From a virus: a DNA stretch of 48,940 bases. A model generated the notes under the pieces. It did no database searches and had not been told where the DNA came from. It saw nothing but the letters and a program-made list of their open reading frames with translations. Where the stretch lies: IMG/VR virus record IMGVR_UViG_3300035670_000329, positions 1 to 48,940 of that record; one strand, given 5' to 3'. A program made the position numbers and the translations under genes. This document shows, piece after piece, positions 1-48,940 of the stretch; the stretch's first letter is position 1; every line of letters starts with the position of its first letter.

Positions 1-15
1 TGTGCTAGGATTCAG

Positions 16-41
16 TCCCGGCCCCCCGCCGGGATTTTTTT
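16..41 (+). terminator. Rho-independent terminator, rightward
   Basis: A 7-bp stem (TCCCGGC / GCCGGGA) with a C-rich loop is followed by seven T on the plus strand. There is no T tract on the minus side, so it stops rightward transcription only. No rightward gene is visible to its left, so the transcript it ends must enter from outside the window. The T run overlaps the stop codon of the leftward gene that ends at 40. Confidence 0.75.
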
Positions 42-3000
42 AAAGACCTGCTACTTCTTTGCGTAACGCTGGAATGTTGTAGGCACGGAGTAACTCATTC
101 TCCGTACGCTCAATCTCATCCAACTGATCTTTCTTCTCTGCACCAGACAACCCTGGATCATTAGAAATTACCTTACGGAAAGCCCGCAGTTTTTCTAGCT
201 GCTGATCGATACGGTTCATCGACTGCCGAAGGGCTAACAAGTTAAGCCGATCATCTGTCAGGTAGGCTTCAAGTTCTTCTGCACGGCCCTGAGCTTTCAA
301 TCCGTTCATGGTGTACACAACCTGCTCAACCTTCTCGCGCAGATCGTAATACTGCTCTTTGTACCCGCCTGGGATCTTGTCATACATAAACGTCTTAAAC
401 GCAGGTAGTTCATACATACGTTTATCAGGACGATCCACGAAGGCCATATTAGATATATCAAGCAGCGTACCGCCAGCAATACCCGTGGTGCCACGTACAA
501 AGTACTCAATCTTCATGGGTGACACACCGATCAAACCGCCTAACATCTTAGCTAGTTCAGAAGTGGAATCGGTAAACTGTTGTGCAGGCTCAAGCTTCTC
601 CAGCCCCCGTCCAACAATCGGTGTGCCAGTAAAGAAGGAGTAGTTGACCAGCAACTCAAGTGCGGGCTTGACAGCTTGTGGTGTAAGGTTCGGTCCACTA
701 AACGCATCGAACGCAGCAGTGCCAATTGCTTTACGCAGTGCAGCCGCATCCTGTGGACGCTCAGTGCCTTGGCTTGTGACGTAGTTGTAGAGCCGCTCAG
801 GAAGAACTTTGAAGAAGAACCCTACTTCAGGAGCAACTGGTATCTTTATTCCTGTGCCTGGGATGATAAAGTTTTTGTCCTTCTCGTAATCACGCAAGCC
901 TTCGTACTCGTCATCATCACCGACAAACATCGAGTAGATCAATGACAACGCAGCAAGCTTCACACCTGTGCTGAGGAACAACTTAAAGGCTTCACTACGC
1001 TCAGTCGCAGCTACCCCCCGTCCGGTCATGGTGCGATAGAACACATCCATACCTTGGATGTAAGCATTCATAAACGGAATGATCTGGCGCATTAAACCCA
1101 CCGTCCGGTTTGCACCTTGCCGTTTAAAGTTGATAACTTCCTGAGCGCGATACCGTGCAAGTAGCACGTCACCATCGGGGAACTGCGGGGATTTCGTTTC
1201 TTCCAAAGTCTGTTCAAAGACAGCCTTACGCAGTGCAGCGTCTGAGGCAATGGAGAATGACTCCATAAACGACAGACCCTTCTCAAGCATAGACCGCTGC
1301 CGAATCCCAAACTCTTTCTCAACTTCCTCTTTCGCACGTCCAGGCATCAGATCATAGGCACCTACGATACCCATCTTCTCAAGCTGCTGAGTAGTCGCAT
1401 CGCCTCGGTATGCGTCGATGGCACCTGTAATAACTTTAGAGGCGACGGTAAACGGACTTTTTACGCCAGACATAACCGTGGAACGGTACGCATCTTGGAA
1501 CAACTGACTTAATGCAAACTGTGGTGTAGCAGTGGTTGTACGACGTAAGATGTTTGCGAATGCTGTGAAGCTCTTAAGGATAGGCCCACCGAGACTTTCT
1601 ACACCCTTGAATGCGTACACGTCAGCAATCGAATCGTACTCATAGACTTCTGGATTGCCATCACGGTAGATGTAGATTGTTTTATTGGGGTCAACTCCAG
1701 GCTGTGCTTGCCGTACCTGCTTGGCACCAAGACCGTTACTTACAAACGCATCAGTAAGTTGTACGGCGGCATGGTTACGAATCGCACTGTTCACAAGCCA
1801 GAACGACAAGCCGACCATGTTATCGAAAATATCATTGATCTCTTCCGTACCACCCCTGATCTCTTTCATTTGCTTGAGGTTGGTCAACCCACGGAAGTAG
1901 GCTTGCGGACTTGTAGCGATCTTATCTTCGTAGTCTTTGATACGGTTCCACGGCACGTAGTCCGCAGCGTCTTTCCATTCCTTAGCTTGTTGTGGGCTGA
2001 AGCGGCCAGCCTGCACACCGGCATCGATTAAGTTGTTCTTGAACTGAGTGAACTCTTTGAAAGCTGTTTCGAGTTCTGGGAAGTCTTTGAACGCTTGCAT
2101 CCCTGCCTGAATCTTTGCAGCGTCGGGCAAGCTTGATATGCCAAGCTGTGGGTTTTGTTTGAAGTAGTTAGCACGACGTGCAATGAACGCATCGTTAGCC
2201 AACTTAAACGCAAGCTGTTGATCGCCTAGCTTGGTGCCAAGATCCTTGATCTTATCGATAACACCTTGCAAGGAAGCGGAGCCTTTCTCTGCAACCCAAC
2301 CCACTTTGGGATCAAGCTTCAGCACACCATCCTTCATCACGGCAACGGCCATCGTATCCGCATGCTCAGCAGCGGTCATAAACACGTCAGGACGAATGTT
2401 GCCCAACGCATCGCGCAGCTTGCCGTTGTACTGGTTGAGCATGGCAAGTTTGGATTCAACAGCCGCACCCTTATACGCCACCTGCACACGGAACTTATCG
2501 ATCTGATCTTGGCGATACGATGGGTCTTGGAAGAACGCTCCAACTTTCTGAAGCGTAGACATCTGCGGACCCTTGGGCTTGGCGTTTGTTATACCCGCCA
2601 TAGCAGCTACCGCTGCTTGTGCCATTTGTCCTTGTGGGGTTAGCACAGGGGGTTGCTGTTGCTTGAGGAACAACTTACCTTCAAAAGTGTTCCTTGGCCC
2701 GATGTCAGGCTTAGTAAGCTCAGCGTAAGTTGTTAGCAGTTCAGTGAGTGCGTTGTCGTTCTTTAGCCCAAGCAGTTTTGCTATGTACTGAGTAAATCTA
2801 TTCCATGCCGAAGTGTTCTCGTATTTGATGCGAGATAGCTCGTATTGGAATTTTGGATTGCTAATGCCCTCTGCAATAAATTCTTGAATGCTGGCTACGC
2901 CATATGGCTCACGGTAGTACTGCAAGTCATAATTAGTCAAGCCTTTCTTTACGTTGTCGTAGTGAGTCTTGACGTGCTCATATAGTTTCTCTAGCTTCCT

Positions 3001-5499
3001 TACGATTGGCTTTTGTGTGCCGTTTGGATTTGCAACTATGTTGGCAACTTGGGCATGCACGATCTCGTGTGCTAACACACCTTCGTTTTTAGAAAAATAT
3101 TCACCTACACGAATAGTGTCAGTATCAGCATCATAAAGACCACTTACTGCAAGCCTTTTTGATGAAGCCGTAGAAGTCATCCGTAAACGATCTTCTCCAA
3201 GTTCTGCGGTCTTTGCATCAAACGCGTTTTTTAACCTTTGGAAATCTTCTTTGGTACGTAGCTTAGATCCTGCGCCAAGACCTAGTGGCACAAAAAAGCT
3301 GTGGTCCATGTTTGCAAATTCTTGTAGCGAAATACCCCCAGCCTCCTGCCCTTTATCAAAAGCAGGTATCGATTTACTAGATATTTCAAAAGGCAGTGCA
3401 GCACCAGGAGGTAGTTGTTCCACTTGGGGTGCGACACTACGAAGGTAGTCCAGAGCACCTAGATGGACCTTGGCCGAATCTATAGACCGCTGCCTAGACT
3501 CCGAATTTGGAACCTCAGCCTCTTCAAACGCATTATCGTCAACCTCGATCTTTGTCTTTAAATTTCTAGCACGTTTAGCAACTTCTTGTATGACGGGGTT
3601 CTTGCTTTTACTAAGTGCATCTAAGACACCCGAAAAATTTCCTTCCTTAACGGCTTTCTGAGCTTGCGGGTTCGCACGGGCCATAAGATCTTCTTCTCTA
3701 ACGGCACCAATATCTTTACCAAACGCAATCTTCTGTTTTCTTTCCTCTGCAGCTCGCTTACGTTCCTCTATATATTCCCGACTTTGCCCTAATGCAGAGG
3801 GCTGTTCTCCTTCTGCCACATCACGTGGCTCAGTGCGTAATGGAGGTTCGACCATTCCAGTTGGGACAGGTGCTTCAGTTCCGGGGGGAGTGCCTTCAGT
3901 TCGTTCGTCAGATATAGGAACGCTTGGCTGAGCTGCTCCGGCGACAGGTTGCTCAGGTTCTTGGACACTTGGTTTCTCCGTTGGAGTTTGTTTAAAAAGC
4001 GGATCGTTTAGAAAGGCTTCTACCTTCTGCACAATCGCAGGACTACGGTTGGGGTTAGCAGCAAATGTTTCTAGGCTACGCTTTACAAGTGATACCTCAT
4101 CTGCATTCCGCAAGTCTTTACCAAGTATTTCTTCTCGCAACTTCTTATTAGTTGCGCCAATCCCCATAGTACGAAAGTCTTCTTCTGTAATCAGACGAGG
4201 CTCACCGAAATCAAACGTCATCTGTCCTTCAGGTGTTGTAGGACGTGCTGCCTCTTCAGGCGTAAGCCCACGTTTGGCCTGATTAACCTGCTGAGCTAGC
4301 GAATCTAGTTGTGGCTTAAGCTCAGTTGCCTGATCGAATAAAGCTTGTTTCTTGGCAGGATCTTGCTCTGCGTTATATAGAGCCTCAAGCCGCTCACCTT
4401 CTTGGCGAGTACGGTCATACATATCACGTAGCTCAACAAGTTGGCGTAACTTATCTTCACGCTTACCTTCTTCAAGAAACCCAGCTTCACGTTGCGCGAG
4501 TACAGATTCAGGAGGTATAGCTTGTGGTGGTAACTTCTCTGGGAATAAACCGATCTGCCGTCCAGGTTTCAACGGTTCTTCGTTAATCGGTGGGCGCTCA
4601 GTAGTTTCGGTAGGCGCAGTCGCAGTAGGTGTAGTAGCGGGTGGTGTCTCAGGTGGTGTCTCAGGTGGCGTGGGTTGCGTTGCAGCACCACGAGCGCGTC
4701 GGCCAAGTGCCAAATCTAAAAGCCCCTGTGCCAAACCCCCAACTGCACCACCATATGCTGCCTGTTCACCTAATCCTTCAATGAGTTCTTGCTCAGGCTT
4801 GTAGATGCCACGTGCAATTAAGTTTTGAGCAAAACCAGCAGCAGCTTCTTGGGCAGCTTCCTCACCACCAGCCATTAAGATGCGTTTGAGTCTTGGCACG
4901 ATACCGGCAATCTCACTTTCCGGCACCCGCGATAAAATACGGAACGGTGCAAATAGTTCAGATAAACCTACAACTGAACCAAGACCTGTAGCTAGAGACT
5001 TCTGCCCTTCAGTAGCACCTTCTTGTTGGGCACGCGTTAAAGCTTCTCCGGCTCCAGCACCTGATGCAAGCGCACCTGCGCCGATACGACCTAAAGCACC
5101 TGCAGCACCTAGCGGTAAGAACGGCACAAATGAGCCAACAGCCTCACCAAATTTACGCCCAACAGTTTCTTCGTATCCTGCTTCAGGAGCGAAAGGTTTC
5201 TTAGCGGCAGCAGCTACACCACGAATAGCCTCCTGAGCACCAGCTTCATATTGGTCAGGCAGGAGTGCAGACGCACCAACGGCAGCTTGCTCAACAAGTC
5301 CAATTGCCCCAGGTACTACGCCCTTAACAGCTTCCTTGATCTGCCCACCAATCGTAGGTTCGGCAGGAGGTTTTTTAGCCTTTTGTGGAGCGTAGTAAGT
5401 CTCCATGACGTAATCAATAGCATCATCAGAAGATGATCCTTCGGGAGTGTTTACTCGAAACTTACGTCCGTCTGGCCCATTAACCTCAAATATAGGCAT
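40..5499 (-). CDS. Giant polyvalent, probably ejected virion protein with zinc-metallopeptidase motif (1819 aa)
   Basis: The start is set at 5499 (MPIFEVNGPDG): an AAGGTGA ribosome site lies just upstream and the preceding gene stops at 5504. The longer ORF to 5544 would overlap that gene. The order is a short N-terminal virion-type domain (about 1-40), a Gly/Ala-rich hydrophobic stretch (about 80-280), a Pro/Thr linker, charged coiled-coil regions (about 320-620), an HEIVH zinc-binding motif at residues 811-815, and a long helical C-terminal half. That half contains a segment near 1500-1560 (GDDDEYEGLRDYEKDKNF) resembling the LPD38 domain of phage polyvalent proteins. By family knowledge such proteins are packaged and injected with the DNA. 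The peptidase could cut host or virion proteins on entry. It is the last gene of the late block, like the internal proteins of T7-type phages. Function is inferred; the HExxH motif is seen directly. Confidence 0.8.
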   Translation of the reverse strand: MPIFEVNGPDGRKFRVNTPEGSSSDDAIDYVMETYYAPQKAKKPPAEPTIGGQIKEAVKGVVPGAIGLVEQAAVGASALLPDQYEAGAQEAIRGVAAAAKKPFAPEAGYEETVGRKFGEAVGSFVPFLPLGAAGALGRIGAGALASGAGAGEALTRAQQEGATEGQKSLATGLGSVVGLSELFAPFRILSRVPESEIAGIVPRLKRILMAGGEEAAQEAAAGFAQNLIARGIYKPEQELIEGLGEQAAYGGAVGGLAQGLLDLALGRRARGAATQPTPPETPPETPPATTPTATAPTETTERPPINEEPLKPGRQIGLFPEKLPPQAIPPESVLAQREAGFLEEGKREDKLRQLVELRDMYDRTRQEGERLEALYNAEQDPAKKQALFDQATELKPQLDSLAQQVNQAKRGLTPEEAARPTTPEGQMTFDFGEPRLITEEDFRTMGIGATNKKLREEILGKDLRNADEVSLVKRSLETFAANPNRSPAIVQKVEAFLNDPLFKQTPTEKPSVQEPEQPVAGAAQPSVPISDERTEGTPPGTEAPVPTGMVEPPLRTEPRDVAEGEQPSALGQSREYIEERKRAAEERKQKIAFGKDIGAVREEDLMARANPQAQKAVKEGNFSGVLDALSKSKNPVIQEVAKRARNLKTKIEVDDNAFEEAEVPNSESRQRSIDSAKVHLGALDYLRSVAPQVEQLPPGAALPFEISSKSIPAFDKGQEAGGISLQEFANMDHSFFVPLGLGAGSKLRTKEDFQRLKNAFDAKTAELGEDRLRMTSTASSKRLAVSGLYDADTDTIRVGEYFSKNEGVLAHEIVHAQVANIVANPNGTQKPIVRKLEKLYEHVKTHYDNVKKGLTNYDLQYYREPYGVASIQEFIAEGISNPKFQYELSRIKYENTSAWNRFTQYIAKLLGLKNDNALTELLTTYAELTKPDIGPRNTFEGKLFLKQQQPPVLTPQGQMAQAAVAAMAGITNAKPKGPQMSTLQKVGAFFQDPSYRQDQIDKFRVQVAYKGAAVESKLAMLNQYNGKLRDALGNIRPDVFMTAAEHADTMAVAVMKDGVLKLDPKVGWVAEKGSASLQGVIDKIKDLGTKLGDQQLAFKLANDAFIARRANYFKQNPQLGISSLPDAAKIQAGMQAFKDFPELETAFKEFTQFKNNLIDAGVQAGRFSPQQAKEWKDAADYVPWNRIKDYEDKIATSPQAYFRGLTNLKQMKEIRGGTEEINDIFDNMVGLSFWLVNSAIRNHAAVQLTDAFVSNGLGAKQVRQAQPGVDPNKTIYIYRDGNPEVYEYDSIADVYAFKGVESLGGPILKSFTAFANILRRTTTATPQFALSQLFQDAYRSTVMSGVKSPFTVASKVITGAIDAYRGDATTQQLEKMGIVGAYDLMPGRAKEEVEKEFGIRQRSMLEKGLSFMESFSIASDAALRKAVFEQTLEETKSPQFPDGDVLLARYRAQEVINFKRQGANRTVGLMRQIIPFMNAYIQGMDVFYRTMTGRGVAATERSEAFKLFLSTGVKLAALSLIYSMFVGDDDEYEGLRDYEKDKNFIIPGTGIKIPVAPEVGFFFKVLPERLYNYVTSQGTERPQDAAALRKAIGTAAFDAFSGPNLTPQAVKPALELLVNYSFFTGTPIVGRGLEKLEPAQQFTDSTSELAKMLGGLIGVSPMKIEYFVRGTTGIAGGTLLDISNMAFVDRPDKRMYELPAFKTFMYDKIPGGYKEQYYDLREKVEQVVYTMNGLKAQGRAEELEAYLTDDRLNLLALRQSMNRIDQQLEKLRAFRKVISNDPGLSGAEKKDQLDEIERTENELLRAYNIPALRKEVAGL

Positions 5500-5503
5500 A
5501 CGA

Positions 5504-7645
5504 TCACCTTGGAAGTTCAGTAGCAGAGAAGCCTGCGCGGCCACCCCCAGCCTGCGTCATAGCCCGCTTATAGTCTTCAAACGTTGGGTAGTCTTTACGT
5601 AAAACAAAATAATTTTTTGTATACTGTTCTAGTAAATCTGCTTCTGCTCTGGGTGCGTACCGAGCTTGCGCCATCTCTCTGAAAGCCTGATCGTAAGAAA
5701 TACCTTTAGACGCAGCATATTCTCTAACGGCCTGAACCTCAGCAGCAGGTTTCCCAGCAATATCTCTTTGCGCCCCAATCTGAGCCAACGCAATATTTGC
5801 TTGACTTTCCATCTGAGCTTGTGCTTTACGGAGATCAGCCTCTGTTTGATATATTGTGCGGCTGGTAGCGTTATTAAGTGTTAGAGCGGTTTCTTCTCGT
5901 TTTGCAGCTAAGTTAACGGCATTCTGTCCGATCTGGAACGCGGCGTTTGTACGTTTATCTTCGGTCTCTCTAACCTTATCTTGTATACGTTCGTACCGCT
6001 TCTTACCCTCTGTGGTGAGCATGAGCGTTTCTTGGTTCTGCATGCTTTGCAACTGCTGAAGTTCTTTACGATACTCACGATCAAGTTTCCTGAACTCTTT
6101 CATGTCCTCGTTAAAGCCCTTAGCTGCTTCAGACGCACCTTTACCAATATTGACAAACGCATAGGGTGAGCTACCACCCATGATGGCAAGACCAGCTTCA
6201 AGTAGTCTTAAGTTAGCAGCTTCTTTACGTTGAGCAGGAATCTTCTCTCGCTCAGCACGTGTCTCAGCCACCATATTCTTAATCATGTCAAAGTCATAGC
6301 CTTGTTTAGCCAGCGTTTCTTTATCCCCTTTTAAAATATCATCTAACGTTTTCTTAGCTTCAGGGTGATCTTGGTACATCCCTTTTGCTAGTGGCTGCGC
6401 TATTTCAATTTCTTCTTTAAGAGTTTTTGGTTTTGGCACATCAAGTAATGCGGGTGCTTTGGGCATATCAAGCTTAGGTGTTGGCCCAATAATCCTACGC
6501 GCTTCACTAACCGCAGTGTCCACCGCAGCTTTCTCTTCTGCTTTGGTGTCTTTCTTAGTGGTATCCGCTTGGGGTGCTTCTGCTTGTTGTACAACTTGTG
6601 TTGCACTAGCAGCAGCTCGTGTTAATTCATTACGTGGGATTTTATTTATTTGTTCGTCTGAATATCCTAAACTTCTTAACCTTTGTCTAGCCAATCCCTG
6701 TAACGTTTCCTCTTCACCGACATTAAGATCTCTCGATTCCAAGGCGTACGGTAAAACACTCAAAGCTCCAGCAGCTTTAGGCGCAGTGCTTACAAGACCC
6801 TCTGAAAGTAATTTACTCATTCCCGAAAGTCCACGACCTGCAGCTTGTCCTGCTTTATAAACACCACTTCGTTCTACAGGTGCGGTTGCTGGTGTAAGAC
6901 CGGGGACATTTGGAGTTGGAGGAGTCTGCATGGGTGGGGGAGTAAACCCAGCCCCCATAGGATTTGGAACCGGTCGAGCTTGTACAGACGGAGGCGTAAA
7001 TGCAGTAGCCATCCTAGCTGAATTTGCTGCCTGTTTAATCTGTGCGTGTCTAGGATCAGACTCAGGCATTTTGCTTAAAAGTTCGTCAAGTTGCTGATAA
7101 CTTCCTGAACGAGCTAACGAATCTATAAGCCTTTTAAAATCTACGTCCGATGAGAAAGAAAACGGTGGGAGTGCTTGAGAAAGACTAACCGCTCCAGCAG
7201 CTTGAAACCGCTTTACATTCCCACCATCAGCAAACGCCACCATGCCACCACCGGCATAGTCAAACATGTTATCCGGCACGGGGATACCTTCAAGGCCGCG
7301 CTCCATAGCAGGTGAAGGCAACTGATTATTACTGACAGCAACTTGTCCGCCGTAGGCCATACGTGTTGGAGGTTGTTGCGGTGCAGCAGGAGGAGGCATC
7401 ATCGGTTGTGGGGGAGGAGCAATACCCGTATCTTGGGCAACGGTTGTACCTGGGGGAGGTTGCGTATTAGCAGCGACAATTCGTTGGATTGCCATCATCG
7501 CCATGACTGCTTTGGTTGGGTCGATCTTACCCGCAGCCGCATCCATCTTTAACTTCTGGACGTTAGACCCGTAGGTCGCAACGATGTCACCCACTGACCG
7601 ATCAGCGGTTTTACTAAGTACTCTATCTAGTGATTGGAGACTCAT
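5504..7645 (-). CDS. Probable internal/ejection virion protein (713 aa)
   Basis: I do not recognise a named family. An N-terminal helical segment (about 1-60) is followed by a Pro-rich stretch (PPPQPMMPPPAAPQQPP), then two copies of a short motif, MAYGGQV and FADGGNV (about 95-145). A long helical, Lys/Glu/Ala-rich region (about 380-690) looks like coiled coil. GGAGGG precedes the ATG at 7645, and the start overlaps the previous gene's stop by 4 nt (ATGA), so the two are probably translationally coupled. Its place among very large proteins at the end of the late operon and its composition suggest a protein packaged inside the capsid or ejected. A scaffold or tail needle component is less likely. 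Confidence 0.65.
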   Translation of the reverse strand: MSLQSLDRVLSKTADRSVGDIVATYGSNVQKLKMDAAAGKIDPTKAVMAMMAIQRIVAANTQPPPGTTVAQDTGIAPPPQPMMPPPAAPQQPPTRMAYGGQVAVSNNQLPSPAMERGLEGIPVPDNMFDYAGGGMVAFADGGNVKRFQAAGAVSLSQALPPFSFSSDVDFKRLIDSLARSGSYQQLDELLSKMPESDPRHAQIKQAANSARMATAFTPPSVQARPVPNPMGAGFTPPPMQTPPTPNVPGLTPATAPVERSGVYKAGQAAGRGLSGMSKLLSEGLVSTAPKAAGALSVLPYALESRDLNVGEEETLQGLARQRLRSLGYSDEQINKIPRNELTRAAASATQVVQQAEAPQADTTKKDTKAEEKAAVDTAVSEARRIIGPTPKLDMPKAPALLDVPKPKTLKEEIEIAQPLAKGMYQDHPEAKKTLDDILKGDKETLAKQGYDFDMIKNMVAETRAEREKIPAQRKEAANLRLLEAGLAIMGGSSPYAFVNIGKGASEAAKGFNEDMKEFRKLDREYRKELQQLQSMQNQETLMLTTEGKKRYERIQDKVRETEDKRTNAAFQIGQNAVNLAAKREETALTLNNATSRTIYQTEADLRKAQAQMESQANIALAQIGAQRDIAGKPAAEVQAVREYAASKGISYDQAFREMAQARYAPRAEADLLEQYTKNYFVLRKDYPTFEDYKRAMTQAGGGRAGFSATELPR

Positions 7646-8808
7646 TTTGGCCCTCCACCAAGCATGTTGTACAAGCCAATCCCTGTCAAGCCCAAGCCAG
7701 TCAACTGACTAGCAAAGCTCGGTGGAGGTGCGGTGGCTGTCTGTGTCGAAGACTGTAACGGAATACCACGCAACAGGTTAGAAAGCTGACCCACCTGAGT
7801 CATGCCGTATTGAGCTTGATCGGTAAGTTGTTGACGCTGGGCATCAATTCGTTGCTGCTCGATGGCACGTTGTAGATCACCAAACGCACCCTGCGTCTTG
7901 AGTAGGTCAAGCTCACCAGCAAGTTGTTGTGTGCCAAGCTGACCAAACGTACCTGCCAACCCACCAAGTCCTTGTGATGCCGCAAGTTGTGTCTGCGCTG
8001 CTTGTTGTCCTGCTGCTTGATTAGCAAGCTGTGCTTGAAGATTCTGTCCTGCACCTAGCTGTTGTACGCCTAATGCAGCTTGTAGGTTTTGGGAACCAAC
8101 TCCCATTTGTGCCGCACGATCACGTTCAAACTGCTGTTGAGCATTTTCAAATGCAGACTGTAAACCTTTGGCTTGAATATCGGCTAGAGTGGATTGAAGT
8201 CCTGCCTCTCTTGAACCTTGAAGAAGTGCTTGCCTTGCACCACCGTATGTGCCTTGACGCGCTGCAGCAAGGTTCTGTCCTAACTGAGCCTCTTTTGCTG
8301 ATTTAAGTGCGGCTGCTTGCTGCCGATCAACGACAGACTGCATGTAAGGCGACATATAAGCTTGAGCTTCTGCCGCTGTGAACTGTCGTGCTGGATCAAG
8401 TTGATAAGTCGTCAAGTCTGGAGCACCGACACCCATCGCTTGATAATTCTGTAAGGCTTGCAGTCCTGATGCCGCAGCTTGCCCAGCCTGCGTACCAAGT
8501 TGATACTGCCCTGGCGTAGTCATCGTGCCAAGTTGTTGCCCTACTGCTGTCTGGAACGGAGAAAGACCTGCAACACTACCGACACCCATCAGCCCCGCTT
8601 GGAATAGCGGCTTGTACTGTTCTTGGTAAGCTTCTGCGCCGGTTAGACCTTCCGGACGTTCAGCCGAAGTTCTGAATATTTCAGAAACACCCCGACCAAT
8701 AAGTCCTGGTGCGTACCCTGCTTCCCCCTGTTTACCTTGTCCTAAATAAAACGACTCTAGGATCTTTGGTATTTCGGCGGCGGTAGTGATTGTTTGTGTA
8801 GTACTCAT
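7642..8808 (-). CDS. Gln/Ala-rich internal virion protein (388 aa)
   Basis: After an ordered N-terminus (about 1-110) the protein is dominated by Ala, Gln, Leu and Gly, with long amphipathic helices (for example LAAARQGTYGGARQALLQGS). The C-terminus is Gly/Leu-rich. This composition is common in podovirus ejection proteins that form a trans-envelope conduit, such as P22 gp7, gp16 and gp20 and T7 gp14, but I see no specific motif. The start at 8808 has AAGGA five to six bases upstream. Its stop overlaps the next gene's start (ATGA). Role by context only. Confidence 0.6.
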   Translation of the reverse strand: MSTTQTITTAAEIPKILESFYLGQGKQGEAGYAPGLIGRGVSEIFRTSAERPEGLTGAEAYQEQYKPLFQAGLMGVGSVAGLSPFQTAVGQQLGTMTTPGQYQLGTQAGQAAASGLQALQNYQAMGVGAPDLTTYQLDPARQFTAAEAQAYMSPYMQSVVDRQQAAALKSAKEAQLGQNLAAARQGTYGGARQALLQGSREAGLQSTLADIQAKGLQSAFENAQQQFERDRAAQMGVGSQNLQAALGVQQLGAGQNLQAQLANQAAGQQAAQTQLAASQGLGGLAGTFGQLGTQQLAGELDLLKTQGAFGDLQRAIEQQRIDAQRQQLTDQAQYGMTQVGQLSNLLRGIPLQSSTQTATAPPPSFASQLTGLGLTGIGLYNMLGGGPK

Positions 8809-8818
8809 GTCTGTTCCT

Positions 8819-11800
8819 TCAAGCAGGCATCAAACGATTCATATTGACTTCGGGCGGTTGTTCTGTGGTGCCGTGTCTGGCCCGCCGTATCCGATCCATC
8901 ATGGCGTAAAGTTTCTTAGACCCAGCGTTACTGGAGCCGTTACCTAGATCTGCAACAACATCGGCAGGGATCACAAACTCACCATCTGCAAGACGAGCCT
9001 CTTGAATCCCCTCAATGGTAGCAGGCACACTGTCACTCATGCCATCCCCGGCACCGTTAATTGTGCGTGGTGCGTTAGCTGGCCCCGTAGCACCTCCCGC
9101 AGCGAGTGCGCTTAACCCCATCATGCCGCCACCAGCAGCCGTTCTCACCCCACCGAGCGTTCTTGCAAATAATTCAGCACCAACGCGTTTCTTACGTTCT
9201 TCCTCAGCTTGTTGCGCTGCCACAGCCTGTGCGTATTTATCACCTTCAGACACCATACCCGCAGAACCAATTGCCATCGGTACGGCATATAGCGTGCTTA
9301 TAGGTTGATCTAATTTAGCTTGGGCAGTTTCTAAGCCAGAAGTAATTTTGTCGGTAAGGGAAGTTGGTTGTGAAGCTGCCCCAAAACGTTCGGTTGGGGA
9401 TACATAGCCTTGATACTGTACATCTGTTGTTGGCGTTGGCATATCCAACCGATAAGAGGTTCCAAGGGGATCTCCAGCAATTGCGGAACCCTCAATCATT
9501 GTTGCCTGCGGTAAACTACTAGAAGCAAATTGTTCATAAGACCCGATCTCCGAAGGAATCGGAGTGGGCGCTGCCCCTGCTGCAGCCTCTGCACCTGTTG
9601 GTGCGGCACCGCTAGTAAGACCTAAGTTTTGTGCGGCACTGCCAATACCATAAGACATCAAGCCTGACATTAAGCCGCGCTTAAAGTCAAAACCTTTCTC
9701 ACCACCAAGCCCACCAGCTACTCCAGAAATTAAAGCCTTAGCAGCTAGTCCGAGTCCTGGGATAAACGGCACAACAAATGGCGCAACTTTGGCGACGCCC
9801 TTTAACAACTTTCTCCAACTAAAGTATTCAGGCAAGCCTGTTGCAGGATTAATGGTCCCAGAACCGCCCATCGCCTTAAGCATTTGAGCTTCATCAGGAC
9901 TAATGTGGGCTAGCATCGTGTCACCGAAGCGACCTTTCTGTGCCATCTCTTGGGCATAGCCTTTCATGGCGATACTGCCTAACCCACGGCCTACATCACC
10001 GCCCTCGGCGTAGTAATAATTAAGGGGGCGAACATTACCTGTAGCTGCACCACCTACACGTATGTCAGGAAGATAAGATGCGTATTCACGACCTGTACGA
10101 CCTTGACGGATAAGCAAATCTTCGTAATCTCTGGGAGTCATACGGGAAGCAACTAATGCTTCTAGTCCACGTAACTCTGGATTGAAAAGAACGTTGCGCG
10201 GGTAGTCAAATATCTTTTGGGCACGAGCAGTTTCAACTGTAGCTGGGGTAAGTCCAAAGTCCTCAAAAGAAAACTTCTTCTCCCCTGCCATTTCAGTTTT
10301 ACCACCTTCGGCAAATGTAATAAAGCCACCTTGTTTAGCACTTGGCCCACCATCTCCGCCATCTCCGCCATCTCCACCATCTCCGCCATCTCCACCATCT
10401 CCACCACTGCTGCCACCATCGCCACCACCGCCACCAAGGTAATCTGCGGGCGGAATTATGGGAGGACTTACGGGAGGAATTATGGGAGGACTTACGGGAG
10501 GAATTATGGGTTGAGTTACGGATGATGATCCGGGATTAATACCAAACAACGCACTATTTTCAGCAAGTGTAGAAGCTGCACTTGAAGCTGGACTGGAAGG
10601 AGCACCGCCATAAGTTAAAGAAGGTGCCGGTAATGCTGCAATTCCTTTTGTAGGTTGATATGCTGCCGCAGCCCTATCTGCTGCAAGTTTGTTAGCCTCT
10701 GCTTGTTTCTGAGCAAAGAATTGCGTAGGAGTCAGCCCTATAGCGGACACAACATCTGTTTCTGGTATACCGTACCGCGACATTTGAAGAGCTGCAGCCG
10801 CAGGAGTTACATTTGGATCAGCAAAGAAATTTTTGATGTTTTGAAAGTACTGTGTTTCCCCAATACCGTCTTCGCCTCTTGCATAAGAAAGCGCAGCGGA
10901 TGGTTGTTCAACTAACGCACCCATACCACTAGGGCCAATACTACGAGTTGTTGTACGTAGATTAGGTTGCCCCACATACTGAGAAACAAGCGAGCCTAGT
11001 CCTTTAGCAGGAGCTAATTGTGTCGGTGCTTGGTACGGAGAACGAAACCCCGTGGGGGTTGGGCTTGTGGGCGCACCCTCTGGTAGACCTAACAGTTTAA
11101 AGTTAGCATCTGTAGCGTTATCAGGATCATTATATTTAATGATTGATTTAACTTGGTCGGGTGTATAAGTCTTTAATAAGTCTTTTACATAGCCTTGTTT
11201 AGTTGCAAGATCTGCACCACTGTTCCACTGCAAACCACCGATATTGTAAATTTTGCTAGCCGTAGGCGTATCAGCAGCGGTAGGTGTAGTTGTAGTCGTG
11301 GTTGTAGCGGTAGTTTGTGAGGGTAAGGTTAAACCAAGCAGTCCAAAGTTACTTTCAGTCAGTGCAGATTTGTCAGGGTCAAGACGACTAATTTCATTTC
11401 TAATTTGTTGAACACTAAACCCGTCATCCTTCATTCTCTGGACAATAGCTTTTTTTGAGTCTAAGTCCGCCGCTGTGTCCCAAGAATATTTAGGGTCTCC
11501 AAAAGGCGTTAGAGTTCTCGCAGCTTTATCTGCTGCGGCTTTTGCATCGGCAGCAGCTTTTGCGTCTGCTGCGGCTTTTGCATCGGCAGCAGCTTTGGCA
11601 TCGGCAGCAGCTTTTGCGTCTGCTGCGGCTTTTGCGTCTGCTGCGGCTTTACTGGTAGCAGCGTTACTACTTGTATAGTAATCAAGTGCTGCTTGATACC
11701 CACCATACGGATCAAAGGCATTTGAAGGCACACCGCCCGACATTGATTTTTCTATGAGGTTCGTAACAGTGTCGGCGTTTCTTTCTAAATTTGCAGCTTT

Positions 11801-12085
11801 ATCAGCATCTACCCTAGCAGTTATTTCATTAATATACGCATCACGTTCTTCAGCGGTATCAAAAGACTGAAATCCATAGCTATAAGGTTTGTACCCCAAA
11901 CCCTTCATGTAGTTCAAAGTTTCTGTATCAACAGACGCCCCGTAAGTAGCAAAATCTTCTGGGGTTATGCCGCGTTCGTTGTATACGTCAACTTTTTCTT
12001 GTGGCGTTAATTGACTCCAAGGCTTTTGAAAGCCTTCTTCGTAGTACTTAATTATTGAGTCTAGCTGTGATTTGGTATAAGCCAT
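8819..12085 (-). CDS. Large low-complexity virion protein, probably internal (1088 aa)
   Basis: An ordered N-terminus (about 1-140) is followed by a tandem (AAADAK)n helix of six to seven units (about 145-190). Two degenerate copies of a roughly 60-residue domain come next (LGLTLPSQ... and LGLPEGAP..., both preceded by D-P-D), then a Pro/Ile repeat (PPIIPPVS, three units), a (GGD)n glycine tract near 550-575, and FAEGGKT and YAEGGDV motifs. A hydrophobic Gly-rich stretch (about 750-800) precedes a conserved-looking C-terminus (EARLADGEFVIPADVVADLG). The ATG at 12085 has only a weak GAGAT ribosome site. The mix of linkers and a C-terminal cap recurs in large proteins of environmental podoviruses. 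I cannot assign a function beyond structural or ejection protein. Confidence 0.6.
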   Translation of the reverse strand: MAYTKSQLDSIIKYYEEGFQKPWSQLTPQEKVDVYNERGITPEDFATYGASVDTETLNYMKGLGYKPYSYGFQSFDTAEERDAYINEITARVDADKAANLERNADTVTNLIEKSMSGGVPSNAFDPYGGYQAALDYYTSSNAATSKAAADAKAAADAKAAADAKAAADAKAAADAKAAADAKAAADKAARTLTPFGDPKYSWDTAADLDSKKAIVQRMKDDGFSVQQIRNEISRLDPDKSALTESNFGLLGLTLPSQTTATTTTTTTPTAADTPTASKIYNIGGLQWNSGADLATKQGYVKDLLKTYTPDQVKSIIKYNDPDNATDANFKLLGLPEGAPTSPTPTGFRSPYQAPTQLAPAKGLGSLVSQYVGQPNLRTTTRSIGPSGMGALVEQPSAALSYARGEDGIGETQYFQNIKNFFADPNVTPAAAALQMSRYGIPETDVVSAIGLTPTQFFAQKQAEANKLAADRAAAAYQPTKGIAALPAPSLTYGGAPSSPASSAASTLAENSALFGINPGSSSVTQPIIPPVSPPIIPPVSPPIIPPADYLGGGGGDGGSSGGDGGDGGDGGDGGDGGDGGPSAKQGGFITFAEGGKTEMAGEKKFSFEDFGLTPATVETARAQKIFDYPRNVLFNPELRGLEALVASRMTPRDYEDLLIRQGRTGREYASYLPDIRVGGAATGNVRPLNYYYAEGGDVGRGLGSIAMKGYAQEMAQKGRFGDTMLAHISPDEAQMLKAMGGSGTINPATGLPEYFSWRKLLKGVAKVAPFVVPFIPGLGLAAKALISGVAGGLGGEKGFDFKRGLMSGLMSYGIGSAAQNLGLTSGAAPTGAEAAAGAAPTPIPSEIGSYEQFASSSLPQATMIEGSAIAGDPLGTSYRLDMPTPTTDVQYQGYVSPTERFGAASQPTSLTDKITSGLETAQAKLDQPISTLYAVPMAIGSAGMVSEGDKYAQAVAAQQAEEERKKRVGAELFARTLGGVRTAAGGGMMGLSALAAGGATGPANAPRTINGAGDGMSDSVPATIEGIQEARLADGEFVIPADVVADLGNGSSNAGSKKLYAMMDRIRRARHGTTEQPPEVNMNRLMPA
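10348..10510. repeat. 9-bp and 24-bp tandem repeats inside the 1088-aa gene
   Basis: Bases about 10348-10435 hold many copies of a 9-bp unit (CCACCATCT / CCGCCATCT) encoding the Gly-Gly-Asp tract. Bases about 10452-10510 hold about 2.5 copies of a 24-bp unit encoding PPIIPPVS. Near-identical DNA units suggest recent slippage and likely length variation between relatives. Confidence 0.8.
11519..11651. repeat. 18-bp tandem repeats encoding AAADAK
   Basis: An imperfect tandem array of an 18-bp unit encodes a predicted continuous Ala-rich charged helix. Two unit variants alternate (GCATCGGCAGCAGCTTTT and GCGTCTGCTGCGGCTTTT), which points to duplication of a two-unit block. Confidence 0.85.
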
Positions 12086-12093
12086 GATTTATC

Positions 12094-12864
12094 TCACGCA
12101 ATAACGACTGTGGGAGCAACGCCAGCAAACGTTGCAGCACCAGTAAACGGTAGAGCAAACTGCGCTGGTAGTGCGGATACCCAACTAACTGTCAAAATAA
12201 TCGAAGGGATCTCAGGTCTGGTTGGGCTAGTGCCTGCGGCATAGTTTTCTAAATACACATCAGTGCTATCAGCCCACCAAGCAATCTCAAGATACTCATT
12301 GTTGTTTACGGTAAAAATGCCCGTAATTGCAGGAACAATATGAGACCAAATCGTACTGCTTTTTCTAACTGGAACATCAAACCTTGTGTTACTTAGCGGG
12401 TAGTTAGTCCCAGTATTCTTAGCCCAAACCTCAAATTCAGCAGCCGTGTTACCTCGATTGGTCACTTGCAACGTAAAAGTTATCAGGTACTGTCCAGGAT
12501 ACGTGAAGTGTATCTGGCTATTATTTAGCACCTGGACCCCGTTGGACAGTACAACTTGATTGTACGTTAACAAGTTTTCAGACGTAATACCTGCATTTGT
12601 TTGATCTGCGTCTGACATCAACATGGCGTAGGGAAGTTCTAGCCCCCGCCCGAAACCAGTTATAGAAGAAGCAGTGACATTCCCGCCGACAAACGAACCA
12701 CCAATAAACTCGTTAGCTTGATAAGACTGCGCTTGGTTTGGCGCTAATGAATCTATTCTGTTGAAGTACAAACGCAATGCACGGTTCAACTCATTTTGTT
12801 GACGCACATCATACTGCGGGGTAGGCAGTGGTAGCGCAGGAGCTTTGAAGCCAACAAGCGCCAT
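12094..12864 (-). CDS. Virion protein with C1q/jelly-roll-like domain (256 aa)
   Basis: Residues about 85-230 have alternating beta-strand pattern with features of C1q/TNF-like trimeric jelly rolls (IHFTYPGQYLITFTLQVTNR, then NNNEYLEIAWWADS). Such domains form capsid or tail decorations and receptor-contact knobs. The last residues (TGAATFAGVAPTVVIA) match the repeat unit of the 332-aa protein encoded at 24483-25481. It lies between the tail hub gene and the ejection genes, 2 nt from the hub gene. The ribosome site is weak (AGAGATAGAT). The fold is inferred from pattern, not from a search. Confidence 0.6.
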   Translation of the reverse strand: MALVGFKAPALPLPTPQYDVRQQNELNRALRLYFNRIDSLAPNQAQSYQANEFIGGSFVGGNVTASSITGFGRGLELPYAMLMSDADQTNAGITSENLLTYNQVVLSNGVQVLNNSQIHFTYPGQYLITFTLQVTNRGNTAAEFEVWAKNTGTNYPLSNTRFDVPVRKSSTIWSHIVPAITGIFTVNNNEYLEIAWWADSTDVYLENYAAGTSPTRPEIPSIILTVSWVSALPAQFALPFTGAATFAGVAPTVVIA

Positions 12865-12866
12865 AT

Positions 12867-14792
12867 CTATCTCTTACCATCCGGCCTGACATCGAGTCGA
12901 AGCGAACCAAGCTGCCACTGCACACCTAGATCTGAAGAGGCTACCTTCAACGCCATCTGTCGCCCACGGGCGCGGATAAATACTTGCTCGGTATACTGGT
13001 CGATAGTTGCGCTACTAGAGATGACGCTTTGAGTATCTGACGCCGTGTTAGCGTAAGCACTTCCTGAGAACCTCTTAGGACGCATCGTCATCGTCACGGT
13101 TGGCGACGTAGCTGTAGACTCGGTGAAGTTAAAGTCGGGTAACAGTCTGCGGGTAAGCATGAACTGCTCACCGTCGCCCAAGTCAAAGTCAGCGGACTGT
13201 ATGAAAGATTCCATTGGAGCTTCGTCGTCATTCACTCCAAGCTCGTGCTCATATTCGTATCCAACTGAATCATTTTCACCTGTCTTGCATGCGACAGGGT
13301 TACCCCTCAACGCCGTATCGAGCCATGCAGTACGTACGATGCTGCCGTAATACCAAGCGTTTTCTAAGTGATTGAAGATTACGTACCTATCGTTCCAGTT
13401 GGAATTTTGACTCGGATAGAACCACCAGATTTCGGTGAACCCTTCGTTCGTACCAGAAACGATTTGATCCGCTTGATTAAGATTAATATCTTGGAATACA
13501 TATTGCCTCAATGTACAAGGTAGTGTTTGCACCTGACCGCTGTAGACATAGAATTTGTCTTGTCCCATCCAGTAAGTGACGTTGTTTGCCGAAGCTACAG
13601 CACGCGGCCCGATGATAGATATGTTGTCCGCTAATTCTTGAAGCCCGAACACATCCGTGGTGCCAAGATACTGTAAAGAGTAAAGACTAGAGTTGGTGAA
13701 TACCAAGATCTCCTGGCGTGTTGCATACGCACGAACAATTTCCGAACCCCGTGATACTCGTATAAAGCCAGCAGAAGTCGTACTGGATGGTGTCCAGTTT
13801 TGCGGTTCATCCTGATTAGCCCATCGAATCAACAACGGATCGTAATCTGTAGACAAGCCAGCGTATGGTTGGCACCCAAACGCTAGTACATGCTTATCGT
13901 TCTGAGATACAAGTGTTTGCATCGCAGCATTTGGGACATCACTCGCACCTGTCAAAGTAGATAAGAGTACGGCACGAGTACCAAGGGCTGTAGACGGGTT
14001 AGTGAGACTGCCTCTTTCCCAGTAATAAATCTCGCCCTTGCGGATGTTCATGACAAGATCATTGTCAAAGTTATCGAACCACCAATCGCGTTGGAGTAGT
14101 GCAATCGGTGCAGACGTACCTAACCCCCACGGACTTGTACTCCACGGCCCTGTACCCCAGCCGTAACCAAAAGTTGTTGAAGCGTATCCTGAAGCTACGC
14201 CATATTTGGCAGTGACAGAACCACCACCCGGAGACCCAGAGGCATCCGTAGCATCAGCAGTAACAAGCGTGACGGAATTTAAATTGGTAGGCGAGCGTGC
14301 TTGTATAGTGTATGAGTTAGCATCAATCTTTGTGATCTCATAATCTTGATTAAGTACCCCCGCAGTACCGCCAGTAATAGCGCCACCAAGCCCCGTAGCC
14401 CCGCTAAAAGTTACATAGTCCCCAGTCTCGGCACCGTGTGCTGTGTGAGATACCGTGATCGTAGAAGATCCGTTTGTTGCGGTAAAGGGGTTAGTTAAGC
14501 TGGCTGTAGCACGTAGAGGTGTGATGTTATAAAACTGCCCACCTGTTTCTATATAGACATGATTGTTCGTACCAAGCGCAAGCAGATTGTCACTGTAAGA
14601 TGTTATCCAGTTAAAAAGCTGTCGGCATACACCAAAAAAGAAATAAGGTGTAATCTTTTCCCAACCACCTAGTTTTTGTGGATAGCCTGAGAAGAAACGA
14701 ACCTTGTCGCACTCATACCAGCCACCTTCACCGGAATAGCTAGTTTGGTCTCGGTTGACCCCTGGCCTAAAATTAAGTTTGAGGAATGACAT
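12867..14792 (-). CDS. Tail hub / packaged-DNA stabilisation protein, P22 gp10-like (641 aa)
   Basis: The N-terminus (FLKLNFRPGVNRDQTSYSG then KVRFFSGYPQKLGGW) is typical of the P22 gp10 / podoviral tail-tube B family. That family closes the portal channel after packaging and carries the tailspikes or fibres. The rest is beta-rich with many aromatic turns (WGTGPWSTSPWGLG), consistent with a propeller. An insert near 95-190 resembles a small Ig-like or DUF-type domain (TVSHTAHGAETGDYVTFSG). GAGGTGATTA precedes the ATG at 14792. It follows the lysozyme gene by 3 nt. Family assignment is by recalled motif, moderately sure. Confidence 0.75.
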   Translation of the reverse strand: MSFLKLNFRPGVNRDQTSYSGEGGWYECDKVRFFSGYPQKLGGWEKITPYFFFGVCRQLFNWITSYSDNLLALGTNNHVYIETGGQFYNITPLRATASLTNPFTATNGSSTITVSHTAHGAETGDYVTFSGATGLGGAITGGTAGVLNQDYEITKIDANSYTIQARSPTNLNSVTLVTADATDASGSPGGGSVTAKYGVASGYASTTFGYGWGTGPWSTSPWGLGTSAPIALLQRDWWFDNFDNDLVMNIRKGEIYYWERGSLTNPSTALGTRAVLLSTLTGASDVPNAAMQTLVSQNDKHVLAFGCQPYAGLSTDYDPLLIRWANQDEPQNWTPSSTTSAGFIRVSRGSEIVRAYATRQEILVFTNSSLYSLQYLGTTDVFGLQELADNISIIGPRAVASANNVTYWMGQDKFYVYSGQVQTLPCTLRQYVFQDINLNQADQIVSGTNEGFTEIWWFYPSQNSNWNDRYVIFNHLENAWYYGSIVRTAWLDTALRGNPVACKTGENDSVGYEYEHELGVNDDEAPMESFIQSADFDLGDGEQFMLTRRLLPDFNFTESTATSPTVTMTMRPKRFSGSAYANTASDTQSVISSSATIDQYTEQVFIRARGRQMALKVASSDLGVQWQLGSLRLDVRPDGKR

Positions 14793-14795
14793 TAA

Positions 14796-15263
14796 TCACC
14801 TCATCATCGCAGCTTCTGCCGCACGGCGGCGAGTAAGTCCGGGGAGAACACGGCCCGCAGCTTTATTCCACAATAAACATTGATCGGCTGCACCATCCCA
14901 ATCCCCCGCATCAACCCGCTTCTTGAACGTGGAAACCCGATAGTTCCCTAAGCCGCAATTGTATGCCCAGCTTGTCACGGCGGCAATCCGTCGAGGTAAA
15001 GCGGTTGCTAACTTGGGAGAAAACCTTAAAAGCCCACGCACGAAGTACTCAACGTGGTGGTCAAGCGCATCTTCACACTGCTCTATCGTCCAGATGGTTC
15101 CCGGCTGAATCTCTGGCCCTGTCGCACCCCAACCAATCGTCCAAGGATGCCCACGGGTTCCGGGATCGGGATAGGCAGTTACTCGTCCATCAGGCAAACG
15201 CTTTGCCAAACCCTCAAATGGTTTGATTAATACATCCTTGCAAAGCTGCTTAGCCTCTTTCAT
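14796..15263 (-). CDS. Endolysin, GH24 phage lysozyme (155 aa)
   Basis: A muramidase that cuts peptidoglycan between MurNAc and GlcNAc at the end of infection. The active-site signature is visible: Glu17 in KPFEGL, Asp33 in AYPDPGT and Thr42 in PWTIGWG. An insertion (AKRLPDGRVT) between Glu and Asp lengthens the usual E-8-D-5-T spacing. SWAYNCGLGNYRVSTF and GLTRRRAAE are further family landmarks. No signal peptide or SAR segment is obvious, so it should depend on a holin; two membrane proteins lie upstream. Its ATG overlaps the HNH gene's TGA (ATGA), so its translation is probably coupled to that gene. Confidence 0.93.
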   Translation of the reverse strand: MKEAKQLCKDVLIKPFEGLAKRLPDGRVTAYPDPGTRGHPWTIGWGATGPEIQPGTIWTIEQCEDALDHHVEYFVRGLLRFSPKLATALPRRIAAVTSWAYNCGLGNYRVSTFKKRVDAGDWDGAADQCLLWNKAAGRVLPGLTRRRAAEAAMMR

Positions 15264-15742
15264 GGTTTGTTATGTTTTTCTGACGCAAGCTGCTTGCGTT
15301 TTTGCCACCAGACTTTTATGGACTCGGATTGTTTTTTAACGGACTCTTCTGGCCGTTTTTTACCAAGCCAGTGCCTCGATGATCTTCCTTTTCTTACCTT
15401 GTCTTGCATATTGTCTGCATCAGTTCCAAGGAAGAGATGCTCTGGGTTGACGCATTTTCGGTTATCGCATTTATGAAGAACCAGTAATCCTAATGGTATT
15501 GAGCCGCTAGTAAGCTCCCATGACATGCGATGTGCATTTACAGGTGTCTTTGAATCAAGAGCGAATTGCCCATATCCAGTTTGTGTAAACACAGACCATT
15601 GCCAATCCCAGCATCCGTTTTCAACGCGACTTACTTTGGACCAAAACCGACAGGCGATTGAACACTGCTTCTCTCTGCCGCCGTTTTTACGTTCAAACAG
15701 TCTGCCGCAATGACTGCAATTTATTGGTATTTTCTTTGTCAT
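15260..15742 (-). CDS. Free-standing HNH endonuclease (160 aa)
   Basis: This has an N-terminal zinc-ribbon-like CSHCGRLFERK...CSIAC segment (residues 9-31), then a domain with W-rich core and the HNH_3-type signature LVLHKCDNRKCVNPEHLFLG (His90, Cys92, Asn94, Cys97, Asn99, His102). A Lys-rich tail could contact DNA. Such genes are usually homing nucleases that cut a related phage lacking the insertion. It lies inside the lysis cassette with 4-nt ATGA overlaps to both neighbours, so coupling is kept on both sides. By eye it is more A/T-rich than its neighbours, consistent with separate ancestry. Confidence 0.9.
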   Translation of the reverse strand: MTKKIPINCSHCGRLFERKNGGREKQCSIACRFWSKVSRVENGCWDWQWSVFTQTGYGQFALDSKTPVNAHRMSWELTSGSIPLGLLVLHKCDNRKCVNPEHLFLGTDADNMQDKVRKGRSSRHWLGKKRPEESVKKQSESIKVWWQKRKQLASEKHNKP

Positions 15743-16224
15743 GATTTCTGATATTTCTCCACGCTTCTGCCAATAAAATAAAATGACAGCACCATAGACA
15801 ACATCCCAAAATCGTCTTCATCCCATGTTTTAATCAGCACCTCGGCCCAATTTGCGTTGGTTTGAAACGCAATAAACAGAGCCGCTGCTTTAACCCCTGC
15901 ATACATAAAAAACAAAAACCACGTTACGCCAGGACGCACTGAAGCTGAAATAAACGACATAAACCAACCCGCTGCCTTAGCCGTTTCAGCTTGCTCTTTA
16001 AATGCCTCCTTAATCGTATCCATTTGCTGGATGCTGTAGTCAACATACTTCTCCTCCATCTTGAACTCGCCCCTCATCTTTTCGAGGTCGGTTTGGAGTT
16101 GAAACATGCTTAACTCGTGAGCGCGTTCGTTCTTCTTGTCAAGGAATTTAAGGACTTCAGGAGCAAGCCTGAAGAGACCACCGAAGATGGAACCAAGTAA
16201 ACCACCTGAGAGAAGGTCAAACAT
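15739..16224 (-). CDS. Holin-like membrane protein, 3TM type (161 aa)
   Basis: The start is taken at 16224 (MFDLLSGGLLGSIFGG), which has AAGGGG five bases upstream and overlaps the previous gene's stop by 8 nt. Upstream in-frame codons lack a ribosome site. There are three hydrophobic stretches: GLLGSIFGGLF near the N-terminus, VTWFLFFMYAGVKAAALFIAF near 105-125 and MLSMVLSFYFIGRSVEK at the C-terminus. A charged helix (about 30-90) sits between the first two. The SASVRPGVTW and FIGRSVEK landmarks resemble the GTA/phage 3TM holin family. It should form inner-membrane lesions that release the lysozyme encoded downstream. Confidence 0.75.
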   Translation of the reverse strand: MFDLLSGGLLGSIFGGLFRLAPEVLKFLDKKNERAHELSMFQLQTDLEKMRGEFKMEEKYVDYSIQQMDTIKEAFKEQAETAKAAGWFMSFISASVRPGVTWFLFFMYAGVKAAALFIAFQTNANWAEVLIKTWDEDDFGMLSMVLSFYFIGRSVEKYQKS

Positions 16225-16645
16225 GTTCGCCCCTTGCGGTAATCTGATCGGCACCTTTCTTGACCGTGACTTTGCTTCCTTCAACATCAACTTGCATGGG
16301 TTGCTCGGCACGGTCTAGTTTGTCAAGCCGATGAATAAGATCCTTGATGACTTCAAATTCAGGCTTTTCTTGCTTAGCAGCAGTGCCAGCAATGCCATTT
16401 AGCATTTGAATGAGCGCAGTAAGTGAAGCACCAAGAAGACCCATGACCGCAGCGATCTTCTCGCCTTCTAAGAACAGAGATGCGCCGACACCCACGAGCA
16501 CGATAAGGAAGATATAGAGAAGCCCATCTTCGCCAATCGCTTTACCAGCAACTTCTTTAGCCGAATCCTGAGCTTTGAGTTCCTCTAGCTTGATCTTAGC
16601 TTGCGCTTTGAGAACCGCTAGTTCGTGGGTTTTATCGTCCATCAT
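16217..16645 (-). CDS. Two-TM membrane protein of lysis cassette (142 aa)
   Basis: A charged N-terminal helix (about 1-40) precedes two hydrophobic helices, LLYIFLIVLVGVGASLFL and IAAVMGLLGASLTALIQML. A polar C-terminal tail follows. Position directly before the 3TM protein and lysozyme suggests a second holin, an antiholin or a lysis regulator. The ATGATG start overlaps the preceding stop (ATGA at 16645-16642), and either ATG may be used. I do not recognise a named family. Confidence 0.6.
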   Translation of the reverse strand: MMDDKTHELAVLKAQAKIKLEELKAQDSAKEVAGKAIGEDGLLYIFLIVLVGVGASLFLEGEKIAAVMGLLGASLTALIQMLNGIAGTAAKQEKPEFEVIKDLIHRLDKLDRAEQPMQVDVEGSKVTVKKGADQITARGEHV

Positions 16646-17274
16646 GTCCCCAGAGCATTCAAAAAGATCAGTTGCGTTAACCGACTATTGGTCACGTCGG
16701 TCCCAAAATGCTCACCCATTGAGTGCCACATCCACGGGCGAAACAAGACAAGACGGTTGGTGCGAATCGGCGCATCAAACACCGGCTCCCACTGATCTTT
16801 TTGTTTTCCTTCCGTCTCAAAAAACTTCAGCATGTCATCGTGCGTTGTTACACCAATGGCTTGCGCTTCCAGGTGGTCCTTGGGCGCTACTTCCATACCT
16901 GACTTGCGGTGGCGGTACATCACCGTACCTGCTTGTTTGCCAGCATAGTGCTGAGGCAGACTTAAGTAAATAACCCCCGCCCAGACTTGCTGAGGCTTAG
17001 GATCAAAGTGAATGACCTGCGTCGAGGTATCGTGCTCGCAAGTAAAGCGAAAGTGCCCGCAGCTTGATGTCGGCGTGGGAAAGACTATATCGCCTGTAAT
17101 CTGCGAGAGCCGGTTGTTAAGGTCAAGCGACCAAAAGGCTTGCAAACTGTTGCGGCCAGGGTAGTTGCGCGAACCCGGCTCTTCATACTCAGCATCGAGC
17201 GCGATCTTTCTAACCGCATCAAAGTCCGGGTAGAAGTCATCAACAACAATGATGCGCTTATCAAAGTTCACCAT
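16642..17274 (-). CDS. 2OG-Fe(II) oxygenase-like protein, DUF6445-like (210 aa)
   Basis: A double-stranded beta-helix pattern carries a plausible iron triad: His89-Phe-Asp91 (QVIHFDPKP), a distal His184 (PWMWHSMGEHFG) and a basic Arg198 (SRLTQL) placed as for 2-oxoglutarate binding. GTVMYRHRKSG resembles the same family. If active it would hydroxylate a protein side chain or small molecule. It is the last gene of a glycan-modification run and overlaps the GT32 gene by 7 nt. The iron triad is read from spacing, so activity is an inference. Confidence 0.65.
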   Translation of the reverse strand: MVNFDKRIIVVDDFYPDFDAVRKIALDAEYEEPGSRNYPGRNSLQAFWSLDLNNRLSQITGDIVFPTPTSSCGHFRFTCEHDTSTQVIHFDPKPQQVWAGVIYLSLPQHYAGKQAGTVMYRHRKSGMEVAPKDHLEAQAIGVTTHDDMLKFFETEGKQKDQWEPVFDAPIRTNRLVLFRPWMWHSMGEHFGTDVTNSRLTQLIFLNALGT

Positions 17275-17975
17275 TCACCTGTCCAGTGACGCAGGCCGTT
17301 TTCTGCATAAAACGTTCGTTTCAACCCTTCCCAATCTTGAGGGGCAGTGCCTTCTCGGTACAAAAAAGTTTGATGCGGTGGATCTTCTCGATAGGTGCGG
17401 ATAACACCTGAGCTATCAATAGCTCGCCTAATTAACGTAAATTCTTCTTTCCCCGGATTAGTGTTAATAATTCTATTAAACAGGGAAAATGTTATGGCGT
17501 GCATGTACGTCTGAGCACCCAAGAAATAAATACTATCATGCCCATCCTTTCGTCTTGCTATATAGGCTTGGATCGCTGTCTTGTAGATAGGATTCTCAGG
17601 CTCACTGAGCATGATGTCATGTGAGAAATCGTACTCACGACAAGTGGGCAACACCTGCTTAGCGCCCTCTGGAATAACCTCATCAAGCTTCACATTGCAA
17701 TAGCGATCAATGTCTACGTAGAGTCCGCCCTCGTGGTGCATCTTATAAAGACGCCAAATATCTGTTTTGGCAACAATGCTTGCTTCGGCTACTAAAGGGT
17801 AGTGCTCACCCATATGCGCTTGCAGGTAAGCGTCAATATCCGCATCGTCAGAGATTTGCATGTCCCATTCGGGGTTCATCGCAGCAAGGCGAGCAACGCC
17901 CTCCACGATTAAAGGAGAGCGATTCCTTAAGACATGCTTATCGTTCCAGGCGATGTGGATGATCTTGGGGATCAT
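17268..17975 (-). CDS. Glycosyltransferase, GT32 / Och1-like (235 aa)
   Basis: It starts IPKIIHIAWND, typical of sugar transferases containing the Gly_transf_sug DXD module. The signature AKTDIWRLYKMHHEGGLYVD ends in Asp88-Ile-Asp90, which should hold the metal and nucleotide-sugar. Conserved-looking HDIMLSEPENP follows. It should transfer a hexose from a nucleotide sugar to a polysaccharide or glycan acceptor. The ATG overlaps the upstream kinase gene's stop (ATGA). The substrate is unknown; the neighbours suggest virion or surface glycan. Confidence 0.8.
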   Translation of the reverse strand: MIPKIIHIAWNDKHVLRNRSPLIVEGVARLAAMNPEWDMQISDDADIDAYLQAHMGEHYPLVAEASIVAKTDIWRLYKMHHEGGLYVDIDRYCNVKLDEVIPEGAKQVLPTCREYDFSHDIMLSEPENPIYKTAIQAYIARRKDGHDSIYFLGAQTYMHAITFSLFNRIINTNPGKEEFTLIRRAIDSSGVIRTYREDPPHQTFLYREGTAPQDWEGLKRTFYAENGLRHWTGEW

Positions 17976-18814
17976 TTCAGGCCCATGGTCTGGCGAATCT
18001 TAGTAGCCGAGATTGAATGAATCGCATCATCAAAGGTCTCTTGCTCGATCTTGTAGCCCACGTCGCGGCCATAGGTGATGTTCACGATGTTGGGCACTAA
18101 CTGGATCTCATACTGACCCTGATAAAGCGGATCAAGATCGCGCCTGATGAAGTCCTTGACCTGCTCGGCAGCAAACGGATTGGAGCCATTCCAGCCTTGG
18201 CAGTCACGGATCTGGATCACTACCTGACCTGTCTTGGCAATCGCACGCTCAAACAATGCACGGTGGCCAGGATGCCAAGGTTGCCAGCGGCCAAGCATTT
18301 GCACGGTTTCTTTGCGCCAATCAAACCGTGGCCGGCGGCGGTCATTCAGAATGTGGTCGGCTATAAAGTCAGACCATTTATCAGCGTCTTTTTCAGTGAC
18401 ACGAAAGTCGTAAACATCAGGTGGCACAAAAGCTTTGTTGGTGTCTTCATACCGGCCAGCATCAATGGTATCCATCCAGATAACCCAGTCGGCCTTGAAG
18501 TTGTGCCGCATCTCAGGCAGCGGTGCCACAAAGTCACAAATAACATAGTCAGCATTTGATGAGAGTGCAAACTCAGCCATCCGTATTGATTGCCGAATCC
18601 GGCCTTCACGGCTGAAATCCCAGTCGTTATATTTTTTTCGTACCTCATCAGCGTTGAACCACTTGACCTTGGGATGCCAATAACTAGGTGCCACTTCACA
18701 CTGCGCAAGCTTTTCCACGGGAATGTCTGTACTGGCCTCTAAGCGCTTTTTCAATGCTTCAGCCATAAAAGTTTTGCCTGCTCCAGGCAGGCCCATGATA
18801 AGGATTTTTTTCAT
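17972..18814 (-). CDS. APS-kinase-like P-loop / nucleotidylyltransferase fusion (280 aa)
   Basis: The N-terminal half has Walker A GLPGAGKT (8-15), then FNADEVRKKYNDWDFSREGR and CDFVAPLPEMR. These match in order the DGDNVR...GFS..DR and FISP..R motifs of adenylylsulfate kinases. The C-terminal half (about 170-280) is a HIGH-type nucleotidylyltransferase with GRWQPWHPGH (175-184) and SISATKIR (267-274), as in NMN adenylyl- or cytidylyltransferases. It could make PAPS for the sulfotransferase two genes upstream, or activate another phosphorylated metabolite. The fusion resembles a PAPS synthetase in layout, but the second domain lacks clear ATP-sulfurylase landmarks beyond the HxGH. The ATG overlaps the GT25 gene's stop (ATGA). 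Confidence 0.75.
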   Translation of the reverse strand: MKKILIMGLPGAGKTFMAEALKKRLEASTDIPVEKLAQCEVAPSYWHPKVKWFNADEVRKKYNDWDFSREGRIRQSIRMAEFALSSNADYVICDFVAPLPEMRHNFKADWVIWMDTIDAGRYEDTNKAFVPPDVYDFRVTEKDADKWSDFIADHILNDRRRPRFDWRKETVQMLGRWQPWHPGHRALFERAIAKTGQVVIQIRDCQGWNGSNPFAAEQVKDFIRRDLDPLYQGQYEIQLVPNIVNITYGRDVGYKIEQETFDDAIHSISATKIRQTMGLK

Positions 18815-19506
18815 GCGGCTAGTTGGTCATTGCGATCTGTTTTTCGGCCATGCTTGGGGCGTCCAAGTATGGTTGTCTCAGTCTTGTCCGGCGCATCCGT
18901 AGCATAAACGCCCATCTGATGAATCGGGAAGATGTCAGCGCGAAGCATAATGTCTAATGGGACCGATATGCCATATTTGATAGCGTGGGCTACCATATTT
19001 TTGGCAACCGCCGGATCAATTGCATACGCATGAGCGCGGCAAATAAAGTGATAGTTTGGACCTTCGCTTGCATGCGGCGGTGTTGGCATTACAGCCCATC
19101 CTTTTTGCGTTTGCTCGTGACAGCCTAAATAGCAAATGGAGTTATAGACCGAATGCTGCAAGTAAGGCTGAAGCATGACCGCATCATGCTCAAGGATCAC
19201 AATTGGTTTGTCTTGCTCCACGCATTTAGCCCACAGACTTATGTGCGATAGTGCACAAGCCACTTCGCCGCGAGTTAGATAGTGATCCGTAACCTTAATC
19301 ATGTTCATCACTTGACTGTGATGCGCCGGTGGCTTGATGGGATCTTCTATGCCGTTATAGGCGTCCCAAAAAGCAAAAGGCATCCCAATGGATGCGCATG
19401 ATTTGGCGGCTTCGTCAGCCTTGCGCTCAGAGACTTCGTGACCTTGAATGCGGATGATATAAGCCCGATCCACGGCCATGTCATAGCTGAAGAACAGCGA
19501 CTTCAT
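18811..19506 (-). CDS. Glycosyltransferase family 25 protein (231 aa)
   Basis: The start is set at 19506 (MKSLFFSYDM), where ATG overlaps the upstream TGA. The AYIIRIQGHEVSERKADE opening, the SHISLWAKCVEQDKPIVILE stretch and the EHDAVM motif are typical of LPS-type GT25 transferases (galactosyl or glucosyl). The C-terminal tail is basic (GRPKHGRKTDRND). It should add sugar to LPS-like or protein-linked glycan. It sits between a tail-fibre chaperone and the kinase fusion, which favours a role in virion or surface glycan decoration over bulk host metabolism. Confidence 0.75.
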   Translation of the reverse strand: MKSLFFSYDMAVDRAYIIRIQGHEVSERKADEAAKSCASIGMPFAFWDAYNGIEDPIKPPAHHSQVMNMIKVTDHYLTRGEVACALSHISLWAKCVEQDKPIVILEHDAVMLQPYLQHSVYNSICYLGCHEQTQKGWAVMPTPPHASEGPNYHFICRAHAYAIDPAVAKNMVAHAIKYGISVPLDIMLRADIFPIHQMGVYATDAPDKTETTILGRPKHGRKTDRNDQLAA

Positions 19507-19958
19507 GCTGGCTTCACGGGCCAATCTATGCCATTAAAGTTTGTGTTTTCAGGCAAATCACGCAACGCTTGGCGATAAGTCGTCCACTCTACGGGCACGG
19601 CCTGTCCTGCTTCTAGGTGTTTAACAATAATCCAATCGGTTTCCGCTAAACGAAAGTTACGTTCCATGCGCCACAAACGCCATTTTTCCGCAAGCTCGGC
19701 GTCAAGTTCTTCTTGTGTTTTAGAGCGCTTAATCAGCGTCCAAACAACGTGATCGTCTTTGATCTCGTAGCTTTCTGACTCCCATACTTCGGTGGCGTAA
19801 TCCATCGAATCAGGCTTAACTGATACCACGGGATACCAGCCTGACCGCATCAAAGCATCTTTATCTGCGCCCCAGGCTTGCACGCTAGGAGGCAAAGGAT
19901 TTGCCCTTTGCACAACTTTGCCGTCCTCAACTTTAACCCACAGATCTAATCCTGCCAT
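19503..19958 (-). CDS. Tail fibre assembly chaperone-like protein (151 aa)
   Basis: The C-terminal half (RLWRMERNFRLAETDWIIVK then YRQALRDLPENT) carries the L-x-x-[ST]D-W...YR-x-x-L-R-D-L-P signature of phage tail-assembly chaperones encoded beside tail fibres. The N-terminal half is beta-rich. It probably folds or trimerises the RCC1-tipped fibre, from which it is separated by the sulfotransferase-glycosyltransferase gene. Its start overlaps that gene's end by 26 nt. Confidence 0.8.
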   Translation of the reverse strand: MAGLDLWVKVEDGKVVQRANPLPPSVQAWGADKDALMRSGWYPVVSVKPDSMDYATEVWESESYEIKDDHVVWTLIKRSKTQEELDAELAEKWRLWRMERNFRLAETDWIIVKHLEAGQAVPVEWTTYRQALRDLPENTNFNGIDWPVKPA

Positions 19959-21708
19959 GATGCACCTCGTTCAAATAGTCGCCAAGTGCAACACGCACCT
20001 GATCAAAAACTTCCGTCCAGCTTTCGTATTTAACTTGCCTAAACAATCGCACCGAATCGTACCAAGGAGCACGATTTCCCGGAAGCGCCCAAATGTAATA
20101 GGGCAGGATTGGCACCACAACCCATGTTGGCACACCCATCGCAGCAGACAAATGCGCCACCGATGTACAAGAAGAAATTACTAAATCACAACTTGCAACC
20201 GCTTGTTGCGTATCAAGCCACGAGTCAAGCTTTGATTCAGCAATCCATTCTGGGCGGTGCTGTGACCCTTCATCGCGCTGTAAAGACACAAACTCAACGT
20301 CATGACCTTTGACAGCATTAAAGAGCAACTCAGGTGGGAAATACTTTCGGTGATCATGCTCAAAGTTCGGGTTGCCCTGCCAGCGCAAGCCGATGCGAAA
20401 CTTTGACTTTGGAACTTGCGGGCAAGGAATGTAAGCTCTGCCCCACACATCTTTGTACTCAATGCCTAGCGGAATAGGAGCAGACATTCCTGGCACCCAA
20501 GCGTGATGAAAGATACCCGGAGCAGCTTCATGCACCACTACTGCACGCACATTTGGGATGGTGGCGAACAGCGTTACAAGCTCAGGCGAGCAAGCCACAA
20601 TCACTTGGCACTTACGCGCTGTAATGTCTTGCACGAAGCGCATTTGATGGATCTGATCGCCTAAGCCACCTTCCAAGTAAAGCAGCACAATCTGCCCTGG
20701 TTGACCATCCCAAATTTGCGTAGGCACTTGCGGTTTGGCATTACCGAATACTTGCTCAATACGTCCCCTGGCGAGCAACTGCATACCCTCTTGCAGTTTG
20801 CCCTGCATGAGCAAATACCAACCCCGGTTGTAAGCTGCGCGGTGGTTTTGCGGCTCAGTACGCTCAAGCTGTTGAGCAATTTCCCAAGCCTTTTGGAAGT
20901 CCCCCCTGCGACCTGCTTCTAGCTGCAGATCCAGTGGTTGTTTTGGCATTGACTCTTCGGTTTCACCAAGCCAAAAGCGCGGCTGATTAAATTCATTATA
21001 ACGATGCCCTAAAACTTCTTGTGCAGTTTGTTTGTGCTGGCGCTCAAGCTTAGGCTTGATGTCATGTAAACCAGGAATGCCCCACACCTCATCGTCTTTT
21101 TCAGCAACGATGGAGCCTTCGATCTTGTCAAGATTGTAAGCAAAAGGCTCAAGCTCTAAGAAATCGTGGATGCGTCTCAGTTGCGTTTCTGGATCAGCAA
21201 GTAAATTTTCGTATTCAATCAAGCAAAAAGACAACGGATCTTCCAGCATGCCTGCATGTAAGGTCACATAGCCTGTCTTGACTACATTGATCAGGTGCGT
21301 TTCTGATAAGAACTTTTGCGTATCTTCAGGCTTAACCACTCGCACGAAAGAAGCGATGCAATCAGGCACGTTTCTGACCGTAGCGATGATTTTGGGTCGC
21401 TGGCCAAGTACCTTCGTCATCGTTTTCATAATTGGCGGCGCAGGCCATCCGCGGTTTTTATCAATGATGACGGGTTTTTGAATGATCTCGTTTTTGGCCT
21501 TCATCAAGCCACGAAGCATGCGAACCATGTCATCATCGTTGCGGCCTTGAACGTGAATCCATTTGTCACGCTCCCACTTTTCCGCCACTGCTCCCATAAT
21601 GCCAATCAACCCTGATGTTGGCGTGACATACACCAAAGGGTTTTGATTAAGGATCGCGGCAAGAACCGTTGACCCCGAACGAGGAAGGCCGGATAAAAAG
21701 TACATCAT
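19933..21708 (-). CDS. Sulfotransferase - TPR - glycosyltransferase fusion (591 aa)
   Basis: The start is set at 21708, where ATG overlaps the fibre gene's TGA (the next codon is also ATG). The N-terminal domain has the PAPS-binding loop YFLSGLPRSGSTVLAAILNQ (about 3-22) and IATVRNVPDCIASFVRV, as in sulfotransferases. A short TPR-like helical stretch (about 265-335; AAYNRGWYLLMQGKLQEGMQ) leads to a C-terminal GT9/GT41-like nucleotide-sugar domain with CDLVISSCTSVAHLSAAMG. One polypeptide may thus glycosylate and sulfate the same acceptor. Direct adjacency to the fibre gene suggests the fibre or a virion glycan as target. Domain calls are by motif. Confidence 0.8.
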   Translation of the reverse strand: MMYFLSGLPRSGSTVLAAILNQNPLVYVTPTSGLIGIMGAVAEKWERDKWIHVQGRNDDDMVRMLRGLMKAKNEIIQKPVIIDKNRGWPAPPIMKTMTKVLGQRPKIIATVRNVPDCIASFVRVVKPEDTQKFLSETHLINVVKTGYVTLHAGMLEDPLSFCLIEYENLLADPETQLRRIHDFLELEPFAYNLDKIEGSIVAEKDDEVWGIPGLHDIKPKLERQHKQTAQEVLGHRYNEFNQPRFWLGETEESMPKQPLDLQLEAGRRGDFQKAWEIAQQLERTEPQNHRAAYNRGWYLLMQGKLQEGMQLLARGRIEQVFGNAKPQVPTQIWDGQPGQIVLLYLEGGLGDQIHQMRFVQDITARKCQVIVACSPELVTLFATIPNVRAVVVHEAAPGIFHHAWVPGMSAPIPLGIEYKDVWGRAYIPCPQVPKSKFRIGLRWQGNPNFEHDHRKYFPPELLFNAVKGHDVEFVSLQRDEGSQHRPEWIAESKLDSWLDTQQAVASCDLVISSCTSVAHLSAAMGVPTWVVVPILPYYIWALPGNRAPWYDSVRLFRQVKYESWTEVFDQVRVALGDYLNEVHHGRIRSVG

Positions 21709-24473
21709 GCGGGATCTTTTGCCACTGATGTTGTGGCTCCCGCAGAAGAACCACCACCAAAGGTAATCGAACCCCAACTCGTCAGTCCTGCAACTTGCGT
21801 AGGAGAAGACCTACCAGTACCTCCAAGCGGAGTAAGGACAGCTTGACCCGTTCCCCAAAACCATAGCGATCCATCAGTTTTAATGCCTGCGCTTGCTGCA
21901 CCCCCGGCATTTATTGAAAGCCAAGTTGTTAATGCGCCAACTTGTGCTGGAGACGACCTATTCGTTCTGTCATTTAGCCCAAGTTGAGCACTGCTATTAT
22001 AGCCCCAACCCCATAATGTGCCATCAGTTTTAATTGCAAAACTAAAATCGTTTACTCCTTGTCTATCAAATACTTTTGACCAATTTGTTAATGCACCAAC
22101 TTGTACTGGAGACGATCTATCTATCCTATTATTATGTCCAAGTTGACCGTAGAAATTAAGACCCCAACTCCATAATGTGCCATCAGTTTTAATTGCAATA
22201 GTTGAAGTAGATGTAGCTACTTTTGACCAAGTTGTTAATGCACCAACTTGTACTGGAGACGATTTAGATACCGTATCATTATGTCCAAGGTTACCATGGG
22301 GATTATTGCCCCAAGACCATAATGTGCCATCAGTTTTAACAGCGGCGCAATAGTAGCCATAAGCAGGTGAAGATATTGACGCCCAATTTGTTAATGCGCC
22401 AACTTGCACTGGAGAGCTTGTATTCACAGTGCTATTCGTGCCAAGAACTCCAAAACTGCCCTTACCCCAAGTCCATAATGTGCCATCAGTTTTAATAGCT
22501 GAACACGCAAACTTATTGGGGATTGCTGTAGACCAATTTGTTAATGCACCAACTTGTACTGGAGACGATTTAGATACCGTATCATTATGTCCAAGTCGAC
22601 CATAGTTGTTGCCGCCCCAAGTCCATAATGTGCCATCAGTTTTAATTGCAACACTAAAAGACGGATTCATTGTTACAACGGCCCAGTTTGTTAATGCGCC
22701 AACTTGCTGGACAGAGAACCCATATGTTGTATTATTTTGACCCAACTGGCCAGCATTATTGAATCCCCATGTATACAAACTATTACCAACGCCGCCTGTA
22801 ATTGTCGCTTCTACCCAGCCACGCCATTTTGTTCCGCCATCTGTTGTAAGCAACGCTATAACCGTAACTCCATTTGCACCAGTTGCAAAGCTTGGAGAAA
22901 TTTGCGTGCCTTGATTTGTCGTTTCACTATATTGACCACTCCAATACACAGAATTTGGCCAAGTGATGGTGTAAGCAGTTCCATCCGAAGCATTTTTTAC
23001 AATAATCTGAATTAAGATCGGCGTGCCACTTGCAGGCACGTTGGTAAAGGACAGCGTCGTAATATTTGCGGCCATCGTCAGATCAATGACGTTGCCACTG
23101 TTTAGGTCAATTGTTGTGGTGGCGGATGACGTAACCGCTTGTCGGGTATTGTTGGTAAGAGCGCCACCTGCCGGTGTCGAAGAAGTCCAAGTCGTACCGT
23201 TTGAAGTAAGCACATTACCGCTTGTGCCTGGAGCCACCACTTGAAATGCAGAGGTGCCGTTACCCAAAAGCACGTTATTAGCGGTGAATGTCCCAGCTCC
23301 TGTACCGCCCTGAGCGACGTTAAGATTGCCGCTAGCATTTAAAACTGCCAAACCACTTGCAGCATTTGTATTGTTTCCAATAGCGGTGACTACGCCTGTG
23401 CCTGTAGTGGTTGTCGCTGGAGCAACCCCTGCACCGCCACCAATCACAAGCGCGTTAGCTGCCAAAGCACTAGAAGAAGCAATCGTATTTGAGGCGGAGA
23501 AGTAAGGAACCCCACCAGAAGTGCCTGATGTAATACCCGTACCGCCGTTACCTACAGGAAGCGTACCTGTAACTTGAGAGGTCAAACTGACGCCGGAAAG
23601 CGTACCGCCAAGGGTTATGGTGCCTGTGGTAGTAATTGTCCCGCCGGTAAGCGTAATACCGTTGACAGTTCCTGTGGTAGCTACCGATGTGACGGTGCCT
23701 GCGCCTGTACCCGCACCAATTGCTGTACGAAAATCAGCAGCAGAAAGTGCAGACACCGTATTGTTTGCATTGATTCGGATAAAAGTGATTGCGGATGGGT
23801 TTGTTAAGGTGAATAAGCTATCACCAACCGTCGTTGAACCAAGATTAGTTCTCGCACCCGCAGCCGTAGAAGATCCTGTACCACCGTCAGCCACTGCAAG
23901 ATCAGTAATGCCTGTGATCGAACCGCCTGTGATACTTACGTTATTAGCTGCTTGTGTGGAGATAGTTCCTAGACCAAGATTAGTTCTTGCTGTAGCAGCG
24001 TCCGAAGCTCCTGTACCACCGTCAGCCACTGCAAGGTCTGTACCCAAAGACAATGTATCTGCGTAGTTAAAAAAGCTTCCTACATCTGTACCGTTGTTGT
24101 ATAAAAAAGCGCGTTTACCTGTCGGTACAGCAACACCCGTCAGTCCAGAAACCTTAACCGTCACGGTTTGTCCCGTGGCGTTAATAATCATGTAGGGCTT
24201 TTGAATCGCAGGTACTTCAAGTGTACCAGCACTCCCCAACGCTTGGGTCAAGTTAAGTACTAACGCTCGTGCATTTTGAGCAGCGTTGGTATCTGTAAGC
24301 GTGAGGCTTAGCGTCAGTGGGGAACCTGTAAATCCGCTACTGATCGTCGCCATACCAACCAAGGCTTGTTCAATCGCTGTGCCTAAGTTGGTATTAGTCG
24401 TTGTACCCCAGGTGCCTGATTGGTCACCCGTGCCGATGAGTTCAAATTTAAGGTTTGAGTATGTACTTGCCAT
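21705..24473 (-). CDS. Tail fibre with C-terminal RCC1-type beta-propeller (922 aa)
   Basis: The N-terminus (TYSNLKFELIGTGDQSGTWG) is a virion-attachment module seen in phage fibres. Residues about 140-460 hold fibre repeats of the type LAVADGGTGASDAATARTNL. Residues about 580-910 contain seven repeats with the core TDGTLWTWG-x-N-x-x-G-x-LG followed by SSPVQVGALTNW. This is the RCC1 (BLIP-II-like) blade signature, and seven copies fit a closed seven-bladed propeller. Such a propeller at the fibre tip would be the receptor-binding head. The gene follows the 332-aa repeat protein and is followed directly by modification and chaperone genes. Confidence 0.9.
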   Translation of the reverse strand: MASTYSNLKFELIGTGDQSGTWGTTTNTNLGTAIEQALVGMATISSGFTGSPLTLSLTLTDTNAAQNARALVLNLTQALGSAGTLEVPAIQKPYMIINATGQTVTVKVSGLTGVAVPTGKRAFLYNNGTDVGSFFNYADTLSLGTDLAVADGGTGASDAATARTNLGLGTISTQAANNVSITGGSITGITDLAVADGGTGSSTAAGARTNLGSTTVGDSLFTLTNPSAITFIRINANNTVSALSAADFRTAIGAGTGAGTVTSVATTGTVNGITLTGGTITTTGTITLGGTLSGVSLTSQVTGTLPVGNGGTGITSGTSGGVPYFSASNTIASSSALAANALVIGGGAGVAPATTTTGTGVVTAIGNNTNAASGLAVLNASGNLNVAQGGTGAGTFTANNVLLGNGTSAFQVVAPGTSGNVLTSNGTTWTSSTPAGGALTNNTRQAVTSSATTTIDLNSGNVIDLTMAANITTLSFTNVPASGTPILIQIIVKNASDGTAYTITWPNSVYWSGQYSETTNQGTQISPSFATGANGVTVIALLTTDGGTKWRGWVEATITGGVGNSLYTWGFNNAGQLGQNNTTYGFSVQQVGALTNWAVVTMNPSFSVAIKTDGTLWTWGGNNYGRLGHNDTVSKSSPVQVGALTNWSTAIPNKFACSAIKTDGTLWTWGKGSFGVLGTNSTVNTSSPVQVGALTNWASISSPAYGYYCAAVKTDGTLWSWGNNPHGNLGHNDTVSKSSPVQVGALTTWSKVATSTSTIAIKTDGTLWSWGLNFYGQLGHNNRIDRSSPVQVGALTNWSKVFDRQGVNDFSFAIKTDGTLWGWGYNSSAQLGLNDRTNRSSPAQVGALTTWLSINAGGAASAGIKTDGSLWFWGTGQAVLTPLGGTGRSSPTQVAGLTSWGSITFGGGSSAGATTSVAKDPA
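21740..22740. repeat. RCC1-encoding DNA repeats
   Basis: Segments such as CATAATGTGCCATCAGTTTT and GCACCAACTTGTACTGGAGA recur at about 150-bp spacing, one per propeller blade. Two blades also share a longer block (GTATCATTATGTCCAAG). Identity at DNA level suggests recent internal duplication or recombination between blades. Confidence 0.85.
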
Positions 24474-24482
24474 GTTTATTCC

Positions 24483-25481
24483 TTACGCTGCTACAGGCAA
24501 CCAATTGGGTGTCTGAGATGTATCAATACCGCCCCAATTAGGGGTTTGGGAATCATCAATCGGAGTCCAATTTGGATTGTTAATTGTAGGCGCACTGCCC
24601 ACTAAACTCAACGTTCCTGATGAAGGTTGGAAAACCGATGTTCTAATAATTGTCGGGGCTGCTCCAGTGGCAACAAGCGCACCCGTATTTGGAGTAATGA
24701 CAATACCACTAACTACAACACTTGGGGCTGATCCAACAAGAACCGCGCCTCCAGTAGGCGTTATAACTTCGCCTGTACTAGAAGTTGGCGCATAACCCTG
24801 AATAGCAACTGCGCCTGTATCTGGTTGGATTGTAGAAGCTAGATTTGGCGCAGCGCCAGAAACAATAAGATCGGCTGTACCAGGAATCGCTACCCGTCCA
24901 TCAAGAACCGTTGGTACTGCACCGGCTAAAGATAGTGATCCTGTAGAAGGTGTGAGGATGGCACTTTGGGCAATTACAGGAGCATTACCAGCAAAAACTA
25001 AATTGTTTGCTGCTGGGGTAATAAAGAAGTCAGTACGTGTTTCAGGTGCTGATCCAGTTGCAGTTATTGCACCTGATGCAGGCTGAATAGTTATCCCGGT
25101 AACTACAAGTGGAGCTGCACCGGCAAAAGTTGCCGCCCCAACTGCAGGACTAGCTGTTGTTGCTAGAGATGGAGCCGCACCTGTGAAGGTGAGGTCGTTA
25201 GTCGCAGGAGTTACAAAGAACTCTCTGAAAATCTCAGGAGCATTACCAGCAAAAGTTGCTGCCCCCGTAGCAGGGGTTATAGGTATAGAAACAAACGGAG
25301 TTGGAGCTGCGCCAGCTAAATTAAGTGCGCCTGTCCCCGGCGTAATGAGCCGGTTACCAATGACTGTGGGTGCTGCCCCCGCAACAGATAAAGCGCCGGT
25401 ATCGGGGGTGATGAGAATACCCACACCCCAGCCATAAGACCCCCAAGTACCTCGGCCCCAACCTGTTTCAGTAGTCGCCAC
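24483..25481 (-). CDS. Thirteen-repeat beta-rich virion protein (332 aa)
   Basis: After a GWGRGTWGSYGWG opening, residues about 22-300 are thirteen repeats of about 22 residues with consensus ITPxTGALxLAGAAPTVxxx. The C-terminus has three near-copies of a (D)SQTPNW module. Regular short beta repeats suggest an elongated fibre or appendage. It lies between the 153-aa beta protein and the tail fibre, so a fibre connector or side fibre is likely. The same unit is found once at the C-terminus of the protein encoded at 12094-12864. No named family is recognised. Confidence 0.7.
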   Translation of the reverse strand: MATTETGWGRGTWGSYGWGVGILITPDTGALSVAGAAPTVIGNRLITPGTGALNLAGAAPTPFVSIPITPATGAATFAGNAPEIFREFFVTPATNDLTFTGAAPSLATTASPAVGAATFAGAAPLVVTGITIQPASGAITATGSAPETRTDFFITPAANNLVFAGNAPVIAQSAILTPSTGSLSLAGAVPTVLDGRVAIPGTADLIVSGAAPNLASTIQPDTGAVAIQGYAPTSSTGEVITPTGGAVLVGSAPSVVVSGIVITPNTGALVATGAAPTIIRTSVFQPSSGTLSLVGSAPTINNPNWTPIDDSQTPNWGGIDTSQTPNWLPVAA

Positions 25482-25495
25482 CGCGACCCCCTAGT

Positions 25496-25957
25496 TTAGG
25501 TAAGGGTGAAAACGCCCGTTGCAGCAGGAAGCACCGTCAACGTGTTGGGTGAAGATACCGTGAATTGCGCCGAAGAAAGCTGGCAGAAGCACACAAGTTT
25601 ACCGTCAGTAAGCGTAGCAGCAGATTGAAAAATCACTGCGTACTTTACGTTAGTTAACGATGCACCCGAAGCAGTAAAGGTAAGTCCGACTGTCGAGTAA
25701 GTAAACTTCATTTGCTTAGCCGAAGCTCCAGTGGTCCACTGCCCCGTTGCCGGTACGAGTGCTTTACCACCAGAGACATAACCTCCAGTAGCAGCGATCT
25801 CGTTAGTCAGAGAACCAAATGTGCTCAACGTAAACGTCGAAGTATTACTTGCACTTGTGAAAAGCGCCATTCTAAAGTTGTTAACACCAAGCTGAATCGT
25901 TCCATTGCCGATATAGCGTTTGGCGTCGTTGTAGAGTTGCCATGCGGAAGCGGCCAT
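25496..25957 (-). CDS. Beta-rich virion protein, paralogue A (153 aa)
   Basis: The layout matches the 143-aa protein at 26831-27262: a short helix, FRMALFTSAS, STFGSLTNEIAATGGYVSGG, KYAVIFQ and a terminal strand. Both belong to a widespread but functionally undefined phage structural family. Probably a tail or head-tail decoration protein. The start at 25957 is followed by a normal gene spacing of 14 nt to the repeat protein. Confidence 0.6.
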   Translation of the reverse strand: MAASAWQLYNDAKRYIGNGTIQLGVNNFRMALFTSASNTSTFTLSTFGSLTNEIAATGGYVSGGKALVPATGQWTTGASAKQMKFTYSTVGLTFTASGASLTNVKYAVIFQSAATLTDGKLVCFCQLSSAQFTVSSPNTLTVLPAATGVFTLT

Positions 25958-25958
25958 T

Positions 25959-26831
25959 TCAATACTCCTTAATATCGGCGTCTGACGCCCCAGTGACTAA
26001 AATTTGATGGAGTAGCCCACCGTAAACCTGAAGCTCCATAACGTCACCCATGAACTTAATCAGGTCAATGAACTCTCTAGCTTGCGAGACCATCCAAGGA
26101 TGACAGTAAAAGATCTTTCCACCGACTTTTACAGGAACTACTGGAAGGCCATCGTTTTCTGCTTGCGCGTAAGCGTGATGCTTACCGTCTTCCAAACATG
26201 AATCACATCCAAAAATATGAAACCGCTTGAACCCTAGCATTCTAAACATAGGAATGGCACGAAGCAATGCTGTAGACCCTCCCGGCACCGCATACCAATT
26301 CTTATATTCAGTCGCCAAAATCTCTTGAATTTCTTCTGCACTTGTGTGCCAAATATAAGTCTGCTCTTTAGGCATGCCTTCAAACACAGACGGATGACAC
26401 TGAGAAGAAAGAAAATACTTACAGGTCGGTACAAACGTAGTCAAAAAGCGTTTGTTGAACTCACGACCATCCACCATAAAAAAAGCAGAAGGCATAAGGC
26501 CGTGGTCAATACAGTATTGGTACGCATTGTTGAGCGTGATTAGTTTGACACCTTGCTGCCGAAGTTGTTTGATAGTGCCGATATGTTCGGCAAGTGAGGG
26601 TCCGCCTCCAACAATCATAACCTCTACGTCGTTCGTAGGATGTGGGGCTATCTGCTGAAAGCCTAGCCGGATATTGTGCGCTACGTTAGCTTTCAATACT
26701 TCAAGGTCTATATTTAATGACCCCTCCATCTCTACTTCTTCAGCGGCTACCCAAGTCTCGTGATCTTTTGGAGGAATAGGCGCGATTACAACTTTTGGAG
26801 GCTCAGAAAAAAAGCCGACAGGAGTGCTCAT
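25959..26831 (-). CDS. MptE-like / DUF115-type protein (290 aa)
   Basis: A Rossmann-like core carries VMIVGGGPSLAEHIGTIKQL (GGGPS at 75-79), KLITLNNAYQYCIDHGLMPS, AFFMVDGRE and GGSTALLRAIPMFRMLGFKR, then HIFGCDSC. These landmarks match the MptE-like / Maf-type family, whose members are pterin diphosphokinases or nonulosonic-acid transferases for flagellin glycosylation. In a phage late operon a glycan-transfer role fits the downstream glycosylation cassette, but an activity cannot be fixed. It is joined to the upstream gene by TAATG overlap. Confidence 0.7.
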   Translation of the reverse strand: MSTPVGFFSEPPKVVIAPIPPKDHETWVAAEEVEMEGSLNIDLEVLKANVAHNIRLGFQQIAPHPTNDVEVMIVGGGPSLAEHIGTIKQLRQQGVKLITLNNAYQYCIDHGLMPSAFFMVDGREFNKRFLTTFVPTCKYFLSSQCHPSVFEGMPKEQTYIWHTSAEEIQEILATEYKNWYAVPGGSTALLRAIPMFRMLGFKRFHIFGCDSCLEDGKHHAYAQAENDGLPVVPVKVGGKIFYCHPWMVSQAREFIDLIKFMGDVMELQVYGGLLHQILVTGASDADIKEY

Positions 26832-27262
26832 TATGCAAGCCTTATTAGTGCGCCGGTGCTGGTGTTGGGAGGAAACTCAACCACAAAAGTCGTTGTTGAA
26901 GTCTTATCTGAACCAAAATCAAGAACACAAATGGCATGCTTTACTACACTATCATCACGATAGATCAAAGCACCCCTAGCAGTAAAAGCACCAGTCCAAG
27001 AAGCATTAGTGAAGTCAACATAAGTAATGCCGTTGGAACTATCAATAGCAAGTGAAGGGGTGATAAGTTCACCACCAGCCGTATAGCCTGTAGCCACAAC
27101 CTCACCAGTAGTCGTATAAGCCGTCGTAGTCTGATCGAGCGTAACGTCATTGGTGTAGAGAGCTATCTTAAAGGTCTGCGTAGTACTAGAAGAAAAGTCA
27201 AAATCTCCTTCAAACAGTTGTTGCTTGAAGGAGTTACATGTGTAGTTGCCAGTAAAAGCCAT
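26831..27262 (-). CDS. Beta-rich virion protein, paralogue B (143 aa)
   Basis: Its opening (MAFTGNYTCNSFKQQLFEGD), then FKIALYTNDVTLDQTTTAYT and TGEVVATGYTAGGELITP, define a phage structural family without known function. It is related in layout to the protein at 25496-25957. Located directly after the second head-tail adaptor, with TAATG overlaps on both sides. Likely a tail or neck component. Confidence 0.65.
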   Translation of the reverse strand: MAFTGNYTCNSFKQQLFEGDFDFSSSTTQTFKIALYTNDVTLDQTTTAYTTTGEVVATGYTAGGELITPSLAIDSSNGITYVDFTNASWTGAFTARGALIYRDDSVVKHAICVLDFGSDKTSTTTFVVEFPPNTSTGALIRLA

Positions 27263-27945
27263 TAGTTCACCGACATCCTGACCTGACCAGACCTGTAGGC
27301 ATCGCGGCGATCCATACCATCACCAAGACGTTTAGCAAGAATCATGGCTTCTTCGTACCGTTTGGCATAGTTGGCTATGACATCAGCTTCACCTTTCATG
27401 TAGGTGTAACCCTCAACCAAAGCACCGTAAAGAAGAACGGAATCAAAGTTATCGCCAAGCCAAGTTGTATTTGCAGTCGTAATTGACTCTGGGTAGTAGA
27501 AATAATGAAGCTCTACCGCGTAGTTAGAGGTAGGAGTAGGGCCAAGAATGAATGTATTTTCATCAAACAAGGCATAGTACTTAGGTATGCCTGTCGTCGC
27601 AGGGTTCGCGTACGCGGCACGAATGTAGCTAACATCTTTATTCAATAAGTACTCATACTCGCTTGTTGTGGGATTGACCACCGCAAGTTCATATACCGCC
27701 AAGAAATCAGGAGGTGTTGCTAAATACTTATTACCACCAGTCATCTGCCCCGTTTCGTTCTTCCTAAATTGAGGGAATTGAACCGAGTTATAGATGCGCT
27801 GTTCTGCTTGCGTAATAAACGTATCAATCTGCTGCTTAGCAGTAAGCGTAGATGTACCCGACCCAGACGAATCTGCTCCTGTAAATGACGGAAAGTCATT
27901 CTCCAAATAGCCTTGGATTGTCTTGAAAAGGGTCGAGTAGTTCAT
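27262..27945 (-). CDS. Head-tail adaptor / tail tubular A-like protein (227 aa)
   Basis: A helical protein with the landmark series MNYSTLFKTIQGYLEND, IDTFITQAEQRIYNSVQFPQ and LATPPDFLAVYEL. A long C-terminal helix follows (ALVEGYTYMKGEADVIANYA). The pattern resembles podoviral adaptor proteins that ring the portal, such as T7 gp11. It should connect portal and tail hub. The start overlaps the 48-aa gene by 1 nt (TAATG). Confidence 0.7.
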   Translation of the reverse strand: MNYSTLFKTIQGYLENDFPSFTGADSSGSGTSTLTAKQQIDTFITQAEQRIYNSVQFPQFRKNETGQMTGGNKYLATPPDFLAVYELAVVNPTTSEYEYLLNKDVSYIRAAYANPATTGIPKYYALFDENTFILGPTPTSNYAVELHYFYYPESITTANTTWLGDNFDSVLLYGALVEGYTYMKGEADVIANYAKRYEEAMILAKRLGDGMDRRDAYRSGQVRMSVN

Positions 27946-28091
27946 TAGCCCATCTTCTTAGAAGCGCCCGTACCCTTCGTAGCACATCCGGTTCCCCGGA
28001 CTTTTACTGTTTGGGTATTAGGTACGTTATTAGGGTAGCCGTTATGTGTGTCTTTAACAGGCACCGGCGTTGGCATTTTGCTGTGCTTCAT
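27945..28091 (-). CDS. Small conserved-type phage protein (48 aa)
   Basis: Begins MKHSKMPTPVPVKDTHNGYP and ends VRGTGCATKGTGASKKMG. It fills the gap between the adaptor and the 68-aa gene with an ATGA overlap upstream and a TAATG overlap downstream, which supports it as a real gene. The GTGCATKG segment looks conserved; no function is known. It could be a minor head protein. Confidence 0.7.
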   Translation of the reverse strand: MKHSKMPTPVPVKDTHNGYPNNVPNTQTVKVRGTGCATKGTGASKKMG

Positions 28092-28294
28092 TTTGCCCCC
28101 ATCTTATATTTGAATGACGGCGATTTTTGATTAGCTACCTTGGCAAGGTTACGCCCCAACTTCTTCATTTCGAGGTTGGTTTTACCGCCCTTACGCATCT
28201 TGGTAAGCGTTTTGCCAGGGTGCATATGCTTCTCGTGTTTATGCACAGCCGTAGCCGCAGTCTTTTTGTCTTGTGCTAGGTCTTTCTTGTCCAT
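28088..28294 (-). CDS. Small basic His/Lys-rich protein (68 aa)
   Basis: Strongly basic (HKHEKHMHPGKTLTKMRKGG, then MKKLGRNLAKVANQ). GGAG lies seven bases before the ATG. Basic minor proteins of this type cluster in the neck and virion region of related phages. It might bind packaged DNA; this is a guess from charge. It is one of several Lys-rich small genes between 28088 and 30912. Confidence 0.65.
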   Translation of the reverse strand: MDKKDLAQDKKTAATAVHKHEKHMHPGKTLTKMRKGGKTNLEMKKLGRNLAKVANQKSPSFKYKMGAK

Positions 28295-28303
28295 TACAGA
28301 CTC

Positions 28304-28726
28304 CTATGTAACATTTACCGTAACAGTGCCTAGCGTGATACCAAGCACAAGATTATTAGGTGTTATACCCGTATCATAGGCTCTTGCCCCACCTACAGGT
28401 GCCCATCCCCACTGGATAATTCTACTACCCCCAGAGGGATCTCCGCTACCTAATTGCGTCGAAGTCGTATTGATCTGCAACCCATTTAAACCAGCCACAC
28501 GATAAGTTGTATCAGGACGCGGATTACGCAAAGCCTGTGGGTCATCCACAGGATACATACCTAACTGCAACTGCGGCTGATCGGGTTCCCAGCAGTTATT
28601 ACATACAAGGATATTAACGTTCTTGGTCTTGATGACAAGCCCACGTAGCTCTTTCAGTTTGTACCGAAAACCACACCTATCGCACTGCGATATAGCCCAC
28701 TTACCTGATGCAAACCGATTAGGCAT
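28304..28726 (-). CDS. Zinc-ribbon virion-associated protein (140 aa)
   Basis: Two Cys pairs, CDRC (15-18) and CNNC (42-45), form a zinc-ribbon knuckle. The rest is Gly/Pro/Asn-rich and beta-like (GGSRIIQWGWAPVGGARAYD). There is no good ribosome site, but the ATG lies 2 nt after the adaptor's stop codon, so coupling by re-initiation is likely. Position between the two adaptors suggests a head-completion or neck component. Confidence 0.65.
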   Translation of the reverse strand: MPNRFASGKWAISQCDRCGFRYKLKELRGLVIKTKNVNILVCNNCWEPDQPQLQLGMYPVDDPQALRNPRPDTTYRVAGLNGLQINTTSTQLGSGDPSGGSRIIQWGWAPVGGARAYDTGITPNNLVLGITLGTVTVNVT

Positions 28727-28728
28727 GG

Positions 28729-29475
28729 CTAGAAGAACAACTGCCTTGGGGCTAAGCGCAACGGCGCTTTTTCACGATCTTCATCAAGTGCAAGCTGTAG
28801 CTGCTCGTCGTACATCTGCTTCAACATTGGCACACGCTGTGCGGCATCGGGGATCTTTACTGAGATGTAGTAGGCAAGCCCCGCTACCATGCAGTTAATT
28901 AGCCGGAATGGAATGTCCTGCACGTTGGCCCCAGAGCCAGCATCCTGCATGCGGCGTAGTCGCCAATAGACAAAGGTGTAGTAATTATCTTGATCCGGCG
29001 CAGGCCAGACATTGATATTCGGTGGGTTTACTCCTGTTATGGAGTTAGCAGTATTGGGGGTATACGCATTAATTGGGTACGTCTGTCCCGACTGCCTGTT
29101 AATCCAAACCTGAATAGGTCTACCTTGAGCGTTCTTGTTAGGGATCGTGGCGTATGTATCCACGGAGATTCTGCTGATGTTGATGTCAGTCTGAGGAATC
29201 CCTGATTGTGTACGAATCACCTGCTCAATAAGATCTACCGTATCAATAGGTAGCGAATAGGTAATCGTGCCCGTGGTCATGGCAATCTGCCCTTGCTCGA
29301 TTGTCCACAAGTTAATGCCACGATTAGCCCACTCAGTGAGCATCAAATTTAGAGAACGTCTAGCCGTACGGTGTTCGTATCCAGTACGCACCTCAATACC
29401 ACATCGCTCATAAGCCTCTTCAATTAGCTCATTGAGTTCTGGGTTAAATGCAACGGTACCTGAAGTAGTGGTCAC
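28729..29475 (-). CDS. Head-tail adaptor, P22 gp4-like (248 aa)
   Basis: N-terminal helices with LNELIEEAYERCGIEVRTGY, RRSLNLMLTEWANRGINLWT and a C-terminal helical region (FRLINCMVAGLAYYISVKIP) match phage adaptor proteins that bind the portal base, such as P22 gp4. The start is GTG, at 29475, overlapping the previous gene's stop as GTGA. This is the first of two adaptor-like genes. Confidence 0.75.
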   Translation of the reverse strand: MTTTSGTVAFNPELNELIEEAYERCGIEVRTGYEHRTARRSLNLMLTEWANRGINLWTIEQGQIAMTTGTITYSLPIDTVDLIEQVIRTQSGIPQTDINISRISVDTYATIPNKNAQGRPIQVWINRQSGQTYPINAYTPNTANSITGVNPPNINVWPAPDQDNYYTFVYWRLRRMQDAGSGANVQDIPFRLINCMVAGLAYYISVKIPDAAQRVPMLKQMYDEQLQLALDEDREKAPLRLAPRQLFF

Positions 29476-29645
29476 TTCATCCCTCGAAGCGTTTTAGCAA
29501 GTCTAGCTCTTTGCCCAAGTTTGCCAGGAGCCTTCGTAGCTTTATCCAGCATCTTCGCAGGAATCGGCTTTTTACCTTTAATCCCAAGCTGCTCACGGAG
29601 TGCTCCAGGTTTAGAGATTGCCTTTTGAATCCATTTCTCAGCCAT
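29472..29645 (-). CDS. Small basic phage protein (57 aa)
   Basis: Sequence MAEKWIQKAISKPGALREQL...KMLDKATKAPGKLGQRARLA is Lys/Arg-rich and helical. It fills the gap between the adaptor and the 81-aa gene exactly, with overlaps on both sides. Similar small proteins are frequent in phages of this type, without known role. DNA binding or a head-minor role is possible. Confidence 0.75.
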   Translation of the reverse strand: MAEKWIQKAISKPGALREQLGIKGKKPIPAKMLDKATKAPGKLGQRARLAKTLRGMK

Positions 29646-29890
29646 TATCGGAACCTCGCGGTTTTAGCAGCAATGCCTTTTGGTTGCTTGACGAATTGTT
29701 TACCTGAGCGTTTTCCAGCGCGTTTAGCTCTTGTTGTCGCAGCGTATTCTGCAGGTGTAAGAGCATTGATTGCCGCCGATGGGAGATACCGTTCGCCAGT
29801 TGCTTTTGAACCCTGTGTGCTAGGTTTGCCACTCTTGGTCCTCCATTTCTGGTCAGTCCAGTCTTTTAGACTTTTCTGAGGTGCCTTCAA
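29645..29890 (-). CDS. Small basic phage protein, TTG start (81 aa)
   Basis: The likely start is TTG at 29890, overlapping the upstream stop as TTGA. The protein then begins (M)KAPQKSLKDWTDQKWRTKSG. The longer reading to an ATG at 29956 would run through the upstream gene and adds an unrelated N-terminus. The C-terminus is Arg/Lys-rich. The family is recurrent in phages and of unknown function. Confidence 0.7.
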   Translation of the reverse strand: MKAPQKSLKDWTDQKWRTKSGKPSTQGSKATGERYLPSAAINALTPAEYAATTRAKRAGKRSGKQFVKQPKGIAAKTARFR

Positions 29891-30165
29891 TCGCGGTAAC
29901 CCCCGCCCTTCTGCTTGTACTTCAAGGCAAGCATTTGAGCTTTGCGGGCTGACCACTGCCCCGGCGCACCACCTTTACCGCCAGCTTTGATGCTGTTGAA
30001 TAGCGATTTACGCATTCCAGGTTTGGTGTAGTTGCCAGCTTCGTTCACACGCGACATACCGCCTTTAGCAAACATCGTAAAGTCAGTATCGTCCCGACGA
30101 GGTTTGGTTACAGGTTTAGGCATCTTGGAGGCACGTATGGCCCCCATGCCGCGTGAAGCCATCAT
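29887..30165 (-). CDS. Small conserved-type phage protein (92 aa)
   Basis: Has the landmarks RGMGAIRASKMPKP, MFAKGGMSRVNEAGNYTKPG and GGKGGAPGQWSARKAQMLAL. The last segment is a recurrent phage signature. Basic and probably partly disordered. Contains one copy of the F-A-x-G-G motif shared with several virion proteins of this phage. The function is unknown. Confidence 0.7.
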   Translation of the reverse strand: MMASRGMGAIRASKMPKPVTKPRRDDTDFTMFAKGGMSRVNEAGNYTKPGMRKSLFNSIKAGGKGGAPGQWSARKAQMLALKYKQKGGGYRD

Positions 30166-30166
30166 C

Positions 30167-30460
30167 TCAGCACTTCCCGCCGTAAGCCATTTTCTTGACC
30201 TTACCGCCGCTCTTCATGCCTTTGTTACCGGCCATCGTAATCATGGTGCCTTTGGTTTTACCCTTCATAGCAACACCATCACGGCTAGGAGCGGCAGTTT
30301 TTACAGCGCCCATTTTGGACTCAGCCATACCGCCCATTTTCATCTTTTTCATCGTAAATTCCTTTCCAACGGATTGAGGGACATCAACTTTCTTTGCGAA
30401 CTTCGGATTGTTCGCTACTGCTTGCATGAACCTTCTCTGCTTCTCGCTGACTGCTGGCAT
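30167..30460 (-). CDS. Small Lys/Met/Gly-rich phage protein (97 aa)
   Basis: The start is set at 30460 (MPAVSEKQRRFMQAVANNPK) because GAAAGGTGA lies six bases upstream. The N-terminal half resembles short DUF3008-like phage proteins. The C-terminal half is a Lys/Met/Gly low-complexity tail ending KKMAYGGKC. A strong internal ribosome site (GGAAAGGAA) precedes the in-frame MKKMKMGGMAES, so a shorter second product is possible. It overlaps the previous gene by about 77 nt. Confidence 0.6.
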   Translation of the reverse strand: MPAVSEKQRRFMQAVANNPKFAKKVDVPQSVGKEFTMKKMKMGGMAESKMGAVKTAAPSRDGVAMKGKTKGTMITMAGNKGMKSGGKVKKMAYGGKC

Positions 30461-30656
30461 CAGATTCACCTTTCTTTCGGCCAATAATCTCGTGAAACTG
30501 CTTGCCGGTAATCATTTCTGCGATACGCATCAATGTCCAGATAGCACCAATTAACCCGAAAAATGGCGTAATCACCTGTAAAAAAGATCCAATAGTGGCA
30601 AATACCGAGGCAATATCTGCCACGTTTTTTACCATTTCATGTTTATCTTGCGCCAT
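30384..30656 (-). CDS. Small membrane protein (90 aa)
   Basis: The start is set at 30656 (MAQDKHEMVKNVADIAS), just after the previous stop. One or two hydrophobic helices (IASVFATIGSFLQVITPFF, LIGAIWTLMRIAEMI) are followed by a charged tail. It could be a holin-like or membrane-anchoring protein, although it lies far from the lysis genes. It overlaps the downstream gene by about 77 nt in another frame. Confidence 0.6.
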   Translation of the reverse strand: MAQDKHEMVKNVADIASVFATIGSFLQVITPFFGLIGAIWTLMRIAEMITGKQFHEIIGRKKGESDASSQREAEKVHASSSEQSEVRKES

Positions 30657-30657
30657 C

Positions 30658-30912
30658 TCAACACTTCCATGCACGGAGAGATTTATTAATCCGACTGTTC
30701 GGATCGTTGGCTGTTTTTGCAGAAGTCAACTTCTTTTTCATGCCTTCCATCCGGGCACAAAATGACTTCTTGCGAGGTCCACCTTCAGGTTGTGGAGCCT
30801 TAAGTCCAGGCTTACCCGGATTGGCAGCGTTATAGGAAGCTCGACCCTTGGCGTTCAAACCACCTTTTGGGTTTTTACCTTCTTTGCGTTGCCAAGCCGG
30901 TGTCTTAGCCAT
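30658..30912 (-). CDS. DUF6321-like small phage protein (84 aa)
   Basis: The KTPAWQRKEGKNPKGGLNAK opening and the KKSFCARMEGMKKKLTSAKT and RINKSLRAWKC segments form a recognisable phage protein family, common in aquatic phages, with no known function. Highly basic. Overlaps the upstream gene by 8 nt. Confidence 0.75.
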   Translation of the reverse strand: MAKTPAWQRKEGKNPKGGLNAKGRASYNAANPGKPGLKAPQPEGGPRKKSFCARMEGMKKKLTSAKTANDPNSRINKSLRAWKC

Positions 30913-31216
30913 AGATCAACGTAATCGAAGTTACGTCCGTAACAGTGCCATGAAGTCCTGTGGAAGCTAAAATGCCTTCTCCAGGTAGCAGAATCACTGT
31001 AAACCCTGCCGTTGCTTTAGCAGGTGTATTGACAGTAATTAAAACCGGCCCTGTGGCGCTTCCGTCACGAATAACAACTGAGCCTTCTGCCGTATCGTTA
31101 ACCGTGTAGATTGACTTAATCCTTGCGCGGGGAACCGCTAACCCATTCTGGTTTAAAAAATCCCCAGTAGACGTTAGCGGTTGGGTCGCAAAGACATCAT
31201 ATTGCATTGATGCCAT
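30905..31216 (-). CDS. Small beta-rich virion protein (103 aa)
   Basis: Predicted all-beta (YDVFATQPLTSTGDFLNQNG, SVVIRDGSATGPVLITVN, TVILLPGEGILASTGLHGTV). The pattern is typical of small phage structural or decoration proteins that use a compact beta barrel. GGAG lies before the ATG at 31216. Located downstream of the capsid genes, probably a head or neck component. Confidence 0.6.
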   Translation of the reverse strand: MASMQYDVFATQPLTSTGDFLNQNGLAVPRARIKSIYTVNDTAEGSVVIRDGSATGPVLITVNTPAKATAGFTVILLPGEGILASTGLHGTVTDVTSITLIYG

Positions 31217-31370
31217 TTTGTTGCTCCGGGTTCTCTTGCTCTAACTTCTGTAGCAAGTAATCAATCATATCTACCGCGCCGTTGGCTTGCTGGAGCATTT
31301 CTACAAAGTGTTGCCGTTTAGCTAACGCTTGTTGTTTTACTTCCAGCAAGTCTTCTTTAGTCAGACCCAT
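31197..31370 (-). CDS. Small helical protein (57 aa)
   Basis: Sequence MGLTKEDLLEVKQQALAKRQ...MIDYLLQKLEQENPEQ is predicted as a coiled coil. It is joined to the 200-aa gene by a TAATG overlap and overlaps the start of the next gene, which fits a real gene in the packed operon. Similar short coiled-coil genes follow capsid genes in other phages. The function is unknown. Confidence 0.7.
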   Translation of the reverse strand: MGLTKEDLLEVKQQALAKRQHFVEMLQQANGAVDMIDYLLQKLEQENPEQQNGINAI

Positions 31371-31972
31371 TAAGTGATCTGGCCGTTATAAAGAGGCAAG
31401 TAGTAAGTCGTAGAACCTACTTTGCATTTCAACGTAGCAGCAGGCGTAGCAAAAGTTGTACCTGTTTGCAGCATTTTTCCAGAACCAGCAGTCAAGCCTT
31501 GCAGGTTAAAGAGAAATGCGTTGCTATCAACCGCAGCGACGTTTGCGCCTTGCGTAGAGATATACATGAAAGATGTTGCAGTACCCGTGGATGCGCTTGC
31601 AGGAGCATTAAGTTCAATCTCAACAGGTGCATAAGTACCTGAAGAAGTTCCTGCTGACAGACTCATTTCAGCAACAAAGGCTGAACCAAGACCCGTTGTA
31701 CGGCCTGATGCACCATAAGTAACTTCAGCTTTAAGCGCATTTGAAAACGAACCCAACGCGACATTGGTCGTCATATCAAATTTAGCGCGGCCACCGTCTG
31801 CACCTGCGCCAGACATGGTGGTTGATACAACGAGAGGCTGATAAGTGCCGCTAGTTGCAGTATTTGTAGTGGTAATGGTATTACCGGATTCAGTAATAGC
31901 AAGGGTGCCAATGAAGCTACCCTCAAAGCCGTTATCCGACTTTACTGGCCCGGAGAAAGTTGTACGTGCCAT
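31370..31972 (-). CDS. Thr/Ser/Gly-rich virion protein (200 aa)
   Basis: Low-charge, beta-rich sequence (GFEGSFIGTLAITESGNTIT, ending YYLPLYNGQIT) looks like a head fibre or surface decoration protein. It is preceded by GAGG and by an unusually structured leader (31973-32051) that can form a pseudoknot reaching the ribosome site, so its translation may be controlled. It is the first gene after the HNH insertion downstream of the capsid gene. Confidence 0.65.
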   Translation of the reverse strand: MARTTFSGPVKSDNGFEGSFIGTLAITESGNTITTTNTATSGTYQPLVVSTTMSGAGADGGRAKFDMTTNVALGSFSNALKAEVTYGASGRTTGLGSAFVAEMSLSAGTSSGTYAPVEIELNAPASASTGTATSFMYISTQGANVAAVDSNAFLFNLQGLTAGSGKMLQTGTTFATPAATLKCKVGSTTYYLPLYNGQIT

Positions 31973-32051
31973 TAGATCCTCACATGCGATGTCGGTGTAT
32001 TAGTCTGCATGTCGTCAGCCGGGACTGTCTAATACACCGGGCTAACCCCGG
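31973..32051 (-). promoter_or_regulatory. Structured 5' leader with hairpin, long stem and possible pseudoknot
   Basis: On the minus strand, hairpin CCGGG-GTTAG-CCCGG (32051-32037) runs into a perfect 11-bp stem CGGTGTATTAG / CTAATACACCG (32039-32029 with 32003-31993) around a 25-nt loop. The loop contains ACATGC (32012-32007), which can pair with GCATGT (31987-31982). That second segment abuts the GAGG ribosome site of the 200-aa gene. A second CCCGG in the loop could replace the hairpin arm, so two exclusive folds are possible. All pairings are seen directly; function (riboswitch, translational repressor site or RNA stability) is inferred. Confidence 0.6.
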
Positions 32052-32063
32052 AATAGTTATGTT

Positions 32064-32669
32064 TTAACAGGTTGTGGGATGCGTGTCAATAAGCTTATTG
32101 GATTTGAGAAGGTTTTCTTCTTGCGTAATAACGCGCAGATTCCAAGGTACGTGTAACCCACAAACTGTTGGATTGACTAAAGGGACAATGTGGTCAACAA
32201 CATAGCGTTCTCCGGTAATACGGGTCAACCGCATCGCTTCTAAATAAAGTTGGCGTATAGACTCCTTTTGTTCTTTGGTTACCCAGTCAGGCGTAGCGTT
32301 TTTGTGTCTGCGCTTACGTACACTGTTGAAAGCTTTATATAAGTCAGGATTCTGTTTTTTGTACTTTTCACGATGTTTGCGCCTATCTTCAACGGGGCGG
32401 GCGTTGGCTCTAGCAATCACTGCTTCTTTATTGGCCTCATAGTACTTACGTTTAGCTTCTTGCCCTGCACTAGATTGGTTATACGCTTTGAAGTACTCGG
32501 CGCGAGTAACGTTAGCTTTTTCCCATTCAATTTTTAAACATTCAACACAAGTACCTTTTGTTTTGCGGGGGGCGATATGACCATGCTTGCATGGTTCACC
32601 TGTGAAGTAATACTTAGCGCCTGTAGCCTTAGCTTCTTGGCGTGTTTTGGGCAAGTTTGTAGTGTCCAT
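32064..32669 (-). CDS. HNH endonuclease with Zn-finger N-terminus (201 aa)
   Basis: A Cys/His cluster (CKHGHIAPRKTKGTCVEC, residues 27-44) and a basic helical region (about 50-125) lead to the HNH core: VVDHIVPLVNPTVCGLHVPW (Asp159-His160) then NLRVITQEENLLKSN. This is the type found in free-standing homing nucleases of many phages. GGAGA precedes the ATG. It lies alone between the capsid operon's terminator and the next structural gene, with its own candidate promoter, so it looks like an inserted cassette. Confidence 0.9.
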   Translation of the reverse strand: MDTTNLPKTRQEAKATGAKYYFTGEPCKHGHIAPRKTKGTCVECLKIEWEKANVTRAEYFKAYNQSSAGQEAKRKYYEANKEAVIARANARPVEDRRKHREKYKKQNPDLYKAFNSVRKRRHKNATPDWVTKEQKESIRQLYLEAMRLTRITGERYVVDHIVPLVNPTVCGLHVPWNLRVITQEENLLKSNKLIDTHPTTC

Positions 32670-32696
32670 ATCTTCTCCTGTTATACGACACAGGGA

Positions 32697-32702
32697 ATTA
32701 TA
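32697..32702 (-). promoter_or_regulatory. Candidate promoter -10 box for HNH/downstream late genes
   Basis: A perfect TATAAT on the minus strand lies 28 nt upstream of the HNH start, just after the capsid operon terminator. The -35 region is poor. It could restart transcription of the downstream late genes. Confidence 0.35.
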
Positions 32703-32717
32703 TACGTAACCTACAAA

Positions 32718-32744
32718 AAGAAAAGGGGCCGAAGCCCCTTTTTT
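32718..32744. terminator. Bidirectional terminator after major capsid gene
   Basis: AAAAGGGGC-CGAA-GCCCCTTTT hairpin with T runs on both strands. It lies 24 nt beyond the stop of the capsid gene in the direction of leftward transcription. It would attenuate read-through and make head genes more abundant than the following genes. Confidence 0.85.
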
Positions 32745-32767
32745 GCTAAACCCTTGATTTACAAGGA

Positions 32768-33676
32768 TTAAGCGCCTGGAGAACCAAACATACCAAGCGG
32801 ATCAGACCACCCAAATGAGTAGCGTTCGCGTGCTTTATAGCGAACGTTTCCGGTGTCGAAGTCCCCGTCCATTCCCTGTGTCATCGGGGCGCGGACAAAG
32901 TGCTTCATACCGTTGGGTACGTCAGTTGTAAGGAACCATGCGTCCGTATCGGTCAAGAAGTGGTTAATGGCATAACCTTCGGGGATCGAGCCATTATTCT
33001 TCAACGCGTTGATCGTGTTGTCTGCCGTGTCAACACGCAATTCTGTTTCCAGGATACGGGTTGCAACGAACTGCAATGCAGACGGGATAATCAACTTACG
33101 GGGACGGGCTGCAATCAACAGACCACGTTCGTCAGTCCACGCTGCAATCTGAATAACCGCTGCTTCCAACGATGTTTCAGAAAGGTCAGCCGCAACTGCG
33201 GGTGTGTTGCTGTTGGTGCCACCAGAGATCAGAGGATGTGCTGTCGAGAACAAAGCGACGCCATCACCACCGGTATAGGCAGTATTGAAGCCGTTGTTAA
33301 GAACTGCAGCAGCCTTGGTCTGCTTGGTATATGCCATACCGCGAGCGAGAGCCTTGGTGTAACGATTAGCAAGACTGTCGTACAGGTTGTCCTCGATAGC
33401 CTCTTCGGTCAGCGAGAATCCCAGAGCGATAGTCTCATGGACGTAACGAGCGGTCCAAGCTTCTTGCGCGTTGTCATAGGCCATCGCACTGCCTTCGTTC
33501 TTCACCGGAGCGGCAGAGAAGCCTGACAGTTTGGTTTCCTCTTCAAACGAACGCTCGGAAGTCTCGGTCTCGTAGATTTCCTTGTGCTCTTCGCCATAGC
33601 GAGCGTACTCCAAGCCGAACAATGCGTTCAGGCCGGGGAGAAGCTCTTTCAATAGTTGTGCGCGTGAAATAGCCAT
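32768..33676 (-). CDS. Major capsid protein, Mu gpT / HK97-fold type (302 aa)
   Basis: It begins MAISRAQLLKELLPGLNALF. The stretch EEHKEIYETETSERSFEEET resembles an HK97-fold E-loop region, and RPRKLIIPSALQFVATRILE together with the C-terminal ERYSFGWSDPLGMFGSPGA match Mu gpT-like major head proteins. It follows the decoration gene and precedes a strong terminator, the usual place for the most abundant product. GGGGAA lies upstream of the ATG. Family assignment is by recalled motif and position. Confidence 0.88.
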   Translation of the reverse strand: MAISRAQLLKELLPGLNALFGLEYARYGEEHKEIYETETSERSFEEETKLSGFSAAPVKNEGSAMAYDNAQEAWTARYVHETIALGFSLTEEAIEDNLYDSLANRYTKALARGMAYTKQTKAAAVLNNGFNTAYTGGDGVALFSTAHPLISGGTNSNTPAVAADLSETSLEAAVIQIAAWTDERGLLIAARPRKLIIPSALQFVATRILETELRVDTADNTINALKNNGSIPEGYAINHFLTDTDAWFLTTDVPNGMKHFVRAPMTQGMDGDFDTGNVRYKARERYSFGWSDPLGMFGSPGA

Positions 33677-33688
33677 TTAGTTTCCCCT

Positions 33689-34576
33689 TTACGCAAGCGC
33701 AGTAGCGTACTGATAGCTATGCCAGCCTTGGTTCCACTTAACAAGAACTTCAGGGTATCCAACGAAGGAAACCTGAGAGCCACTTGCAAGCGTAATCGCA
33801 GAAGCGAGCGTAACAGTCGTACCGTTAACATTAGTGACGTAGTTGAAGCTACCAGGAAAATAAGCACCGGCAGAAGCTGCGGGAGCAACAACTGCCATAC
33901 CAGCCTGTAACCCTGTAATAGCAGCATCTAGCGTCAACGTCGTCGAAGAACCCGACGTACCACCCGTACCGGTTACGGTATAAGCAGTTTCAGGGACCAA
34001 AGCTACAACACGGAAAGGTAGATCCGAAGATGCTACGCGAGCTGCGCCAGTACCACTAGAAGCTGGGTAAGTACCAGATACAGACATAGCAGAATTGCCA
34101 GTGGTTGTGCTACCAGACGCACCAGTAATTGCGTACACGTTAGTACCAACAAAAGATTGGTTAGCGTAAGCAACCGTAGTACTAGTATTAGCGATGCTGT
34201 TGTAAGTTTGACTAGTCAGTACGACTTTAAACACAGCAGACGGATCATCAATGACAAATGCCAAGATGTCGTTCGCAGCAGTGCTAGCAGGATAATACTG
34301 CGAGAACTGAAGTTGCTTCGTCGTTGGGTTAGTAAACTGACAACCAACAAATACACCAATAGCACCGGCAATTGGCGAAGTGGGGCTGGAAGCCGCAGAG
34401 TAAGACGTTTTAATAAGAGTTCCGTTTGTCGTTAGCTGTACTAGATCCCCGTAAAACAGGTTAGTACCGTAGCTTCGGGCAATTGGGAACTGTCTTGTTG
34501 CTCCAGCATACGGCAGGCCATTAAGTTCATTAATAGCTTTAAAACCGTAGGGAGCGTCAATAACAGGATATGCCAT
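33689..34576 (-). CDS. Probable capsid decoration / head protein (295 aa)
   Basis: The N-terminus (MAYPVIDAPYGFKAINELNG) and the beta-rich body (IAGAIGVFVGCQFTNPTTKQ, ending VLVKWNQGWHSYQYATALA) recur beside Mu-type capsid genes in environmental phages. A Thr/Gly/Ser-rich Ig-like insert spans about 200-270 (TGTGGTSGSSTTLTLDAAIT). Probably a capsid-surface or stabilising protein. A minor capsid component is an alternative. Only 12 nt separate it from the major capsid gene. Confidence 0.65.
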   Translation of the reverse strand: MAYPVIDAPYGFKAINELNGLPYAGATRQFPIARSYGTNLFYGDLVQLTTNGTLIKTSYSAASSPTSPIAGAIGVFVGCQFTNPTTKQLQFSQYYPASTAANDILAFVIDDPSAVFKVVLTSQTYNSIANTSTTVAYANQSFVGTNVYAITGASGSTTTGNSAMSVSGTYPASSGTGAARVASSDLPFRVVALVPETAYTVTGTGGTSGSSTTLTLDAAITGLQAGMAVVAPAASAGAYFPGSFNYVTNVNGTTVTLASAITLASGSQVSFVGYPEVLVKWNQGWHSYQYATALA

Positions 34577-34593
34577 TTTTGACCTCGTTAAAG

Positions 34594-35043
34594 TTAAGTT
34601 CCTTTACCGAACGACACTTTTGTACGCTTCTCAGCAAAGAGGGGCATACGAGAGTCGCTCTCTCTCATAAAGCTGCTATCTACAGCATCCATGTTGTCCT
34701 TAGTAACTTTATTGAAAAACGCTTTACGCTGTTCAACAAATTCTTCGGGGATTTTGCAGAGTAACAACCCGTCGATCTCGATGTTGTCTTTAAACCGGCT
34801 GTTTTCGTCACGCATAAACTTCAGGTTTGGCTGCTCTTCAATCCTTACCGGCTCCCATCCTTCTCTGAGTTTGGCAGAGATATTCTTGGGATCAGCTTTC
34901 CCTAACGAAGACACACGCACCCAGCGGGGTTTGTACCCAGGCATTGGGTCCACTTCGGGAAGGACATCAGCACGCTTCCATTGTTTCGGACGAGCACTAC
35001 GCTCACGGTTTTCAACATCACGAGTTAAACGATTTTCAGCCAT
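34594..35043 (-). CDS. Head-morphogenesis-region protein of unknown function (149 aa)
   Basis: The start is set at 35043 (MAENRLTRDVENRERSARPK) with GGAG upstream; a GTG two codons earlier is possible. Sequence landmarks WKRADVLPEVDPMPGYKPRW and LLLCKIPEEFVEQRKAFF. This gene type regularly lies between scaffold and capsid genes in related phages, so a role in head assembly is likely but unproven. Its start overlaps the scaffold gene's end by 8 nt. Confidence 0.65.
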   Translation of the reverse strand: MAENRLTRDVENRERSARPKQWKRADVLPEVDPMPGYKPRWVRVSSLGKADPKNISAKLREGWEPVRIEEQPNLKFMRDENSRFKDNIEIDGLLLCKIPEEFVEQRKAFFNKVTKDNMDAVDSSFMRESDSRMPLFAEKRTKVSFGKGT

Positions 35044-35956
35044 TTGCACGCTCCAGTTTCATCATTTCCTGCACATACTGCTCAGGGGTGATACCCATCT
35101 TTTTGATGAGGGCAAGTTGGGAATCTTTTAGTCTGACCTTTGTGGGGGCCGTACTACGCGAAACCGGCGCTACAACAGTAGCTGGTTTTTCTGTCCGTGC
35201 TTGAGCAGGTTTTGTCGCTGTCCTAGCAGGTTCGTCACCCCAATCATGTTCGGGGAATCTTTTACGCATCGTCTTATCAACGATTTCCCAGTACTCATCG
35301 GTTCCCTCGAAGGACTGACCTTTCTCCTTAATAAGCTTTTGGTGTAAGCCTAAAGCGGAAGCAGTCATCTCTTCATCTGATCCAAACCACGTATTTTGTC
35401 TACGCCAGGAATCAGTTTTAGGGTCTAACCGTGGAGCCTGTGGCTGCGGTTCAGAATAAGGTACTTCATTTTCTTGCGGTTGTACAGGGGGTTTGTATCC
35501 TTTTAACCGCTCAAGTCTATAAGATACTTCAGTTAATTTCTTATTAGCCTCTAATAATTTGTCAGAATCGCCTGCTTCATAGGCTTCTTTATAAGCTGTT
35601 TCAGCATTTTTGAGTTCTAACTCCACAGCATTTTTAGCTGTATTTACTAGATGCCCTTCATTTTCAGTTACTTTGGTTCGTAGCTGCTTAATCTCATTTC
35701 GCAACTGCTGCGCCATCTCTAGTGCAGCTTGCTGCTCACGCATAGCCCGTTCTTTCTCACGGCGCTCGTCGTGCCAAACCTTCTTCATCTGCTTGAGACG
35801 AACTTTTACCTTCTCGGAATATTCTTCCAATTCATCATCTTCAAGCTCTTGCACAAGTGATTTTGGCAATGGCTCACGCCCGCGATCCTCTGGGGGCGTA
35901 TCGTCTTCTATCTCTATCTCAATACCGTCAACTTCTTTTTCGGTAGCTTCAGACAT
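35036..35956 (-). CDS. Scaffolding protein (306 aa)
   Basis: Acidic N-terminus (VDGIEIEIEDDTPPEDRGRE), long charged coiled coil (about 40-160), Pro/Gln-rich linker and a basic helical C-terminus (KDSQLALIKKMGITPEQYVQ). This is the classic arrangement of a phage scaffold whose C-terminal helix binds the capsid protein. The GIEIEIED segment (11-18) is identical to one in the portal N-terminus (29-36). Its position between the chaperonin-like gene and the capsid genes fits. Confidence 0.8.
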   Translation of the reverse strand: MSEATEKEVDGIEIEIEDDTPPEDRGREPLPKSLVQELEDDELEEYSEKVKVRLKQMKKVWHDERREKERAMREQQAALEMAQQLRNEIKQLRTKVTENEGHLVNTAKNAVELELKNAETAYKEAYEAGDSDKLLEANKKLTEVSYRLERLKGYKPPVQPQENEVPYSEPQPQAPRLDPKTDSWRRQNTWFGSDEEMTASALGLHQKLIKEKGQSFEGTDEYWEIVDKTMRKRFPEHDWGDEPARTATKPAQARTEKPATVVAPVSRSTAPTKVRLKDSQLALIKKMGITPEQYVQEMMKLERANG

Positions 35957-35966
35957 GATTAACCCC

Positions 35967-36368
35967 TTATGAACGACTAATACCGCGAGGATCTTCTACG
36001 ACCCCCTCGACAGAATCATCATTAATGATGCGAAATTCACGGCCATGAATTTTTAACCGCGTGCCTGCGTGTGGACGAACCAACACAAAATCACCGGTCT
36101 TGCAATACGGCCCTGACGGGAATCGCTTCTCGTCTTTGTACGCATCTGGTCCCATCTTGATAACGAACAGCACCGTTGTGAGTAATTCCTCGTGGTGCAT
36201 GGTTACGTCAGCTTTAATAAGACCATTATCAAACTTTGCGTCGATCTCTGGAATGCCACACAAAATTCGATAACCTGACGGATCAGGAAGTTGTCGAGCT
36301 TTTTCTTCGGCGGTTTCAGGTAGTACCGTCGCAGAGCCGCTTGTAGACCCTACTAGGAGTTCACTCAT
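35967..36368 (-). CDS. GroES-like co-chaperonin (133 aa)
   Basis: The core GYRILCGIPE, a mobile-loop-like DNGLIKADVTMHHEE, VLFVIKMGPDAYKDEKRF, then KTGDFVLVRPHAGTRLKIHG and FRIINDDSVEGVVEDP reproduce the order of Cpn10 motifs (GxVxxVGxxA, KxGDxVLxxxxAGxxxxxxGxxYxxxxxxDI). Like T4 gp31 it could cap host GroEL to fold the capsid protein. The location immediately before the scaffold and capsid genes supports this. The N-terminal extension (about 35 residues) is not part of the fold. Confidence 0.85.
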   Translation of the reverse strand: MSELLVGSTSGSATVLPETAEEKARQLPDPSGYRILCGIPEIDAKFDNGLIKADVTMHHEELLTTVLFVIKMGPDAYKDEKRFPSGPYCKTGDFVLVRPHAGTRLKIHGREFRIINDDSVEGVVEDPRGISRS

Positions 36369-36555
36369 CGTCGTTTTCCATCCTTTCTGCTATGTCAATT
36401 AGCATTTGCCTCGCCATTGCCAAACCTCTAATAATCCCGCACTGATGGCGATAATCAGCGTGGTCCTTTGCTAAGCCCTGTCCCAAGGTTTCGGCCAAAC
36501 GGCTTTCTTCCTCATGGCAACGCTTAATCAAATACTCCAAAACTTGAGAGTTCAT
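36361..36555 (-). CDS. Small helical phage protein (64 aa)
   Basis: All-helical, charged (LEYLIKRCHEEESRLAETLG, then YRHQCGIIRGLAMARQMLID). Overlaps its neighbours at both ends (4 and 8 nt), supporting a real gene. Similar small genes follow the portal gene in related phages. The function is unknown. Confidence 0.7.
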   Translation of the reverse strand: MNSQVLEYLIKRCHEEESRLAETLGQGLAKDHADYRHQCGIIRGLAMARQMLIDIAERMENDDE

Positions 36556-39080
36556 TCTTTAGGTTTCCCTTTCGGTTGCATCGCTTGCTTCGTAGTGTTT
36601 TCACGTTGTTGCTGCATTGCAGCAATATTCCTAGCGATGTCTGCACCTATCCGAGTGCCTTCGATCTCATTACGTACGGCTTCAACGCCCTGCTGGAACT
36701 CCTGCTCCATCTGATCTTTGGCGATCTGTGCGCCAAGACGAGCACCTTCGAGGTCCATCTGTGACTGAATACGCATACGCTCGGTGTCGATCTGAGCTGC
36801 CTTGAGTTGTGCGTCGGTCTGATCTTTTTGAGCTTTGCGCTGCAACTCTTGAGCCTGTAACTGAAGCTCTTGTTGCTGCATCTGCACAATCGGATCTTGT
36901 GCTTGCTGCTGTGCTTGTGCCTGTTGCACCATTGCTTGATTGGCTTGCAACAATTTCTGAGCACCTGCTGCGGCAAGGCGAGAGACCTCGACTTCCAACT
37001 CTTCGGGCATTTCTTCGTTGGGTGCGGGGTAGGGAACCCCAAGTTTCTCTTCAATGTTTCTGCGGTATTGGAACGCAAAATGTTCGGCAATGTGGGCCAT
37101 AAATGCAGCTTGCATGGCTTGAGCGTTTGGACTCTGACCAAGAACTTGAGCTGTGATGGGGTCTTGCAGTGCAGACATATGCACTGTGATGTGAGCGGCG
37201 TGATCTTGGTAGATAAACGCCTTGACGGGCTTGCCGGTGAACAAGTCCATGTTTTCCGAAACCGGATCGACCGGCTTCATATCGTCCTCCATTGGCACAA
37301 GTTTCTCAGCGTTTTTGATACCAAGAACCTCAAGCATCTGCCTATGGAGATAGGGTAAATCGTACAACTGGGGTGCGGTTTGAGCTAACTGAAGGACTGC
37401 CTGATACTGCACAACCTTCTGGCTCATTGTTGCAGCGTTCGGATCACTGACAGGGATTACATCCACATTGTCGTAATCAGATTTTTTAGCCCTGGGCCTG
37501 CCATCAACCGGCTCGTAGTCATACTCTTCCGGCGTATAGTCAGCAATAATTTCTTTCAGGAGCCTGAACTCCTGTTTCATCGAGTAGTGAATCCGTGCCT
37601 GAACAGCGGACATCACCTTCAGTGTGCGTTCAAGAATTGCTAGCGTAGTCCCAACTGGGGACTGAGCGGACATATCAGAGACTTTGAGATCAGCAGCCGA
37701 CGCAAACCGTCTGCCTTCATCAATGATCTTGTCCATGAGCGCAGCCAACACCTGCGAAGGCTCCTTGTACGGGAGCGGCATGATGTTGTCTTTTAGTGTG
37801 CCTGAGCCAATATCGACATCGCGCCATTCAGCAGGGGAGAACGGTGTGTCATCACCCTTCGTACGCATGCCCTTGGTCTTAAACCCACCAGGAAGATTCG
37901 ATAACGTACCAGCATCAACAAGCTGACGCAGGATCGACGTACCTGACTTAGCAAACCCACCGATCAGGTGGATCAAGCCAAAATAATAAAAGCCAAAGCC
38001 TGGGATATAGCCGTAGTGAACAAAATGCTGACGCTTTTGTTTTAGATCATCACTTGGTTTCCAATTTCTTCGGATAGAGAGGATCTTGCCGTTGGACTTT
38101 TCAATCGTCACAACATATGGAATAGCAAGCCCAGTCTCTTTCCCATCTTCATCTTTATCAGGAAACCCTGGCAGATCCAGGTCAACGTGCATCTCTAAGA
38201 TCTTGTATCTGGAGTCCGTTGTAGCCCTGAATCCCATCTTCTCAGCAATCTTTTTCTCTACTTCATCAAGCGAATCGGTGGGATCTTCAAGCTCAATATC
38301 AATATAGAACCCTGCGTCCATCAGACGCTGCAACTCGTTTTTAGTCTTACGCATCACATGCGTAACACGCTCAGCCGTCTCAATATTGGCAGCACCATAA
38401 GGCACAACGAGATCATCTGCCGAGACAAACATTGATGTTTGCCGACCAAGCCGCAGGTCGTAATAGACTTTCTTAAACGCATTACCCGCAAGCCCCAGCC
38501 CCCATAACATCTTCTCGTGCTCAGGCCGATACTCGACCATCACATCAGTAAGCTGGTGGTTCATATCCGCCTGCACACGCATGGCAGACTCTTTCTTCTC
38601 TTTAGTTTCTTCCCCAATAATCTTAGAGCGCACCGGTCCTTGCGCTGGGAAAGTCTCCATGATGGTCTCTGACTGAAACTTCACAACTGCTTCTGTTAGC
38701 AGTGGGTGGTATACCCCGCAAGCTCCAGGCCAAGGCTCCGTGCGATCCTCGACTTTCAATCCTAATAAATCTAAGCCATCAACAAATGTCTGCATCCAAT
38801 CTTTACGGGATGAGATGTCATCATCAAAGTCAGCACACAGATCATTAGCTAGCGTAGCCAGCTCTTTCGGGTCCATATCCTCGGCAAGGTTGGCATTAAA
38901 GTCCTCATCACCGATGTCATCTTTCTCGATCACAATCTCTAAGCCACCCAGACCAATAGCTACTGACTCAGGATCTTCAATCTCGATCTCAATGCCTGGG
39001 CCTTCTTCCAACTCGTCCCTATCGGACAGCCCCATCGGTGCTTGGTTTAACGACTTATCAAAGAAACTGCTTGTAGCCAT
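36552..39080 (-). CDS. Portal protein, P22-like (842 aa)
   Basis: An acidic N-terminus (1-70), then the portal-type core LANDLCADFDDDISSRKDWM, WPGACGVYHPLLTEAVVKFQ, ETFPAQGPVRSKI and FKKVYYDLRLGRQTSMFVSA. A long Gln-rich helical C-terminus (about 680-840) resembles the barrel of P22-type portals. Forms the dodecameric DNA channel and binds the terminase. Its length exceeds P22 gp1 (725 aa), mostly through the terminal extensions. Follows the large terminase gene by 9 nt. Confidence 0.88.
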   Translation of the reverse strand: MATSSFFDKSLNQAPMGLSDRDELEEGPGIEIEIEDPESVAIGLGGLEIVIEKDDIGDEDFNANLAEDMDPKELATLANDLCADFDDDISSRKDWMQTFVDGLDLLGLKVEDRTEPWPGACGVYHPLLTEAVVKFQSETIMETFPAQGPVRSKIIGEETKEKKESAMRVQADMNHQLTDVMVEYRPEHEKMLWGLGLAGNAFKKVYYDLRLGRQTSMFVSADDLVVPYGAANIETAERVTHVMRKTKNELQRLMDAGFYIDIELEDPTDSLDEVEKKIAEKMGFRATTDSRYKILEMHVDLDLPGFPDKDEDGKETGLAIPYVVTIEKSNGKILSIRRNWKPSDDLKQKRQHFVHYGYIPGFGFYYFGLIHLIGGFAKSGTSILRQLVDAGTLSNLPGGFKTKGMRTKGDDTPFSPAEWRDVDIGSGTLKDNIMPLPYKEPSQVLAALMDKIIDEGRRFASAADLKVSDMSAQSPVGTTLAILERTLKVMSAVQARIHYSMKQEFRLLKEIIADYTPEEYDYEPVDGRPRAKKSDYDNVDVIPVSDPNAATMSQKVVQYQAVLQLAQTAPQLYDLPYLHRQMLEVLGIKNAEKLVPMEDDMKPVDPVSENMDLFTGKPVKAFIYQDHAAHITVHMSALQDPITAQVLGQSPNAQAMQAAFMAHIAEHFAFQYRRNIEEKLGVPYPAPNEEMPEELEVEVSRLAAAGAQKLLQANQAMVQQAQAQQQAQDPIVQMQQQELQLQAQELQRKAQKDQTDAQLKAAQIDTERMRIQSQMDLEGARLGAQIAKDQMEQEFQQGVEAVRNEIEGTRIGADIARNIAAMQQQRENTTKQAMQPKGKPKE

Positions 39081-39089
39081 GATCTATTC

Positions 39090-40616
39090 CTAATAGTAAG
39101 CGAGGTGCCGCCGCCCTTTAAAATACACAGGGTCGTCGTCCTCATCTAACAGGGTGCGGACAAACCCACCTTTACGAAAGCGCATAAGCGCCAAAGACAC
39201 CGAGTCAACATAGTCATCATGATCGCCAGCAGGAAAACTTGCAACCTCCTCGATCACTTCCTCTGCCCAGTGTGTGTTCGGTGCCCACACCCTACCACTT
39301 GCAAATATATCCGCCACAGCATTTAACCGCGCAATCTTGTCATTCCCCTTACTTGGCGTGAACTCTTGCACAGGTATACCCATAGCCCGCAGTTCATAAA
39401 TCAGCGGTGCCCCTGAAGCTTTCTTTTCAATGATGATGGAGTCTGGTTTGCACTCTTTATATTCTTCTAAAGCCACCTGTTTGAGCTTTGGAAACTCCAT
39501 TCGGTCCCGCATGGCATTGAGTAAGATGATATTAGCCTGTGCAATCCCGTTTTCATCGTCTTTATAGAACACACCCCAGTAAGTCATCGCTGAATAGTCA
39601 GCACGATTGTTCTTTTCAAACGCCGTATCCCAAGCCATTACCGTAAATTCGCAGTTTGGCGCTTCATCATCCTCCCAAGTCTTCCACCATTCACGTTTAA
39701 CGATGGCAGAGGTCTCAGAAGTGGGATTTTGCTGATACTGAGCCATCCATTTTGCATGTGGAAGCTCTTTTTTCAGGTTCTCAAGCTCAATTTTGGGCCA
39801 AAACTCAGGCCAAAGCGGTCTATCACTAGGCAAAATGGCAGGAAATTCGATCACTTCCCACTCTTCTCCGCTTCTTTGAGCCGCACTTTTCAAAACTTGA
39901 CCGGTTAAGTCCTTCTTAGACCACCGCGTCATCACAATAATGATCGCTCCCCCTGGCTGCAGACGCTGCCGTGGGCCTGATGTGTACCACTCGTAGGTTT
40001 TATCGTAGATCTCTGGGTTCGTTTCTGCTTGTGCAGCCTCTTGTTCCGAGTGCGGGTCATCAATAATCAGAATATCCGCGCCTTTACCCGTAACAGCACC
40101 TCCCACACCAATAGCAAAATACTCTCCACCCTTGTTAGTCGCCCACCGGCCAGCAGCTTTAGAGTCTGCTTGTAAGCCAACAGTTGGAAATATCTCTTTA
40201 TACGTGTCTTGATCGACAAGGTTTCGCACCTTCCGGCCAAAGCCAACAGCTAATTCTGCAGTGTGTGATGTCTGTATGACTTTCTTATTAGGGAACTTAC
40301 CTAAGAACCAAGCTGGCAGAAGATAAGAAGCAAACTCAGACTTGGTATGTCGAGGTGGCATATTAATAATAAGGCGTTTCACCTTACCCTCAGCAACCCG
40401 TTCAAAGGCTGCAGCCATCTTCGCATGATGTGAGCCGTGAATAAACCCAGGCCACACCTTCTTAACAAAAGACATGAAAGAGACTTGCGCTTGCTCAGAT
40501 TCTTTACGCTGCTCAAGTTCTTCTAATAGCATGAACACCCGTGGCTTTACTGCATCGGGTATATGTTTAAGTAATGCTGGGTTACTCCGCAGGGCTGTCA
40601 GCAGATCGTTCTGCAT
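39090..40616 (-). CDS. Terminase large subunit (508 aa)
   Basis: The ATPase-nuclease motor that packages DNA. ATPase motifs: variant Walker A PPRHTKSE (87-94), Walker B ILIIDDP (182-188), and a coupling motif IIIVMTRWSKKDLTG. The RNaseH-like nuclease has VMAWDTAFEK with Asp330, IIIEKKASGAP, and AGDHDDYVDSVSLALMRF near 470-487. Full length. It overlaps the small-subunit candidate by 35 nt. Confidence 0.95.
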   Translation of the reverse strand: MQNDLLTALRSNPALLKHIPDAVKPRVFMLLEELEQRKESEQAQVSFMSFVKKVWPGFIHGSHHAKMAAAFERVAEGKVKRLIINMPPRHTKSEFASYLLPAWFLGKFPNKKVIQTSHTAELAVGFGRKVRNLVDQDTYKEIFPTVGLQADSKAAGRWATNKGGEYFAIGVGGAVTGKGADILIIDDPHSEQEAAQAETNPEIYDKTYEWYTSGPRQRLQPGGAIIIVMTRWSKKDLTGQVLKSAAQRSGEEWEVIEFPAILPSDRPLWPEFWPKIELENLKKELPHAKWMAQYQQNPTSETSAIVKREWWKTWEDDEAPNCEFTVMAWDTAFEKNNRADYSAMTYWGVFYKDDENGIAQANIILLNAMRDRMEFPKLKQVALEEYKECKPDSIIIEKKASGAPLIYELRAMGIPVQEFTPSKGNDKIARLNAVADIFASGRVWAPNTHWAEEVIEEVASFPAGDHDDYVDSVSLALMRFRKGGFVRTLLDEDDDPVYFKGRRHLAYY

Positions 40617-41211
40617 CCTCTTCCCCCTTTAGCCCAAGCTCAGCATCCAGATCTATATCTAATAGATTAAGTGGTTTCTTCTCAGGTGGCTCTTCTTGCA
40701 CTTCTTTGGCTTCTACAGGAATAGCTTCACCAACATACTTCTGCAGTAGTCTTGCTAACTCAGTCTCAATTTCCTCAAGCGGTTTTTGCTTGATCGTGAC
40801 CTCAACTTGATCGCTAAACAGGTTAACCCCTCTACGCCTACCTAATAACTCTAAGGCTCGCATCTTTGTTTTTGGGTCGTTGCTGCTAACCTCTTCCAGT
40901 AGCTTATTAGTTACTAGATTGGCAATACGTCTATTAGCTTCAAGGAACTCATGATCGTACTCAGTCAGCATCGCCTCTAACTTAAGAATAGTTCCTGGCG
41001 GTGTTGTCTGTGGCACAAAATCTTCTGACGCAATGATCGTATGCGCTTGGGTAGATGATTCGTCGTCTACTTTAACTTTTGCACCGGCATCGATCAGTGC
41101 CTGGATGGACGCGCATGCCGCTTTAGCCCGCTCACGAAAACCTTCGGCCTCCTCTGGGGTTAGGTCGAATGGCAACGGAATATTAGTTTCGGGCGTAATT
41201 AATATAGGCAT
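40582..41211 (-). CDS. Probable terminase small subunit (209 aa)
   Basis: Helical protein directly upstream of, and overlapping, the large terminase gene. The stretch NLVTNKLLEEVSSNDPKTKM and RALELLGRRRGVNLFSDQVE resembles small terminases (helices followed by ELLG...LF...). An acidic C-terminus could bind the large subunit. The ribosome site is weak (GGAG about 14 nt before the ATG at 41211). As first gene of the late block it is near the leftward promoter. Confidence 0.7.
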   Translation of the reverse strand: MPILITPETNIPLPFDLTPEEAEGFRERAKAACASIQALIDAGAKVKVDDESSTQAHTIIASEDFVPQTTPPGTILKLEAMLTEYDHEFLEANRRIANLVTNKLLEEVSSNDPKTKMRALELLGRRRGVNLFSDQVEVTIKQKPLEEIETELARLLQKYVGEAIPVEAKEVQEEPPEKKPLNLLDIDLDAELGLKGEEDAERSADSPAE

Positions 41212-41416
41212 GGAGGAAACGGGACTCCAAAAACATAAGGGGGGTGCGTTTCAAGGCGCAATCTTATAAGTACCTATAGAAAAACGCAAGGGGGAGGGGG
41301 GTATAGATGTATTAGATAGAGTTGAGGTATAGACCTATTAGATGAAGTTGAGGAAAATAGGGCTGTAATGTGCATATTACACCGCAAGGGCGGGCGCGTC
41401 CGACACGGCCACATTA

Positions 41417-41445
41417 GGGGGGTGGGGGTACGGTGGGGTCGGGGG
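41417..41445 (+). other. G-quadruplex-prone tract
   Basis: Four runs of four or more G within 29 bases (6, 5, 4 and 5 G with spacers of 1-5 nt) on the plus strand, in a non-coding control region. Another G-rich stretch lies at 41290-41301. Confidence 0.6.
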
Positions 41446-41574
41446 ATTCCAAATTCTATAACCCATACCCTTATGCGATTCGTATCTGTATCATATCTAG
41501 ATCCTAGACCTATACACAACCTAGTATGTTACACGTATAACATCGTTGTATAATATGGTTATGCTAACTGTATC

Positions 41575-41593
41575 GGTTAAGTCTGACTTAACC
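41575..41593. promoter_or_regulatory. 19-bp palindromic operator candidate, copy 1
   Basis: Perfect GGTTAAGTC-T-GACTTAACC. Lies 21 nt downstream of a TATAAT box and 26 nt upstream of the -35 of promoter P1. Member of a nine-copy set limited to the rightward block. Confidence 0.85.
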
Positions 41594-41619
41594 TTGTTGT
41601 ATTTATCTCATAACTCTAT

Positions 41620-41648
41620 TTGACAATCTAATAAACCTATGAGACTAT
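41620..41648 (+). promoter_or_regulatory. Promoter P1
   Basis: TTGACA, 17-nt spacer, GACTAT. The -10 is weak, but spacer and flank (ATAAACCTATGAGA) are shared with promoter P2 at 43163, supporting function. Drives the Lys/Ala-rich gene. An inverted repeat GGTCAA-TT-TTGACC (41657-41670) lies just downstream of the expected start and could be an operator. Confidence 0.6.
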
Positions 41649-41694
41649 TTGTCTACGGTCAATTTTGACCGGTGCCAACTTAATGGAGATTCAA

Positions 41695-42267
41695 ATGGCA
41701 ACTAAGCAAGTAGCAAAAAAACCCGCAGCCCCTGCAGCCCCTGAAACTGCTACACCCGAAATGGTCAAGCTTGCAATGGACATGGGAAAAGCTTTTACCC
41801 TTGCAGACTCTGCAAAAGACCAAGCCAACAAGGCTGCAGCAAGCTTGCACACAATGACTAAGGGCATGCCTGCAGATAAATTGGAAGTTGCACTTGCAGC
41901 GGGTTCACCAATGTGCGACGGTTTCCTTGCAGGCCGGTTTACTTTCAAGGCCGGAAACTATCTTAAGGCCGACGGAAAACCCGTTGCCAAAGGTTCAATC
42001 AAGGTCTACTTAGCGCATTTTCGCAAGGCCGTGAAAACGGGCCAAGCATACGACGAAAACGCGTCACGTACTGCAAAAAAGGCCGGAAAGAAAAAAGGTG
42101 CGCGTACTGAAAAGTCCGGCGATTTCAGTCTTAAAGTATTGGCGAAAGACTCGAAAGAAAAAGCAATCGAAAGACTGCGCGATTTTGCCAATAAGCTTAA
42201 GGCCGTTGATAAATTTGCACCAATTGCGGCCTTTATGATTGATGCACTCGATGAGTGCCAAGGGTAA
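41695..42267 (+). CDS. Lys/Ala-rich protein of unknown function (190 aa)
   Basis: The start is set at 41695 (MATKQVAKKPAAPAAPETAT) with GGAGA five bases upstream; upstream in-frame codons lack a ribosome site. After an Ala/Pro-rich flexible N-terminus the protein is helical and basic (KVYLAHFRKAVKTGQ, then TAKKAGKKKGARTEK) with a hydrophobic helical C-terminus (FAPIAAFMIDALDECQ). The basic central stretch suggests nucleic-acid binding. It is the first rightward gene, alone between promoter P1 and its own terminator, so it may be made early and in quantity. No family recognised. Confidence 0.8.
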   Translation: MATKQVAKKPAAPAAPETATPEMVKLAMDMGKAFTLADSAKDQANKAAASLHTMTKGMPADKLEVALAAGSPMCDGFLAGRFTFKAGNYLKADGKPVAKGSIKVYLAHFRKAVKTGQAYDENASRTAKKAGKKKGARTEKSGDFSLKVLAKDSKEKAIERLRDFANKLKAVDKFAPIAAFMIDALDECQG

Positions 42268-42283
42268 TAACTAGTTAAACCAC

Positions 42284-42308
42284 AGGCCCGCAATGCGGGC
42301 CTTTTTTT
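42284..42308 (+). terminator. Rho-independent terminator
   Basis: AGGCCCGC-AAT-GCGGGCCT followed by a run of seven T. Ends the 190-aa gene's transcript 17 nt after its stop. Confidence 0.92.
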
Positions 42309-42318
42309 GGGGTTCAAA

Positions 42319-42405
42319 ATGGACAAAATGGATGCGTTTATTTTCGGTTATATGGTCGCCATGCTTATGATAGTTATATCGCTTTGGGCCTTTGGCATGA
42401 TATAA
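42319..42405 (+). CDS. Membrane microprotein candidate (28 aa)
   Basis: MDKMDAFIFGYMVAMLMIVI then SLWAFGMI: two charged residues at the start and then one hydrophobic helix. GGGG lies seven bases before the ATG. It is placed exactly between two terminators. It may be a real membrane peptide, for example a lysis modulator or superinfection factor, expressed by read-through. Short length keeps this uncertain. Confidence 0.45.
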   Translation: MDKMDAFIFGYMVAMLMIVISLWAFGMI

Positions 42406-42425
42406 AAATCAACCCGCTAAATTCC

Positions 42426-42447
42426 AACCCGCTTCGGCGGGTTTTTT
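42426..42447 (+). terminator. Rho-independent terminator
   Basis: AACCCGC-TTCG-GCGGGTT with a UUCG tetraloop and T6 tail, 20 nt after the 28-aa reading frame. Confidence 0.92.
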
Positions 42448-42470
42448 GTTGTCTTTTTTATCGCGGTTAC

Positions 42471-42501
42471 CGTTATGCTGCATGCAGCATAACGCTTTTT
42501 T
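42471..42501 (+). terminator. Perfect 24-bp palindrome with T tract, copy 1
   Basis: Arms CGTTATGCTGCA / TGCAGCATAACG (42471-42494), then C and six T. Can act as a terminator hairpin. Paired with a near-copy at 42605. Confidence 0.65.
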
Positions 42502-42550
42502 CCCAGCTTGTCAACTACCCACCAGAAAAAATTTTCTAGTGATGCCAGTT

Positions 42551-42593
42551 CTCTCTCTGTGCGTGGGTGTGTGCGTGAGTGAGAGTGAGTGAG
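42551..42593. repeat. CT then GT/GA-rich simple sequence
   Basis: A CTCTCTCT run passes into GTGTGTGCGTGAGTGAGAG-type sequence, lying between the two 24-bp palindromes. No gene seen. Confidence 0.7.
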
Positions 42594-42604
42594 GCCGTCG
42601 TTAC

Positions 42605-42635
42605 CGTTAAGCTGCATGCAGCTTAACGCTTTTTT
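42605..42635 (+). terminator. Perfect 24-bp palindrome with T tract, copy 2
   Basis: Arms CGTTAAGCTGCA / TGCAGCTTAACG (42605-42628), then C and six T. It differs from copy 1 by one paired change (T-A to A-T) that keeps the palindrome perfect. Flanks (GTTAC before, TGTCAA after) are also similar. Confidence 0.65.
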
Positions 42636-42650
42636 CCGCGCCTGTCAAGC

Positions 42651-42669
42651 GGTTAAGTCAGACTTAACC
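42651..42669. promoter_or_regulatory. 19-bp palindromic operator candidate, copy 2
   Basis: Perfect GGTTAAGTC-A-GACTTAACC, 15 nt beyond the second 24-bp palindrome's T tract, in non-coding DNA. Confidence 0.85.
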
Positions 42670-42700
42670 GGAAACCAGTTCCGCAGAGGAAACGGGGTGT

Positions 42701-43112
42701 ATTGTGTCACGGCGTGACACAATTGAGCACTTGAAAGCACAATCCTAACTTACTGATTTGCATGGGCTTTTTTCGTTTTTGGCATTCAATTGTTCCGTAT
42801 TGTGTCGTCTGAAAGCACAATCCTAAGTCATTGATTTTAAATGTGAATGTGGCACTTTACCCTATATTGTTCACTAAAACAAAATATATACACAGCTTCC
42901 TTTGAAGTTCTATTAGATTTACATGATAAGCATCTACTAGGAATCTCGATCTCATAGGAAAAGAGGTCTGGCAGGGGGGTGTTTTTCGTGACACAAATGA
43001 ACAAACTGACACGAAATCACCTAACACTATGATTTCAATGCAAATTCAAATTTTCCATTCCCCGACACAATCCGGAACAATACAGAACAATAGGGTTAAG
43101 TCAGACTTAACC
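42701..43112. other. Origin-like / regulatory segment with iterated ATTGTGTC motifs
   Basis: Holds a perfect 23-bp palindrome with arms ATTGTGTCACG / CGTGACACAAT (42701-42723), two copies of TGAAAGCACAATCCTAA (42732-42748 and 42810-42826), and a long-distance inverted repeat of 18/20 matches (42788-42807 with 43063-43082). Between them lies an A/T-rich core (about 42865-42960), and operator copy 3 closes the segment. No gene is seen. Iterated motifs plus an A/T-rich core suggest a replication origin or a second regulator's sites; both are inference. Confidence 0.45.
43094..43112. promoter_or_regulatory. 19-bp palindromic operator candidate, copy 3
   Basis: Perfect GGTTAAGTC-A-GACTTAACC, 50 nt upstream of the -35 box of promoter P2. 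Confidence 0.85.
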
Positions 43113-43162
43113 AGCAACATATTGCACAGTGCATATGACATCCCAAAATAAAACGCAACCTA

Positions 43163-43191
43163 TTGACATTAAGATAAACCTATGAGATAAT
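43163..43191 (+). promoter_or_regulatory. Promoter P2
   Basis: TTGACA, 17-nt spacer TTAAGATAAACCTATGA, GATAAT. Near-consensus; shares ATAAACCTATGAGA with P1. The expected start near 43198 would give an mRNA leader of about 520 nt before the first gene at 43717. Operator copies flank it at 43094 and 43280. Confidence 0.8.
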
Positions 43192-43279
43192 AGGGGTTAA
43201 CTGGGAATACGTTCTCAGTCGGCAACGCATTTGCCATCGTTCCTTAACAACTTGCACGAAATGCCGATTGTGGGTGCTT

Positions 43280-43298
43280 GGTTAAGTCTGACTTAACC
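43280..43298. promoter_or_regulatory. 19-bp palindromic operator candidate, copy 4
   Basis: Perfect GGTTAAGTC-T-GACTTAACC, about 80 nt downstream of the expected P2 start site. Confidence 0.85.
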
Positions 43299-43607
43299 GC
43301 TAGTGCCTACACGGTGCAGAGTAGGCGTAAGGATGTGCATGGTGCATAGAACGCATCGAGACTATCTGTGGTTTGCTTCGGCTTGTACGTTATGCGTACA
43401 CAGCATTTAGTCTGGTTGATTCTCCCTCCCATGTCGCTACCCTAGCAGTACCTCTGCGGTGTTTCATTACACGCTCGTGCGTGTACGCGTTTGTTTTGTT
43501 TAGTTTGCGCGTATGTGTATGAGATATGCCACGTTTGATGATTCACCCTATCCCGAACCCCAAACAGGACTGCAATAAATGAGCAGAGGGATCACTGCGT
43601 ATGCAGT

Positions 43608-43670
43608 GGATAGGATGTGCGGTGCATTGCCGGTTAAGTCCGACTTAACCAAACCCAGAACATCCTATCC
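43608..43670. promoter_or_regulatory. Operator candidate copy 5 nested in an 11-bp inverted repeat
   Basis: Perfect GGTTAAGTC-C-GACTTAACC at 43632-43650, enclosed by GGATAGGATGT (43608-43618) and ACATCCTATCC (43660-43670). The two centres are within 2 nt of each other. Confidence 0.8.
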
Positions 43671-43716
43671 GGTGCATATGCACTATGACGTAGAAACAAC
43701 TTACCAGGAGAGTGAT

Positions 43717-43926
43717 ATGACAACTAAGCAAACACAACCACAAACATTATCCGAGCAACTCAAGACGCTCAAACCTCACGTCCGCACAGTGCCAAAGATC
43801 GAGGTGCGGAGAGTCACAAGCCGTGTATTCGGTGGCTATAACTATGAGGTGCAGTACGTCAAGCCCACGTGGGAAACGCTCAGTAAGACCGAGCAGGCTA
43901 AGTTATTCGATATGTTTGTTGTGTGA
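43717..43926 (+). CDS. Small early protein of unknown function (69 aa)
   Basis: The start is set at 43717 (MTTKQTQPQTLSEQLKTLKP) because CAGGAGAGTGAT precedes it, a leader box repeated before several genes in this block. Basic centre (KIEVRRVTSRVFGGYNYEVQ) followed by a helical WETLSKTEQAKLFDMF. Not recognised. First gene of the rightward cluster behind promoter P2. Confidence 0.75.
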   Translation: MTTKQTQPQTLSEQLKTLKPHVRTVPKIEVRRVTSRVFGGYNYEVQYVKPTWETLSKTEQAKLFDMFVV

Positions 43927-43939
43927 ACAGGAGATTTAT

Positions 43940-44152
43940 ATGATTCGATACATGCACTGCCGCGACTGCGGTGCCGATCTGGTTGACCCACTGGATACGC
44001 TTAATGGGTTTTGTTGGGACTGCCGTGAGATCAACAGCATCGAAGCGCGGAAACACTGGACAGTAGTGCCGATGCACAAGAGTAACTATTTCTTGTGCGT
44101 GGACAAGAACGACCTCAAAGGGATCAACAACAAGGGAGGGTTAGTGCGATGA
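43940..44152 (+). CDS. Zinc-ribbon-like small protein (70 aa)
   Basis: The start is set at 43940 with AGGAGA upstream. MIRYMHCRDCGADLVDPLDT and FCWDCREIN give a C-x2-C...C-x2-C zinc knuckle. The C-terminus is basic. May bind nucleic acid or act as a transcription-linked factor. Its stop overlaps the next ATG (ATGA). Confidence 0.75.
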   Translation: MIRYMHCRDCGADLVDPLDTLNGFCWDCREINSIEARKHWTVVPMHKSNYFLCVDKNDLKGINNKGGLVR

Positions 44153-44619
44153 GTGGGAAAGACACAATCATCTGTGACTTAGATGGGACGCTTGCTAATT
44201 GCGAGCACCGAGTGCATCACGTGCGGAGCAAACCCAAAAACTGGGATGCGTTTTACGCAGGAGTGAAGGACGACACCGTTAATCACGCGGTGCATGAGGT
44301 GCTGATTAACATGTGTGGGTGGCGTATGCACCAGGAGTATCGACAAGTCAACGCTATCTTTTGCACAGGTAGACCAGAACGCTGTCGCTCCGACACCGAG
44401 GCGTGGCTGATGGATAACACTGAAGCCCCTTCTGACTTCATTCTACTCATGCGTAAAAACGGAGACTTTCGTGCCGACCACATCGTCAAGCAGGAGATTC
44501 TGGATACGCACATAGACAAGGAGCGTGTGCTCTTTGTGCTCGACGACAGGCAGCAGGTGGTTGATATGTGGAGACGCAACGGGCTTACTTGTTTTCAGAT
44601 AGCCGCAGGTGACTTTTGA
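44149..44619 (+). CDS. HAD-family phosphatase, polynucleotide 3'-phosphatase-like (156 aa)
   Basis: HAD motif I DLDGT (Asp10-Asp12, TIICDLDGTLANCEHRVHHV), motif II FCTGRPERCRSDTEAWL, a lysine-containing RADHIVKQEIL and motif IV VLFVLDDRQQVVDMWRRNGL. This order resembles the 3'-phosphatase half of T4 polynucleotide kinase, without the kinase half. It could repair 3'-phosphate ends of DNA or RNA, including ends made by host nucleases. GGGAGGG precedes the ATG; longer upstream reading is in the previous gene. Confidence 0.85.
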   Translation: MSGKDTIICDLDGTLANCEHRVHHVRSKPKNWDAFYAGVKDDTVNHAVHEVLINMCGWRMHQEYRQVNAIFCTGRPERCRSDTEAWLMDNTEAPSDFILLMRKNGDFRADHIVKQEILDTHIDKERVLFVLDDRQQVVDMWRRNGLTCFQIAAGDF

Positions 44620-44636
44620 GGGTGGCAAAAACCAGC

Positions 44637-44656
44637 GAATGTTCACGAATGTTCAA
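44637..44656. repeat. 10-bp direct repeat
   Basis: GAATGTTCAC immediately followed by GAATGTTCAA, in the short gap after the HAD gene. Could be a protein-binding site for the next gene. Confidence 0.5.
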
Positions 44657-44681
44657 AATTTGCACAAACGGAGTTAAAGCA

Positions 44682-44882
44682 ATGAACAACTATTCAGCAC
44701 ACATACACATGGCACAGGACGGGCAGGAGATCGTGCTGTACTTCAGCAAACTTACTAAACGTCAAGCCAAGACACTTCACAAGATCATGGAGGATAACTA
44801 CAGCCACGTGTACAGCAGTGCAAACCTCATCCGGTACGGATGGGAAGAAGTTAAGTCAGACTTAACCAAGGAGAATGTATGA
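44682..44882 (+). CDS. Small early protein of unknown function (66 aa)
   Basis: The start is set at 44682 (MNNYSAHIHMAQDGQEIVLY) with CGGAG upstream. Short beta-helix-beta pattern (KLTKRQAKTLHKIMEDNYSH). The last codons (EEVKSDLTKENV) run through operator copy 6. Overlaps the next start by 4 nt. Not recognised. Confidence 0.7.
   Translation: MNNYSAHIHMAQDGQEIVLYFSKLTKRQAKTLHKIMEDNYSHVYSSANLIRYGWEEVKSDLTKENV
44849..44867. promoter_or_regulatory. 19-bp palindromic operator candidate, copy 6
   Basis: AGTTAAGTC-A-GACTTAACC, 18/19 to consensus. Lies in the end of the 66-aa gene and 11 nt before the next ATG (44879). Confidence 0.75.
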
Positions 44883-45055
44883 AAACATTTGAAGTGGAGT
44901 TAAGACGTACATCGTACGTGGTCATAACCGTCGAAGCTACATCCGAGGAGGATGCCGAGACCAAAGCATGGAAAGAGTTAGATAACAACTATGAGCATGG
45001 CGATTCCGAAGCCGCTTCGTGGGACGTTGAATCAATCGAGGAGATAAAGGAATGA
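44879..45055 (+). CDS. DpnD/PcfM-like small protein (58 aa)
   Basis: MKTFEVELRRTSYVVITVEA, then EEDAETKAWKELDN, ending SWDVESIEEIKE. The beta-beta-helix-beta pattern with an E-A-x-x-x-E-D-A turn resembles the DpnD/PcfM family of small proteins from phages and conjugative elements. AAGGAGAATGT precedes the ATG, directly after operator copy 6. Overlaps the next gene by ATGA. Confidence 0.75.
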   Translation: MKTFEVELRRTSYVVITVEATSEEDAETKAWKELDNNYEHGDSEAASWDVESIEEIKE

Positions 45056-45438
45056 AAACGAGTGAACTAACAGGAGCTGCCCTTGATTGGGCAGTGGCGC
45101 AATGCGAGGGATACACAGGCTTGCACAAGATTGCAGGACGTAGGCCACACGAGCCGCAACTTGGTATCTGGCCCCCAAGAAAAGAGTACGGGGTGATGGA
45201 CTTGTGGGAACTAAGTTACTCAACCGACTGGGCGCAAGGTGGGCCAATCATTGAGCGGGAGGGCATCACCGTAAGCAAAGAAGCCGGCGGCTGGTCTGCA
45301 TATTTCCGTGAAAACCTCTTTGAAGATGACGGTTCAGAGTTTTGGCGTAATGGCCCAACACCTCTGATCGCAGCCATGCGCTGCTTCGTAGCATCAAAAC
45401 TTGGAGACAACATCGACATACCAGAAGAGCTTGTATGA
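45052..45438 (+). CDS. NinX-like DUF2591 phage protein (128 aa)
   Basis: MKTSELTGAALDWAVAQCEG, STDWAQGGPIIEREGITVSK and GPTPLIAAMRCFVASKLGD are the signature parts of the DUF2591 family (NinX of lambdoid phages). The function is unknown; members usually lie in early regions of Caudoviricetes. Overlaps both neighbours by 4 nt. Confidence 0.9.
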   Translation: MKTSELTGAALDWAVAQCEGYTGLHKIAGRRPHEPQLGIWPPRKEYGVMDLWELSYSTDWAQGGPIIEREGITVSKEAGGWSAYFRENLFEDDGSEFWRNGPTPLIAAMRCFVASKLGDNIDIPEELV

Positions 45439-45614
45439 AACCTGACCCACGATACACCGCACTAAAAATGATAAGTCTCTACGGAGACTTTGCCCCTATC
45501 CATTGCACATACCACTTGAACCTGCACGATAAAGGGCGCATTGGGTATATGTACTGGACGGAGGTGTACCAAGAGATCATTAACGAGTTTATAGGGGAGG
45601 AAGATGAAGGTTAA
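45435..45614 (+). CDS. Small early protein (59 aa)
   Basis: MKPDPRYTALKMISLYGDFA...GYMYWTEVYQEIINEFIGEE. Start overlaps the NinX-like stop as ATGA. Its stop codon lies inside operator copy 7. Predicted helical. Not recognised. Confidence 0.7.
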   Translation: MKPDPRYTALKMISLYGDFAPIHCTYHLNLHDKGRIGYMYWTEVYQEIINEFIGEEDEG

Positions 45615-45831
45615 GTCTGACTTATCCATACTGTTTGGAGCACGTGATCTGCTAGAGGGTTTGCGTCCCGTTGAGGATTTTCCCACGCCATACATAGTGC
45701 TAAAGCTGTCTCTGTTTAAAGCTGGTGTAGCTAGACACACTGAAGAGACTGACAAATATTGGATAGAGATGGCACGCGGTACGTTTGCAGAGATGTGTGC
45801 ATTGAAACAAATACTTTTATCAGGAGAGTGA
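45604..45831 (+). CDS. Small early protein (75 aa)
   Basis: MKVKSDLSILFGARDLLEGL, then YIVLKLSLFKAGVARHTEET. GGGGAGGAAG precedes the ATG. Codons 2-8 are written by operator copy 7. Overlaps the preceding gene by 11 nt. Helical, no family recognised. Confidence 0.7.
   Translation: MKVKSDLSILFGARDLLEGLRPVEDFPTPYIVLKLSLFKAGVARHTEETDKYWIEMARGTFAEMCALKQILLSGE
45609..45627. promoter_or_regulatory. 19-bp palindromic operator candidate, copy 7
   Basis: GGTTAAGTC-T-GACTTATCC, 18/19 to consensus, spanning the stop of one gene and the first codons of the next. Confidence 0.7.
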
Positions 45832-45832
45832 T

Positions 45833-46774
45833 ATGACTTTTAGACACAAGCAAATTGCAACACCATCGACATACTACGGATACTTGAAGGACAAGTACGA
45901 CAACACGGTGCCTATCCGTGGTCGTGCGGTGGATGTGCGTCCCATAGGTGAACGCCGTAAAACTTTGGAACAGATCGTGCGAGTGGTGCGCGATGGCGAG
46001 ATCCTGTACGGTGGTCGTTTCCACGACACTAACGTATTCCTGGTGCGTCCGAACGGCAACGTTATATTTACCATCAATGGGTGGGAGACTTCGACCACAC
46101 GAGACTTTATCTGTGAGCGGTTTCACTTTGCCTATGCCACACTTGGAAATGGCAGGATGTGGGTACAGTTTTTATCTCAGTGGGCAAACGAAGATGTACT
46201 CATTCCGTTACTACGTAGCGGTGAGTTAGAGTTTGTATTAGACGGTGACAAGTATCGTGTGAGCGAGCATGCGTATGTCACACAAGAAGTTCTTGATCGT
46301 AAGAAAACTAAGATAGAACGTGAACGCGTACGTCCGTTCCTGAACTATTGCAAAACCATGCTGAGCCTGAGCGATGGGTTTATTGGGCACGAGACCATCA
46401 AGCCATACCTACGCAGGACTAGAAAAGATATACCGTCATACTTGTTTATAGATAACATGGCGATTGATGGATTGTTTACCTTATTAACATCTTCGTATGT
46501 ACCCGATAACCCAGTAGCGTACGAGAGAACCGTAGAGTTTTTACAGAACGAAGCTAACTGGGATGGTGCCATGTACACCATCATCATCCACGGCAATCGA
46601 TACCACGCCGCAGACCACGTAGTCGATGAAGAAGGGTGGTGTATGAATAACTTTTACGCAAAGTCTGACGTAGTAAGTAAGTGGTTCGACAAAGTGCTAG
46701 CCAAGCAGAAGGTAGTGCAGACCACGCGTAGAGTTGCGTTAGGGACTAGACCTATGAAGAATATAGTGGTATAA
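45833..46774 (+). CDS. Phage protein of unknown function (313 aa)
   Basis: No family recognised. An N-terminal beta-rich domain (about 1-130; EILYGGRFHDTNVFLVRPNG, WETSTTRDFICERFHFAYAT) is followed by a helical domain (about 160-290) with LNYCKTMLSLSDGFIGHETI. The tail is basic. CAGGAGAGTGAT precedes the ATG. Placed directly before the MoxR and VWA genes but separated from them by a candidate promoter and an operator copy, so it may be regulated apart. Confidence 0.7.
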   Translation: MTFRHKQIATPSTYYGYLKDKYDNTVPIRGRAVDVRPIGERRKTLEQIVRVVRDGEILYGGRFHDTNVFLVRPNGNVIFTINGWETSTTRDFICERFHFAYATLGNGRMWVQFLSQWANEDVLIPLLRSGELEFVLDGDKYRVSEHAYVTQEVLDRKKTKIERERVRPFLNYCKTMLSLSDGFIGHETIKPYLRRTRKDIPSYLFIDNMAIDGLFTLLTSSYVPDNPVAYERTVEFLQNEANWDGAMYTIIIHGNRYHAADHVVDEEGWCMNNFYAKSDVVSKWFDKVLAKQKVVQTTRRVALGTRPMKNIVV

Positions 46775-46775
46775 T
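46747..46775 (+). promoter_or_regulatory. Candidate promoter for the MoxR-VWA unit
   Basis: TAGACC, 17-nt spacer, TATAAT. Perfect -10, 4/6 at -35. Overlaps the end of the 313-aa gene. Operator copy 8 begins 30 nt after the -10 box, near the expected start site, a usual repressor position. Confidence 0.5.
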
Positions 46776-46804
46776 GTAGTTGTATTAAATGTAGTGAGTG
46801 AACC

Positions 46805-46823
46805 GGTTAAGTCCGACTTAACC
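46805..46823. promoter_or_regulatory. 19-bp palindromic operator candidate, copy 8
   Basis: Perfect GGTTAAGTC-C-GACTTAACC, 20 nt before the MoxR start and 7 nt before its ribosome-site box. Confidence 0.85.
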
Positions 46824-46843
46824 ATATAAACAGGAGAGTGAAT

Positions 46844-47950
46844 ATGTCAGCAGTTAAATTCAATAGTTCGTTGTCGTTGCGTGAGTTCGCCTTGTCCGTT
46901 GCTACGGTGGGCAGAGATGTGACTATCATCGGTCAGGGTGAGCCTGGGATCGGCAAGTCTAGTGTGCTCAACTCTCTCAGTGCCATGTTGCCTGAGTATG
47001 AGACTGCGTATATCGACTGTACGTTGCTTGACTTGTCCGACTTTGCTTTGCCTTATACCGTAGAAGAAAACGGTGTGCGTGTTACTAAGTTTGCACCGAA
47101 CGCAAGGTTCAAGCTACACACTAACAAGCCTGTGGTTGTGATGCTCGATGAGATCGGCAAGGCGATGAAGTCTGTTAAGAACGTGCTGCTTACGCTCATG
47201 CTTGAGAAGCGGATTGGTTCTGATTACTTGCACAAAGATTCTGTTGTGTGCGGTACGACTAACTTTGCATCCGATGGTGTGGGTGACTTGCTCGAAGCGC
47301 ATGCTCGTAATCGTGCTTGTATCGTATCGGTACGCAAGCCAAACGCAGGCTTTCTTGCTGATGGTGGTGTCGATCCTGACTCGTGGGGTGCCTGGGCATT
47401 GAACAACGACATCGCACCAGAAGTTATTGCATGGATCAAACAGACACCGCATGCACTGGAGAGCTACACCGACCCTGCACAGCGCGAGAATCCGTACATC
47501 TTCGTGCCGACTAGACCGACGACAGCGTTTGTTACTCCACGCTCACTTGCTAAGGCATCCGACATTGCCAAGCGTAGGCATGTGCTAGGTGACGCGGTGA
47601 CACAGACACTATTGGCAGGCACTATCGGTGAGTCTGCGAGTCGTGACATGCAGGCTTTCTTTACGGTGGTGGACAAGCTGCCGACATGGGAGCAGATCAT
47701 CGCTAATCCTACGACAGCCAAGCTGCCTGGGGATCATGACGTTGTGGCTAAGATCTTGGTGGTGTTCAGTGCGCTAACACGTATCGACGAGAAAACTGTT
47801 GATCCGTGGCTTGATTACCTTCAGCGTATGGAGATGGAGATGCAGGCTCTCTTTGCTAAGTCGGGTATGCGGTCAACGGCTAAGCAAGCAATCCTTGCAC
47901 GTAACAACAAGTTCAAAGCATGGGCAGTAAAAAATCAGTGGGCGTTTTGA
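46844..47950 (+). CDS. MoxR-family AAA+ ATPase (368 aa)
   Basis: Start at 46844 after CAGGAGAGTGAAT. Walker A GEPGIGKSS (32-40), Walker B VVVMLDE (97-103) and a sensor-1-like CGTTN (136-140), with a helical lid to the C-terminus. MoxR ATPases act as chaperones that remodel or load metal into a partner, usually a VWA protein encoded next to them, as here. In bacteria such pairs mature enzymes; in phages the target is unknown. Ends 28 nt before the partner's start, with operator copy 9 in between. Confidence 0.9.
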   Translation: MSAVKFNSSLSLREFALSVATVGRDVTIIGQGEPGIGKSSVLNSLSAMLPEYETAYIDCTLLDLSDFALPYTVEENGVRVTKFAPNARFKLHTNKPVVVMLDEIGKAMKSVKNVLLTLMLEKRIGSDYLHKDSVVCGTTNFASDGVGDLLEAHARNRACIVSVRKPNAGFLADGGVDPDSWGAWALNNDIAPEVIAWIKQTPHALESYTDPAQRENPYIFVPTRPTTAFVTPRSLAKASDIAKRRHVLGDAVTQTLLAGTIGESASRDMQAFFTVVDKLPTWEQIIANPTTAKLPGDHDVVAKILVVFSALTRIDEKTVDPWLDYLQRMEMEMQALFAKSGMRSTAKQAILARNNKFKAWAVKNQWAF

Positions 47951-47967
47951 TTAAGTCTGACTTAACC
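47949..47967. promoter_or_regulatory. 19-bp palindromic operator candidate, copy 9
   Basis: GATTAAGTC-T-GACTTAACC, 18/19 to consensus. Overlaps the MoxR stop codon and touches the ribosome site of the VWA gene. Confidence 0.75.
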
Positions 47968-47978
47968 GGAGAGTGAAT

Positions 47979-48940
47979 ATGTCTATAAAACTTACAGCAG
48001 AGCAACGCATTCAGAAGGCACACATTGCCATGATGAATGATCCCAAGTATTGCCTGTACTCAGGCATCTTTATGATGGGCAAGACGGAGGTGCTCGATAC
48101 AGGGTGCCCCACTGCGTATACCAATGGGCGTGATGTGAAGTATGGACGCAAGTTCGTTGACAAGTTATCCGATCCTGAGTTGAAGGGTTTGATCTTGCAC
48201 GAGAACTTGCACAAGGCGTTTCGGCATCTGACTGTGTGGGAAGATCTTCACAAGCAAGACCATCGCAGAGCTAACATGGCATGCGATTACGTCATCAACT
48301 TAATGATCTATGACTTAGATCAGAGCGGTATAAACGTGAAGCTGCCTGAAGGTGGACTGCTCGATGAACAGTATCGTGGCATGGACGCAGGCACTGTGTT
48401 TCGATTACTCAAAGACAAGAAGGAGAAGGGACGTGGTAAGACACCAAGTGATGATACGGATGAGTCGTCGGCGGGGGACGGTGAAGAATCTCTCGATGAG
48501 CATGGGTGGGATGATGCTAAAGAAATGTCTACACAAGAACGAGAAAAGCTTGCACGAGACATTGACCAAGCGTTGCGACAAGGTGCCCTACTAGCAGGCA
48601 AGATGAAAGGCAATCTGCCGCGTGAGATTACAGATCTGCTCGAAGCTAAGGTTGATTGGCGTGAAGCACTGCGTGAGTTCGTGTCGTCTTACTGCGCTGA
48701 TAAAGATGTGTCTACATGGCGTAAACCAAACAGGCGGTGGGTTGATCGTGACATCTACATGCCCACGCTGATTGGGGAAACTATCGGTAGGCTCGTGGTT
48801 GCCATCGACATGTCAGGCTCTATCGGCACCGAGGAGATCGGTAAGTTTCTTGGTGAGCTTATGAGCATCTGCCAATCGGTTACACCGGAAGGCATTGACT
48901 TGCTGTACTGGGATACAGAAGTTTGTCAGCACGAGAAGTA
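47979..48940 (+). CDS. VWA-like metallopeptidase protein, partner of MoxR (partial, >320 aa)
   Basis: Open to the right edge of the window (320 codons seen, no stop). GGAGAGTGAAT precedes the ATG. An N-terminal DUF2201-type metallopeptidase-like region has HENLH (74-78; LILHENLHKAFRH). A charged linker follows (about 145-190). The C-terminal VWA-like domain has the metal-site motif VVAIDMSGSIG (Asp277-x-Ser-Gly-Ser). The pair resembles vWA-MoxR-associated modules. It may be a phage-encoded protein-processing or host-takeover machine; the target is unknown. Confidence 0.88.
   Translation, partial: MSIKLTAEQRIQKAHIAMMNDPKYCLYSGIFMMGKTEVLDTGCPTAYTNGRDVKYGRKFVDKLSDPELKGLILHENLHKAFRHLTVWEDLHKQDHRRANMACDYVINLMIYDLDQSGINVKLPEGGLLDEQYRGMDAGTVFRLLKDKKEKGRGKTPSDDTDESSAGDGEESLDEHGWDDAKEMSTQEREKLARDIDQALRQGALLAGKMKGNLPREITDLLEAKVDWREALREFVSSYCADKDVSTWRKPNRRWVDRDIYMPTLIGETIGRLVVAIDMSGSIGTEEIGKFLGELMSICQSVTPEGIDLLYWDTEVCQHEK

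Follow-up and report, generated by a model that had tools for sequence, protein, structure and literature searches.

A cassette of predicted sulfotransferase and glycosyltransferase genes moves with an RCC1-type tail-fibre tip between phage backbones

The window, by which we mean the whole 48,940-nucleotide stretch of IMG/VR record IMGVR_UViG_3300035670_000329, carries a run of putative modification genes between a tail fibre gene and the lysis genes. The original prediction had described this run as a late glycan and sulfation cassette; all genes that it named were located on the minus strand, and the run near the fibre and lysis genes was confirmed by coordinates as well as by Pfam and PHROG matches. 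The genes follow one another in the order listed, from the fibre to the lysis genes, with an MptE-like gene from upstream of the fibre given last (bit scores are paired with the Pfam gathering threshold after a slash).

21705..24473, minus strand: tail fibre, 922 aa (RCC1, 163.6/21.7 bits, 1.4e-48; WD40_RLD, 3e-59; shaft with PHROG matches annotated tail fiber)
21705..22787, minus strand: RCC1 propeller tip of this fibre, the anchor of the search for RCC1-anchored loci
19933..21708, minus strand: sulfotransferase-TPR-GT-B-like fusion, 591 aa (PF13469, 56.9/27 bits, 4.7e-15; PF00685, 40.3/22 bits, 3.1e-10; GT-B motif)
19503..19958, minus strand: tail-fibre assembly chaperone (Phage_tail_APC PF16778, 58.6/26.6 bits, 5.6e-16; phrog_4912, tail fiber assembly)
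18811..19524, minus strand: GT25-family glycosyltransferase, 237 aa (PF01755, 68.9/24 bits, 7e-19)
17972..18814, minus strand: APS-kinase-like P-loop kinase joined to a NadM-like nucleotidyltransferase, 280 aa (PF01583, 27.5/21.1 bits, 3.5e-06; phrog_10255, 4.2e-47; Foldseek; motif)
17268..17975, minus strand: GT32-type glycosyltransferase with the DXD motif GGLYVDIDRYC in its sequence (PF04488 Gly_transf_sug, 28.6/23 bits, 2.4e-06)
16642..17274, minus strand: DUF6445 / 2OG-Fe(II) oxygenase-like protein, 210 aa (PF20043, 55.5/24 bits, 1e-14)
16217..16645, minus strand: small protein with a hydrophobic stretch, read from the sequence, at the boundary of cassette and lysis genes, 142 aa
15739..16224, minus strand: holin-like gene (phrog_6637 and phrog_3427, holin)
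14796..15263, minus strand: endolysin (phrog_7, endolysin, 3.5e-37)
25959..26831, minus strand: MptE-like gene (PF01973, 69.9/34.6 bits)

From fibre to endolysin the genes form an unbroken head-to-tail chain with overlaps of 4, 26, 22, 4, 4, 7, 4, 8, 4 and 4 bp, the fibre gene lying directly upstream of the fusion and the holin and endolysin genes directly downstream of the cassette. The fusion probably starts at ATG 21708 rather than at TTG 21777 of the mechanical ORF, and alternative starts exist for the GT25 gene (TTG, 237 aa, or ATG 19506, 231 aa) and for the holin-like gene (ATG 16224 or GTG 16311). The small boundary protein has no PHROG match; next to holin genes it is 92–97% conserved in relatives, whether or not they carry the cassette. 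Scans of the window for promoters and terminators gave no excess over shuffled sequence (16 vs 24.5 and 19 vs 17.2, respectively), so that late expression of the cassette is suggested by gene order alone.

The fibre combines an N-terminal shaft of fibre-like repeats with a C-terminal RCC1-type beta-propeller (about aa 563–922) and is the presumed substrate of the cassette enzymes. As had been noted, the MptE-like gene does lie a short way upstream of the fibre region, yet grouping it with the cassette did not hold. In cassette-free relatives it stays with the structural genes p227, p143, p153 and p332, and only one of the 79 loci fetched with it contains a sulfotransferase, TPR-GT or APS-kinase-like gene; by this comparison it belongs to the structural backbone, outside the cassette.

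The first domain of the fusion is predicted to be a PAPS-dependent sulfotransferase on the basis of Pfam cut-offs and motifs. It contains the loop GLPRSGST, which we take to be the 5′-phosphosulfate loop, and R112 and S120, presumably the 3′-phosphate Arg/Ser motif, are invariant in an alignment with 10 relatives. Relatives match the NoeE-type sulfotransferase of NCBIfam. The sulfotransferase thus resembles PAPS-dependent members of PF13469 and PF00685, including NoeE, in keeping both motifs and is unlike them in being fused to a TPR-GT part beside a phage fibre. For the TPR part, TPR_16 has an E value of 7.7e-05 but its 23.5 bits stay under the cut-off of 32.7; relatives match several TPR families. 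No Pfam glycosyltransferase family was matched by the window's fusion or by 28 relatives in the Pfam search, although one relative weakly matches heptosyltransferase I, cellular relatives match Glyco_transf_9 with scores near the cut-off, and hhalign gave a local 40-column match to a GT-B motif (E 6.7e-06). The sulfotransferase half of the proposed sulfotransferase-glycosyltransferase fusion is hence a Pfam assignment, whereas the other half is GT-B-like at the level of a motif of about 40 residues and through relatives. The structure model of the fusion was poor (pLDDT 58) and was kept out of fold searching, and the hits of the TPR-GT profile in the PDB were through TPR repeats only.

GT25, GT32 and oxygenase-like genes are present as predicted, the two glycosyltransferases above their Pfam cut-offs and the oxygenase-like protein through DUF6445. 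The GT25 protein also matches part of phrog_61, annotated 2OG-Fe(II) oxygenase. The oxygenase-like protein itself stays below the cut-off for 2OG-FeII_Oxy_5 (PF13759, 18.9 vs 27 bits, E 0.002); its sequence offers HFD at 89–91 and a distal His at 184 or 189, and it matches phrog_1644, annotated minor coat protein (4e-22).

The model of the kinase fusion (pLDDT 71) suggests an APS-kinase fold, with APS kinases occupying Foldseek ranks 1–17, and the P-loop is present. APS kinases carry a DGDN motif; it is absent here and replaced by NADE or NADD in all 28 homologues. The C-terminal domain matches NMN adenylyltransferases and has the NadM-type motif GRxQPxHxGH (GRWQPWHxGH). We rejected a reading as PAPS synthetase because the ATP-sulfurylase motif QxRN is absent and the second domain is NadM-like; ATP sulfurylase (PF01747) was found in none of eight related viral records. 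Compared with APS kinases and PAPS synthetases, fold and P-loop are alike, whereas DGDN is altered and a NadM-like domain replaces ATP sulfurylase; the APS-kinase-like half of the predicted fusion stands, with a NadM-like partner.

A sulfotransferase gene occurs in 52 of 77 loci fetched with the kinase, and in 40 of the 48 that offer 5 kb of upstream sequence, compared with 0/80, 0/80 and 1/79 in controls (1/239 in all). T4-like relatives have the kinase gene just before neck and tail genes, usually with a sulfotransferase; among 30 T4-like loci with neck/tail genes, most of which were fetched with the kinase, 29 contain the kinase, 22 a sulfotransferase and 12 RCC1. Other homologues have a clamp loader and a dCMP deaminase as neighbours (L200, 75–77% identity) or, at 36–40% identity, NADAR/MazG/topoisomerase or DNA ligase genes. 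The kinase gene is thus usually linked to sulfotransferases but is also seen in DNA-metabolism contexts away from fibres, the kind of placement that the original prediction had named as speaking against it. At somewhat below even odds, the fusion has nothing to do with sulfation and serves nucleotide or NAD salvage, having been recruited to a late accessory slot while the other cassette genes do without it. Its NMN adenylyltransferase match, with GRxQPxHxGH instead of QxRN, the NADE in place of DGDN and the homologues in DNA-metabolism contexts all agree with salvage, while the sulfotransferase linkage (40/48 vs 1/239) and the best fold matches do not. Salvage by this enzyme would be compatible with fibre tailoring by the other genes.

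The link of the module to the fibre is drawn from block transfer and from co-occurrence. Positions 16654–23171 of the window, which reach from the distal fibre across the oxygenase gene, align end to end with one relative (L083) at 78% DNA identity, whose holin and lysin are only 41% and 30% identical to those of the window. In L085 and L087, cassette proteins are mostly 78–98% identical (GT32 64%) and backbone proteins 27–49%. In relatives whose stabilisation protein is 93% identical, neither the RCC1 tip nor the cassette is present, and the slot of the cassette holds 2OG-oxygenase genes, in L103 also a chaperone and a GT-like gene. Fibre tip and cassette travel together between unrelated backbones as one block, and this sequence comparison supports a tie of the cassette to the fibre over one to host metabolism.

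Using the RCC1 tip alone as search anchor, with no reference to the enzymes, we collected 78 viral loci. TPR-GT and/or sulfotransferase genes are present in 67 of them, immediately adjacent in 65. Among 239 control loci, which differ from the RCC1 loci in flank length and phage lineage and are, like them, phylogenetically non-independent, the single RCC1-bearing one has both enzymes and the other 238 have neither. The enzymes are missing from eleven RCC1 loci, of which about six are near contig ends and five are not. The pairing spans podovirus-like and T4-like loci, and in some loci, which have no sulfotransferase, the TPR-GT gene comes after the RCC1 fibre and a chaperone is near. In the cultured cyanophage BUCT-ZZ01, a Synechococcus phage that grows on S. 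elongatus PCC 7942, an RCC1-type gene is directly followed by a TPR-GT homologue (GT half only), and S-SRM01 and AG-345-E08 have RCC1 and TPR-GT/sulfotransferase genes within a few kb; those cultured phages whose RCC1 proteins fall below 30% identity are absent from the records bearing the fusion. That the enzyme set accompanies the RCC1 tip in dozens of otherwise different phages suggests decoration of the host-contact part. A literature search, with most subscription journals outside its scope, found no description of this pairing.

We consider it slightly favoured, with a probability of roughly 0.55, that the cassette serves to tailor the fibre tip, with the RCC1 tip and the sulfotransferase-TPR-GT enzyme as its core. 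While the fibre is still unassembled in the cytoplasm, the TPR part would bind it and the GT-B-like part would add a sugar; the fused sulfotransferase, with PAPS as donor, would sulfate either this sugar or the protein. GT25 and GT32 enzymes could extend or vary the glycan, a prior hydroxylation of some residue may fall to the oxygenase-like protein, and the fibre would be folded by the chaperone encoded among the enzymes. The APS-kinase-like fusion probably supplies the sulfotransferase or another activated donor. Both the order of these steps and the benefit are what we infer: a decorated receptor-contact surface, exchanged between phages as a single block. As to the expectation that the virion rather than host metabolism is modified, the tie to the fibre is supported by block transfer, by the 65/78 adjacency and by the place of the kinase gene before neck and tail genes in T4-like relatives; a sulfated glycan on the fibre is a prediction, and a host surface glycan may be the target instead.

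The closest likeness, by description, is the Caulobacter flagellin O-glycosyltransferase FlmG, a soluble protein whose TPR N-terminus binds the client flagellin and whose GT-B C-terminus glycosylates it (PMC7591256). A putative TPR part and a GT-B-like part are likewise combined in one protein, of 596 aa in FlmG and 591 aa here, and the client of FlmG is a surface filament, whose counterpart may be the RCC1 fibre encoded next to such enzymes in 65 of 78 loci. Unlike FlmG, the window's fusion has a sulfotransferase in front, and it presumably acts on a phage fibre of the RCC1 type. Mycobacteriophages are known to carry glycans on virion proteins, there on the capsid and tail-tube subunits (Freeman et al, 2023, as cited in PMC12619734). 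Relative to that account, virion glycans would be the common element, presumed in our case, and the fibre-tip target, the sulfotransferase and the block-exchanged module would set the window apart. Alteromonas phages A5 and V22 have a fibre and cognate chaperone that are common to distant phages (PMC10579305); the unit exchanged here also carries modification enzymes.

It is unlikely that the enzymes instead act late on lipopolysaccharide or another host glycan, for example to keep progeny from sticking to debris or to prevent superinfection; the need to fit the receptor would then be why the module travels with the fibre. Enzymes of the GT25 and GT32 families often take part in making lipopolysaccharide, PF01755 is described in Pfam as a lipopolysaccharide biosynthesis family, and receptor matching would likewise explain the block transfer. 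However, the run has no flippase, polyprenol transferase or polymerase gene, its position directly before the lysis genes is late for surface remodelling, and the TPR-GT gene usually immediately adjoins the RCC1 gene, also in those loci with a chaperone near and no sulfotransferase. We regard it as rather improbable that the genes share no function and have piled up beside fibres through frequent recombination in a hypervariable late slot. Gene sets in the slot do differ among relatives, and fibre modules are exchanged between distant phages (PMC10579305), but the specific pairing of RCC1 with TPR-GT/sulfotransferase genes in podovirus-like and T4-like loci, against 0/238 controls without RCC1, speaks against this. 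Redirection of host sulfur metabolism by kinase and sulfotransferase, in line with the accessible parts of the literature, which commonly file APS kinase (cysC) genes of viral contigs as auxiliary metabolic genes of sulfur metabolism, is disfavoured and very improbable given that any sulfate-assimilation partner is absent from the run, as PF01747 is from the eight related records, and that coupling to fibre tips and sulfotransferases is consistent.

Extending the fibre-tip tailoring reading, we tentatively raise the possibility, doubtful as yet, that RCC1-propeller receptor-binding tips sulfo-glycosylated by a co-transferred sulfotransferase-TPR-GT enzyme are widespread and undescribed in podovirus-like and T4-like phages. 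If so, covalent carbohydrate and sulfate chemistry would be part of phage adsorption, phages would count protein sulfation or sulfated glycans among their traits, and the receptor-contact chemistry of many environmental phages could not be read from the fibre sequence alone. RCC1 tip and TPR-GT would form a defined, testable enzyme-substrate pair with a cultured system at hand. It would also be a warning that cysC/APS kinase genes from viral metagenomes may often be parts of fibre-linked sulfotransferase modules and not of host sulfur metabolism.

A first distant-alignment scan of bacterial genomes with the TPR-GT part yielded no conserved stretch. A repeat scan with another alignment returned mostly phage-like contigs in MAGs, many with an adjoining RCC1 gene. 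One cellular alphaproteobacterial locus, with no flagellin seen nearby, has three TPR-GT genes in tandem, with transketolase and GAPDH genes as neighbours.

The original prediction placed a late run of glycan and sulfation genes between the tail fibre and the lysis genes of this 48,940-base IMG/VR viral record, and the run's existence is confirmed: the named genes are present, and the minus-strand genes overlap each other all along the stretch from fibre to endolysin.

21705-24473, minus strand, tail fibre
19933-21708, minus strand, sulfotransferase-TPR-GT-like fusion
19503-19958, minus strand, fibre chaperone
18811-19524, minus strand, GT25
17972-18814, minus strand, APS-kinase-like fusion
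17268-17975, minus strand, GT32
16642-17274, minus strand, DUF6445/2OG-oxygenase-like gene
After the oxygenase-like gene, minus strand, in order: small protein with a hydrophobic stretch, holin, HNH endonuclease, endolysin

The MptE-like gene, noted earlier just upstream of the fibre region, is not a member of this cassette. The HNH endonuclease gene (15260-15742) overlaps the holin and endolysin genes on either side by 4 bp each; in several relatives (e.g. the related loci L103 and L104) holin and endolysin are directly adjacent without it. In a large structural protein (8819-12085), one tract is an alanine/lysine-rich repeat and another is rich in Gly and Asp. Among named phages, the nearest terminases are those of 023Pt_psg01, the Pelagibacter phages HTVC027P and HTVC023P and phage DSL-LC04 (51-56% identity).

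Relatives of the fusion are encoded in 18 viral loci where, if the contig is long enough, the gene order is RCC1 fibre, fusion, chaperone, usually GT25, the APS-kinase-like gene, then GT32, often the oxygenase-like gene and usually holin and lysin. At one locus (L083) a single 78%-identical block covers window positions 16654-23171, beginning within the fibre gene and finishing where the oxygenase gene does; the holin and lysin of this locus share just 41% and 30% identity with those of the window. The cassette proteins of loci L085/L087 and L095 are mostly 78-98% identical to the window's (GT32 61-64%), and for structural proteins, the stabilisation protein among them, alignments are short and at just 32-36%. 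L103 and L104 encode a stabilisation protein 93% identical to the window's, yet have neither the cassette nor the RCC1 tip, the C-terminal RCC1-type beta-propeller of the fibre. A cassette conserved on a diverged backbone and absent, together with the tip, from a close one points to fibre tip plus enzymes as the exchanged unit. The same slot in L103 (2072-4642) and L104 (3183-5527) is filled by runs of 2OG-Fe(II) oxygenase-family genes, two to four in number, joined in L103 by a tail chaperone and a weakly Anp1-like glycosyltransferase; they form another type of modification set beside the fibre.

Fetching viral loci with the RCC1 tip only, a query blind to the enzymes, yielded 78 new loci, of which 67 encode TPR-GT and/or sulfotransferase and 65 have one of them immediately adjoining an RCC1 gene. 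Of the 239 control loci fetched with the terminase, stabilisation protein or MptE-like protein, 238 had no RCC1, TPR-GT or sulfotransferase and the sole one with RCC1 has both enzymes, a comparison in which loci are mutually related, the controls have flanks of other lengths and come from other lineages than the RCC1 loci, and the fetched proteins themselves served to build the profiles in successive rounds. Immediately after some large RCC1-repeat fibres (1,400-2,100 aa) comes a TPR-GT with no sulfotransferase fused to it. The pattern recurs in cultured or single-cell phages: the RCC1 gene and the gene for the TPR-GT homologue lie side by side in BUCT-ZZ01 and within a few kb in S-SRM01 and AG-345-E08. 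Records matching the fusion included no RCC1 proteins of below 30% identity from other cultured phages, so the link is limited to this RCC1 subgroup.

Modification of the virion, for example by a sulfated glycan on the fibre, had been proposed; block exchange and RCC1 pairing bear out the linkage of cassette and fibre, which is well supported, and more strongly than the original prediction could have established; the sulfated glycan itself is put forward as a hypothesis. Virion glycosylation is already known in phages, as cited in PMC12619734 for mycobacteriophages, and so are exchangeable fibre-chaperone modules (PMC10579305); our literature search found no description of a co-transferred module of fibre tip, TPR-GT and sulfotransferase.

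We infer all enzyme activities of the cassette as well as their substrate. The nearest experimental precedent for the fusion comes from Caulobacter: FlmG, a cytosolic protein of 596 aa, binds flagellin through its TPR part and glycosylates it with its GT-B part (PMC7591256). By analogy, the fusion would select the fibre through its TPR and glycosylate it with its GT-like part; sulfate would come from the sulfotransferase and variation in the glycan from GT25 and GT32, and preparing a residue may be the task of the oxygenase-like protein. The main rival to fibre modification is that the enzymes may act on the host surface, on a target that fits the receptor, which would likewise travel with the fibre. 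Part of phrog_61, whose annotation is 2OG-Fe(II) oxygenase, is matched by the window's GT25, a hint that elsewhere the two activities are fused; 2OG-oxygenase-annotated genes also occur among the tail/structural genes of HTVC023P, HTVC027P, 023Pt_psg01 and DSL-LC04.

For the glycosyltransferase step of fibre modification, a GT-B fold of the fusion's C-terminal half is suggested at motif level. This half matches no Pfam glycosyltransferase family; one fusion relative weakly matches heptosyltransferase I, the Glyco_transf_9 scores of cellular relatives (17.7-22.2 bits) straddle the 22-bit cut-off, and hhalign against two GT9 proteins aligned 40 columns (E 6.7e-06). The fusion's structure model was of too low a quality for use. 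In a cellular alphaproteobacterial MAG (L435:6003-10451), three tandem TPR-GT genes lie beside aminotransferase, transketolase and GAPDH genes.

The APS-kinase-like protein, which has a second, NadM-like domain, shows strong conservation, with 73-100% identity across the best 80 loci. Sulfotransferase is present in 52 of 77 kinase-fetched loci and in 40 of the 48 whose upstream sequence extends for 5 kb or more (controls 0/80, 0/80 and 1/79). In a T4-like relative the kinase gene has tail fibre genes on one side and neck, sheath-stabiliser, terminase and sheath genes on the other; the latter are common to 30 loci, with kinase in 29 and sulfotransferase in 22, and since most of these loci were fetched with the kinase, its position is informative and its count is not. 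APS kinases occupy Foldseek ranks 1 to 17 with a moderate model (pLDDT 71). The DGDN motif is replaced by NADE/NADD, and the second domain carries the motif of NadM in place of that of ATP sulfurylase. Relatives away from fibres, named in the original prediction as evidence against it, were found for the kinase and not for the sulfotransferase-TPR-GT: homologues at 36-40% identity adjoin NADAR, MazG, topoisomerase or DNA-ligase genes, and one at 75-77% (L200) lies beside clamp loader and dCMP deaminase genes, all with no glycan context. The altered DGDN motif, the NadM domain and these homologues argue against a simple PAPS-supply role.

In the Casjensviridae loci L341 and L343, the neighbours of kinase/NadM-like homologues are genes for NADAR, a MazG-like pyrophosphatase and topoisomerase, which suggests that in those phages the role has to do with nucleotides or NAD. 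The gene just upstream of the kinase in a T4-like relative (L199:7243-8004) has matches to two PHROGs, one of HldE-like heptose kinase/adenylyltransferase and one of cysteine dioxygenase; Casjensviridae phages, too, have an annotated cysteine dioxygenase close to the kinase homologue. At a locus with no recognised sulfotransferase (L198:6486-7955), a carbamoyltransferase directly upstream of the kinase is possibly another tailoring enzyme.
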